Shown piece by piece: positions 1 to 45,832 of a stretch of 45,832 nt of DNA. Every line of letters starts with the position of its first letter. Position 1 is the stretch's first letter. A program made the position numbers and the translations under genes. Source of the stretch: Deltaproteobacteria bacterium (GTDB lineage Bacteria > Desulfobacterota > DSM-4660 > Desulfatiglandales > HGW-15); the NCBI GenBank assembly GCA_019310525.1, contig JAFDEE010000038.1, positions 1 to 45,832 on the forward strand, read 5' to 3'. The notes beneath the pieces are model-generated. The model saw only the letters and a program-made list of their open reading frames with translations, did no database searches and was not told the origin of the DNA.

Positions 1-2
1 TC

Positions 3-263
3 GAGGACGGCGACCAGTTGCCTGTTCCCTCCCGGCTCGAAGATATCATGAGCGATCCCGACTACGCCGATGCGATTGCCTATTTGGTCGTTTCAGTCCC
101 TGACGCCAAACCCCGTATGGTCAGAGTGAATGTTACCGTACCAGAAATGACGTTGAAACAGATCGATGCTGCTGCTAAAAAACGCGGTATGTCACGATCG
201 TCATTCTTAGTTCATGCTGCTCAGAATGCTATTCAATCGATCCAGTCCGACACATCCACTTGA
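3..263 (+). CDS. HicB-family antitoxin, C-terminal part (cut by window edge)
   Basis: The reading frame is open to the left edge of the window, so this is the 3' part of a gene. The visible product starts EDGDQLPVPSRLEDI, which matches the end of the HicB partial RNase-H-like fold (a Gly/Asp-Pro-x-Pro-Ser pattern). A short ribbon-helix-helix-like segment follows (VTVPEMTLKQIDAAAKKRGM, then SRSSFLVHAA). HicB proteins neutralise the HicA mRNA interferase and repress their own operon. A HicA partner would normally lie upstream, outside the window. A TTG at 18 could be read as a start but would remove part of the fold, so an upstream start is far more likely. The family call rests on motif pattern only. 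Confidence 0.75.
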   Translation, partial: EDGDQLPVPSRLEDIMSDPDYADAIAYLVVSVPDAKPRMVRVNVTVPEMTLKQIDAAAKKRGMSRSSFLVHAAQNAIQSIQSDTST

Positions 264-305
264 ATTTTTTCTGACGGATAACTACGTATTTTTTGGACAC
301 ACTGA

Positions 306-1643
<1,338 letters not shown>

Positions 1644-1720
1644 CGAAAAACCTTCCCCCAGGGCTTGTGCCCATTTTCCGGCCCAAGGCGTGCGGGCCCG
1701 GTGAACGATGATTCAAACCT

Positions 1721-3607
1721 ATGCCCGTTTATGACAAAATCTATGACGTCATCGTGGTCGGGGCGGGCCATGCCGGCTGCGAAGCCGCCCTTGCAGCGGC
1801 CCGGATGGGTCATCCCACCCTGCTGCTGACTATCAACGTCGACCACATCGCCGCCATGAGTTGCAACCCTGCCATCGGCGGCCTGGCCAAGGGTCACCTG
1901 GTCAAGGAGATCGACGCCATGGGAGGGGAGATCGCTCAAAACGCAGACCAGACGGGCATTCAATTCCGCCGCCTCAACACCCGGAAGGGCTTGGCCGTTC
2001 AGGGATCCAGGTCCCAGAATGATATGGACCTTTACCGCAAGCGCATGAAGGGAGTGGTGGAGGCTCAGGCCAATCTGGATCTACGCCAGGCCATGGTGGA
2101 CCGGCTCCTTGTGCGGGACGGGAAGATCCAGGGAGTGGAAACCAACATCCACGAGCAATTCCTGGGAAAGACCGTGATCCTCACTACAGGCACCTTTCTG
2201 AGGGGCCTCATCCACGTGGGACTGGACCACTTCCCCGCGGGGCGGATGGGAGATCCCCCTTCCAACCGACTCTCACAGCAGCTCCTGGAACTGGGGTTCG
2301 AGGTGGGCAGGTTGAAGACCGGCACCACCCCACGCCTCAACGGGAAAACGATCGATTTCAGCGGCCTTGAGGTCCAACCGGGAGACGACCCTCCCCGGCC
2401 TTTCTCCTTTTCCACCCGGGAAATCCCCCTGCCCCAGGTGCCCTGCCATATCACCTATACTACGGCAAAAACCCACGAAATCATCCGCTCGGGCCTGGAC
2501 CGATCCCCCCTCTATGCCGGGATCATCACGGGCACAGGGGCCAGGTATTGTCCCAGCATCGAAGACAAGGTGGTCCGGTTTCCTGAAAAGGAAAGACACC
2601 AGATATTCCTGGAACCCCAGGGACTGGACACCCTGGAGGTCTATCCCAACGGTATCCCCACCAGCCTTCCCATAGACATCCAGGTCAAGATGGTCCGCTC
2701 CATTCCAGGCCTGGAAAAGGCTGAGATCGTTCGCCCGGGTTACGCCATCGAATACGATTATGTAGACCCCCTCCAACTCCTGCCCACCCAGGAGACCAAG
2801 CTCGTGGAGGGGCTCTTTCACGCCGGGCAGATCAACGGCACCTCCGGTTATGAGGAGGCCGCGGCCCAGGGCTTCCTGGCCGGGATCAATGCGGTTCTTA
2901 AGGTTCGGGGGGAAGAACCCCTCATCTTGGAAAGGTCCCGGGCTTATATCGGCGTGCTCATCGACGACCTGGTGACCCGGGGGACCCGCGAGCCTTACCG
3001 GATGTTCACTTCCCGGGCCGAATACCGCCTCTTGCTGCGGGAAGACAACGCTGATTTCAGGTTAAGGGACCTCGGTCACGAACTGGGCCTGGTGTCGGAC
3101 GAGGTCTACAAGGAGTTTTGCAGGAAACGGGAGAAGACCGAAGAACTGCTCAGACGCCTTGAAGGGTTCACCCTGCGCCCCGATCCTTCGGTCCTGGACA
3201 GGCTGAAAGAAATGAACACCCCACCCATCAAGAACCTCACATCCCTGGCCCAGCTTCTCCGCAGAAACGAAGTGTTCATTGAACAATTGAAGGTCTTCGA
3301 CCCGGAACTCGCCGACCTGGATCCCGCTGTGGCCGAAGAGGTGGAAACCCGGATCAAGTACCAGGGTTACATCGAGCGGCAGGAGCGGCAGGTGGAAAAG
3401 CTCAAAAGGATGGAGGCATTGAGGCTGCCTGAAGACCTGGACTACAATGCCGTCTACGGACTCACCCGGGAGGCCAGGGAAAAGCTCACAAAGGTGAAGC
3501 CCCGTTCCCTCGGCCAGGCATCCAGGATCTCCGGGATAACCCCGGCGGCCCTCATGGCCCTCCAGGTTCACCTCAAGCGTACCCTTCTCGCCCGGGATTC
3601 GACCTAA
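1721..3607 (+). CDS. mnmG: tRNA uridine-5-carboxymethylaminomethyl modification enzyme MnmG (GidA)
   Basis: MnmG is the FAD-binding partner of MnmE. The complex installs the cmnm5 or nm5 group on U34 of several tRNAs, using methylene-tetrahydrofolate. The 628-residue product has the family length. It begins with the FAD dinucleotide-binding motif [17 protein letters not shown] (residues about 14-30) and carries the signatures [27 protein letters not shown] and [16 protein letters not shown]. Its C-terminal helical domain (about residues 550-620), used for MnmE and tRNA binding, is complete. The usual partners mnmE and rsmG (gidB) are not adjacent. No strong Shine-Dalgarno precedes the ATG at 1721. 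Confidence 0.97.
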
Positions 3608-3727
3608 GAGCCATTAAGGATGACGAACCCTTCTCCTGCCTCCCACTCAAAAGTTCGTCCAGGACGGACTTGAATCCGGCATGGTTCTACAGTATGATGC
3701 CCCAAAATTCATCCAGCGAGGTTGCCC

Positions 3728-4657
3728 ATGACAACAAAAAAGGTCTTGATCGCCACGAAAAAACCCTTCGCCGAATCCGCCAGAAACACCATGGTCCAGA
3801 TGTTCAAGGAAGCGGGACTTGAACCCGTGGTACTTGAAAAATACGAGGATCCGGGGGAACTGCTCTCCGCCGTGTCGGACGTTGCCGCCATGGTCATCCG
3901 AAGCGACAAGGTGACGGAAGAAGTACTCGACGCGGCAAAGGAACTCAAGCTGGTGGTGCGGGCCGGCGCGGGTTATGACAATGTGGACTGTGAGGCGGCC
4001 AAGTCGCGCGGTGTCATCGTTGAAAATACGCCCGGCCAGAACGCCAACGCCGTTGCGGAGTTGACCATCGGCCTCATGGTGATGATGGCCCGCGGGAAGT
4101 ACAGCGGCAAGCCGGGCACTGAACTGCGGGGGAAAAAGCTCGGTGTCCATGCTTACGGGAACATCGGGAAGATCGTCGCCTCCCTGGCAAAGGGTTTCGG
4201 TATGGAAGTCTGTGCCTTTGATCCCTTCATCGACCGATGCGTCTTTGATGAAAACGGTGTGGAATGCATGAGCTGCAGGGAAGACCTCTATGCATGCTGC
4301 GACTACGTCTCCCTGCACATCCCGGCAACTCCAGAGACGGTCCAGTCCATCAATTACGACATCCTTTCACGCATGAAGGAGAGCGCTACGCTCATCAACA
4401 CGGCACGGGCCGAGGTGATCCACGAAGAGGATCTCCTGAGGATCATGGAGGAACGTCCCGGGTTCAAATATGCTTCGGATATCGCCCCGAAAAATGCCGA
4501 CATCCTCCTTGAAAAATTCCCTGACCGCGTTTTCTTCACACCCAAAAAAATGGGGGCCCAGACCCTGGAGGCAAACACCAACGCCGGATTGGCCGCCGCC
4601 CAGCAGGTGATCGACTACCTCAAGGAAGGAAAGATTCTAAACAGGGTAAACCCCTGA
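3728..4657 (+). CDS. D-isomer-specific 2-hydroxyacid dehydrogenase, type III phosphoglycerate dehydrogenase-like
   Basis: This is an NAD-dependent 2-hydroxyacid dehydrogenase of about 309 residues, made of substrate- and nucleotide-binding domains only, with no ACT domain. That architecture fits a type III 3-phosphoglycerate dehydrogenase (first step of serine synthesis). Visible signatures are RAGAGYDNVDCEAAKSRGV, the Rossmann turn AYGNIGK and the catalytic-Arg segment NTARAEVI. The usual catalytic-His signature P-H-I-G-A is replaced by PKKMGAQT, so a Lys stands at the His position. Grant's classification includes such 'IIIK' enzymes, with the Entamoeba enzyme as the model. The ATG at 3728 is preferred over the TTG at 3722 because a gcgagg ribosome-binding site sits 6 nt before the ATG. 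Substrate is inferred; other 2-hydroxyacids are possible. Confidence 0.85.
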   Translation: MTTKKVLIATKKPFAESARNTMVQMFKEAGLEPVVLEKYEDPGELLSAVSDVAAMVIRSDKVTEEVLDAAKELKLVVRAGAGYDNVDCEAAKSRGVIVENTPGQNANAVAELTIGLMVMMARGKYSGKPGTELRGKKLGVHAYGNIGKIVASLAKGFGMEVCAFDPFIDRCVFDENGVECMSCREDLYACCDYVSLHIPATPETVQSINYDILSRMKESATLINTARAEVIHEEDLLRIMEERPGFKYASDIAPKNADILLEKFPDRVFFTPKKMGAQTLEANTNAGLAAAQQVIDYLKEGKILNRVNP

Positions 4658-5206
4658 AGGCCCCCATCTCATAATGCCCGACGGAATCCCTGCTCCCGGC
4701 AGGGCCTTGCCCCTTAAGGGTTGAATCAAGGCCTGTCGGGATCAGGGTCGGAGGCCTACCTCCCGATCTTTTCCTCTCAGTCTCTTCCCAACTCGAAACT
4801 GTAGATCCGTTCAAATAACATCCACCTTCCGACTCCGGGAGGAAAACTGCGTCTGCCCCCATTGCTGTCTAAAATAGGATTGTTTGCTATTCATTAACAA
4901 TAAAATCAGATGGATAGCCATACATAAGGTTTCCTGTCAAATTCAGGTTCTTTTGCAGGCCACCAGAAAGCAGAGGCTGCGGATGTTCTCCTCGCTAACG
5001 TTCCCACCAGAAAGCCGGCGGGCAGGCGCTCCGCCGTCCATGGCTCCGCTCCCGCCAGACACCGGCGGACAGGCACTATAGTGGCCTGCCCCCAAAAACA
5101 AATCCGGTACAAATTGTGCATAAAAACATGATTAACCATATAAGATTATAGATGGTCGCCAGACCGTTCTCCATGAAGTTTTATCCATGAATAATACGGC
5201 CTTTCA
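4658..5206. other. Non-coding region between the dehydrogenase and the sensor remnant
   Basis: I see no convincing gene in these 549 bases. A long imperfect hairpin with cccgac/gtcggg arms lies near 4676-4742 and could end transcription of the upstream gene, although no T-run follows. A GC-rich inverted-repeat patch at about 5010-5095 contains cccgccagacaccggcgga (5051 onward). In reverse complement this closely matches a module inside the mobile element at 34490-34511. The remaining sequence (4870-4930 and 5100-5200) is AT-rich and may hold promoter elements, but no clear -35/-10 pair could be assigned. Confidence 0.5.
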
Positions 5207-5869
5207 ATGGGTTATCAACGAATAAAACCTGTGGCAAGATGTCCCGGGATTCTTGAAAGGTTCTTGCCCATCGTCCGGATTTTGACCCCTGTTTTAATCC
5301 TTCTCCTGTCTTCCTTTGCCCATGCCGACAAAAAACCCCTTATTGTTGTTGGGGACCGCAGTTACGCTCCAATGGAATTCCTGGACAACGAAGGCAAGGC
5401 CCGAGGCATCATGGTTGACATCTGGCGCTTGTGGTCCCGGAAGACCGGTATTCCTGTGGATTACCGGTGCATGGACTGGTCCGACGCCATTAATGCCGTA
5501 CTTACGGGCCGTGCCGACGTGGTGGCTGACATCTTTTACAGCGAAAAAAGGGCGCGGCTTTTTGATTTCTCACCTTCCTTTCTCACCATGTCGACGAGCC
5601 TTTTTTTCCACCGCAACCTTTATGGGATCAAGGGATTGGAGGATCTTACCGGGTTTCAGGTCGGTGTAGTGAAGGGAGATTACGCTCAGGAATTTATCGA
5701 GACGCGGTATCCGAATATATCGACCGTTCCCTTTTCCACCTATGAAGAGATGGTCCGCGGCGCGGGAGCGGCGTGCTGCGAAGGGAATCCAGGGGTAAAT
5801 GAATCCGTCCCCATTCGAATTCTTCTTGTAACGGTTTCGGGAATTTACTTTATAAACAAATCATGCTAA
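5207..5869 (+). pseudogene. Truncated periplasmic solute-binding sensor domain (SBP_bac_3 family)
   Basis: The product has an N-terminal membrane segment or signal peptide (residues about 20-40, ending SFAHA). A family-3 solute-binding fold follows: RSYAPMEFLDNEGKARGIMV, then GRADVVADIFYSEKRARLFD, then GFQVGVVKGDYAQEFIE. Such domains bind amino acids or similar ligands, either for ABC transporters or as input domains of membrane-bound kinases and cyclases. Homology stops at about residue 184 (YEEMVRGAG), within the second lobe. The last 35 residues look like out-of-frame sequence ending at a stop. With no second lobe, membrane anchor or output domain, I read this as the stump of a sensor gene. 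A functional short protein cannot be excluded. No ribosome-binding site is evident before 5207. Confidence 0.65.
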
Positions 5870-5953
5870 TCAGGATAACAGAGGTCAAGAACCCTGAGCC
5901 CACACTCCCTGGAGTACTCTCCTCTGATCCAAAAAGGACGGAGTCAAAAAACC

Positions 5954-7141
5954 GTGGAAAAGGACGGAAGGGACCGCATCCTTAAAGAACTACAGGCGGG
6001 ATACAATCTTCCTGCCCTCTCCCCAGTGGCCTTCAAGCTGGTGGAGATGGCCTCGGACGACAGCTCTTCGGCCAAGGATCTGGCCGACTTGATCGGGAAG
6101 GATCCTTCCCTGGCCGTCCGCCTGCTCAAGATTGCAAACAGCGCCTTCTTCCAGTCCGGGGAACCCGTCTCCACTCTGGAGCAGGCCGTTGTCAAGCTGG
6201 GCTTCCAGCGGATCCGCGTGATGGGCCTGTCCCTTTCCCTTCGGGACACCTTCCCCATGGGAAAGGTCGGCGCCATGGACTACGAGCGATTCTGGCGTTC
6301 CTCCCTTTACAGGGCCATAATAGCCAAATCCCTGGCACAGCACCGGGGAAACTGCAACCCGGATGAGGCCTTCGTGGGTGCGCTCACCTTGGAGATCGGA
6401 TTTCTCATCCTCTTTGACATTTTTTTTACCTCCCAGCCAGAGCCTTTCCCAGGAGACCCGGATGACCTGGAGCGAATCCTGCCGTGGGAGGAGGATCGCC
6501 TCGGCATTAACCACCGAGAGGTGGGAAAAGCAGCCTTATCGTTTTGGAAGTTTCCCGAATCCATCCTGGCCTGCCAGCGACTTTACGGGAAAGAGGCCCT
6601 GGCCGAGGAAGCGCCGCCCCTTGCCAGGGTCTGTGAATTGGGACGGGTCCTCGGCGGGCTTCTTCTTCGAAAAGGGACGGATTTTCCCTCCCTGTTTGCG
6701 GAAGCGAAACGTTGCGGTGGCCTGGACTCGGATCTCCTTAACGATATCCTCCTGGAGACCTTCACCCAGGTACAAGAGATCGCTGATCAGCTCCGTCTGG
6801 CCCTGGACGGAGAAAAAGACCTGCTGGGGCTCATGGAACGGGCCAACCAGGCCCTGAGCCGCATCTCAGACCACCTGTCGGACAAAGAGAAAACGCCCTC
6901 CAAGACCTCGCTGCCTTCCTTTGAAAGCCTTCAGGAGGAAGGGGCCCTCGTAGTCACACGCACCCTCCAGGCCGTTGCCCACGAAATACGAAATCCCCTC
7001 GTGGCCGTCGGGGGATTCGCCAAGAGGCTCGCCTCCACCCTGGATCCATCAAGCGAAGGGGGGAAATACGCCCAGTTCATACTGGAGGAAACCCGGAGAC
7101 TGGAAGCAGCCCTTTCCAGGATGACCACTCCGGAAGGTTGA
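5954..7141 (+). CDS. HDOD-domain signalling protein with C-terminal HisKA-like segment
   Basis: The first 210 or so residues form an HDOD domain, the HD-related output domain found with two-component and c-di-GMP systems. It is recognised by LPALSPVAFKLVEMASDD, the LADLIGKDPSLAVRLLKIAN stretch, and EQAVVKLGFQRIRVMGLSLS. A linker of about 110 residues follows. The C-terminus (about residues 333-390) looks like a histidine-kinase dimerisation/phosphoacceptor helix pair with H-box HEIRNPLVAVGGFAKRL (His343). No ATPase domain follows: the stop comes 36 residues after this H-box segment. It could therefore be phosphorylated in trans or only dimerise. The start is a GTG after an aaggacggag purine stretch. 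It lies 84 nt after the sensor stump, but whether the two were once linked is unknown. Confidence 0.85.
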   Translation: MEKDGRDRILKELQAGYNLPALSPVAFKLVEMASDDSSSAKDLADLIGKDPSLAVRLLKIANSAFFQSGEPVSTLEQAVVKLGFQRIRVMGLSLSLRDTFPMGKVGAMDYERFWRSSLYRAIIAKSLAQHRGNCNPDEAFVGALTLEIGFLILFDIFFTSQPEPFPGDPDDLERILPWEEDRLGINHREVGKAALSFWKFPESILACQRLYGKEALAEEAPPLARVCELGRVLGGLLLRKGTDFPSLFAEAKRCGGLDSDLLNDILLETFTQVQEIADQLRLALDGEKDLLGLMERANQALSRISDHLSDKEKTPSKTSLPSFESLQEEGALVVTRTLQAVAHEIRNPLVAVGGFAKRLASTLDPSSEGGKYAQFILEETRRLEAALSRMTTPEG

Positions 7142-7234
7142 GAGGAGAGCGGCCAGCCCGCGTCCGGATTTCAGCCTCTTCTATCCTATCTGTTCAACCC
7201 GTTAAACAACCTAACCCGAGAGGAGATTGTCAAG

Positions 7235-8242
7235 ATGGAAGTGTTGATCGTCAACCAGAGAGAGGTGAGGGAACTCCTTTCCATGAAAGCATGTATGAAG
7301 GAGATGTCGGAGGCCCTCAGGGCCCTGGAGCGGGGAGACGCCCACATGCCGCTCCGCTCCGTCATGTGGCTCCCTGAAATGACCGGGGCGTTAGGGATGA
7401 TGCCGAGCTACATGCAGAATCTCAAGGTCATGGGTCTCAAGGTCATCAGTGTGTTTCCCGGAAACGTGGGCACTGATTACGACTCCCACCAGGGGGCCGT
7501 CATGCTTTTTGATACGGAACACGGTCAGCCCCTGGCCATAGTGGAGGCCAGTGCCATCACCGCCATACGGACTGCGGCCGTATCGGGCGTGGCCACGGAT
7601 CTGCTGGCCCGCAAGGACGCCGGGGACCTGGCCATCCTGGGGGCGGGGACTCAGGCCCATGCCCACCTGGAAGCAATGCTTCTAGTGCGAGCGGTGCGCA
7701 GGGTCCGGGTCTGGAGCCTTCACCCGGAGCGTGCGGAGGAATTCGCCGAGAGGGCGTCCAAAAGGCACGGTATCATTGTCGAGCCCATGGCCACGGCATT
7801 TGATGCCGTCCAGGGAGCGGATATCATCTGCACCACGACCTCCTCCACGGATCCCGTTCTCCTGGGTGAATGGATTCGGGAAGGGACCCACATCAATGCG
7901 ATCGGGGCCTGCATACCCACCAGCCGCGAGTTGGATACCGAGGCCGTGGTAAAATCCAGGCTCTTCGTGGACCGCCGGGAGTCGACCTTGAACGAGGCCG
8001 GGGACTTCCTGATCCCCAAGGGAGAAGGGGCCATCGGAGATGACCACATCCAGGGAGAGATCGGGGAAATCCTTGAGGGCAAGATTCAGGGCAGAAGGAC
8101 CGACGAGGAGATCACCCTGTTCGAATCCCTTGGACTCGCCGTAGAAGACTTGGCGGCGGCCAGGCACATCTATGTCCAGGCGATGGAAAAGGGCGCGGGG
8201 ACCGCCCTTGAACTGGGAGGGAGCAGGAAAGGAAATGCATGA
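7235..8242 (+). CDS. Ornithine cyclodeaminase / alanine dehydrogenase family protein (mu-crystallin fold)
   Basis: This 335-residue cytosolic NAD(P)-dependent enzyme belongs to the OCD/mu-crystallin family. It has MPLRSVMWLPEMTGALGMMP, the conserved GLKVISVFPGN and ASAITAIRTAAVSGVAT segments, and a Rossmann turn LAILGAGTQAHAHLEAM at about residues 128-144. Family members release ammonia from ornithine to give proline, or reductively aminate pyruvate, or reduce cyclic imines. The segment NAIGACIPTSRELD lacks the Asp used by true ornithine cyclodeaminases at the equivalent place. This favours an alanine-dehydrogenase or imine-reductase role, but the substrate is not settled. A gaggaga ribosome-binding site precedes the ATG. 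Confidence 0.85.
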   Translation: MEVLIVNQREVRELLSMKACMKEMSEALRALERGDAHMPLRSVMWLPEMTGALGMMPSYMQNLKVMGLKVISVFPGNVGTDYDSHQGAVMLFDTEHGQPLAIVEASAITAIRTAAVSGVATDLLARKDAGDLAILGAGTQAHAHLEAMLLVRAVRRVRVWSLHPERAEEFAERASKRHGIIVEPMATAFDAVQGADIICTTTSSTDPVLLGEWIREGTHINAIGACIPTSRELDTEAVVKSRLFVDRRESTLNEAGDFLIPKGEGAIGDDHIQGEIGEILEGKIQGRRTDEEITLFESLGLAVEDLAAARHIYVQAMEKGAGTALELGGSRKGNA

Positions 8243-8391
8243 GGAGCGGGGAGTCACCATTCCCAGAATGGGACAAGAATGGGACATTAAAAAAAGGCTC
8301 CAGTTTGACACAACCCCTGCAGCCGACCGGGAATCCCGGTTTTTTCAACCAGAATCTTGCAAGCGCCTAGTTTGCCGAATAGGAAACGAAT

Positions 8392-9963
8392 ATGATTACC
8401 CTGCTGGACTATGGGGCAGGAAACGTCCGAAGCGTGCTCAACGCCCTTGAGAGCCTGGGAGAAACGGTCAGGACCGTGAGGAGCGCCGATGATATCCTCT
8501 CGGCCGATAAGCTTATCTTTCCCGGGGTGGGAGCCTTTGGAAGAGTGATGCAGGTCCTCTATCGGAAAGGCTTCGTGGAACCTCTGAAGGCCTACCTCCA
8601 TTCGAACCGCCCGTTCCTGGGGATCTGCCTTGGGCTCCAGGTCCTTTTTGAAGAGAGCGACGAAGCCCCGGGGCTCAAGGGACTCGGGATCCTGAAGGGC
8701 CGGGTGAAACGGTTCGATACGGATCTTTCTGTCCCCCACATAGGTTGGAACGGGCTCTCTGTGGCCCGTCCATCCCGGATCTTCAACGGGTTGCGGGGGG
8801 ACGAAAAATTCTACTTCGTCCACTCCTACCACGTGGTTCCGGAGGACGACACGGTGGTGCTCACCCGGACCGACTACGGATATCCTTTCACAAGCGCCGT
8901 CCAGACGGGGAACCTCATCGCCACCCAGTTTCATCCGGAAAAAAGCGGATCAACCGGCCTCCGTTTGCTGAAGAACTTTCTGGATACGGGAACTCCTCCG
9001 GTGCTTCCCGGGGAGAGTCCGACCCCGACCCGGCTCGCCAAGCGTATCATTGCCTGCCTGGATGTCCGGGCAAACGACGATGGAGACCTGGTGGTCACCA
9101 AGGGGGACCAGTACGATGTGCGAGAGAAAGGTCTCGTCCGTAACCTCGGGAAACCCGTGGAGCTGGCCCGGCGATATTACGAGGAAGGAGCCGACGAGAT
9201 CACCTTCCTGAACATCACGGGCTTCCGGGATTTTCCCCTCCAGGACCTGCCCATGCTCGAGGTGCTCCGGCAGACCTCCCGGAATGTCTTCGTTCCCCTG
9301 ACCATCGGTGGCGGGATACGCGGTTACCGGGAAAAGACGGGCCGCCGCTATTCGGCCCTGGAGGTCGCCGCGGAGTATTTCCGATCGGGGGCGGACAAGG
9401 TCTCCATCGGGAGCGACGCCGTCCTGATCGCCGAGGAATACCTTCGGACGGGCAAAAAGACCGGGAAGAGCGCCATCGAGGAAATCTCCCGCGTGTACGG
9501 GAACCAGGCAGTGGTGGTCTCCATCGACCCTCGCAGGGTGTACGTTCATTCCCCCGGTCAAACCCCCCACCCCTGCATCCGAACATCCCTGCCGGGCCCC
9601 AAAGGGGAAAGGTATTGCTGGTACCAGTGCACCATCATGGGTGGGCGGGAAGGCCGGGACCTGGACGCGGTCACCCTTGCCAGGGCATGTGAAGACCTGG
9701 GGGCCGGCGAGATCCTCCTCAACTGCATCGACCGGGACGGGACCAACCTCGGCTTCGACCTTGAGCTGATCAATGCAGTAAAAGGAGCGGTATCCATCCC
9801 CGTAATCGCTTCCAGCGGAGCCGGCCGCCCGGAGCACTTCCTGGAGGTCTTCACCGAAACCGGGGCCGAATCGGCCCTTGCCGCAGGGATTTTTCACCGG
9901 AAGGAGGTCCCCATCGGGGAACTAAAGAGGTTCCTGCAGGGAAAGGTGGAGATTCGAACATAG
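8392..9963 (+). CDS. hisHF: Bifunctional imidazole glycerol phosphate synthase, HisH-HisF fusion (HIS7-type)
   Basis: One 523-residue chain carries both halves of IGP synthase. The glutaminase HisH (about residues 1-200) supplies ammonia to the HisF cyclase (about 213-523), giving IGP and AICAR in histidine synthesis. HisH shows GVGAFG, nucleophile Cys79 in GICLGLQ, and His181/Glu183 in QFHPEKS. HisF shows Asp224 in ACLDVRAND and Asp447 in NCIDRDGTN. In most bacteria these are separate proteins. The fused order, the long HisF insertions and wording such as YCWYQCTIMGGRE and IPVIASSGAG closely resemble fungal and plant HIS7. It is preceded by an aggaa ribosome-binding site and has no other his gene beside it. 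It ends 6 bases from the convergent HD-domain gene. Confidence 0.95.
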   Translation: MITLLDYGAGNVRSVLNALESLGETVRTVRSADDILSADKLIFPGVGAFGRVMQVLYRKGFVEPLKAYLHSNRPFLGICLGLQVLFEESDEAPGLKGLGILKGRVKRFDTDLSVPHIGWNGLSVARPSRIFNGLRGDEKFYFVHSYHVVPEDDTVVLTRTDYGYPFTSAVQTGNLIATQFHPEKSGSTGLRLLKNFLDTGTPPVLPGESPTPTRLAKRIIACLDVRANDDGDLVVTKGDQYDVREKGLVRNLGKPVELARRYYEEGADEITFLNITGFRDFPLQDLPMLEVLRQTSRNVFVPLTIGGGIRGYREKTGRRYSALEVAAEYFRSGADKVSIGSDAVLIAEEYLRTGKKTGKSAIEEISRVYGNQAVVVSIDPRRVYVHSPGQTPHPCIRTSLPGPKGERYCWYQCTIMGGREGRDLDAVTLARACEDLGAGEILLNCIDRDGTNLGFDLELINAVKGAVSIPVIASSGAGRPEHFLEVFTETGAESALAAGIFHRKEVPIGELKRFLQGKVEIRT

Positions 9964-9969
9964 CCTTCC

Positions 9970-10539
9970 CTAATCTTCAGGAAACAGGCTTTTCACCTCT
10001 TTGCGGAATGAATCGAGAATCTGCGAAAAGGCAGGATCGTCGAGGTCTTCCGGACGGCTTTCAAGGCTCCTAAGGATCTCCAGGTAATACCAGGCCTGCT
10101 TCTCCCTGCCCCTGTTGAAACGGTCCCAAACCGACTCCCCTACCCTCCTGCGGTCCGCGGCGATGCTTCTCAGGTTGTGAAGTTTGTCGGCGCATGAAAC
10201 GATCTTGATATCCAGGGGGGCATCCTTCAGGAACCGGATGGTATGGGCCTTCCTCTCCTCCCAGGGCCTGGATTTCTCGGGTTCCGAACACCCCTCCACG
10301 ATGTCTCCTACCCTGTTCCCGAAGGTCTTGCGGATTTCGTCAAGGGTCACCCTGGTATCTTCCACGGTGTCGTGTAGGATTCCCGCGGCGATCATCTCCT
10401 CGTCACATCCCGCCCGGCAGAGCAGAAGAGCCACCCCAAAGGGATGGCTGATGTAAGGAAGGTCCGTTCCCTTTCGTACCTGGTCCCGATGGGCACGGCA
10501 GGCCAGTTCAATTGCAAGTTCAATAAGGGTGAGCTTCAT
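9970..10539 (-). CDS. HD-domain protein related to RelA/SpoT hydrolase (MESH1-like small alarmone hydrolase)
   Basis: The 189-residue product matches the HD phosphohydrolase domain of RelA/SpoT without synthetase or TGS domains. It has the His in ISHPFGVAL, the HD pair in AGILHDTVEDT, and the second Asp in ADKLHNLRSI. Stand-alone proteins of this kind (MESH1, bacterial SAH) remove pyrophosphate from (p)ppGpp, with Mn2+ at the His/Asp site; some act on NADPH or other nucleotides. I chose the ATG at 10539 (MKLTLIELAIELA), with an upstream ggagaa. A longer frame exists but would run back through the CBS gene. The gene lies 16 nt downstream of that CBS gene, suggesting co-expression. Confidence 0.82.
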   Translation of the reverse strand: MKLTLIELAIELACRAHRDQVRKGTDLPYISHPFGVALLLCRAGCDEEMIAAGILHDTVEDTRVTLDEIRKTFGNRVGDIVEGCSEPEKSRPWEERKAHTIRFLKDAPLDIKIVSCADKLHNLRSIAADRRRVGESVWDRFNRGREKQAWYYLEILRSLESRPEDLDDPAFSQILDSFRKEVKSLFPED

Positions 10540-10555
10540 GGTCACTGTTCTCCAT

Positions 10556-11044
10556 TCACAGCATGTCGGAGGCATCCAGCCATGATTTGCAAAGGTGGAA
10601 AAACACGTCGGACAAGTAGACGACACCCAGGACCTTTTCGCCTTCAAGCACCGGAAGGCGGCGCGCCCTTTTTTTGACCATGAGGTCCACCAGGGTCATG
10701 AGGGGGACTTCAGGTGTAACGGTTATGACCGGTGCGCTCATGATCTGCTCCACTTTCAGGTCATTGAACTGGGCAAGATGCTGGTCGATATCCTCCTCCC
10801 ATACGTGAAAACTGTCGAAGGCATAGTTCAGGTAAGGCGGCCTGAGATGATAGAGGATGTCATGCATGGATACCATCCCCACGAGCCGATCTATTTCATC
10901 TATCACAAGGATTCCAAAAGGTTTGTAACCGCTCTCCCTCACCTTGCCCTGAAAGATCATACGAACCGCCTCCCTCACGGAGGCCTCAGGCCGAATTTTC
11001 CCGTAATCCTGAACCATGATGTCCCTGGCATGGATTTCTTTCAT
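10556..11044 (-). CDS. Two-CBS-domain protein
   Basis: This 162-residue cytosolic protein consists almost wholly of two CBS motifs. The first is at about residues 7-65 (ARDIMVQDYGKIRPEASVRE, then GILVIDEIDRLVGMVSMHDI). The second is at about 98-158 (VEQIMSAPVITVTPEVPLMT, then RLPVLEGEKVLGVVYLSDVF). Paired CBS motifs form a Bateman module that usually binds adenine nucleotides and senses energy state. No catalytic or membrane domain is attached, so any effect must be on a partner. It is the first gene of a two-gene minus-strand unit with the HD-domain alarmone-hydrolase-like gene, hinting at a nucleotide-sensing pair. A ggaggag site lies just before the ATG. Confidence 0.9.
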   Translation of the reverse strand: MKEIHARDIMVQDYGKIRPEASVREAVRMIFQGKVRESGYKPFGILVIDEIDRLVGMVSMHDILYHLRPPYLNYAFDSFHVWEEDIDQHLAQFNDLKVEQIMSAPVITVTPEVPLMTLVDLMVKKRARRLPVLEGEKVLGVVYLSDVFFHLCKSWLDASDML

Positions 11045-11401
11045 GGATCTCCTCCTTTCATGCCGCCCGGATATCCCGTCACTGATATTCAGCCGGATAT
11101 AAATCTTATTATATCAGCATGAAAGACCGGCTGGAAGCGCAGTTTCAAATCGGCTGACGTTGGCTGCCGGAGGGCTCCTGCCCGGTCCGACATCACCGCC
11201 ATAATTGACCCAGGAGACGAATGAGCTGATCAACACCCCTTAAATCTATTTTTTCCTTTGAAATCATTCATGATTCTTTCTACCTTAGTGGATGGACCCT
11301 TTACCAAATTGATAAAACCTTGGAACAGGTTTTATAAGGGTTAAGGAAAGGTCTCCCTTCGCACAAAACTTAAGCTGTCATTTCATTTCGAGGAACAAAG
11401 C
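11045..11401. other. Divergent intergenic region (CBS gene / Maf-like gene)
   Basis: These 357 bases lie between two divergently transcribed genes and must contain both promoters. Composition changes from GC-rich near 11045-11220 to AT-rich after about 11230, where the foreign-looking patch begins. A perfect 8-bp inverted repeat (ataaaacc at 11312-11319, ggttttat at 11328-11335, loop of 8) could be an operator or weak hairpin for the plus-strand gene. No clear -35/-10 pair was identified. Confidence 0.4.
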
Positions 11402-13183
11402 ATGGTTGAAATGTCTTTTCTGGGAAAAAATTTAGAAGCATTAAAGCGGTTCAATCCACACGTCAGGGAATGGCTGGATAAAAACAGCGAGAAAGCGGTT
11501 GAAGTGAGGGCGAAAATATCAAAAAACAAAAACGGGATTACCGACATCTCGGTGGGCCCCGGTTTCCTGATGGAAAATTTCTCCCTCAACTCATATCAGA
11601 TCTGGCTCAGAGACCGCGACGTCAAAGTTTACATAGTCATCGGCACAAATTTAGGATACGGCCTGAATCTGATCCTGGAAAAAGCGGATCCGTCGACTAA
11701 GGTCTTGGTTTTGGAACCGAGTGCGGAAATCCTCTTTGCATGCCTTGGCCTTACGGATTACTCCCCTTTCATCAAACAAAACAGGCTCGCATTTCTGCAT
11801 CCTGATATAAATTTTTTGAACAAGTTCTTAAGTCAACTGGAATTATATATTTTCCATTCCAAGATCAAAATCCTGGTTGATATTCCGAGTTCCACGATCG
11901 GACCCGAATACGAGCATTGGGGAAAAAGGATTAAAGAGATCCTTGCTGACATGAAATTAAATGTCACCACAACAAAAAAAATACAAGAAGAAGTCGTAAA
12001 AAATGAAATGGAAAATTTCAGTTCCGCATTTTCCGATGGCTCTCTTTTACCCCTGAAATGTGATTCCATGGATCTGCAAGCAATAATACTTGGAGCAGGA
12101 CCATCCCTGGAACATTATATAGGTCTTTTAAAGGAATTTGAAGATTCAGCTCTTTTCCTGACATCGTTTCAAACACTCCCGGCCCTTGAAGGTTTTGGCT
12201 TTACTCCATCACTGTCAATGCTCATTGATTACTCAAAGAACCTGATAGATATTTATAAGCGCGTAGATTCTGAACGGCTCAAGAACATTCCTCTCATCTA
12301 TTCAGTAAAAGCATCACCAGGGGTGGTAAGAAGGTATCCCGGCCCCAGGTTCCCGATATGGACCATAGGAGGGCTCGGCACCTACATAAAGGATCACCTC
12401 GATATAGTGATTGATTCTGGAGGAAATGTCTGCGTTGCGTTGATCAGGTTGTTCAAGTTGTTCGGCATAAAAAAATTCTTTTTGGTAGGACAGGATTTTG
12501 CCTGGGTGGACAGTAAAACCCATGTAAGCGGTCATCATGCAAATAAACTTCAATTCAGATATGATCCTAAAATTCATGCACGACTGAAAAACCGGCGAGG
12601 GGAAACGATTTATTCTACTGCTTCTCATTTATCTGCCGCACGCAAGATAGAACAGGAGATAAAAAATTCAGATATTAAAGTGTACAACCTTTACGGGGGT
12701 GGCGTGAATATTGTGGGGACCATCGAAATTACTTGGGATGAAATGAAAGATGAGCTTTCCAATAACACTCAAAAATCAAAGCTTACCTCCTTTTTAAAAG
12801 AACTCGCTCTTTGCAGAAAACCAAGACCGATTCCTGCCCTGCCCTTACAGTTCAAGGCTTGGAACAGCTCTCTGAATCATGTGCAGAAAAGGTTGGAAAA
12901 ACTTTTCAAAAAACCATCAAAAAATGCATTAGAGATAAACGCCACATTCAGGGAAATATATTTATTTTTGAACCAGCACCCCTTATACCAGCCGTACATT
13001 TCAAATGACATAGCTGAAATGGCGAAAATGGCATTCATAAAAAGCAATTATTCACCTGCCGATTTTGTTTACACAAAAAAAATCATCAAGAATATCAAAA
13101 GAAAGACAAGGGAAATGGATACTGCTTTAAGTGTGGCAGCAGGGGTGAAAGGCCAAGTAACGGCAAGGAGTAAACCACTATAG
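11402..13183 (+). CDS. Maf/DUF115 family protein (motility-associated glycosyltransferase-like)
   Basis: The 593-residue product has a central DUF115 (MAF_flag10 / MptE-like) domain at about residues 225-400. It is recognised by AIILGAGPSLEHYIGLLKEF, PSLSMLIDYSKN, VIDSGGNVCVALIRLF and FFLVGQDFAW. In Campylobacter, Helicobacter and Aeromonas such Maf proteins transfer nonulosonic acids to flagellin; in other bacteria the role is open. No flagellin or sugar-biosynthesis gene is nearby. Codon choice and composition are clearly more AT-rich than the neighbours (many AAA, ATT and TTT codons), suggesting acquisition by transfer. A gaggaa ribosome-binding site lies 6 nt before the ATG. Glycosyl transfer is inferred from the family. 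Confidence 0.8.
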   Translation: MVEMSFLGKNLEALKRFNPHVREWLDKNSEKAVEVRAKISKNKNGITDISVGPGFLMENFSLNSYQIWLRDRDVKVYIVIGTNLGYGLNLILEKADPSTKVLVLEPSAEILFACLGLTDYSPFIKQNRLAFLHPDINFLNKFLSQLELYIFHSKIKILVDIPSSTIGPEYEHWGKRIKEILADMKLNVTTTKKIQEEVVKNEMENFSSAFSDGSLLPLKCDSMDLQAIILGAGPSLEHYIGLLKEFEDSALFLTSFQTLPALEGFGFTPSLSMLIDYSKNLIDIYKRVDSERLKNIPLIYSVKASPGVVRRYPGPRFPIWTIGGLGTYIKDHLDIVIDSGGNVCVALIRLFKLFGIKKFFLVGQDFAWVDSKTHVSGHHANKLQFRYDPKIHARLKNRRGETIYSTASHLSAARKIEQEIKNSDIKVYNLYGGGVNIVGTIEITWDEMKDELSNNTQKSKLTSFLKELALCRKPRPIPALPLQFKAWNSSLNHVQKRLEKLFKKPSKNALEINATFREIYLFLNQHPLYQPYISNDIAEMAKMAFIKSNYSPADFVYTKKIIKNIKRKTREMDTALSVAAGVKGQVTARSKPL

Positions 13184-13193
13184 GGTTCAGCAA

Positions 13194-13300
13194 ATAGCTT
13201 GAGGGGTCAAGGGGCCAAGTGAAATGCATTGAGGCCGGCTTATTCGGTCCTTCAACAATCATTCGGCCACTTGAACCCTACTCAAAAAAACGATCCAACT
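13194..13300 (+). repeat. Hairpin repeat, copy 1 (second copy at 16752-16867)
   Basis: The left part ggggtcaaggggccaagtg (13203 onward) and the right part ttgaaccctactcaaaa followed by aaacgatccaact (to 13300) recur with the same spacing at 16752-16867. The middle is not conserved. The right arm in reverse complement resembles the left arm (gggttcaag against ggggtcaag), so the unit can fold as a hairpin. No coding capacity. Confidence 0.75.
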
Positions 13301-13451
13301 GAAGTCTTCGCCTGAAAGCGGGAGATTTCCCCCCAATTCCCGGGCGGCATGCCTGCCCCAGTGGAATCTTATTATTCCACCGGGGGAAAACGCCGATCTA
13401 CATTCGTCTTTTGCGAAAAGATAAATAGCCCTTGATATGTCTTTCGTTATG

Positions 13452-13466
13452 AGATAAATTTTATCT
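13452..13466. promoter_or_regulatory. Perfect palindrome abutting the ATPase start codon
   Basis: agataaa-t-tttatct is a perfect inverted repeat with 7-bp arms, ending one base before the ATG at 13467. It occupies the place where a Shine-Dalgarno site would be; none is visible. It could be an operator or an mRNA fold controlling translation, but chance in AT-rich DNA is possible. Confidence 0.35.
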
Positions 13467-14774
13467 ATGGAATCTATCATTGAACAGCTTATTGCGAATT
13501 TTCATGAACGGCCCCTTCCTCCCCTCACCCGCCGCCACGTAAGATTGCCGTGGCTGCCCGGTAAAGTTGATACGGTTGTGGGTATGCGCAGGTCGGGCAA
13601 GACATGGTTTCTCTACCAGGTCATTTCTGAACTCATAAGTAAAGGAATTCCCAAGGAATCCATCCTTTACCTGAACCTGGAGGATGAGCGGCTTCTGCCC
13701 ATAAGGGCATCAGACCTCCATCTGATACCTGATATTTATTTTCGACGCTACCCCGGCCTCAAGGATCAACCATGCACGTTCCTCTTTGATGAAATCCAGA
13801 ATGTCCCGGGGTGGGAAGTATTTGTCAGACGTCTGCTTGACAGCGAAAACGTCCATATTTGCCTTACAGGATCTTCGGCCAGACTCCTAAGCCGTGAAAT
13901 AGCAACGAGCCTGAGGGGGCGTTCCATCGCGACCGAAATATTCCCATTCAGTTTTATGGAGGCTCTTCAACATCAAGGGATAACTGTGGAAAAAGGCAGA
14001 CGTCCCGGCGCAAAAACCAGGGCTTACATTGAGAACCGATTCAGGGCTTATCTGCTGCAGGGGGGATTTCCAGAGGTCCAGGATTTGGAAGATGAGTACA
14101 GGGTCAGGATTCTCCAGGACTATTTGAACGTTGTGGTGTTACGGGATGTAATAGAGCGTTATGGGATATCCAATACAGTGGCGCTTCGTTATCTGATCAG
14201 ACACTTCATGAACTCACCAGCGGCCCTCTTTAGTGTCAACAAGTTTTTCAATGACTTAAAATCCCAGGGTATTTCGTGCGGCAAGAACACCTTGCATGAA
14301 TATCTGGATTACGTCTCTGATGCCTATCTTGTGTTTCAGGTATTCCTTCACACTGAATCAGAGCGGGCACGGATGGTAAATCCCAGGAAGATATATGTGA
14401 TTGATACAGGTCTCATCAATGCCTGCTCCCGCAGCCCAAGACCTGAATGGGGGCATCTGTTGGAAAATTTTGTGTTCATGGAGCTGAGAAGGAGCTATCA
14501 GACCATTGAGTATTATAAGACCACAAGGGAACGTGAAGTGGATTTCCTCGTGACGGACATACAGGGCCGCCGAGCCCTCATCCAGGTGGCCGCTGAAATC
14601 GCCAGGCCTCTTACGCGGCAACGGGAGTTAGAGGGGATTGAGGAGGCGATGAAAGAAACAGGCATAAACAATGCCGTTATTATCACCCTTAACCATGAGG
14701 AAGATGTGGAAACAGAAGCAGGCAGCATAAAAATTCTGCCTGCTTGGCTATGGGGTATTTCCGGCCTTATATGA
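13467..14774 (+). CDS. AAA-family ATPase with DUF4143 C-terminal domain
   Basis: The 435-residue protein has an N-terminal P-loop ATPase domain with Walker A GMRRSGKTW (about residues 39-47), Walker B-like FLFDEIQNVPGWE and the sensor segment CLTGSSARLLSREIATSLRG. The C-terminal DUF4143 domain has an EREVDFLV motif resembling PD-(D/E)xK-like folds. These single-gene ATPases are abundant in genomes of anaerobes and archaea and often sit in variable regions. Their cellular role is unknown. It lies between the Maf-like gene and the end of the cobalamin operon and is flanked by the hairpin repeat at 13194-13300. It is transcribed towards cobJ. The start is set by the first ATG after the palindrome. 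Confidence 0.88.
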   Translation: MESIIEQLIANFHERPLPPLTRRHVRLPWLPGKVDTVVGMRRSGKTWFLYQVISELISKGIPKESILYLNLEDERLLPIRASDLHLIPDIYFRRYPGLKDQPCTFLFDEIQNVPGWEVFVRRLLDSENVHICLTGSSARLLSREIATSLRGRSIATEIFPFSFMEALQHQGITVEKGRRPGAKTRAYIENRFRAYLLQGGFPEVQDLEDEYRVRILQDYLNVVVLRDVIERYGISNTVALRYLIRHFMNSPAALFSVNKFFNDLKSQGISCGKNTLHEYLDYVSDAYLVFQVFLHTESERARMVNPRKIYVIDTGLINACSRSPRPEWGHLLENFVFMELRRSYQTIEYYKTTREREVDFLVTDIQGRRALIQVAAEIARPLTRQRELEGIEEAMKETGINNAVIITLNHEEDVETEAGSIKILPAWLWGISGLI

Positions 14775-14789
14775 GATGTGCCCTTCCAA

Positions 14790-14820
14790 CACCCCATTCA
14801 CAAATGGACAGGATGGGGTG
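14790..14820. terminator. Possible hairpin between convergent genes
   Basis: caccccat (14790-14797) and atggggtg (14813-14820) form an 8-bp stem with a 15-base loop. It lies between the converging DUF4143 ATPase and cobJ genes. No T-run follows on either strand, so a terminator role is only suggested by position. Confidence 0.3.
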
Positions 14821-14902
14821 GGGCAGTATCTTGAGGCATTGAATAAACTCCGAAAGCAGTCAACAGCTTCAAGATTGTTTCTAAAAAGATTAAAGCTGCA
14901 AG

Positions 14903-15661
14903 TCACGGATGTTCTTTTCTAGTTGGGTACTTCGTGTGATAGCCTCTTGGGGTAACCATCTTCCCTCCCAGAACCCGCGTACCCGAATTGCCGATGATGA
15001 CCATCGTGAGCATATCAACGACGGTTTCATCCAGTTCACTCAGGGAGGTGATCTGCACCCACTCCCCCTCTCTGGCCGCGTTTCTCACGATCCCCACGGG
15101 CGTGTCCTTTCCCCGGTACTTCAGGATCATTTCCTTCACGCAGCCCAGTTGCCAATCCCTCCTCTTGGACCTTGGATTGTATAGGACCAGGACGAAATCC
15201 GCCTTTGCCGCGGCCTCCACCCTGGCTTCAATCATCTCCCACGGTGTCATGAGATCACTGAGGCTGATCACGGCGAAGTCATGCATGAGGGGAGCGCCCA
15301 GGAGCGCAGAGGCGGCTGAAAAGGCCGGAACACCTGGAACCACCTCCACTTCCACGGATCCCAAAAAACCCTCCTCGGCCAGGATCTCCAGGATAAGCCC
15401 GGCCATGCCGTAGATCCCGGCATCACCGCTGGAGACGACGGCGGTCTCCCGCCCCCCGAGGGTCTCCTCGACGGCCGCCCGGCACCTGGCAATCTCCTGT
15501 CTCATGCCGGAAGAGATGATTTTTTTGCCCGCGAGAAGGCCCGGTTCGATGAGTTCCAGGTAGGTCTTGTATCCCACGACCACTTCCGCCCGCTCAAGCG
15601 CCCTCTTTGCCCTTGGGACCAGGTACAGGGAAGAGCCGGGACCGAGGCTTACGACGGTCAA
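14903..15661 (-). CDS. cobJ: Precorrin-3B / cobalt-precorrin-3 C17-methyltransferase
   Basis: The enzyme transfers a methyl group from SAM to C17 with ring contraction in corrin-ring synthesis (CobJ; CbiH in the anaerobic route). The tetrapyrrole-methylase fold is clear: VVSLGPGSSLYLVPRAK at the start, GYKTYLELIEPG, SSGDAGIYGMAGLILEILAE, and FVLVLYNPRSKRRDWQL. It is the last gene of the cobalamin operon. I chose the TTG at 15661, whose bases overlap the cbiG stop (TTGA) and which places the N-terminus at the conserved VVSLGPG. An ATG at 15757 with a gggag site about 10 nt upstream would add 32 residues and overlap cbiG by 100 nt. The start is therefore uncertain; the function is not. Confidence 0.93.
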   Translation of the reverse strand: MTVVSLGPGSSLYLVPRAKRALERAEVVVGYKTYLELIEPGLLAGKKIISSGMRQEIARCRAAVEETLGGRETAVVSSGDAGIYGMAGLILEILAEEGFLGSVEVEVVPGVPAFSAASALLGAPLMHDFAVISLSDLMTPWEMIEARVEAAAKADFVLVLYNPRSKRRDWQLGCVKEMILKYRGKDTPVGIVRNAAREGEWVQITSLSELDETVVDMLTMVIIGNSGTRVLGGKMVTPRGYHTKYPTRKEHP

Positions 15662-16710
15662 CCTTCCAGGGCCACGGCCAGGGTTGCATTCCGGCTTTTC
15701 GTTTTGGGAATCAGGAGCCTTCCGTTGCCTGATTTCACTATAGCCGTTGCTTCGCATACGCTCTGTACTCCCATGTGTTTCTCAACCATCACCGATGGGT
15801 GAGGGACGCTAACGGAGCGGATCTCGGAAAGATCCACGAAAACCGCAGGCACCCCCAGTTCCTCGGCCGCCCTTTTGAGCCCTTCCTCGTCCCGCTTGGC
15901 TTCGATGCTGGCCAGGCATTTCAGGGCTTTCATGGCAAGGGAATATCTCTCAAAGGTGCTTACCACCAAATCTATGATCTCACGGCCTTCCGTTCCCCTG
16001 TTACAACCGATTCCCGCTATCAGGCACCTTGGATGGAGGACCAACTGCATCATCGTGGTCTCGGGCTCCTTGCGTCTCCAGGTGACCCAGACCCCTGGAC
16101 GTCCCTTTACCCACTCCTTCTCCTCGGCGATTCTCATCATGGGAAAAGGGATCTTTCCACCTTGCCCGAAAAAAAGCCGATCTTCGGGATCGAACACCTG
16201 AACGGGCTCGCCGGACAGTATGGCCATGTTTACGGCCTTTACTCCGCCGAGGTTCAGGATGGCCATCTCCTTTTCCCTTGCCAGGACGTCGATCGCCGTA
16301 AGGCCCGCGGCATCGGTCGCCGTGGTGATGACCGCCCGGCCGCCAGTAAGGGAGGCCACTTCCCCGGCCAATTCATTGGCTCCTCCAAGATGTCCCGAAA
16401 GCAGGCTGACCGCATATCGCCCCTCCTGGTCCAGAACCACCACCGCCGGGTCCTTATCCTTGGAGCTGAGGTGGGGAGCGATGACCCGTACCACGATCCC
16501 GGCGGCCGAGATGAAGATCTGGCGGGGATACCGCCTGAAATTAGCTGCCACGGCCTCTCGCAGCCCCTCGAAGGGAACGGCTCCATAGGATTCGGCAAGG
16601 CGTGAAGGCATGAAAAGATCTCCATTCATCCCGTGGGCCAGCATCCTCCCGAGGCGTCCTCCCCGTGGGGTCAGGGCGTATATGGCCGTCTGTCTCCCTG
16701 GATCTTGCAT
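15658..16710 (-). CDS. cbiG: Cobalt-precorrin-5A hydrolase
   Basis: CbiG opens the delta-lactone of cobalt-precorrin-5A and releases acetaldehyde, a step specific to the anaerobic pathway. The product of about 350 residues has the three-part family layout. The N-terminal part includes AIYALTPRGG, a GIVVRVIAPHLSSKDKDPA segment, and LLSGHLGGANELA. The middle linker is followed by a C-terminal domain (LIAGIGCNRGTEGREI to the end). The ATG at 16710 is preferred; a TTG at 16731 would add seven residues. It overlaps the downstream cobJ by 4 nt if the TTG start of cobJ is used. A hairpin repeat separates it from cobM upstream, the largest gap in the cbiL-cobJ part of the operon. Confidence 0.95.
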   Translation of the reverse strand: MQDPGRQTAIYALTPRGGRLGRMLAHGMNGDLFMPSRLAESYGAVPFEGLREAVAANFRRYPRQIFISAAGIVVRVIAPHLSSKDKDPAVVVLDQEGRYAVSLLSGHLGGANELAGEVASLTGGRAVITTATDAAGLTAIDVLAREKEMAILNLGGVKAVNMAILSGEPVQVFDPEDRLFFGQGGKIPFPMMRIAEEKEWVKGRPGVWVTWRRKEPETTMMQLVLHPRCLIAGIGCNRGTEGREIIDLVVSTFERYSLAMKALKCLASIEAKRDEEGLKRAAEELGVPAVFVDLSEIRSVSVPHPSVMVEKHMGVQSVCEATAIVKSGNGRLLIPKTKSRNATLAVALEG

Positions 16711-16751
16711 AAACAATCTTGAACCCGGCAAAATACTATCGGCTGAAGTCG

Positions 16752-16867
16752 ATAGCTTTAGGGGTCAAGGGGTCAAGTGAAAATCATTTTTTCATTAAAT
16801 CCCGATTTCTCACTCAAACCCTGGACCCCTTGAATCCTTGAACCCTACTCAAAAAAACGATCCAACT
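16752..16867 (+). repeat. Hairpin repeat, copy 2, inside the cobalamin operon
   Basis: This is the second copy of the repeat at 13194-13300. It lies between cobM and cbiG in a stretch where most genes overlap or nearly touch. The arms ggggtcaaggggtcaag (16761 onward) and ccccttgaatccttgaaccc (about 16826-16845) are imperfect inverted repeats. The right terminus (ttgaaccctactc through tccaact) matches copy 1 base for base over about 30 nt. In the operon mRNA it would form a hairpin, which might set the expression ratio of cbiG-cobJ to the genes above. The last base touches the cobM stop codon. Confidence 0.75.
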
Positions 16868-17631
16868 CATTTCCTGAATCCATGTAAAAAGTCCGGGCAA
16901 TAAAGTCTGGAAGAAACGGGTTCCTCCTCCTGGCCCGGGAGCACCAGAAACACGGCCTGTCTTCGAATGCCGGCGGTCCTGACCGTTTCCACCAGGGTTG
17001 AAACCCTGGACCGAAGGATCAACTCATCGGGCCACCCCACCCGGTAGGCTGTAACCACCGGGGTCTTCGCGTCGTATCCCCCGGCAAGGAGCCCTTCTGC
17101 TATCCCCTCGGGATCCGATGCCGAGAGATAGAGGGCCATCGATGCATTGTGGCGGGAGAGTTCTTTCAACCGCTCCTTTTCAGGTACGGGGGTTCGGCCC
17201 TCAAGCCGTGTGATGATCAGGGTCTGGACCTTTTCGGGGAGCGTAAAGGAGACCCTTGCGGAGGCCGCCGCCGCCGTCGCCGCGGTGACGCCGGGAACGA
17301 TTTCATAGGGGATGCCTTCCCTCTCCAGGAGGATCGCTTGTTCTCTTACCGCGCCGTAGAGGGATGGATCACCCGTGTGGACCCGTGCCACGGTTCCCCC
17401 CCCTCGCACGGTTTCAACCATGAGGGCATGGGTCTGATCCAGGGTCATGGATGATGAATCCCGCACCTCAGCACCTTTCCCCGCCCATGCCACCACCGCC
17501 CCGGGCACCAGGGAGCCGGCATAAAGGACCAGATCCGCCTGCTCGATACACTTCCGGCCCTTGATCGTGATCAACTCCGGATCTCCCGGCCCGGCCCCCA
17601 CGAAATAAACCTGGCATTTTTTCTCTTTCAT
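16867..17631 (-). CDS. cobM: Precorrin-4 / cobalt-precorrin-4 C11-methyltransferase
   Basis: This SAM-dependent enzyme methylates C11 of (cobalt-)precorrin-4; it is CobM in aerobic naming and CbiF in the anaerobic route. The 254-residue chain has the tetrapyrrole-methylase signature VYFVGAGPGDPELITIKGRK near the N-terminus, LVLYAGSLVP, HTGDPSLYGAVREQ, and EIVPGVTAATAAAA. It ends at FLHGFRK. The start ATG is 21 nt downstream of cbiET. Given the cobalt-early genes around it, the cobalt-loaded substrate is expected. Confidence 0.96.
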   Translation of the reverse strand: MKEKKCQVYFVGAGPGDPELITIKGRKCIEQADLVLYAGSLVPGAVVAWAGKGAEVRDSSSMTLDQTHALMVETVRGGGTVARVHTGDPSLYGAVREQAILLEREGIPYEIVPGVTAATAAAASARVSFTLPEKVQTLIITRLEGRTPVPEKERLKELSRHNASMALYLSASDPEGIAEGLLAGGYDAKTPVVTAYRVGWPDELILRSRVSTLVETVRTAGIRRQAVFLVLPGQEEEPVSSRLYCPDFLHGFRK

Positions 17632-17652
17632 TTCCTGATCCTCTTGCGAACT

Positions 17653-18870
17653 TCAGTCCAACGGCCTGGTGGCCCTCACAACGTATACCGGGTTCAAGGC
17701 CTCGAACCGCAGATCCGAGGCCAGGCTCTTCGATCTGCCTGCCTGAACCTGGGTGATAGAAAAGGGCCACCCTTGTGCGCCCAGGAGATCCCTTGCCTTT
17801 GAGAGGGACCCCAGGAGCACCAGGTGAAGGACCACTTTCCCTCCCGGCTTGACTCTCCTCATCACTTCTTCCAGGAGCCCGTCTCCCTTGCCCATGCCTC
17901 CACCGATGAAAACCCGGTCAGGGTCGGGAAGCGATCCCAGGCATTCGGGCATTTCCCCCTGGACGACCTCAACCACGTATGCTCCCGTGCGGCGAATGTT
18001 TTCCCGGATGAACCCAACCCTTTCCGAATCCCTTTCAACGGCCAGGACCCTTCCACAATGTGCCAACACAGAGGCCTCAATGGCCACAGCACCGCACCCG
18101 GAACCCAGGTCCCAGACCGTGTGAACCGGCTCGATCTCAAGGGCGGAAAGTCCTACCGCGCGCACTTCACGCTTGGTGATGAGCCCCCGCTGGTGCAGAT
18201 ACCGCTCGTCGTCCAATCCCAGGCAAAGGGGGATTCCGGGCCTTTTCCTTCGCTCCAAAACTACAAAGTTCGGCGAAGAAAAACGCTCCCCGGCCGCTTT
18301 CTTCAGGTCAAGGCACCTCATTCGCTCCGATTCTTCACCCAGGTTCTCAAAAACATGCATGTGGAAGGTATCCACGCCCCTCCGCAACAGTTCCTCCGCC
18401 ACCCGGCCCGGCCCGAAGTCCGGTCCTGTGTAAACGGCTACCTTGTCTTTGCGCACCAGGAGCCTCAGAAGGGGCATCATGTCGGTCCTGCCGTGAAGGG
18501 AAACGGCCTGGATATCCTGCCAGGGAATCTTCAATCTGGAGGCGGCCGCCTGGAGAGTGGTGACAGCCGGGTGCAGAACCACGGCCTCTTTTCCAAGGGC
18601 GTCGATCAGGGATCTCCCGATCCCGAAAAACCCCGGATCCCCGTCGGCCAATACCACCACATCTTTTCCCCGGCCGGCTTCCTTCTTGACCACTTCAAGG
18701 ACCTCCCCCAAGGGGCTTCGGATAGGGATCTTCCGGGCCGGATGTCCCTCGAACCGCCCCAGCAGTTTCTCACCTCCGACCAGCACCTGGGCGGAGGCAA
18801 TCCTTTGGGCCTGCCGGGGTGCAAGCTCCCTTGAATCCGGCTCCATTCCGAGCACGTGGATCGGTTTCAT
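17653..18870 (-). CDS. cbiET: Fused precorrin-6Y C5,15-methyltransferase/decarboxylase (CbiE-CbiT)
   Basis: A 405-residue fusion of CbiE (about residues 1-205, tetrapyrrole-methylase fold) and CbiT (about 210-400, class I SAM methyltransferase). It methylates C5 and C15 and removes the C12 acetate carboxyl. It corresponds to CobL. CbiE shows MKPIHVLGMEPDSRELAP, ADGDPGFFGIGRSL and HPAVTTLQAAASRL. CbiT shows ITKREVRAVGLSALE, SAM motif WDLGSGCGAVAIEAS and IGGGMGKGDGLL. The ATG at 18870 has a ggagg site 9 nt upstream and overlaps the cbiD stop (ATGA). A longer frame upstream is spurious, as it runs through cbiD. Confidence 0.96.
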   Translation of the reverse strand: MKPIHVLGMEPDSRELAPRQAQRIASAQVLVGGEKLLGRFEGHPARKIPIRSPLGEVLEVVKKEAGRGKDVVVLADGDPGFFGIGRSLIDALGKEAVVLHPAVTTLQAAASRLKIPWQDIQAVSLHGRTDMMPLLRLLVRKDKVAVYTGPDFGPGRVAEELLRRGVDTFHMHVFENLGEESERMRCLDLKKAAGERFSSPNFVVLERRKRPGIPLCLGLDDERYLHQRGLITKREVRAVGLSALEIEPVHTVWDLGSGCGAVAIEASVLAHCGRVLAVERDSERVGFIRENIRRTGAYVVEVVQGEMPECLGSLPDPDRVFIGGGMGKGDGLLEEVMRRVKPGGKVVLHLVLLGSLSKARDLLGAQGWPFSITQVQAGRSKSLASDLRFEALNPVYVVRATRPLD

Positions 18871-19976
18871 GAGCGTGATCCTCCATCCCTTTTGCGGGCA
18901 AGCAGACCGCCCTCGAAATCGAAAAGATACAGGGTGATACCCGGCGCCCTCCCCCCATACCCCCTGGCCGAGGCCAGGGCCCTTTCTGCGATCTCCTCCA
19001 GGCAGCGCCCCCCTCGCTCGTCGCCGAGGATCCATTTTAGCGCTTCCCTGGCCGTGTTGGCCCCGGCGATCCTCCCGGCCCTTTCTCTCTCCACACCCGC
19101 GAGAAGGGCCCATGAAGAGAGAAGGCCGAAGTCGATCTTCGACCTTCCGGCATGGGTATGGGCATGGCCCTGGGCCACCTTGACGAGCTTTCCGAAAAAG
19201 CAAGCGTAAAGAATCTCCCCGAACCCCCTGGAGGCCGCCTCCCTGAGAGAAAAAGCAAAGTAGTCGGCCACCTGGATGAAGGCCTCCTCCGGGAGATCCG
19301 GCCTCTGTTTCCTCAGGTATCGCTCGCTTTTTCCCCCCGTGGAAAGGGCAATGGTCGCAAGCCCGGCGGCCCGCGCCACATCCATTGCCACCTGCACGGT
19401 CACCCGATAGGCCTCGTGGGAGAAAGGCTTGACCGTCCCCCTGGTACCCAGGATGGATATACCCCCCACGATTCCCAGGCGCGGGTTCAGGGTCCTTTGG
19501 GCTATCCTTTCACCCTCCGGGACCTCGATGGTTACGGAAACCCCGCTCCTGATCCCGGTCTCTTCCAGGCCCTCCAACACCGCCGCCCTGATCTGCCTGA
19601 GGGGCGCGGGGTTGATGGCCCATTCCCCGACGGGCACGGGGAGGCCGGGCCTCGTGACCTTGCCGACCCCCTTTCCTCCCCTTATAGTGACTTCCTTGTT
19701 TCCGGCCCCGGGACAAAGGCGCACGACAGCCCTGATCTCCGCTCCGTGGGTGACGTCAGGATCGTCTCCTGCGTGCTTCACCACTGTGACAGTACACCCC
19801 CCGGTTCCACGGCCCGATATCCCCGCGATGGGCACCCTGAGCCTTCCCCTCTCAGGGAGCGGGATTTCCACCTCCCTTGGCCGGGCCCCTCCCCCGAGGA
19901 ACAGGACACCCGCCTTTGCGCCTGCCGCCGCCGCAGACCCTGTGGTAAACCCATGGCGAAGGCGCTTCCCGGGCAT
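18867..19976 (-). CDS. cbiD: Cobalt-precorrin-5B C1-methyltransferase
   Basis: CbiD methylates C1 of cobalt-precorrin-5B and is specific to the anaerobic, cobalt-early pathway. The 369-residue product starts with the hallmark LRHGFTTGSAAAAGAKAG and contains GGCTVTVVKHAGDDPDVTHG and GIVGGISILGTRGTV. Length fits the family. It begins 3 nt after cbiC ends and overlaps cbiET by 4 nt, so the three are probably translationally coupled. Confidence 0.97.
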   Translation of the reverse strand: MPGKRLRHGFTTGSAAAAGAKAGVLFLGGGARPREVEIPLPERGRLRVPIAGISGRGTGGCTVTVVKHAGDDPDVTHGAEIRAVVRLCPGAGNKEVTIRGGKGVGKVTRPGLPVPVGEWAINPAPLRQIRAAVLEGLEETGIRSGVSVTIEVPEGERIAQRTLNPRLGIVGGISILGTRGTVKPFSHEAYRVTVQVAMDVARAAGLATIALSTGGKSERYLRKQRPDLPEEAFIQVADYFAFSLREAASRGFGEILYACFFGKLVKVAQGHAHTHAGRSKIDFGLLSSWALLAGVERERAGRIAGANTAREALKWILGDERGGRCLEEIAERALASARGYGGRAPGITLYLFDFEGGLLARKRDGGSRS

Positions 19977-19979
19977 GGG

Positions 19980-20633
19980 TCAACCCTTCCCTTGCTCTTC
20001 AAGGGCCATCTCTGCCAACTGGTTCACCACGGTGGCGGCAAGGGCCGATCCTCCCTTTCGGCCCTCGACGGTGATATAAGGGACGGTTTCCTGGGCCATG
20101 AGCAGATCCTTGGACTCCTTTGCACTGACAAACCCCACCGGCATCCCGACGATCAATGCGGGCGTGGGGCCATTGTCCTCCAGGATCTCCAGGATTCTTA
20201 AAAGGGCCGTCGGGGCGTTTCCAACCACGAACAGGGATCCCTCAAGCCGGGAAATGCCACGATCCACGGCCAGGGCGGCCCTGGTCCGCCCGCCCCTTGC
20301 CGCCTTATCACGGACCTCGGGGTCGTTTATGTAACAGGCCACCTCGCAGCCAAGCCGCTCCATGCGGCCCCGGGTGATGCCCATCCGCACCATTTGTGTA
20401 TCGGTAACGATCAGGCAACCCTTTTTGAGGGCCTCCATGCCATGCCTCACGGCATCCGGATGGAACCGAACCAGTGAGAGGAGATCCAAATCGGCCGAAG
20501 TATGGATCATCCTCCTTACGATCAGCCACTCCCTTCCATTGAAAGGCCGGGGTTCCGGCACCTCCGATTCGATTATCTCAAAGGATCTCTTCTCTATTTC
20601 GCCTGGATCCATCGGTGTTCTTTCTCTCTCCAT
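19980..20633 (-). CDS. cbiC: Precorrin-8X / cobalt-precorrin-8 methylmutase
   Basis: CbiC (CobH) moves the C11 methyl group to C12, giving hydrogenobyrinic or cobyrinic acid. The 217-residue chain shows IEKRSFEIIESEVPEP at the N-terminus, RRMIHTSADLDLL with the catalytic His, CLIVTDTQMVRMGI, and VGNAPTALLRILEIL. It ends in a family-typical region with PVGFVSAKESKD. The ATG at 20633 follows a G-rich stretch (aggggggggac) and overlaps cbiA by 56 nt. An ATG at 20612 (MDPGEIEKRS) is also possible and closer to the usual length. Confidence 0.96.
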   Translation of the reverse strand: MERERTPMDPGEIEKRSFEIIESEVPEPRPFNGREWLIVRRMIHTSADLDLLSLVRFHPDAVRHGMEALKKGCLIVTDTQMVRMGITRGRMERLGCEVACYINDPEVRDKAARGGRTRAALAVDRGISRLEGSLFVVGNAPTALLRILEILEDNGPTPALIVGMPVGFVSAKESKDLLMAQETVPYITVEGRKGGSALAATVVNQLAEMALEEQGKG

Positions 20634-22020
20634 GTCCCCCCCTGTAAGTGCGGCAGTAATCCACGATATGGCCCGCCACCTCCGGGTTGGATCCCCAGTG
20701 CAGGTGGATATAGGAACCCAGGACCCTGCGTATGGAATAACCCTCTTGAGCCTTGAGGAACGACTTTCGGCCTCTCACGGAGTAGATACGCTCCGGCAGC
20801 CCGTCCTCCCCGACGATTCGGGAATAGTGGAATTCATGGCCCCTCGCCCGGGTGCCCGGGGGCCCCAGCAGGCTCTCCTTGCCGGTAATGATCTCCCTGT
20901 AGCCCAGGGCGCTCAAGCGTCTTTCCATGCATGCGGACACGGGAAACACCCCGGCCATGGGGAAAGAGCGGCCCTCCAGGTCCCTGATCTCCCTCATGAG
21001 ATACATGAATCCCCCGCATTCCGCGTACACCGGACCTCCGTCCAGGGCAAAGTCCCTTATCTCATTCATCAGGGTCCGGTTGCTGCAAAGTGCTTCGCAG
21101 TGGAGCTCGGGATACCCTCCGCCGAGTATCAAGCCGTCGAGATCTTCTGGCAGGTGCTCGGATCGCAGGGGTGAAAAAGGAACCAGCTCCGCCCCGGCTT
21201 CCTCCAGGAGCCTCAGGTTTTCCGGGTAGTAGAAACAAAAGGCTTCATCCAGGGCCACAGCGATGCGGATCCTCGACTCCGCTCTCTCCGGCCCATCCCC
21301 GCCCATTATTGTCTCCGACAAGGCCATCTCGACCGGCTCCAGGGACCCCAAGAGACCGTCAAGGTCCAAATTCTCCTCGATCCAGTCGGCCAGTCTCCGG
21401 GCCGCGTCTTCATCCATACGGAAATCCTCGTCCGTCACGAGTCCGAGGTGCCTGGAAGGGATCTCCAGGCCCCTGCAGGTCGGCAGGCATCCCAGGACGG
21501 GCGGTGCAGTAATCGAACGAACGGCATCCTCCAGCATCCGCCCATGCCCCTGGCTCCCCACGCGGTTGAAAATGAAACCTCTAATGGACAGCGCGGGATC
21601 GAACCGCGAAAAGCCCAGAGCGACAGCACCTGCCGAGCGCGCCATGGCCCCGGCATCGATGACGAGGATCACGGGGAGGTTCAACCACTTGGCCATCTGG
21701 GCGGTGGATCCGGCATCGTCCCTGCCCGAGAACCCGTCGAAGAGCCCCATGACCCCTTCCACCACCACGACATCCGCGTCCCGCCCGTACCGGCCGAAGA
21801 TCCCACGGTTGTAATCCGCGCCCATCATCCAGCCGTCCAGGTTGTGGGAAGCGCGCCCCGTAATCCGCCGGTGGTGACCCGGGTCAATGAAATCCGGACC
21901 CACCTTGAAGGCTTGAACCCTCAGGCCCCTGGCCTTCAGGGCGGCCATGATCCCCAATGCTGCGGTGGTCTTGCCGCACCCGCTGTGGGTTCCGGCGATG
22001 ACAAAGGCTGGGATTCCCAT
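20578..22020 (-). CDS. cbiA: Cobyrinic acid a,c-diamide synthase
   Basis: CbiA (CobB) uses glutamine and ATP to amidate the a and c acetate side chains of cobyrinic acid. The 480-residue product has an N-terminal dethiobiotin-synthetase-like ATPase domain with P-loop GTHSGCGKTT (residues 9-18). The C-terminal class I glutaminase domain has its nucleophile Cys in VYAECGGFMYLM; HSGCGKTT and GGGYPELHCEAL are further family marks. The ATG at 22020 has a strong agggagg site 8 nt upstream. An ATG at 22077 lacks such a site and lies inside cbiP. It overlaps cbiC downstream. Confidence 0.96.
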   Translation of the reverse strand: MGIPAFVIAGTHSGCGKTTAALGIMAALKARGLRVQAFKVGPDFIDPGHHRRITGRASHNLDGWMMGADYNRGIFGRYGRDADVVVVEGVMGLFDGFSGRDDAGSTAQMAKWLNLPVILVIDAGAMARSAGAVALGFSRFDPALSIRGFIFNRVGSQGHGRMLEDAVRSITAPPVLGCLPTCRGLEIPSRHLGLVTDEDFRMDEDAARRLADWIEENLDLDGLLGSLEPVEMALSETIMGGDGPERAESRIRIAVALDEAFCFYYPENLRLLEEAGAELVPFSPLRSEHLPEDLDGLILGGGYPELHCEALCSNRTLMNEIRDFALDGGPVYAECGGFMYLMREIRDLEGRSFPMAGVFPVSACMERRLSALGYREIITGKESLLGPPGTRARGHEFHYSRIVGEDGLPERIYSVRGRKSFLKAQEGYSIRRVLGSYIHLHWGSNPEVAGHIVDYCRTYRGGHGERKNTDGSRRNREEIL

Positions 22021-22040
22021 CCCTTTTTCCTCCCTTAACA

Positions 22041-23540
22041 TCATCGCGCCGCTGCCAATATCCTTTCCCAGTCGCAATGGGCCTCGAAATGATCCGCGAG
22101 ACGATCGTACTGGTGAAAACGGCTTAGGCGGCCCTGCTTCGGACGCCTTTCCTTGAGCCCCTTCGCCCGCCTCAGCCTGTTAAGGAAGCTCGCGCGGAAA
22201 CCTGGCCGATCGAAGAGCCCATGCACATAGGTTCCCATCACCCGGCCCTTCTCCCCGATCCACCCTTCTTCCCACGAAAAACCCTCACCGGGCCTGTGGA
22301 TTCGGAGAAAGGGGCCGCCCGCCTTTTTCAGGGGCCTGGTGCGCCCCATGTGGATCTCATAGCCGCTCACCCTCTTTCGGTTCCAGAGGCACATCCCGCT
22401 TACCTTTTGAACCACCTTTTCGCTCTCCAGGACGGTCTCCAGGGGAAGCAGATCGAGACCCCGCACCTTCTCCCGGCTGGATTCCACTCCCCCAGGGTCG
22501 GCGATCCGCTTCCCCAGCAACTGATACCCACCGCAAAGGCCGAGAACCACTCCGCCTGCCCCGGTGAAGTCCCGTATCCTTTTCTTCCATCCTCTCTTTC
22601 CGAGCCAGAGGGCGTCTTCCATGACGTTTTTGGTCCCAGGTATGATGACGCAATCGTACCCCGAGGTCAGTTCAGCGGGCCGCCGTAGGTAGTTGACCAC
22701 AACGTCTTCTTCCCTTTCGAGGATCTCCAGGTCTGTGAAATTGGAGATCGCGGGGAGCCCGATCACAGCGATATTCAAGGTGTTCGGGCCGATGGGCCTC
22801 CGGGTCCGCTTGTCCTCCTGGACCGCCACGGAATCCTCCGAATCGATGAAGATGTCGTTGAAGAAAGGAACCAGGCCCATCACCGGCCTTCCAGTCCTCT
22901 TCTCGATGAAATCGATTCCGGAATCGAAAAGCCGGGGATCGCCCCTGAACTTGTTGATCAGGAAGCCCGCCGTCAAGTTTCTTTCCTCCGGGTCCAGGAG
23001 AGCGAAGGTCCCAATGATCTGGGCGAAAACCCCGCCCCGATCTATATCCGCCACGAGGATGCAAGGGGCACCGGCCGCTTTGGCCATGGAAAAATTAACC
23101 AGGTCGTTTTCCTTCAGATTCATCTCGCAGCAACTCCCCGCGCCCTCCATGACGATGAAGTCGTATTCTCGGGCAAGAAGGGAGTAAGATTCCATTACGG
23201 CCTCTTTCAACCTCGGCTTGAACTCGTGGTACTCCTTCGCTCCCATCCGGCCCAGGACCTTTCCCTGCAGGACGACCTGGGCCCCCAGACCGCTGGAAGG
23301 CTTGAGAAGTATCGGATTCATGTGTACCGAGGGGAGCACCCCTGCAGCCTCGGCCTGGACCACCTGGGCCCTGCCGATCTCACCCCCCTCCACGGTCACG
23401 TAGGAATTGTTGGACATGTTCTGGGCCTTGAAGGGAGCGACCCGGTAACCCCTTCGCCGGAGGATCCTGCAGAATGCGGCGGCGGCAATGGACTTTCCCA
23501 CGTCGCTTCCGGTTCCCAAGAACATTATGCCTTTGGCCAT
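22041..23540 (-). CDS. cbiP: Cobyric acid synthase
   Basis: CbiP (CobQ) amidates the b, d, e and g side chains of adenosylcobyrinic acid a,c-diamide, using glutamine and ATP. The 499-residue chain begins MAKGIMFLGTGSDVGKS, containing the P-loop. It shows the family segments FKAQNMSNNSYVT, EGAGSCCEMNL and VADIDRGGVFAQIIGT. The C-terminal glutaminase domain has VLGLCGGYQLLGKRI with the nucleophile Cys. The ATG at 23540 has an aagga site upstream; a longer frame starting at 23639 is not supported. It is followed 20 nt later by cbiA. Confidence 0.97.
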   Translation of the reverse strand: MAKGIMFLGTGSDVGKSIAAAAFCRILRRRGYRVAPFKAQNMSNNSYVTVEGGEIGRAQVVQAEAAGVLPSVHMNPILLKPSSGLGAQVVLQGKVLGRMGAKEYHEFKPRLKEAVMESYSLLAREYDFIVMEGAGSCCEMNLKENDLVNFSMAKAAGAPCILVADIDRGGVFAQIIGTFALLDPEERNLTAGFLINKFRGDPRLFDSGIDFIEKRTGRPVMGLVPFFNDIFIDSEDSVAVQEDKRTRRPIGPNTLNIAVIGLPAISNFTDLEILEREEDVVVNYLRRPAELTSGYDCVIIPGTKNVMEDALWLGKRGWKKRIRDFTGAGGVVLGLCGGYQLLGKRIADPGGVESSREKVRGLDLLPLETVLESEKVVQKVSGMCLWNRKRVSGYEIHMGRTRPLKKAGGPFLRIHRPGEGFSWEEGWIGEKGRVMGTYVHGLFDRPGFRASFLNRLRRAKGLKERRPKQGRLSRFHQYDRLADHFEAHCDWERILAAAR

Positions 23541-23580
23541 TGGACATTCCTTATTGAGTAGTGGGGGGCCGGTTTCACCA

Positions 23581-24654
23581 TCACCCGCCCAAGGCCCCCT
23601 GGGCCGAGACCAGTCCGAGAAACACCGTCCCCACCGCAATCAGGGAGATCAACCGAAAGGCCTGGGTGGCGAACATCAAGGTGCCGCCCAAGCCTGGGCC
23701 GAACACGCCGATATAAACAGGCATCTGGTGGCGAAAGGCCCTCACGGGAGCGGCCACGATGTTTCCCACCAGCAGGGCCAGCACGGTCTGGGAGACATTC
23801 AGGGTCCCGGAGTCCAGCATCGCACCGGCTGCGGCGTACCCGGATGTGAATTCAGCGGCCAGGCTCACGATGATGATGGACATGGCGTCCACCGGGATCA
23901 ATGCGGATCCGATCCCCTTGGCAAGGCCTTTTCTGACCCACTCAAAGAACCCGATGCCTGATATCCACATGATGACGCAATACACGGGAAGAACGATTAC
24001 CATGACCCGAAGTAATCGGTTAAGAAATTTTTTTCGGAGTTCCAGCAAAAGCCCATACCAATCCCTCTGCTTTCTCTCCCTGTCATTGTGAAAAGGTCTT
24101 CCAGGTTTCGGAAGAAAGAAGCGTCCATAGAACAATACCGCTGCCAACCGCAGGAGCGCTGCGCCGAAGGTCAGGCCCAGGTACAGGGCCCCGGCTCTCC
24201 CCGCAAGGGGCACCAGGATGAAGAAGGTGGTGGGCAGGTGAAGAAAAAAAGAGGGGAAGGTATTCAAGAGCACCCCCACAATCACCTGCTTCCGCTCGAT
24301 CTTTCCCTCCCGGTAAAAGGACATGAGCATGGAGATGGATGAGGTGCCCGAGAAGAAGGCCGTTGTAAAGGCGGCTCCCACATGGTGATCCAGGTGCCCC
24401 CATTTCATGATGGGGCGGGCCATTACGGAAATTCGATCCGTCCACCCCGCCATCTCGACAAAGTAACCCACGGCCAGGCCGGCGGATATGAAAAGAGTGA
24501 GCCTCAACAGGGGGCGGACCACCCCATCCAGGAACGACCTGAAGTCCTGGAGAGATACACCGCCCGGCAGCGCTCCGGCGAGAAGACCGGCGAAGGCCGC
24601 GACCGCCAAGAGGGAGACCAGGACATAGGGGAGGTAAGAAATTTTCTTCTTCAT
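23581..24654 (-). CDS. Polytopic membrane protein, nucleoside-recognition (Gate) domain type
   Basis: A 357-residue inner-membrane protein with about eight or nine hydrophobic segments (near residues 7-27, 43-65, 95-110, 127-150, 155-175, 213-233, 250-272, 285-305 and 328-352). Segments such as FISAGLAVGYFVEMAGWTD, FSGTSSISMLMSFY and LLNTFPSFFLHLPTTFFILV resemble the Pfam Gate domain of spore-maturation proteins and nucleoside transporters. It overlaps the cbiL stop by 4 nt (ATGA) and lies under the riboswitch. Its job therefore probably concerns cobalt, corrinoid or a precursor. Transport of cobalt or of a tetrapyrrole is an inference from position only; no metal-binding motif is obvious. 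Confidence 0.78.
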   Translation of the reverse strand: MKKKISYLPYVLVSLLAVAAFAGLLAGALPGGVSLQDFRSFLDGVVRPLLRLTLFISAGLAVGYFVEMAGWTDRISVMARPIMKWGHLDHHVGAAFTTAFFSGTSSISMLMSFYREGKIERKQVIVGVLLNTFPSFFLHLPTTFFILVPLAGRAGALYLGLTFGAALLRLAAVLFYGRFFLPKPGRPFHNDRERKQRDWYGLLLELRKKFLNRLLRVMVIVLPVYCVIMWISGIGFFEWVRKGLAKGIGSALIPVDAMSIIIVSLAAEFTSGYAAAGAMLDSGTLNVSQTVLALLVGNIVAAPVRAFRHQMPVYIGVFGPGLGGTLMFATQAFRLISLIAVGTVFLGLVSAQGALGG

Positions 24655-25367
24655 CCCACACCTTTTTTCCTTACCAAGATGAGAGAAAGATAGGGAGGGG
24701 TCTTGTCCGGATATTTCCTTAAATCATACACGATCTCCTCCCCCTCGAGTCCGCAACGGGATACCAGGATGGACCCTGAGGTCAGACCCAGTTCTTCGAG
24801 GGCTTCCCTTATCTCCCTGAAATTTCGGTATACCTTGAGAATCACGACATTGTCGGTCGTGTGAATCACTTCCTTGAGCCTGTCTGCGCCCAGGGCCCCG
24901 GAAACCACGGTGAAGGACTCCTCCGCCTCCGCCAGGGAACGACAGGTTGCGGCCGTGGCGGCCTGGTAAGACGTGATGCCCGGAATCACGACGATGGGGA
25001 TCTCGGGCGCCGCCTCCCGGATGGCCCCCGCCGTATATCCGAAGGTGCTGTAAGTGGTCGGATCCCCCAGGGTAACGAAGGCCGCGTCTTTGCCCGCAAG
25101 CAGGACGTCCAGGAGCCTCCGTCCGTTCTCCCGCCAGGCCTCCTTCAGGGTTTCCCTCCTGCGGGTCATGGGAAATCCGAGAAGTCTTACGGGGATGTCT
25201 TTCTTCAGGTATCGAGACACGATCTCAGCGGCCAAAGACCCCTCATTCTTGGTGCTGGACGCGGCGAACACGACATCCACCTTTCTCAAAATCCTTACGG
25301 CCTTCATGGTGACAAGCTCAGGGTCTCCGGGTCCCACCCCGATTCCATAAAACGTTCCCGTCTTCAT
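24651..25367 (-). CDS. cbiL: Precorrin-2 / cobalt-precorrin-2 C20-methyltransferase
   Basis: CbiL (CobI) methylates C20 of (cobalt-)precorrin-2, the first step committed to cobalamin after the chelatase. The 238-residue chain starts with FYGIGVGPGDPELVTMKAVR, followed by VVFAASSTKNEGSLAAEIVS, ALGDPTTYSTFGY-like VTLGDPTTYSTFGYTAGAI, and VVIPGITSYQAATAAT. These are strong marks of the C20 methylases. Its ATG overlaps the btuF stop (ATGA), and its own stop overlaps the next gene. Confidence 0.97.
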   Translation of the reverse strand: MKTGTFYGIGVGPGDPELVTMKAVRILRKVDVVFAASSTKNEGSLAAEIVSRYLKKDIPVRLLGFPMTRRRETLKEAWRENGRRLLDVLLAGKDAAFVTLGDPTTYSTFGYTAGAIREAAPEIPIVVIPGITSYQAATAATCRSLAEAEESFTVVSGALGADRLKEVIHTTDNVVILKVYRNFREIREALEELGLTSGSILVSRCGLEGEEIVYDLRKYPDKTPPYLSLILVRKKGVG

Positions 25368-26332
25368 CGGTTATCCGTCTCCTCTCCCCCGGCGGCGGGT
25401 TCGCCCGGCCCCTCAAACCGATCGGGATAAAGGATCCTCGCTATCTCCCGAATACCTTCCAGGAGTCTCAGGGTGGGTCTGGAAACGATCTTTTCATCCA
25501 CCAGGTACACCTCTCCTTCCCGCACCGCCCTGATGGCCCTAAACCCAGGTTCTTCCATAATCTGCCGGATGGTGACAGGGTTCATGGTCCCATGCTGGGC
25601 TAGATAGACATCGATTTCATCACCATGGGATAGGATGCGTTCCTTCCCATAGGCCGCGATATTCGTCTGTCTCACCGTCCGGGCGTCACCGGCCACGTTG
25701 ATCCCCCCTGCACTCTTGAGGACGAACATAGCGATCGAAGAGGGCGAAAAGGTTTTCATCTTGCTGTGGATGGCCTCGAAGTAGACCCGTTTTCGCAGTC
25801 CCGGGGGAACCGTATCCAAACGGGAAGCAACCCATTGGAGCCCCCTCTTGAATGTATCGATCATCCTCGCGGCCTCCCGCTCCCTGCCTGTCAGGGTCCC
25901 CAGTTCCTTCCAGTAGCGAAACATCTCTTCCACGCTCTTCGGTTGAATCGACACCACCCGTATACCGGCGCCCCTCAGCTTGGAGACCAGTCCGGGATAC
26001 CCATGCTCGATCATGGGCCTGATGAGCACCAGGTCCGGCTTGGCGGCCAGTAATCTCTCCGGATCATCGTGGTAACTGAACAGGGGTTTCACCCCCGCCC
26101 CCGGCGGACAGGCCTCTTTCTTCGAGACCCCGATGATCTCCTTACGGAGACCGAGAGAAAACAGGTTCTCAGTGTGGGCGGGATACAGAGATATGATCCG
26201 CCTGTAAGGCCTCCCGGCGGGAAAGTCCCGTTCCGGCCCGGTCTCCGGCCCGCCTGCGTATCCGCTAAAGGGTAAAGCCAAAAGCAAAAGGAGGAAAACC
26301 GGGCACGGAAAATGAAGGGCCGGTCTTTTCAT
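25364..26332 (-). CDS. btuF: Periplasmic corrinoid/metal-chelate-binding protein of an ABC importer (BtuF-like)
   Basis: The 322-residue protein has a signal peptide (hydrophobic residues about 9-25, cut near GYAGG). A two-lobe class III solute-binding fold follows: IISLYPAHTENLFSLGLRKE, LLAAKPDLVLIRPMIEHG, and GGINVAGDARTVRQTNIAAY. Members carry vitamin B12, siderophores or haem to BtuCD/FecCDE-type transporters. Placement under a cobalamin riboswitch and beside cbiK suggests a corrinoid or a precursor tetrapyrrole. It overlaps btuD upstream and cbiL downstream by 4 nt each, so it is translationally coupled. Ligand is inferred. Confidence 0.88.
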   Translation of the reverse strand: MKRPALHFPCPVFLLLLLALPFSGYAGGPETGPERDFPAGRPYRRIISLYPAHTENLFSLGLRKEIIGVSKKEACPPGAGVKPLFSYHDDPERLLAAKPDLVLIRPMIEHGYPGLVSKLRGAGIRVVSIQPKSVEEMFRYWKELGTLTGREREAARMIDTFKRGLQWVASRLDTVPPGLRKRVYFEAIHSKMKTFSPSSIAMFVLKSAGGINVAGDARTVRQTNIAAYGKERILSHGDEIDVYLAQHGTMNPVTIRQIMEEPGFRAIRAVREGEVYLVDEKIVSRPTLRLLEGIREIARILYPDRFEGPGEPAAGGEETDNR

Positions 26333-27126
26333 AACGTTCCCCTCCTCTTGAAGATCACATGCCGTGAACAGGTGGCGGCGTCAACCGTTACCCTGGCCTC
26401 CACGTTGAAAACTTCTCCGATGTTTTTTTCGCTCAGGACCTCGTCCGTATCTCCTTCCGCGAACACCCTGCCCCCTTTCATGAAAATGATTCGGTCCGAA
26501 TACAGGGAGGCCAGGATCAGATCGTGCATTACGGCTACAACGGTGTGATTCTCCGCTCTCACCCTTTTCGATACGAGATCGAGAAGGTCGAGGGTAAACC
26601 GGATATCCATGTTAGACGTTGCCTCATCCAGGATCAGGACCGGAGTCCTCTGGGCAAGGGCGCGAGCGAACACCACGCGCTGCTTTTCCCCGCCGCTCAG
26701 CTCCGTGATGAGCTTGTCCCTGAAGCCATACACGCCGGTTTCCCTCATGACCTCCCCCACGATCCTCAGGTCTTCGCCGGAGGGGGCCTCGAATCGCTTG
26801 ATGAAGGGATGCCGCCCCATCATCACTACCTCCTGGACGGTGAAATCGAAGTAGACCTGAAAGTCCTGGGGAACGAGCGCCACCATTCGGGCGAGGGCCC
26901 TTTTCCTGTAAGAATCCACCCTGCGCCCGCGAAACCGGATCGTGCCGGACGCTGGTCTTTTTCGACCGGTAAGGAGATCCACCAGGGTGGTCTTGCCGCA
27001 TCCGTTCGGCCCTACGATCACATAGAAAAGCCCGGGATCGATGGTGAAGGAAAGGTGTTCCAGTACGGGCTCCCTGCCGTAGGAGAAGCAGACGTCTTCG
27101 ACCTCAAACAGGGATTTTTCATGCAT
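26329..27126 (-). CDS. btuD: ABC importer ATP-binding protein (BtuD/FecE-like)
   Basis: This cytosolic ATPase of a class II importer has 265 residues. Walker A is GPNGCGKTT at residues 39-47, the Q-loop is VALVPQDFQ, the ABC signature is ELSGGEKQRVVFARA, Walker B is VLILDEATSNMD, and the switch His lies in VVAVMHDL. It pairs with the permease gene directly upstream, overlapping by 8 nt, and with the binding protein downstream. The triad probably imports a corrinoid or another metal chelate for the pathway. A C-terminal extension of about 35 residues is typical for the family. Confidence 0.93.
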   Translation of the reverse strand: MHEKSLFEVEDVCFSYGREPVLEHLSFTIDPGLFYVIVGPNGCGKTTLVDLLTGRKRPASGTIRFRGRRVDSYRKRALARMVALVPQDFQVYFDFTVQEVVMMGRHPFIKRFEAPSGEDLRIVGEVMRETGVYGFRDKLITELSGGEKQRVVFARALAQRTPVLILDEATSNMDIRFTLDLLDLVSKRVRAENHTVVAVMHDLILASLYSDRIIFMKGGRVFAEGDTDEVLSEKNIGEVFNVEARVTVDAATCSRHVIFKRRGTL

Positions 27127-28120
27127 GGATCCCTCGAGTCCCCCTTTTTCTGAAGATGTAGCAGAAGAAGGGCCCGCCGATGAGCGCGGTCAACACCCCG
27201 ATGGGGATCTCCCTCGGCAGTATGGCCCTCGTTATTGTATCAGCCGATAGCAACAAGATCGCTCCGGCCAGGGCCGAGGCGGGCAGAAGCTTCCTGTTGT
27301 CAGCGCCTGCCAGAAACCGCAGAAGGTGAGGGACAATGAGACCGACGAAACCGATGATCCCGGAGACGGATACGCAAACGGCCGTCATGAAAGAGGCCGC
27401 CACCAGCAGGGACATCCTCACCCTGCTCGATGAAACACCCAGTGAATCGGCGGCCCGGTCACCCAGGGAGATGATGTTCAAATCCCGGGCGAAATAGAGG
27501 GCCACCAAAAATCCGGCAAGCACGCAGGTCAGGGCAAGTAACACCTCGGGCCAGGTCTTGGAGGCGAAGCTCCCCATCAACCAGAATATGATGACCGAGA
27601 CCTGCTCATCCGCCACGTATTTAAGAAAACTGATCCCCGCCGATAGGATGGCCGCCACGATGATCCCTGAAAGGATCAGGCTGTTGGAGGACATCTCGCC
27701 TTCAAAGGAGGACAGAAAGATCACCACCCCGAGCGTTCCCAGAGCCCCCAGGAAGGCGAAAAAGGGGACTGTGTATAGTCCGAGGAAGGAAAGGTTCAGG
27801 ATGAGGGCGATGGAAGCACCAAAGGCCGCGCCGGCCGAAATGCCCAGAGTGTAAGGATCGGCAAGGGGATTGAGCAGGATCCCCTGAAACACCACCCCCG
27901 AAACTGAAAGGCCCGCACCCACCGCAGCTGCGGTGAGCACCCGGGGCAGCCTTACCTCCCAGATGACATAGGGAACGGCACCCTTCAAGTCCCGGAGCAG
28001 GGAATCATCGCCGCTGATCTTTGCGGCGATCGTCTTGATGACTCCCGGAAAGGGGATTTCCATGTACCCCATTGCGGTGGAAACCAGGATAACCAGCAGG
28101 AGTACGAAGGCCAGGAGCAT
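27119..28120 (-). CDS. btuC: ABC importer permease, FecCD family (BtuC-like)
   Basis: An integral inner-membrane permease with about ten hydrophobic helices over some 333 residues. Family marks are RLPRVLTAAAVGAGLSVSGV, FQGILLNPLADPYTLGISAG, and SVSGIIGFVGLIVPHLLRF; the C-terminus has LPREIPIGVLTALIGGPFF. The start is uncertain. The frame is open to a GTG at 28240, but that overlaps cbiK by 64 nt. A TTG at about 28153 and the ATG at 28120 (ggagg 11 nt upstream, just before the first helix) are alternatives, and I give the shortest. It works with the BtuD- and BtuF-like proteins that follow. Confidence 0.9.
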   Translation of the reverse strand: MLLAFVLLLVILVSTAMGYMEIPFPGVIKTIAAKISGDDSLLRDLKGAVPYVIWEVRLPRVLTAAAVGAGLSVSGVVFQGILLNPLADPYTLGISAGAAFGASIALILNLSFLGLYTVPFFAFLGALGTLGVVIFLSSFEGEMSSNSLILSGIIVAAILSAGISFLKYVADEQVSVIIFWLMGSFASKTWPEVLLALTCVLAGFLVALYFARDLNIISLGDRAADSLGVSSSRVRMSLLVAASFMTAVCVSVSGIIGFVGLIVPHLLRFLAGADNRKLLPASALAGAILLLSADTITRAILPREIPIGVLTALIGGPFFCYIFRKRGTRGIHA

Positions 28121-28176
28121 GAAATGCCCGGCCTCCGTTTCCGGCGATCTCAAGCCGCCCCTGCTCCCGGGTTCTC

Positions 28177-29154
28177 CTAGAGAGATATCCCGTTCGCCCG
28201 AGCTGCATCCATCATGTGTCTGAGATAAATCTTTGCCCACTCCGGGTTTTCTCCCAGTCCTTGGATGACGCAGGTCACTCGGATGCCTTCCCTCTCAAAA
28301 ACGCTCTTCCAGGAGTCCTCTTCGCTTCCTGCCATATCGTTCCTGGCATGATCTCCGGCCACGACCATGAAAGGCTTGAGGATCACCTTCCTTATCCCGG
28401 CGTGTTTCAAGGAAAAGAGGACATCTTCCCTGGAAGGGAAACCTTCCACCGTCCCCACGAAGATCCCGACACCGGGGTAGGTCTTTCGCATGACCTTCTG
28501 GAATTCTGCATAGACACCGGTGCTGTATGTCTCGTTCCCGTGACCCATATAGACGAGGGCGGCTCCCCTCTCCTTCGCCATTTCCACGTCGGCCCGAAGG
28601 GCCTTTGCCGCCTCCGCCATGTCCTCATGGTAGTCGGGTTCCGGCCCGTTCTTGCCGAGGGCCGGTCTGCCCGCCACCAGCTTTTCAAAGGGCCTGTACT
28701 TGGCCTTGATGGTCCGGATGCTGTTCAGTCCTCTGAGGTAGGAACAGAGGTCGGTATACTCCTCCCCGTCGTATATATGGGTCGACTGGACGATGATGGT
28801 TCGATAGCCTTCGTCCTGCAGTTCGGCGATGGCGGCCAGGGGCCCCTTGACGAACAAGACATCCCTTGGGATATCCGGGTGTTTCCCGATGAACTGTTTG
28901 TCTTTCTGCCGCTCGTGCCAGATGTTACGGATTATGTTGGAGGTGAAGGCGAGCCTGACCTCCAAGCCGGGAAAGGCCTTTTGGATCTGTTCCCGGATGT
29001 TCAAGATGCCATTCAGGGCCGAGGGGTAACTCGTTCCGAATGCCGCGAGTACGACCGCCCTTTTGTCCTTTTGCCCGCCCATAGCGAAAGAAGGGACGGC
29101 CATGGTCAAAGAAAGCATACACACCAGCACCATTACCAACATCTGCCTTTTCAT
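28177..29154 (-). CDS. cbiK: Sirohydrochlorin cobaltochelatase, exported CbiK type
   Basis: CbiK inserts Co2+ into sirohydrochlorin at the start of the anaerobic cobalamin route. The 325-residue product has a signal peptide (hydrophobic residues about 5-20, cut after SFA). The chelatase fold follows: AVVLAAFGTSYPSALNGI, STHIYDGEEY, MGHGNETYS with His205, and FMVVAGDHARNDMAGSEEDS with His269, the expected metal-binding histidines. Desulfovibrio vulgaris has both a periplasmic and a cytoplasmic CbiK, and this matches the periplasmic form. It is the first gene of the operon, behind the riboswitch and terminator, with a strong ggaggaaaagga site. A cytosolic chelatase is not in the window, so how cobalt-sirohydrochlorin reaches the cytosol is open. 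Confidence 0.94.
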   Translation of the reverse strand: MKRQMLVMVLVCMLSLTMAVPSFAMGGQKDKRAVVLAAFGTSYPSALNGILNIREQIQKAFPGLEVRLAFTSNIIRNIWHERQKDKQFIGKHPDIPRDVLFVKGPLAAIAELQDEGYRTIIVQSTHIYDGEEYTDLCSYLRGLNSIRTIKAKYRPFEKLVAGRPALGKNGPEPDYHEDMAEAAKALRADVEMAKERGAALVYMGHGNETYSTGVYAEFQKVMRKTYPGVGIFVGTVEGFPSREDVLFSLKHAGIRKVILKPFMVVAGDHARNDMAGSEEDSWKSVFEREGIRVTCVIQGLGENPEWAKIYLRHMMDAARANGISL

Positions 29155-29380
29155 TCCTTTTCCTCCTTGTTTTTTTGCCCTGGAATCCGGTGCGGGCCCC
29201 CTCGCATCATTCGTCCCTGCCCTGAGTGTGGCAGAAGAGGTCTTGGGATCGAATTCTTATCAGGATTATCTTCCTGGATCGGGCCAAGTTCCTTCCGCCG
29301 TTTCCGGACCGCTGCGGCCTTCGGGGAGGAATCGCGCCCCTTTCCTGCTTCAATACTCTCACCAGGCGGCCGGTTCCCCC
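29155..29380 (-). other. Leader between attenuator and cbiK
   Basis: About 226 bases of untranslated leader separate the riboswitch terminator from the cbiK ATG. I find no supportable small gene. Apart from the cbiK ribosome-binding site next to 29155, no further regulatory element is evident. Confidence 0.5.
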
Positions 29381-29418
29381 AAAAAAAATCCCCGGATCGA
29401 ATGAATCCGATCCGGGGA
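29381..29418 (-). terminator. Intrinsic terminator of the cobalamin riboswitch (cbiK operon)
   Basis: On the minus strand an 11-bp perfect stem (tccccggatcg with cgatccgggga, loop of 8) is followed by eight T. It lies about 60 nt downstream of the aptamer and before cbiK. This indicates transcription attenuation: bound cobalamin would favour termination and shut off the whole operon. Confidence 0.88.
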
Positions 29419-29480
29419 TTTCCCTCTTTTATCCTCGAGATCCTTACAGCCGCGCCTCTTGTCCACGAAGGTCACGGTCC

Positions 29481-29677
29481 ACATCCAGGCAGGTCTTCTG
29501 ACTCTCGGATCATCCTACTTGCCGCGCCTTCCCATCAACCGCCCCGGGCATCTCCCAGAATGGCCGGGCGGATCAAGACAGTGGCACTTATGCGGCTTTC
29601 GTCCCCGATTACAGCGGCGGGCCCGCCCCCGATTCTCACGGGGTTCCCTGTTAGGCTCATAATGAGCACCTGAATGT
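29481..29677 (-). promoter_or_regulatory. Cobalamin riboswitch controlling the cbiK-cobJ operon
   Basis: The minus strand carries the class RF00174 consensus pieces in order: aacagggaaccccgtgagaa, ggcgggcccgccgctgt, agtgccactg, gggaaggcgcgg and gagtcagaagacctgcc. Closing stem P1 pairs acattcagg (5' end) with cctggatgt (3' end), which defines the 197-nt span. It lies upstream of cbiK with an intrinsic terminator in between. Coverage of synthesis and uptake genes fits feedback control by adenosylcobalamin. Confidence 0.95.
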
Positions 29678-29774
29678 ATTTTTCTCTATAACAAGAAACC
29701 CCGGTCGAAATCAATTGAATTCTGACGGCTTCGTGAAAAGCCCGAAGGTCCGCCCTGGATGGTCCCATCACCCC

Positions 29775-30836
29775 CTATTCTTCCTTTTCGGACACCCCGG
29801 CCTCCTTAAAGGTGGCCATCTCGGAGAGAATTTTCGCCGCGGCCTCAATGATGAAAAAGGCCAGTACCGCTCCCGTCCCCTCTCCCAGGCGCATGTTCAG
29901 GTCCAGGATGGGCTCAAGGTTGAGGTGGGTCATCATGGCCCGGTGACCCGGTTCCGTGGATACATGCCCCGCGAACATGTACCGGCTGACACCCGGAGCC
30001 AGGGCTGCGGCCACCAGGGCTGCGGCCCCGGAAATAAACCCGTCCACCACGACGGGTATGCCGCTGGCAGCCGCTCCCAGCATAACCCCGGCAAGGCCTG
30101 CAATCTCGAACCCTCCCACTTTGCAGAGCACATCGATCGGGTCTTTAGGGTCGGGACGGTTCAAGGAGATAGCCTTTTCGATCACCCTGATCTTATGCTC
30201 GAGGCGCTTCTCATCGATGCCCGTTCCCCTGCCGGTGACCTCCCTTACCGGCTTGCCGGTTATCACCGAGCAGACGGCGGCGCTCGGGGTGGTATTACAG
30301 ATCCCCATGTCCCCCGCGGCCACGATGTCAAGGCCTCTTTTCACCTCGGCCTCCAGGACCTCGATCCCGGTCTCCAGGGCCGCCAGGGCCTGCCCCTTGG
30401 TCATGGCCGGTCCCAGGGCCATGTTTTTCGTGCCCCTGTCGATCCTTCTGGACAGGAGCGCGGGGTGGGGCGGGATATCCGTGGCAACCCCCATGTCCAC
30501 GACCACGACCCGGGCACCCGCATGGCGGGAAAGGACGTTGATACCGGCACCACCATTAAGGAAATTGAGCACCATCTGGGCCGTGACCTCCTGGGGCCAT
30601 TCAACGATATTCTCCTCGATCACACCATGATCGCCTGCCATGACAATGACGGCCTTCTCTCTTATTACCGGCCGCTCCCTCCCCTGGATGCCGGCCAACC
30701 TGATGGAAATCTCCTCCAGCCTTCCCAGGCTTCCCTGGGGCTTAGTGAGTTGGTCCTGACGAATCCTGGCCCTTTCCATGGCCTCCCGGCTGGGTTCCTT
30801 GATGCTCGAGATGGTTCTGTCCAATTTGTCGGCCAT
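29775..30836 (-). CDS. cobT: Nicotinate-nucleotide-dimethylbenzimidazole phosphoribosyltransferase
   Basis: CobT transfers phosphoribose from nicotinate mononucleotide to a lower-ligand base, giving alpha-ribazole phosphate for the nucleotide loop of cobalamin. The 353-residue chain shows LTKPQGSLGRLEEISIRLAG, VMAGDHGV, GDMGICNTTPSAAV, and RLGEGTGAVLAF, which holds the catalytic Glu319 (Glu317 in Salmonella). The ATG at 30836 has a gggagga site 7 nt upstream; a longer frame to 30896 is unlikely. It has its own riboswitch and terminator and so is a separate unit from the cbi operon. No bluB or bza gene for making the base is in the window. Confidence 0.96.
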   Translation of the reverse strand: MADKLDRTISSIKEPSREAMERARIRQDQLTKPQGSLGRLEEISIRLAGIQGRERPVIREKAVIVMAGDHGVIEENIVEWPQEVTAQMVLNFLNGGAGINVLSRHAGARVVVVDMGVATDIPPHPALLSRRIDRGTKNMALGPAMTKGQALAALETGIEVLEAEVKRGLDIVAAGDMGICNTTPSAAVCSVITGKPVREVTGRGTGIDEKRLEHKIRVIEKAISLNRPDPKDPIDVLCKVGGFEIAGLAGVMLGAAASGIPVVVDGFISGAAALVAAALAPGVSRYMFAGHVSTEPGHRAMMTHLNLEPILDLNMRLGEGTGAVLAFFIIEAAAKILSEMATFKEAGVSEKEE

Positions 30837-30920
30837 TTTTCTTCTTCCTCCCTTTTTCGTTTTTTTCCTCCCGTCTTCTGCGGGTGATCCCTGCAACCTT
30901 TGAATCCTTGGGCCCTAATG

Positions 30921-30962
30921 AAAAAAAGGGCCCTGGCACATCCTGTGATGAGCCGGAGCCCT
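30921..30962 (-). terminator. Intrinsic terminator of the cobT riboswitch
   Basis: On the minus strand agggctccggc pairs with gccagggccct (11-bp stem with one mismatch and one G-T pair, loop of 14), followed by seven T. It lies between the second aptamer and cobT. The layout copies that of the cbiK unit and implies cobalamin-dependent transcription termination. Confidence 0.82.
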
Positions 30963-30987
30963 TTACCATCGAGTTCCGAGCAGAAAA

Positions 30988-31323
30988 GGCGCCAATAGGT
31001 CTTCTGGCTCTCCCCCCCTTTCGGCGGCCTTCCCATTCCCCTAAAGAGAAACAGTGACTCACAAGGCCGAAAGGGTTCCCCACATCTCCCTTCGGAACCT
31101 TGAAACCTTTGAAAAACGCCCCCTTTTGCTCAATTTCTGCGCCTGCCTGTGCCGGGCCTATCTGCCATTCCAAGGGGCAGGCAGGCACGGCAGACAGGTC
31201 AGACTCAAAATTGAACGTTTTTCAAAGGTCTCACCTTCAGAAAAACGCCCCTTTTTGGAGTGGGGAGGGATCACAGCGGCGGGACCGCGACGGATTCGCA
31301 CCGTCTTCCCTTACATTGGCACC
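30988..31323 (-). promoter_or_regulatory. Cobalamin riboswitch of cobT, interrupted by a mobile element
   Basis: Minus-strand consensus pieces are aagggaagacggtgcgaatc, ggtcccgccgctgtga, gtgagtcactg, gggaaggccgcc and gagccagaagacct. P1 pairs ggtgccaat with attggcgcc over 9 bp (one G-T), fixing the outer limits. Between the ccgctgtga and gtcactg pieces lies a 131-bp element with a 5-bp target duplication (31102-31232). Removing the element and one duplicate leaves 200 nt, almost the length of the intact riboswitch at 29481-29677 (197 nt). The insertion is in a peripheral variable stem, so the core may still fold. The consensus gccactg reads gtcactg here. Confidence 0.88.
31102..31232 (-). mobile_element. 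MITE-like element, copy A, inside the cobT riboswitch
   Basis: The ends are gaaacctttgaaaaacg on the plus strand and, inverted, cgtttttcaaaggtctc. The perfect 5-bp duplication acctt flanks it (31097-31101 and 31233-31237). Internally it holds a GC-rich hairpin module (tgcctgcctgccccttgg type) shared with copy E, but lacks the gaaaattttaacc module of copies C-E. There is no coding capacity. The flanking bases 31233-31258 (accttcagaaaaacgcccc) look like a decayed end of the same family, so this may be a second hit at an older insertion. Confidence 0.87.
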
Positions 31324-31408
31324 TTGTCACCCTTCTTTTGCCGAAATTTCCTACCAGGAGGGGATGGGATTGTCAACAGCTATTTCCCACCCCGGGTCTT
31401 GGCCGATA

Positions 31409-31553
31409 GGGCGTTTTTCAAAGGCCTCAAAGCGTGAAGAAGGGTACCCATGATCTCCCATTCATGATATATACCTAAATTGAACGTCTTTCAAAGGTCT
31501 CATAGCATATGTATATTTTTCAAATCATCAAATTTTGAAACGCTCAATTTAGG
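31409..31553. repeat. Decayed ends of the MITE-like family
   Basis: A right-type end (gggcgtttttcaaaggcctc) lies at 31409-31428. A reversed left-type end (gaacgtctttcaaaggtctc) lies at 31482-31501. A degenerate left-type end (ttttgaaacgctcaatttag) lies at 31533-31552. The segments 31474-31495 and 31533-31553 form a palindrome of about 20 bp. No 5-bp duplications could be matched, so these look like remnants or rearranged copies upstream of the UPF0173 gene and the cobT unit. Confidence 0.6.
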
Positions 31554-31688
31554 ATATAATCAAAGTGCTTTCTTTCATCTCCAGTGGGTCATCCCTGGGA
31601 AGGTCGGCACTTCATTTTTTATCGGACCCGGGCCGGAAGAATCTACTGCCCGGAGCGGACAAAACCAGAAGATTGAAAGGAGCGTCAC

Positions 31689-32372
31689 ATGGGAATCCAA
31701 CTGACCTGGTACGGACATGCCTGCTTCCTGGTTGAGACCGATGAAGCCCATCTTCTCATCGATCCTTTCCTTTCCGGAAATCCCACCGCCCCCATCGGTC
31801 CCGAGGAGATCCAGGCGGACTATGTTCTTGTATCCCACGGCCACGGGGACCACCTTGGGGATACCGTGGACATCGCCAGGCGAACCGGAGCTACGGTCAT
31901 CTCCAATTTCGAGATTCACAACTGGCTTATCGGACAGGGGCTCGAAAAGGTCCATCCCCAGCATATCGGCGGCGGTTTTGATTATCCTTGGGGCCGGGTC
32001 AAATTGACCATCGCTCACCACGGCTCGGGACTCCCGGATGGAAGTTACGGGGGGAACCCATGTGGTTTTCTCCTCTATATCCAGGGGAAAAAGATCTACC
32101 ATGCCTGCGATACAGGTCTCTTCTACGACATGAAGCTTATCGGTGAGGAGGGAATCGACCTGGCTATCCTGCCCATAGGAGACAACTTCACCATGGGCCC
32201 TGAAGATGCGCTTCGGGCCGTAAAACTGATCCAGCCGAAACAGGTCATCCCCATCCATTACAACACCTTCGACGTGATTCGGCAGGATCCCCAGGCCTGG
32301 AAAGAGAAGACAGAGAAGGAGACGGGCATACCCGTAACAGTGATGAACCCGGGAGAGCGGATCCGGCTTTGA
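31689..32372 (+). CDS. Metallo-beta-lactamase-fold hydrolase, UPF0173 family
   Basis: The 227-residue cytosolic protein belongs to UPF0173. Marks are LTWYGHACFLVETDEAHLLI, the metal-binding HxHxDH-type motif in SHGHGDHLGD, TIAHHGSGLPDG, ACDTGLFYDMKLIG, and PIGDNFTMGPEDAL. It ends with VIPIHYNTFDVI. The family is predicted to bind two metal ions and hydrolyse an unknown ester or lactone. Substrate and pathway are not known. An aaggag site lies 7 nt before the ATG. The gene stands alone, downstream of repeat debris and divergent from the cobT unit. Confidence 0.92.
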   Translation: MGIQLTWYGHACFLVETDEAHLLIDPFLSGNPTAPIGPEEIQADYVLVSHGHGDHLGDTVDIARRTGATVISNFEIHNWLIGQGLEKVHPQHIGGGFDYPWGRVKLTIAHHGSGLPDGSYGGNPCGFLLYIQGKKIYHACDTGLFYDMKLIGEEGIDLAILPIGDNFTMGPEDALRAVKLIQPKQVIPIHYNTFDVIRQDPQAWKEKTEKETGIPVTVMNPGERIRL

Positions 32373-32633
32373 GCCTCCCTTTCCCATTCCGGCGATTTCC
32401 AAAAGCCGCCTGCGCTCTGAATTTATCTGCTTCCGGATGGAGTGCGGATTCCTTACGGGCTCATATCTTCTGCAGGACGAATTCTGCTTACTCTTCTCCC
32501 GGGAGGTCCCTAGAGCAAAAACGGTAAAGGCGGCGGATCGGGTATTCCGATCCCTTTCAATTTCCTGAATCTTACGAGGGTCGGGCTTACCGAATATGCA
32601 AGATTCACAAGCATTCCCTATTTAAGGAGAGAC

Positions 32634-32984
32634 ATGAAGCTCCTATCCATCCTGCTGATCGTTGCGGTTTCAGTGCTGAACGTCACTCTCAACCTCATGC
32701 TCAAGAAAACGGCCGGCGGTGGGGGCGATCTCCTGCAGGTCCTGCTCTCCAACCGGTTTCTCGGGTGCCTGCTCATCGGGCTTCTCTCCTTCGCCTGTCT
32801 CTTCGCCCTTTACTCCACAGGGATAAACCTCTCACGTGGTATACTGATGATGGGGGCGATTTCGATCCTGGGCGGAAGCCTTTACGGGGTGGTCGTCTAC
32901 CGGGAAAACCTGCATCCGAGCGAATGGGGCATCTTTTTACTTCTTGCTCTCTTGATCATATACCGGTGGTTTTCCAAAGGATGA
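32634..32984 (+). CDS. Small four-helix membrane protein (SMR/EamA-like)
   Basis: A 116-residue inner-membrane protein with four hydrophobic segments (about residues 3-22, 42-63, 68-90, 96-113). It resembles the small multidrug resistance / EmrE-like half of DMT transporters: LYSTGINLSRGILMMGAISI in the middle helices and YGVVVYRENLHPSEWGIFLL near the end. It lacks the Glu expected in helix 1 of classical SMR pumps (helix 1 reads ILLIVAVSVLNVTLNLMLKK), so drug efflux is doubtful. Lipid-linked sugar flippases also use such small subunits. A taaggagag site precedes the ATG. Confidence 0.78.
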   Translation: MKLLSILLIVAVSVLNVTLNLMLKKTAGGGGDLLQVLLSNRFLGCLLIGLLSFACLFALYSTGINLSRGILMMGAISILGGSLYGVVVYRENLHPSEWGIFLLLALLIIYRWFSKG

Positions 32985-33069
32985 CACTTTTGTTTCTACC
33001 CAGGGAAACCTCATCCCCGTGGATCATGCAATCCCAGGGGCCTTCGAAAAAAACTGACCTAGATTTCAC

Positions 33070-34182
33070 ATGAATTTAATCAGCAACTGGTTCAAACATC
33101 ACTTCTCGGATCCCCAGGTGGTCATCCTGGCACTCATGCTCGCGATCGGCGCCGCAGGCGTCCTGATGCTCGGGGACATTCTCGCACCGGTGCTCGCCAG
33201 CCTCATCATGGCCTACCTCTTGGAAGGCCTGGTGGATTTCCTGGAGCGGCGCAGGATCCCTCGATTGCTTGCAGTGGTTTTCGTGTTTCTGCTCTTCACC
33301 GGATTTCTTCTCTTCTTGCTGCTCGGCCTGTTCCCTCTCCTCTGGAGACAGATCGGGCAACTGGTCCATGAACTTCCCAACATGATTTCCTGGGTTCAAC
33401 GGGAATTGATGCACCTGCCTGAACGCTTTCCCGGTTTCATATCCGAGCGGCAGGTCCTGGACCTGATCGCCGCCCTCCGCTCCGAATTAAGCTTTCTCGG
33501 CCAGAAGGTCCTCTCTTACTCCCTGGCCTCCGCACGGAGCCTCTTTACAATACTCGTTTATCTTTTCCTCGTTCCGCTCATGGTGTTTTTCTTCTTGAAA
33601 GACAAGAAACGCATCCTGGAATGGATCGGGGGTTTTCTTCCCAAAGAAAGGGGGATGGTTTCTGAAATTTGGCACGAAGTGGACACCCAGATTGGAAACT
33701 ATGTGCGGGGGAAATGCTGGGAGATCCTCATCGTTTGGTCGGCCAGTTTCTTGACCTTCACCCTTCTTAAACTGCAATACGCTATGCTCTTGAGTCTTTT
33801 TGTGGGCCTCTCCGTCCTCATTCCTTACTTCGGTGCCGTTTTCATGGTCCTTCCCGTGGCATCCATGGCTTACTTCCAATGGGGGTGGAGTTCTCAGTTC
33901 GCATACACGGTCCTGGCCTATACGGTGATCCAGATACTGGATGGAAACGTGCTCGTGGCCATCCTTTTCTCGGAGGTCGTCAATCTCCACCCCGTGGCGA
34001 TTATCGTGGCGGTCCTGGTTTTCGGCGGTACCATGGGTTTTTGGGGAGTATTTTTCGCCATTCCATTGGCCACCCTTGTCCAGGCCATTTTAAGGGCCTG
34101 GACAAGGAAAAGGAAAGGTCCTCAGGCCTCCCCGGACGCGATTTCAGAAAATCCCGAAGGTTTGGAAAAAGAAGAACCTTGA
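33070..34182 (+). CDS. AI-2E family transporter (PerM/YdiK-like permease)
   Basis: The 370-residue inner-membrane protein has the layout of the AI-2E family. Paired N-terminal helices (about residues 15-50) and helices near 58-90 are followed by an amphipathic extracytoplasmic stretch (about 100-150) and C-terminal helices (about 150-345). Family marks are LVPLMVFFFLKDKKRILEW, FLPKERGMVSEIWHEVDTQI, and GLSVLIPYFGAVFMVLPVAS. Members export autoinducer-2 or act as Na+(Li+)/H+ antiporters; most are uncharacterised. The charged tail (about 345-370) is cytosolic. Start by first ATG; the ribosome-binding site is weak. Confidence 0.9.
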   Translation: MNLISNWFKHHFSDPQVVILALMLAIGAAGVLMLGDILAPVLASLIMAYLLEGLVDFLERRRIPRLLAVVFVFLLFTGFLLFLLLGLFPLLWRQIGQLVHELPNMISWVQRELMHLPERFPGFISERQVLDLIAALRSELSFLGQKVLSYSLASARSLFTILVYLFLVPLMVFFFLKDKKRILEWIGGFLPKERGMVSEIWHEVDTQIGNYVRGKCWEILIVWSASFLTFTLLKLQYAMLLSLFVGLSVLIPYFGAVFMVLPVASMAYFQWGWSSQFAYTVLAYTVIQILDGNVLVAILFSEVVNLHPVAIIVAVLVFGGTMGFWGVFFAIPLATLVQAILRAWTRKRKGPQASPDAISENPEGLEKEEP

Positions 34183-34322
34183 CATTGCCAGGTTTCAACA
34201 AACTTCATGCCGCCACCGGGGACCCGGGGCTGGAGGGAGAGGCTGGCAGGCCGGGAAAAGCTAGAGGAAGGAAGCTGTCAGCAAAGCCCCTCAATCTTAG
34301 AAGGGAGTATTTCTTATACCAT

Positions 34323-34577
34323 GAGACCTTTGAAAAACGTTCAATTTTGTTCAAGATCAAGCCACCGGCCCGTAAGGCCTACGCCCCGGAGGGGAAGACG
34401 AAAATTTTAACCATCCCGCTTAGAATACCAAGCGGCAGGCACCATACATTGAAGTATTTCGAGGATTAAACCCTGAGCCTGACGCCGCTTGTCCGCCGGC
34501 TGTCTGGCGGGCTTGTCACGCCGTAGCCATAGCGAAGGCGGAAGATTGGGCAAAAGGGGGCGTTTTTCAAAGATCTC
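34323..34577 (+). mobile_element. MITE-like element, copy C, inserted at the menG start codon
   Basis: The 255-bp element begins gagacctttgaaaaacgttc and ends gggggcgtttttcaaagatc-tc. The perfect duplication accat flanks it (34318-34322 and 34578-34582); the second copy supplies the first two bases of the menG ATG. It contains the gaaaattttaacc/ggattaaa hairpin module with extra inserts and a GC-rich module (tgtccgccggctgtctggcg) shared with 5051-5071. Before insertion, the sequence aagggagtatttcttatacc would have led directly into ATG. The upstream duplicate now gives an ATG at 34321 opening a 29-codon frame to 34410. Confidence 0.9.
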
Positions 34578-34580
34578 ACC

Positions 34581-35327
34581 ATGACCATCATGAAAAAATA
34601 TCCTTCAGTAAAGGAAATGTCCGGAAGCCAGCAGGTCCAATGGGTCAAGGACATCTTCTCCACCGTCACCGGAAAGTACGATTTCCTCAACCACCTCCTC
34701 AGCCTTAGAAGGGATATCGCTTGGCGGCGGCGTTGCGTCGAGAAGATGAGATTTCCCATGACCCGGCGTCTCCTGGACGTGGCCACGGGTACAGGGGACC
34801 TGGCTATCGAGGCGGTGAGAAGGCACCCCGGAATCGAGGCGGTGGGACTGGATTTTGTACGGGAAATGCTGGAAGTGGGACGAAGAAAGGCGGAAATGAA
34901 GGGGTACGGGAGATGTATCCGTCTTCTGGAGGCCGACGCCCTCCAGATGCCTTTCCGGGACAACGCGTTTGACGTGGTAGCAGTGGCCTTCGGCATCCGG
35001 AACATCCCGGAGAAAATCCACGCCCTGAAGGAAATGCGCCGGGTCGTCGTCCCGGGAGGCCAGGTCCTGGTTCTGGAATTCACCCTCCCCAAGACCCCAT
35101 TCTTCAAGCCCCTATACCGCGTCTACCTCAACGCCCTCCTGCCTTTCCTGGCCCGTTTCTTCTCTCCCAACCCCGGCGCGTACACCTACCTGGCGGACTC
35201 GGTCATGAATTTTCCGGGGCCCGAGGCCTTCAAGGTCCTGATGAAGGAAGCGGGCCTTGTGAGGTTATCGGCCTATCCCCTCACCCTCGGGGTGACCTGG
35301 CTGTACCTGGGTCACAAACCCGGATGA
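34581..35327 (+). CDS. menG: Demethylmenaquinone / ubiquinone methyltransferase (MenG/UbiE)
   Basis: This SAM-dependent C-methyltransferase performs the last step of menaquinone synthesis, methylating demethylmenaquinone at the membrane surface. The 248-residue chain shows VTGKYDFLNHLLSLRRDIAW, SAM motif LLDVATGTGDLAIEA, GLDFVREMLEVGRRKAE, and AFGIRNIPEKIHALKEMRRV with the family end LGVTWLYLGHKPG. An anaerobe would use it for menaquinone. The ATG at 34581 follows a mobile element directly, and no Shine-Dalgarno is visible before it or before the ATG at 34590. An ATG at 34617 (MSGSQQ) has aaagga close upstream and would still keep the fold. The start is thus unsure. Confidence 0.93.
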   Translation: MTIMKKYPSVKEMSGSQQVQWVKDIFSTVTGKYDFLNHLLSLRRDIAWRRRCVEKMRFPMTRRLLDVATGTGDLAIEAVRRHPGIEAVGLDFVREMLEVGRRKAEMKGYGRCIRLLEADALQMPFRDNAFDVVAVAFGIRNIPEKIHALKEMRRVVVPGGQVLVLEFTLPKTPFFKPLYRVYLNALLPFLARFFSPNPGAYTYLADSVMNFPGPEAFKVLMKEAGLVRLSAYPLTLGVTWLYLGHKPG

Positions 35328-35362
35328 AAAGCGAGGGCGCAAAGCGTGTGAAGGTTCAGGCA

Positions 35363-37861
35363 TTACCCGCAATGGCTGTAACCACAATAGTGACAGGTCA
35401 TGCACCCCTCAGCAAAGCTCAATGGCTGGCCGCACTCGGGGCACCCTGTGCCCAGTAAAGTGTTTTCCCTCTTCCCCCGCCTGCCTTCCTTCGGCCGGTC
35501 CTTCAGATACCGCCTTTCCAGGACCCTGCTGATGGCATCGGGAATAGAGAGGACCATGCCGTCCTTTTGAAAAACCGGATACTCGCCGCAGATCCCCTTT
35601 AGTTGGTCAACGATCTTGTCCACCGTGATGCCCGATCTCAGGGCGAGGGAGACCAGGCGCCCGATGGCCTCGGTCTTGGCCATCGTTGATTTTCCCGATT
35701 TTCCGATGGTGGCGAAGACCTCGAAGGGCCTGCCTTCGAACTCCGTTACGGTAACATAGAGATTCCCCATGCCTGTCGCGATCTTGGTGGTGAACCCTTC
35801 CAGGGTCTCCGGGCGTTCCTTGACAAGGGGAACCACCCCACCCACCCCGGGCTCCTCCCTTTTTTCGACGCTCAACACCTGGTTGGACTTGCTGCCGTCC
35901 CGGTAAATGGTGACACCCTTGCACCCCAGGCGGTATGCCAGCTCATAGACCTTCCGAACGTCATCGGGGGTGGCATCTCTGGGAAGGTTGACCGTTTTCG
36001 ATACGGCGTTGTCCGTGTACTTCTGGAAGGCGGCCTGCATCCGGACATGCCACTCCGGAGACACGTCGTGGGCCGTGACAAAAACCGACTTGACCTCTTC
36101 AGGTATTCCCTCGATGTCTCGGAGACTTCCCGCCCGGGCGATCTCTTCCATGAGTTCCGGGGAATAGAATCCCATCTCCCGGGCCACCTTTTCGAAGTAA
36201 GGATTCGTCTCGGCCAGCTCGTCGTTGTCCATGACCCTGCGGACGAAGTGAAGGGCGAAGAGGGGTTCGATTCCGCTGGAGCACCCGGCGATGATACTCA
36301 GGGTACCGGTGGGAGCGATGGTCGTGGTGGTGGCGTTTCTGAACCGGGCATTCTTCATTTTCCTGAAAACACTTTTTTCGAAATTGGGGAAAACCCCCCT
36401 CTCCTCCGCCAGGATCCTGGAGGCCTCGTGGGACTCCTCCTGGATGAAGGACATGACCTCTTCCGCCACGGTGAGGGCCCTCTCCGAGTCGTAGGGGATG
36501 CGAAGCTGGTAAAGCATATCGGCAAAACCCATTACACCGAGCCCGATTTTGCGATTGCCCTTGGCCATTCGCTCGATTTCAGGAAGAGGATACAGAGACA
36601 TGTCCACCACATTGTCCAGGAAGCGAACGGCGAGATGCACCGTCTCCTTGAGGGTCCCATAGTCGATCGCCGCCCCCCTTTCTCCCTCCCTGATAAACTT
36701 GGCCAGGTTGATGGAGCCCAGGTTACATGCCTCCATGGGCAACAGGGGCTGTTCGCCGCAAGGGTTCGTGCTCTCAATAGCCCCCAGATCCGGGGTGGGA
36801 TTGTCCCGGTTGATCCTGTCCAGGAAGATGACACCGGGATCCCCGCTTTCCCATGCATGACGGACCAGGGCCTCGTAGACCTCCCTGGCTTTCAGTTGAC
36901 CGGTCTTTCGGTTGTCCCGTGGGTCATAGAGATCATAGGATTCATCCCGGGACAGGGCCTCCATGAAGGCATCCGTCACGGCCACGGAGATGTTGAAATT
37001 GTTAAGGGTCTTGTGGTCCTTTTTGCAGGAGATGAACTCCATGATATCCGGGTGATCGATCCGTAGGACGGCCATGTTGGCCCCCCTGCGGGTGCCCCCC
37101 TGTTTGACCTGCTCGGTGGCGGTATTAAAGATCTTCATAAAGGAGACGGGCCCGGAGGCCACTCCCCCTGTGGTGCCCACCTTACTGTTTTTAGGCCGGA
37201 GCCTGGAAAAGGAAAAACCCGTTCCACCGCCCGACTTGTGTATCAGGGCCGCGTTCTTCAAGGCATCGAAGATGCCTTCCATACTGTCATCCACAGGGAG
37301 CACGAAACATGCAGCCAGTTGTCCCAGCTTCCGACCCGCGTTCATGAGGGTGGGTGAATTGGGGAGAAACAGGAAATCGGTCATCAACCGGTAGAAACGC
37401 TCTTCCATCTCCGGCACCCTCTCCGGATGACCGTATTTTTCCTCCGCCCTGGCGATGTGTTTCGCCACCCTTCGAAACATCTGCTCCGGGGTCTCTATCA
37501 CACGGCCCTTGGCATCCTTCTTGAGGTAACGTCTTTCAAGAACCGTCCGGGCGTTTTCCGAGAGGACAGGCCCCTCTTTTCGAAGAAAGGGAGCGCTTTC
37601 CAGCTTCAAGGGGGTAGCCTTGCCGATACCGTACTCCGCAAGCTTATCCTCGATGATCCTTTCAAGTAAGGGTATGGTGAGGACCTGGAGTTCCCTTTTT
37701 CGGATTTCCTCTCGCAGGGAACGGCTGATATTCAGGGCCTGATCCGAGTCGAGAAGGTTTTCCCGCGTCAGCAGGTCTGAAAAGACGCGGTCGTCCCACT
37801 TGTAGGTTGCGAGGTCGAAGGTCTTCTCCTCGCCTTCCTTGATTTTCCTTTTCTGACCCAT
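35363..37861 (-). CDS. nrdJ: Adenosylcobalamin-dependent ribonucleotide reductase (class II)
   Basis: NrdJ reduces ribonucleotides to deoxyribonucleotides, using adenosylcobalamin to make a thiyl radical, so it works with or without oxygen. The 832-residue chain shows FLPNSPTLMNAGRKLGQLAA, HKSGGGTGFSFSRLRPKNSK, and NPCGEQPLLPMEACNLGSIN. The C-terminus has the TSCPECG-like zinc segment GCPECGQPLSFAEGCMTCHY followed by CGYSHCG. The ATG at 37861 has a gaggg site 7 nt upstream; an in-frame extension to 37951 lacks support. It is a direct consumer of the cobalamin made by the neighbouring operon. I see no riboswitch in front of it. Confidence 0.97.
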   Translation of the reverse strand: MGQKRKIKEGEEKTFDLATYKWDDRVFSDLLTRENLLDSDQALNISRSLREEIRKRELQVLTIPLLERIIEDKLAEYGIGKATPLKLESAPFLRKEGPVLSENARTVLERRYLKKDAKGRVIETPEQMFRRVAKHIARAEEKYGHPERVPEMEERFYRLMTDFLFLPNSPTLMNAGRKLGQLAACFVLPVDDSMEGIFDALKNAALIHKSGGGTGFSFSRLRPKNSKVGTTGGVASGPVSFMKIFNTATEQVKQGGTRRGANMAVLRIDHPDIMEFISCKKDHKTLNNFNISVAVTDAFMEALSRDESYDLYDPRDNRKTGQLKAREVYEALVRHAWESGDPGVIFLDRINRDNPTPDLGAIESTNPCGEQPLLPMEACNLGSINLAKFIREGERGAAIDYGTLKETVHLAVRFLDNVVDMSLYPLPEIERMAKGNRKIGLGVMGFADMLYQLRIPYDSERALTVAEEVMSFIQEESHEASRILAEERGVFPNFEKSVFRKMKNARFRNATTTTIAPTGTLSIIAGCSSGIEPLFALHFVRRVMDNDELAETNPYFEKVAREMGFYSPELMEEIARAGSLRDIEGIPEEVKSVFVTAHDVSPEWHVRMQAAFQKYTDNAVSKTVNLPRDATPDDVRKVYELAYRLGCKGVTIYRDGSKSNQVLSVEKREEPGVGGVVPLVKERPETLEGFTTKIATGMGNLYVTVTEFEGRPFEVFATIGKSGKSTMAKTEAIGRLVSLALRSGITVDKIVDQLKGICGEYPVFQKDGMVLSIPDAISRVLERRYLKDRPKEGRRGKRENTLLGTGCPECGQPLSFAEGCMTCHYCGYSHCG

Positions 37862-38116
37862 GACTTGCCCTCTATTGAGTACTCTCCCTTTCAGGATTAC
37901 CGGAATATATAGGTAATTGATTATTCTATGGCACCAGATATGGTAGGTCAATAAAAATTCAGCCCTCTCTTATCCCTTCTTCCCTACACCCTGATTATCG
38001 AGTGTCCCGACGAATTTATGCTGGAAAAATCTTTCCATGATCCCTATGTTATAATCTTAGGAATCATGCTATAGAAAAATGATACCCCTTTAAATGCCAT
38101 GTAAGAGTGAATTGGA

Positions 38117-38260
38117 GAGACCTTTGAAAAATGTTCAATTTTGTCCAAGGGTCAAGGAAGGCGAAAATTTTAACCGCAGGAATACATTGGAGTATTTCGA
38201 GGATTAAAATCTGAGTCTGACGCAGAGATTGGGCAAAAGGGGGCGTTTTTCAAAGGTCTC
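38117..38260 (+). mobile_element. MITE-like element, copy D, upstream of the ASKHA activator gene
   Basis: The 144-bp element runs from gagacctttgaaaaatgttc to gcgtttttcaaaggtctc. It is flanked by the perfect duplication ttgga (38112-38116 and 38261-38265). It holds the gaaaattttaacc ... gaggattaaaat hairpin module with the inner gaatacattggagtatttc fold, but lacks the GC-rich module of A and E. It lies 67 nt before the ATG at 38328, in the 466-base divergent region between nrdJ and the activator gene. The part of that region at 37862-38111 is AT-rich and shows nothing else I can name. Confidence 0.9.
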
Positions 38261-38327
38261 TTGGAGGCTGCCGGACGGGAAACACATCGAGAGGTTTCTC
38301 CATACTGGAATCTGAGAGGAGAGGGAC

Positions 38328-40232
38328 ATGACGATCTACCGGGTGACCTTCCAACCGGACGGAAAATCCATCGATATTGAAGAGGGAACGACGATTGCGG
38401 AAGCCGCCCAAAGGGCAGGTATTTACATCAATAATCTTTGCGGTGGCGAAGGCGTTTGCGGCGAATGCCGTGTCCAGATCTTGCAAGGATCGGCCGAAGC
38501 TGATGAAAGCTCTACGGCCTTCTTTTCCGAGAGCGAACTGGAGCAGGGTTTTGTCCTGGCCTGTCAGACGGAAATCCACGACAACCTGGAAGTCGAGATT
38601 CCCCCGGAATCCAGACTTGAGGAAGAACAGATCATGACCGAAGGAGAAGCACAGGCCGGCACCCCTTCCGATCAGCCGGACCAGGCCCTTTCTTTTTTCC
38701 CTCTTAAACCTCTGGCTCGAAAAATATATCTGGAGCTGCCAGAGCCGACCCTTGAAGACAATATCACCGACATTGAACGGATTTCCCGGGAACTCCGGCG
38801 AAAGCTGGGATGGCATTCCTACGACATTGATCTCTATTGCCTGCAAAACCTCTCGGACAGGCTCAGAGACAACGGCTGGAAGGTGACCACCACGGTGGTC
38901 AAGGACAAGGACAGATACCGCATACAGAAGATCGAGCCGTTAGACACCTCCACCAAGAATTTCGGCATCGCCGTGGACGTTGGAACCACGACGATCGTCG
39001 CCCAGCTCGTCGACCTGCGTTTGGGGTCCGTTCTGGGGGTGGAAGGCACCCATAATCTCCAGGCCCAATATGGAGAGGACGTGATCTCCCGGATGATCTT
39101 CGCTTGCAACAAGAACGGCCTCCAGCCCCTCCAGGAAGCCGTTGTAACCAACATTAACCAGTTGATAGAAAGCCTTACCCGAAAACAGGGACTGGAACCC
39201 GAGGATATCGGCATCGTCGTGGCGGCGGGCAACACCACCATGAGCCATTTTCTTCTGGGCCTGACCCCCTGTTTCATCCGGCTGGAGCCTTACGTCCCCA
39301 CCGCCGACGTCTATCCCCAAATCCTGGCCCGGGATATCGGCATTCATATCCATCCGCGTGGGGTGCTGGAGACGCTTCCGAGCGTGGCCTCTTACGTTGG
39401 CGGGGACATTGTGGCCGGAGTCGTGGCTTGCGGCATCGCCGACCACGGGGAGGTACAGGCCCTGATCGATATCGGAACCAACGGGGAAATCGCCGTCGGC
39501 AACAATGAATGGTTGGTCTGTTGCTCGGCTTCGGCAGGCCCCTCATTCGAAGGAGGGGGCACCCGTTGCGGGATGCGGGCCATCCGGGGGGCCATTGAAA
39601 AGGTGGAGATCCTGGACGGCCGGGTCACCTACCAGACCATCGGCGGGGCCAAGCCTTTGGGGATTTGCGGATCAGGGCTCATCGACTGCATCTACGAACT
39701 CGTCAAAAACGGGATAATCGGGGCCGAAGGAAAATTCAACCAGGACCGGGAGGATCCCAGGCTGACTTACGAGGAGGGCATTCCTCAATATATCATCGCC
39801 TGGCCCGAAGAGACGGAAAAGGGAGAAGCAATCGTTTTCACGGAATCGGATATCGATAACCTTATCAAGTCGAAGGGATCGGTATTTGCGGCCATCAAGT
39901 CCCTGGTCGACTTCATCGGCCTGGGTTTCGACCAGTTGGAGACATTTTACGTGGCCGGAGGTTTCGGAAATTACCTCAATATCGCAAAGGCTATTGCCAT
40001 CGGGCTGCTGCCGGACATTCCCCAGGAAAAGATCAAGTTCATCGGCAACAGCTCATTGACGGGGGCAAGAATGGCCCTTGTCTCGGAAGCGGCTTTTGAA
40101 AGATGCCTGGAGGTCTCCCGCTCCATGACCAACATTGAACTGTCCAATTACCAGCCTTATATGGACGAGTATATCGCCGCCCTTTTCCTACCTCACACCG
40201 ACCGGAGACTGTTTCCTTCCGTTCGGTACTGA
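38328..40232 (+). CDS. Ferredoxin-ASKHA ATPase (RACo-like reductive activator of corrinoid proteins)
   Basis: The 634-residue protein has an N-terminal [2Fe-2S] ferredoxin domain with Cys38, Cys44, Cys47 and Cys79 (CGGEGVCGEC and ACQT). A linker of about 110 residues leads to a DUF4445/ASKHA ATPase domain (about 215-620). That domain has AVDVGTTTIVAQLVDL, DIGTNGEIAVGNNEW, SAGPSFEGGGTRCGM and VAGGFGNYLN. Such proteins (RACo, RamA, methyltransferase activators) use ATP to drive one-electron reduction of inactive Co(II) corrinoid to Co(I). No corrinoid protein or methyltransferase gene is adjacent, so the client is unknown. A ggagaggg site lies before the ATG, and nrdJ is divergent. Confidence 0.9.
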   Translation: MTIYRVTFQPDGKSIDIEEGTTIAEAAQRAGIYINNLCGGEGVCGECRVQILQGSAEADESSTAFFSESELEQGFVLACQTEIHDNLEVEIPPESRLEEEQIMTEGEAQAGTPSDQPDQALSFFPLKPLARKIYLELPEPTLEDNITDIERISRELRRKLGWHSYDIDLYCLQNLSDRLRDNGWKVTTTVVKDKDRYRIQKIEPLDTSTKNFGIAVDVGTTTIVAQLVDLRLGSVLGVEGTHNLQAQYGEDVISRMIFACNKNGLQPLQEAVVTNINQLIESLTRKQGLEPEDIGIVVAAGNTTMSHFLLGLTPCFIRLEPYVPTADVYPQILARDIGIHIHPRGVLETLPSVASYVGGDIVAGVVACGIADHGEVQALIDIGTNGEIAVGNNEWLVCCSASAGPSFEGGGTRCGMRAIRGAIEKVEILDGRVTYQTIGGAKPLGICGSGLIDCIYELVKNGIIGAEGKFNQDREDPRLTYEEGIPQYIIAWPEETEKGEAIVFTESDIDNLIKSKGSVFAAIKSLVDFIGLGFDQLETFYVAGGFGNYLNIAKAIAIGLLPDIPQEKIKFIGNSSLTGARMALVSEAAFERCLEVSRSMTNIELSNYQPYMDEYIAALFLPHTDRRLFPSVRY

Positions 40233-40531
40233 CCAAAGAGGAGAGGATTTCACCAACGTATGAAGGAGGTAACGAGGTAACCGGCTTTGTTTTTCATGTC
40301 CATCCCCTGCCGCTGCAACAGGAGATGCCGGCTGATGACTGCCATCCATAACGTCTCCTTTTCCCCCGGGTTTTTTTCCGTTGACAAACAAAAGGGGAAT
40401 GAATTATTAACTTTTTGAAATTCCAGACTTTAACTGAGATTGGGCAAAGTTAGGGATTTTGCGGGAGACTCCAACCAAAAACCTTTTCCCCCGGCCATGC
40501 CGGGGCAACTTGAACCCTGGTTGAACGCGCC
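40233..40531. other. Non-coding region upstream of the rhodanese gene
   Basis: These 299 bases show no supportable gene. The 14-base string gagattgggcaaag at 40436-40449 matches the interior right part of the MITE-like elements, but no ends or duplications accompany it. A cccccgggttttttt stretch at about 40364-40378 has a T-run but too weak a stem to call a terminator. Confidence 0.4.
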
Positions 40532-41164
40532 ATGATGAATTTACCCTTCCGTCCATTATGCGTGCTGTTTCTTTTATTGCCGTGCATGATCTTCCCAGCA
40601 CCTGGGGAGGCCAATGCTCAGGAGCCGAAAAAGATCCTGAGCATTGAGGCCTACGATATGCTCAATACGGTCCCGGACACCTATCTTATCGACGTGAGGA
40701 CCAGGGCGGAATACCAGTTCGTCGGCCATCCATACAAGGCCTACCTCTTCCCATACATGTTCTTTACGGGCCGATTCGTGAAAGAGAATGGACAGTCGGG
40801 CTACCTTCCGACCAAAAAAAACAAGGCGTTCATCGAACAGATCAGCAAGGTCTTCAAAAAAACGGACAACCTCCTCATCATCTCCCGGGACGGCACCCGG
40901 AGCGCCTTGGCCGCTAAAGAACTGGTCAATGCAGGCTTCAAAAAGGTATTCAACGTGGCTGACGGTTTCGAGGGTCCCGAGTTTCCCTCCTTCGAAGACG
41001 ACAACCGGGACAAATTCTACCGGCAACTGGCCAAGAGCAACAATATTTACGGGTTTGGGCACCGGCGCCATTACGGATGGCAATTCTGGGGTCTTCCCTG
41101 GACTTACGAAATCGACGCCAAATACATCTACCCCCCGGATCTGGTGCAACCCAAGAAAAAATAG
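40532..41164 (+). CDS. Exported rhodanese-like domain protein with Ser in place of the catalytic Cys
   Basis: The 210-residue protein has a signal peptide (hydrophobic residues about 8-22, cut near ANA). A rhodanese-like fold follows: YLIDVRTRAEYQFVGHP (about 51-67), an insertion with KENGQSGYLPTKKNKAF, and LLIISRDGTRSALAAKELVN at about 114-133. The active-site loop normally starts with Cys (C-x-x-G-x-R-S). Here the residue is Ser118, so sulfur transfer is unlikely and a binding or structural role is more probable. A Trp/Tyr-rich tail (HYGWQFWGLPWTYEIDA) follows. The mature protein should be periplasmic. It is followed closely by a 62-residue gene. Confidence 0.82.
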   Translation: MMNLPFRPLCVLFLLLPCMIFPAPGEANAQEPKKILSIEAYDMLNTVPDTYLIDVRTRAEYQFVGHPYKAYLFPYMFFTGRFVKENGQSGYLPTKKNKAFIEQISKVFKKTDNLLIISRDGTRSALAAKELVNAGFKKVFNVADGFEGPEFPSFEDDNRDKFYRQLAKSNNIYGFGHRRHYGWQFWGLPWTYEIDAKYIYPPDLVQPKKK

Positions 41165-41195
41165 TCTATATCCGGTATTGGAAAGGATGAAAGCG

Positions 41196-41384
41196 ATGGA
41201 ATCCGAAGAACTGATTCAACTCATGGAGCAAGTGGAACAAAAAGGGATCGGCTGGGAAAAGGTCGAAGAAAAGATCAAGGTCTCCCATGATCTCTTGAAA
41301 CTTTACGCCCGATCGGGGCCTGTGCCTGTCACTATCACCAAGGGGTTGAAAACCCTCCTCCAGGAGGAAGGCGAAGGAAAATAG
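41196..41384 (+). CDS. Small conserved-looking hypothetical protein
   Basis: A 62-residue acidic/basic helical protein starting MESEELIQLMEQVEQKGIGW, with a central EEKIKVSHDLLKLYARSG and ending in LKTLLQEEGEGK. I do not recognise a family. An aagga site lies 8 nt before the ATG at 41196; an ATG at 41187 is also in frame but sits on the ribosome-binding site. It starts 31 nt after the rhodanese-like gene on the same strand and ends 14 nt before the convergent NUDIX gene. Good ribosome binding and lack of overlap support it as real; function unknown. Confidence 0.6.
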   Translation: MESEELIQLMEQVEQKGIGWEKVEEKIKVSHDLLKLYARSGPVPVTITKGLKTLLQEEGEGK

Positions 41385-41398
41385 ACATGAGAGGGCCG

Positions 41399-41929
41399 TT
41401 AAAGGGGTCTTCTCAGGAATCCCGACATAAAAAGAGCGAGGAGGGTCTTTCCATCCTGGATTCGACCCTCCCTGACCAAGACCTCCAAGGCTTCGGCACC
41501 GATCGGCTCCACAGAAGTGATCTCCCTCTCATCAATGGTTCTTTCCACCTGTTCGAGATTATACCCACAGTAAAGATGGATCCGTTCGTTTGAGTACCCG
41601 ATGGCTGGTGCATAGGTATAAAGATACTCGATCCTTCCGGCTTCGTACCCTGTCTCCTCCCTTAATTCCCGGCGGATACAATCCTCCGGCCTCTCCCCCG
41701 GGTCGACCTTTCCGGCCGGGATTTCCAGGGTCTCGCGTCCCAAGGCGTACCGAAACTGCCTGACCATGAGAATCTTCTTCTCTGAGAGAAAGGGGACCAC
41801 AGCCCCCGCCTCGGGATGATCTATCTTGATCCTCTTGCCGGTCGCTCCGTTCCGCAGGCGAACCTCGTCCAGGGCCACGGTGAAGCTATGGGTGCTTAGC
41901 GTTCCCAGGGTGGTGATTTTTTTCTCCAT
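41399..41929 (-). CDS. NUDIX hydrolase, ADP-ribose pyrophosphatase type
   Basis: The 176-residue cytosolic enzyme has a perfect NUDIX box, G-x5-E-x7-REUxEExGU, in GKVDPGERPEDCIRRELREE followed by TGYEAG. FRYALGRETLEIPAG precedes it, and YTYAPAIGYSNERIHLYCGY follows, as in ADP-ribose pyrophosphatases (NudF/TrmG-like). The likely reaction splits ADP-ribose into AMP and ribose 5-phosphate; other nucleoside diphosphate sugars are possible. Its start overlaps the end of dnaE by 44 nt, suggesting coupling to the polymerase gene. The nearest aaaggagag lies about 17 nt upstream of the ATG, rather far. Confidence 0.9.
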   Translation of the reverse strand: MEKKITTLGTLSTHSFTVALDEVRLRNGATGKRIKIDHPEAGAVVPFLSEKKILMVRQFRYALGRETLEIPAGKVDPGERPEDCIRRELREETGYEAGRIEYLYTYAPAIGYSNERIHLYCGYNLEQVERTIDEREITSVEPIGAEALEVLVREGRIQDGKTLLALFMSGFLRRPL

Positions 41930-44900
41930 ATCTGCAGATTACTTTCTCTCCTAAAAGGTTTTCCATCTCCCTGATCATATCGGCACTGGGCGATACCTTG
42001 AAAAAGGGCGCCGATACCACAAAGACTCTGCCTTCACCCGGATCCACCCTGAAAAGGACATTGGACTCACCGGGGTACTTAAAAAGAATCTCTTTGACCT
42101 CCTCCAGGTTCTCCCTCTTAAGGACCGGCTGTCGGAGCGTTAATTCCACCACCTTTACAGCGTCCTGGCGGGCCCTATCCATGGAGAGGATTTCCTGGGC
42201 GATGATCTTCGCCGAATTTTCCTCCACCTCCGCCGTGCCCCGGATCAGTAACGGGTCCTCGCTCTTCAGCAGATGGGTGTAATGGTTGAAGGTATCGGGG
42301 AAAATTACCACCTCAACGGAACCGGTGGGGTCCTCGAAAGACAGAACCGCCATCTTGTCTCCCTTTTTCGTCCGTTTGATCTTGATCTTTTCAATGACAC
42401 CGGCCACGTCCACCTTGCTCTTGTCCGGGAGGTTCGGAAGCTCCTGGATGGAGCAGCTTGCGAGTCGGCTGACTTCTTCCGTGTATCGATCCAGTGGATG
42501 GCCGGTGATGTAAAAACCCAGGGCCTCTTTTTCCCTCCTCAGCCTCTCCTTCTCACCCCAAGGCTCAGCCTCGGGAAGATCCAATGTGCCGCACCCATTG
42601 AGTTCATCCTTGCTGAGGGCCGAAAAGATGCTCAGCTGGCTGGTGTCGTGATTCGCGCTGCAGAACCGGGTGACCCGGTCCAGTGAAGCAAAGAGCCTGG
42701 CCCTTTCTATTCCTGTGAAGTCGAAGGCGCCGCACTGCACAAGCCCTTCCAGGACTCTCCTGTTGACCTTGCTCCCATCCACCCTGTTACAAAAATCCAC
42801 CAAGTCTTTGAAGGGTCCCCCCCGGCTCCGTTCCTCGATGATGGATTCCACGGCTTTGAGCCCCACGTTCTTTACAGCCGCCAACCCGAATCGGATGCTC
42901 TCCCCGACCACCGCAAAATCGGCCTGACTCTCGTTGAGGTCGGGGGGGAGGATCGGGATGCCCATCTCACGGCACTCGGCGATGTTCTTGATGGTTTTAT
43001 CCTGGTTCCCCATGTCCTGGGTCAACAATGCAGCCATGAATTCCACGGGGTAGTGGGCCTTCAGGTAGGCGGTCTGATAGGCGATGAGGGCATAGGCCGC
43101 CGAGTGGGACTTGTTGAAGCCGTATCCTCCGAATTTGTCGATGAGGTCGAAGAGGGTCTCAGCGGTCTTGGGATCCACCCCGTTACGGCTCGCTCCCTCG
43201 ATGAACCGCTCCCTGTGTCTGGCCATGACTTCCGGTTTTTTCTTACCGATGGCCTTCCTCAACTCATCGGCCTCCGCCATGGTGTAATTCGCCAGGACCT
43301 GGCCGATCTTCATGACCTGCTCCTGGTATAAAATCACCCCGTAGGTTTCCTTCAAGATGGGTTCGAGTTGAGGGAGCATATAGGTGATCTTCTTTGAACC
43401 GTGCTTTCCGCCGATGAAATCTTCCACCATGTTGCTCCCCAGGGGACCGGGACGGTAAAGGGCCACCAGGGCCACCAGGTCTTCGAAGACCTCGGGCCGG
43501 AGACGGCGGAGCAGTTCCTTCATCCCGGAACTTTCCAGCTGAAAGACACCGGTGGTTCTCCCTTCACTGCATAGCCGGTAGGTAGCCTCATCCTCCAGGG
43601 AAAGCTTGTCGATGTCCAGCCGCACCCCCTTGTTTTTCTCGATCAGGTCAAGGGCCTGGCGGATGACCGTGAGGGTCTTGAGGCCGAGAAAGTCAAACTT
43701 GATGAGACCCAGCATCTCAATCTGATCCATGGTGAACTGGGTCATGATTTCATCGTTGGCCCCCTTGAAGAGAGGCAGGTATTCAACCAGGGGTCGGTCG
43801 GAAATCACGACACCCGAAGCATGGGTTGAAGCGTGCCGGGAGAGGCCCTCAAGAGAACGGGCGATCCTTAGGAGCCGTTTGTGGGACTCTTCCCCCTCTT
43901 CCAGCTTCCTGAGCTCCGGCTCTTCTTTCATGGCCTTTTCCAGGCTCACGTTGGGACCGGCGGGAACCATCTTGGCGATCCGATCCACCTCTCCATAAGG
44001 AATATTCAGGACGCGTCCCACGTCCCGGATTACGGCCCTGGCCTTCATGGTCCCGAAAGTAATGATCTGGCCCACGTTTTCCCTGCCGTATTTCTCCGCC
44101 ACATAGTGGATCACTTCGTCCCTGCCCTTGATACAGAAGTCGATGTCGATATCCGGCATGCTGATCCGCTGGGGATTCAGGAATCTTTCGAAGATCAGCC
44201 CGTATTTCAAGGGATCGATGTTGGTGATAGTGAGGCAATAAGCCACCAGGGACCCTGCAGCGGACCCCCTTCCCGGCCCTACCGGGATGTTATGGCGCCT
44301 GGCGTAATCGATGAAATCTGCGACAATAAGAAAATAGCCGGAAAATCCCATCCGGATGATGATATCCAGTTCGTACTCGAGCCTGTCCCGGTATTCCCCC
44401 ACGGTTTCCTCTGAAAGAGGCCCCTCCTCCTCGGCTTCCTTCCGGGCAAGCCTCCTCTGCAGTCCCTTGCGGGCCTCTTCCGCCAGCATATCGTTCAGGC
44501 TGGTTCCCTCCGGCACCTGGAATACTGGAGGCTTGTAATTGCCGAATTCCATCTCGTAGTGACAACGCTTCGCAATATCGATGGTATTATCCAAGGCCTC
44601 GGAGAAGTCTTCATCCCCGAAGGAAGAAATCATCTCCTCCCTAGATTTGAAATAGAATTCGTCGTTGGAAAACTTCAGGCGATTCGGATCTTCCAGGGTC
44701 TTTCCCGTCTGGATACAGAGCAGGGCGTCATGGGCCTGTGCATCTTCCCTCTCGAGGTAATGGCAATCGTTCGTCGCGGCGAGGGGAAGGGAAAGTTCCC
44801 GCCCCAGTTCCCTGAGGACCTTGTTGACCTCCTGTTGTTCGGGGAGCATGTTGGCCTGGACTTCAAGGTAAAACCGCTCCTTGTCAAAAATAGAAGCCAA

Positions 44901-45428
44901 CTCTCTGGCCTTCTCCCTGGCCTGATCAATGCGGCCCCTATTGATCAGATAGGCCACCTCTCCTTTCAAGCAGGCTGAAAGGGCCAGGAGCCCGGCGTTG
45001 TATTGCCTGAGCAATTCCATGTCCACGCGGGGATGGTAATAGAATCCCTCCAGGTGCCCGAGGGTGACGAGCCTGCACAGGTTTCGGTACCCCTCATCGT
45101 TCATCACGAGAAGGACAAGGTGATAGGCATTCGGCCCCCCGTCCCGGTAATGGGTCCGATCCCTGCGGTCCCCGGGGGCTACATAAACTTCACAGCCCAG
45201 GATGGGCTTTACGGTCGTCTTTGAAGCCTCCCGGAACAATTGGACGGCACCGAACATATTGCCGTGGTCCGTAACGGCCACGGCCTCCATCCCCAGGGCG
45301 GCGGATTTCTTGAGGAGTTGCTTGATCCGGATCGCCCCGTCAAGAAGACTGTATTCGGTATGGACATGAAGATGGGTGAAATTTGAAGTTTGATTCACTT
45401 CCTTACCTGGTATTCGATTGGTCGTCAT
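41886..45428 (-). CDS. dnaE: DNA polymerase III alpha subunit
   Basis: DnaE is the catalytic subunit of the replicative polymerase. The 1180-residue chain has an N-terminal PHP domain (FTHLHVHTEYSLLDGAIRIK, VTDHGNMFGAVQLF). The polymerase core follows with GPGRGSAAGSLVAYCL and catalytic acids in MPDIDIDF. Further marks are HASGVVISDRPLVEYLPLFK, YGVILYQEQVMKIGQVLANY and FNKSHSAAYALIAYQTAYLK. The C-terminal OB-fold (about residues 985-1080) and tail are present, so the gene is complete. The ATG at 45428 is used; a gcgagg lies directly before it, and a GTG at 45398 is possible. It is followed by an overlapping NUDIX gene. Confidence 0.97.
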   Translation of the reverse strand: MTTNRIPGKEVNQTSNFTHLHVHTEYSLLDGAIRIKQLLKKSAALGMEAVAVTDHGNMFGAVQLFREASKTTVKPILGCEVYVAPGDRRDRTHYRDGGPNAYHLVLLVMNDEGYRNLCRLVTLGHLEGFYYHPRVDMELLRQYNAGLLALSACLKGEVAYLINRGRIDQAREKARELASIFDKERFYLEVQANMLPEQQEVNKVLRELGRELSLPLAATNDCHYLEREDAQAHDALLCIQTGKTLEDPNRLKFSNDEFYFKSREEMISSFGDEDFSEALDNTIDIAKRCHYEMEFGNYKPPVFQVPEGTSLNDMLAEEARKGLQRRLARKEAEEEGPLSEETVGEYRDRLEYELDIIIRMGFSGYFLIVADFIDYARRHNIPVGPGRGSAAGSLVAYCLTITNIDPLKYGLIFERFLNPQRISMPDIDIDFCIKGRDEVIHYVAEKYGRENVGQIITFGTMKARAVIRDVGRVLNIPYGEVDRIAKMVPAGPNVSLEKAMKEEPELRKLEEGEESHKRLLRIARSLEGLSRHASTHASGVVISDRPLVEYLPLFKGANDEIMTQFTMDQIEMLGLIKFDFLGLKTLTVIRQALDLIEKNKGVRLDIDKLSLEDEATYRLCSEGRTTGVFQLESSGMKELLRRLRPEVFEDLVALVALYRPGPLGSNMVEDFIGGKHGSKKITYMLPQLEPILKETYGVILYQEQVMKIGQVLANYTMAEADELRKAIGKKKPEVMARHRERFIEGASRNGVDPKTAETLFDLIDKFGGYGFNKSHSAAYALIAYQTAYLKAHYPVEFMAALLTQDMGNQDKTIKNIAECREMGIPILPPDLNESQADFAVVGESIRFGLAAVKNVGLKAVESIIEERSRGGPFKDLVDFCNRVDGSKVNRRVLEGLVQCGAFDFTGIERARLFASLDRVTRFCSANHDTSQLSIFSALSKDELNGCGTLDLPEAEPWGEKERLRREKEALGFYITGHPLDRYTEEVSRLASCSIQELPNLPDKSKVDVAGVIEKIKIKRTKKGDKMAVLSFEDPTGSVEVVIFPDTFNHYTHLLKSEDPLLIRGTAEVEENSAKIIAQEILSMDRARQDAVKVVELTLRQPVLKRENLEEVKEILFKYPGESNVLFRVDPGEGRVFVVSAPFFKVSPSADMIREMENLLGEKVICRYGEKNHHPGNAKHP

Positions 45429-45554
45429 CCTCGCCGATTTGGGGATTGTTTGGTTTCAGTCAAGTATGATACGGTAAGATTCGATTATCGATCAAGCCCC
45501 TTTTCCAGGGGGTGGTGAGGGAACCGCCGGGACACCGGAGTCCCGCAATGGGGC

Positions 45555-45590
45555 GTGACCTTTGAGAAATGCCCGTTTTTCAGAGGGTTC
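45555..45590 (+). mobile_element. 36-bp end-to-end MITE-like mini-copy
   Basis: gtgacctttgagaaatg is joined directly to cccgtttttcagagggttc, the two ends of the family with nothing between. The perfect duplication ggggc flanks it at 45550-45554 and 45591-45595. The ends are more diverged than those of copies A and C-E (about 12 of 17 positions pair). Confidence 0.68.
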
Positions 45591-45636
45591 GGGGCGAAGC
45601 ATCCGGCTAGATCCCCCTTATGGAAGGCCCCAAAGA

Positions 45637-45832
45637 GAGACCTTTGAAAAACGTTCGATTTTGTTCAAGATCAAGGAAGACGAAAATTTTAACCACAGGA
45701 ATACATTGAGTATTTCGAGGATTAAAATTTGAGTCTGACCTGTCTGCCGTGCCTGCCTGCCCCTTGGAATGGCAGATAGGCCCGGCACAGGCAGGCGCAG
45801 AAATTGAGCAAAAGGGGGCGTTTTTCAAAGGT
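45637..45832 (+). mobile_element. MITE-like element, copy E, cut by the window edge
   Basis: The element starts gagacctttgaaaaacg at 45637 and reaches gcgtttttcaaaggt at the last base of the window, three bases short of the expected right end. It is the fullest module set: left end, gaaaattttaacc hairpin, ttgagtctgac, the GC-rich ctgtctgccgtgcctgcctg hairpin, then the right end. The bases before it are aaaga (45632-45636), so ctc then aaaga should follow beyond the window. It lies upstream of dnaE. Confidence 0.88.

Follow-up and report, generated by a model that had tools for sequence, protein, structure and literature searches.

Repeats and inserts are tolerated at the periphery of several functional molecules, examples being the palindromic elements of Rickettsia, the short repeats that certain cyanobacteria have in their RNase P RNA and the intervening sequences of 23S rRNA. 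Variable peripheral arms of RF00174 riboswitches and MITEs are each already known, too. Class I cobalamin riboswitches have a large P6 extension at their periphery, and the P8-P12 extension is treated as a class I feature (PMC11260477). No description of a MITE within a riboswitch aptamer was found in the openly accessible literature that was searched.

The DNA analysed in this work, hereafter called the window, is a stretch of 45,832 nucleotides from a Deltaproteobacteria bacterium (assembly GCA_019310525.1, contig JAFDEE010000038.1). It is practically certain that in this window a mobile element is inserted in the cobalamin aptamer preceding cobT.

The interrupted cobT aptamer

The cobT leader is located on the minus strand between positions 31341 and 30977 and comprises a class-I-like cobalamin aptamer, which is interrupted by a 131-bp element (31102-31232 of the window). 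The features of the locus are the following:

29471-29688, minus strand: intact cobalamin aptamer serving as reference (RF00174, 110 bits), in front of a gene for a CbiK-like chelatase
29775-30836, minus strand: cobT, nicotinate-nucleotide--dimethylbenzimidazole phosphoribosyltransferase (TIGR03160, 477.9 bits)
30921-30964, minus strand: candidate intrinsic terminator (hairpin 30964-30925 plus U-run); the nearest relative has a counterpart of similar sequence and fold ahead of its cobT
30977-31101, minus strand: 3' part of the cobT aptamer (RF00174 search), with GTCACTG at 31052-31058 and the B12 box AGCCAGAAGACC at 30998-31009
31097-31101: target-site duplication ACCTT, copy 1 (5-bp duplications also occur elsewhere in the family)
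31102-31232, plus strand: MITE-like element, an internally deleted copy (most complete copies of the family measure about 143 or 200 bp)
31102-31118, plus strand: left inverted end GAAACCTTTGAAAAACG (family consensus GAGACCTTTGAAAAACG)
31216-31232, minus strand: right inverted end, reading CGTTTTTCAAAGGTCTC on the plus strand
31233-31237: target-site duplication ACCTT, copy 2
31233-31257, plus strand: remnant of the family's left end from an older copy, within the aptamer arm (alignment score 18; repeat D3)
31233-31335, minus strand: 5' part of the cobT aptamer (RF00174 search), with GGGAA, the GGTGCGAATCC block and CCGCTGTGA
31348-31376, minus strand: candidate promoter TTGACA-17-TAGGAA, read from the sequence, immediately upstream of the aptamer

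The element is situated between the conserved block CCGCTGTGA (31271-31279) and the block GTCACTG, both on the minus strand. Its terminal inverted repeats are 17 bp long and match at 16 of 17 positions, the odd pair being G-U in the transcribed sense. Reading of the sequence showed that this copy is without the stretch which other copies have between CTCAAA and AAAATTGAACG, and it is a deletion derivative of the longer family form. Coding potential is not expected in an element of 131 bp.

When the whole window was searched with cmscan, the cobT aptamer was detected with 33.4 bits at 31172-31341, and its 3' end was misplaced within the element. A search limited to 30970-31350 yielded an RF00174 match from 31335 to 30977 with the correct B12 box, a score of 35.8 bits and an E value of 1.2e-7, which is above the gathering cut-off of 31.5 bits. 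Separate searches with the two aptamer halves gave 34.3 bits for the 5' half (a truncated match) and 13.1 bits for the 3' half. In an alignment with five aptamers located near cobT in relatives, the core blocks and the B12 box were invariant. By the RF00174 layout, the arm bearing the element would belong to the P6 extension, the P-number assignment being tentative.

To characterize the repeat family, the 3.78-Mb source genome was searched with the element and some of its flank, which yielded 40 scored copies plus terminal pieces from 285 candidates. An end motif of 14 bases, with one mismatch allowed, had 294 matches in this genome compared to none for the reversed motif. Complete copies start with GAGACCTTTGAAAAACG and finish with CGTTTTTCAAAGGTCTC. 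Exact target duplications were present in 28 of the 46 complete copies read (23 of 5 bp and five of 6 bp), while shuffled pairing predicts approximately 0.55 exact 5-bp and 0.10 exact 6-bp duplications by chance, i.e., about 0.6 together. The nearest copies are 98% identical to the cobT element, which corresponds to a divergence of a few percent. The family thus bears the hallmarks of MITEs: it is short, non-coding and dispersed, with inverted ends and target duplications. No parent transposon or transposase source was seen among the loci read. Matches of the element to Rfam families of animal microRNAs and flaviviruses were low-scoring and were dismissed as chance resemblance to a long hairpin.

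Additional family copies are present in the window at 34323-34577, 38117-38260 and 45637-45832. The last of these, like several others elsewhere, is located at a contig end, and the repeat therefore probably breaks the assembly. Solitary ends of the family, either relics or parts of damaged copies, were observed at 31412-31428 and 31485-31501, upstream of the candidate cobT promoter.

Next to the element, the stretch 31233-31257 (ACCTTCAGAAAAACGCCCCTTTTTG) aligned to the left end of the family with one gap, two mismatches and a score of 18, whereas the best of 5,000 shuffles reached 13. Of the window pieces listed, those attaining a score of 18 lie around further copies of the repeat. The cobT arm thus held a 25-bp family remnant beforehand, which makes the insertion a nested one, and the newer copy entered the ACCTT of the older remnant. 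Another nested case was noticed on contig C77 of the same genome (L007:1490-1660), where two left ends in the same orientation are about 40 bp apart.

The initial annotation, made from the sequence of the window, had placed a mobile element of 131 bp with an ACCTT duplication between the same two blocks. This placement is exact to the base, and copy number, inverted ends and target duplications bear out the mobile nature of the element. The outer parts had been taken for a cobalamin aptamer, and the covariance model did not reject them (35.8 bits for RF00174). Nor is the 131-bp stretch conserved in relatives, the cobT aptamer of the nearest one having a 32-nt arm at this place, and the site does lie in a peripheral arm of variable length, as had been proposed. 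The statement that removal of the element restores an aptamer of 200 nt, compared to 197 nt for the intact one, follows from the coordinates; the figure of 200 nt counts the remnant at 31233-31257 as native.

Predicted fold and expression platform

In the transcribed sense, the RNA of the element was predicted to form a single closed hairpin (-68.4 kcal/mol; z score -7.9), and no shuffled sequence was as good. The minimum-energy fold of the aptamer including the element (-156.1) differs little from the added values of the aptamer (-86.8) and the element (-68.4), with the pairs outside the element essentially unchanged. Judged by the ensemble, 93% of the pair probability of the aptamer is retained when the element is present, compared to a mean of 78% with 100 shuffled elements; nine of these 100 preserved it equally well. 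These calculations cover secondary structure, while tertiary contacts and the ligand pocket lie outside them.

The idea that the element had hit the point of least disruption was rejected, as its site ranked 110 among 204 sites in silico. The site is thus unremarkable, and secondary structure alone does not account for its choice. This bears on the proposal of the initial annotation that the element was accepted because it folds as a hairpin. The prediction bears out the self-contained hairpin. The hairpin as the reason for acceptance has modest support: shuffled elements disturb the predicted fold more than the genuine one, but the site is no better than most others. A better wording is that the element was tolerated in the P6 extension, a reading based on five separate cases described below.

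The terminator-like stretch 30964-30921 downstream of the aptamer folds at -27.7 kcal/mol and has a U-run after the hairpin. The nearest relative (genome G003; CobT 64% identical) has a similar terminator-like hairpin at the equivalent place in front of its cobT. This relative also has TTGACA followed by a similar ATCCCATC upstream of its cobT aptamer. A consensus promoter scan gave no call for TTGACA-17-TAGGAA in the window. The hairpin of the element has no trailing U-run and was not called as a terminator by the automatic scan. Together, the conserved candidate terminator and the intact core favour a retained response to B12.

Repeats in other cobalamin aptamers

Five RF00174 matches were found in the source genome (G000), and two of these five aptamers carry the family. 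The second one is located on contig C16 (L054:1506-1880, about 62.7-63.1 kb), where a family copy cuts the match short, leaving 37.7 bits only. The insertion lies in the loop between GCCACTG and GGGAAGGC, which is a different peripheral loop from that interrupted in front of cobT. After removal of the element and six flanking bases, the C16 aptamer aligned without a gap to a paralog on contig C44. The alignment has 208 columns and about a dozen substitutions, and the paralog thus reads as a clean empty site. The target duplication is imperfect (CGGAT / AGGAT, with one extra base). Downstream of the C16 aptamer are a gene for a protein with an AraC-type helix-turn-helix domain and then another cobalamin aptamer (C16:63729-63923).

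High-copy repeats were also found in cobalamin aptamers of three relatives. The cobT aptamer of G003 (contig C79, L022:2670-2936; 38.2 bits with RF00174) contains a repeat of about 121 bp in the GCCACTG loop. This repeat ends in GGTTGCTCAAAAACG and TTTTTCAGCAACC, is self-complementary and has 40 scored copies in G003; it has no clear direct target duplication and no detectable similarity to the repeats of the other three genomes. In G018, a 141-bp repeat occupies the GCCACTG loop of an aptamer, and in G062 a 167-bp repeat directly follows the GGGAAGGC arm, both repeats being high-copy in their genomes. The G062 and G018 repeats have common ends, and an internal core is common to both of them and the C16 copy. 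In all five insertions, which come from four genomes of one order, the conserved aptamer blocks are intact. A genome closer than G003 with an uninterrupted cobT aptamer was not found in the contig scan.

Long aptamers of G023 (L115) and G063 (L126) and one arm in G057 (L118) were rejected as repeat insertions, given that no second copy was present in their own genomes. The 72-nt arm in G057 (contig C26, L118:301-676) is rich in TTGAATAG/TTAAATAG units and occurs three times in near-identical form on this contig, which may be read as riboswitch duplication. In six further loci (L110, L113, L116, L119, L124 and L125), the GCCACTG arm is closed by complementary stretches of the GCACTCAAC / GTTGAGTGC type around a variable interior, perhaps representing a separate long-arm type.

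A rough count that takes some 150 copies, about 1 kb of aptamer and non-coding DNA of an assumed 0.45 Mb predicts about 0.3 aptamer insertions compared to the two seen, a mild excess which is not to be leaned on. Similar repeats are present in side parts of other B12 aptamers in the same genome and in three relatives, and such arms therefore appear to be tolerated landing sites.

Fate of the switch and relation to known systems

The following course of events is proposed. The cobT riboswitch received a MITE-like element by transposition, in a peripheral arm of its P6 extension and within the older family remnant, with duplication of ACCTT. Upon transcription, the element would pair end to end and add a long hairpin to an arm of naturally variable length. 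Since its two ends are complementary, the hairpin would form out of the way during transcription, and the ligand-binding junction would still be able to form. As the hairpin is added to a length-variable arm, the switch most likely still folds and turns off cobT when cobalamin is plentiful. We infer binding and regulation from these features, and a switch that still responds to cobalamin is fairly probable. The joint claim of a MITE insertion in the aptamer arm and retained switching is, on the whole, probable. The long hairpin could slow folding or shift the transcription timing needed by a terminator-type switch, and the cobT locus rests on one fragmented assembly.

It is rather unlikely, yet a serious alternative, that the insertion broke the switch by abolishing either ligand binding or coupling to the terminator, leaving cobT constitutively on or off and the aptamer as a recent, still undecayed wreck. 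Inserts of such size can disturb co-transcriptional folding. The 98% identity to the nearest copy marks the element as young, so that the core may be intact for no other reason than the recency of the insertion. Moreover, the 13.1 bits of the 3' half alone and the total of 35.8 bits, barely above the cut-off, would fit a damaged aptamer. This low score is in part the cost of a 131-nt insertion, however, and the cobT aptamer of the relative does not score much better (38.2 bits). Conserved blocks, B12 box and candidate terminator are all intact, and the sparing of the core by five insertions in four genomes suggests that interrupted forms persist. An element recruited for a function in the switch or the leader, such as stability, pausing or folding rate, so that insertions into arms are favoured and not merely tolerated, is very improbable. 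The presence of the family in two of five cobalamin aptamers of one genome would agree with recruitment, as would the same kind of place held by other repeat families in relatives, and in the C16 copy end positions 3 and 4 are changed together with their partners on both arms such that pairing is kept. Such paired end changes were discarded as a specific sign of selection on the RNA, as they also occur in copies outside riboswitches (L180, L181 and L182). With around 150 copies per genome, one or two in aptamer DNA exceed the rough expectation only slightly, and the element is not conserved at the cobT locus across relatives.

An assembly artefact, in which a repeat was wrongly joined into the aptamer, can hardly be believed, even though the draft genome consists of 158 contigs and repeat copies lie at several contig ends. 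On either side of the element stand the halves of a single aptamer, correctly ordered and spaced, and there is a target duplication. The internal deletion of the cobT copy is absent from the other copies looked at, and for the comparable insertion on C16 a paralog with an empty site exists.

In more general terms, we lean slightly towards the view that mobile repeats which form hairpins have a general safe harbour in the peripheral arms of cobalamin riboswitches and that transposition is thus a source of new arms. The view draws on five insertions in four genomes, one of them atop an older piece of its own family; the repeats of three genomes are related, and that of the fourth lacks detectable similarity. 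Riboswitches vary greatly in the length and sequence of their peripheral arms, with extra sequence of mostly untraced origin; here an identifiable transposition within the aptamer catches one such source in the act, and a second case in the same genome has its empty-site paralog. The natural insertion series also allows one to ask what load of foreign hairpin is compatible with switching in a ligand-sensing RNA. As standard annotation shortens such aptamers or places their end inside the repeat, interrupted riboswitches are probably undercounted.

The cobT leader resembles class I cobalamin riboswitches (RF00174; P6 extension P7-P12) in its conserved blocks, the B12 box, the associated cobalamin gene and a downstream terminator, which is a candidate here. 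Arms of the P6 extension vary among members of this class, whereas in the cobT leader one arm consists of a transposed repeat on an older remnant, which brings the aptamer to about 340 nt. With bacterial MITEs the element shares its short length, the lack of coding sequence, inverted ends, 5-bp target duplications, high copy number and internally deleted variants; unlike them, several copies lie within folded regulatory RNA. New in this work are (i) the second family-bearing aptamer (C16) with its empty site; (ii) high-copy repeats in aptamers of three relatives; and (iii) the nested insertion at cobT. In contrast to the Rickettsia palindromic elements, the RNase P RNA repeats and the 23S rRNA inserts, the host of the repeat is in this case a ligand-sensing switch.
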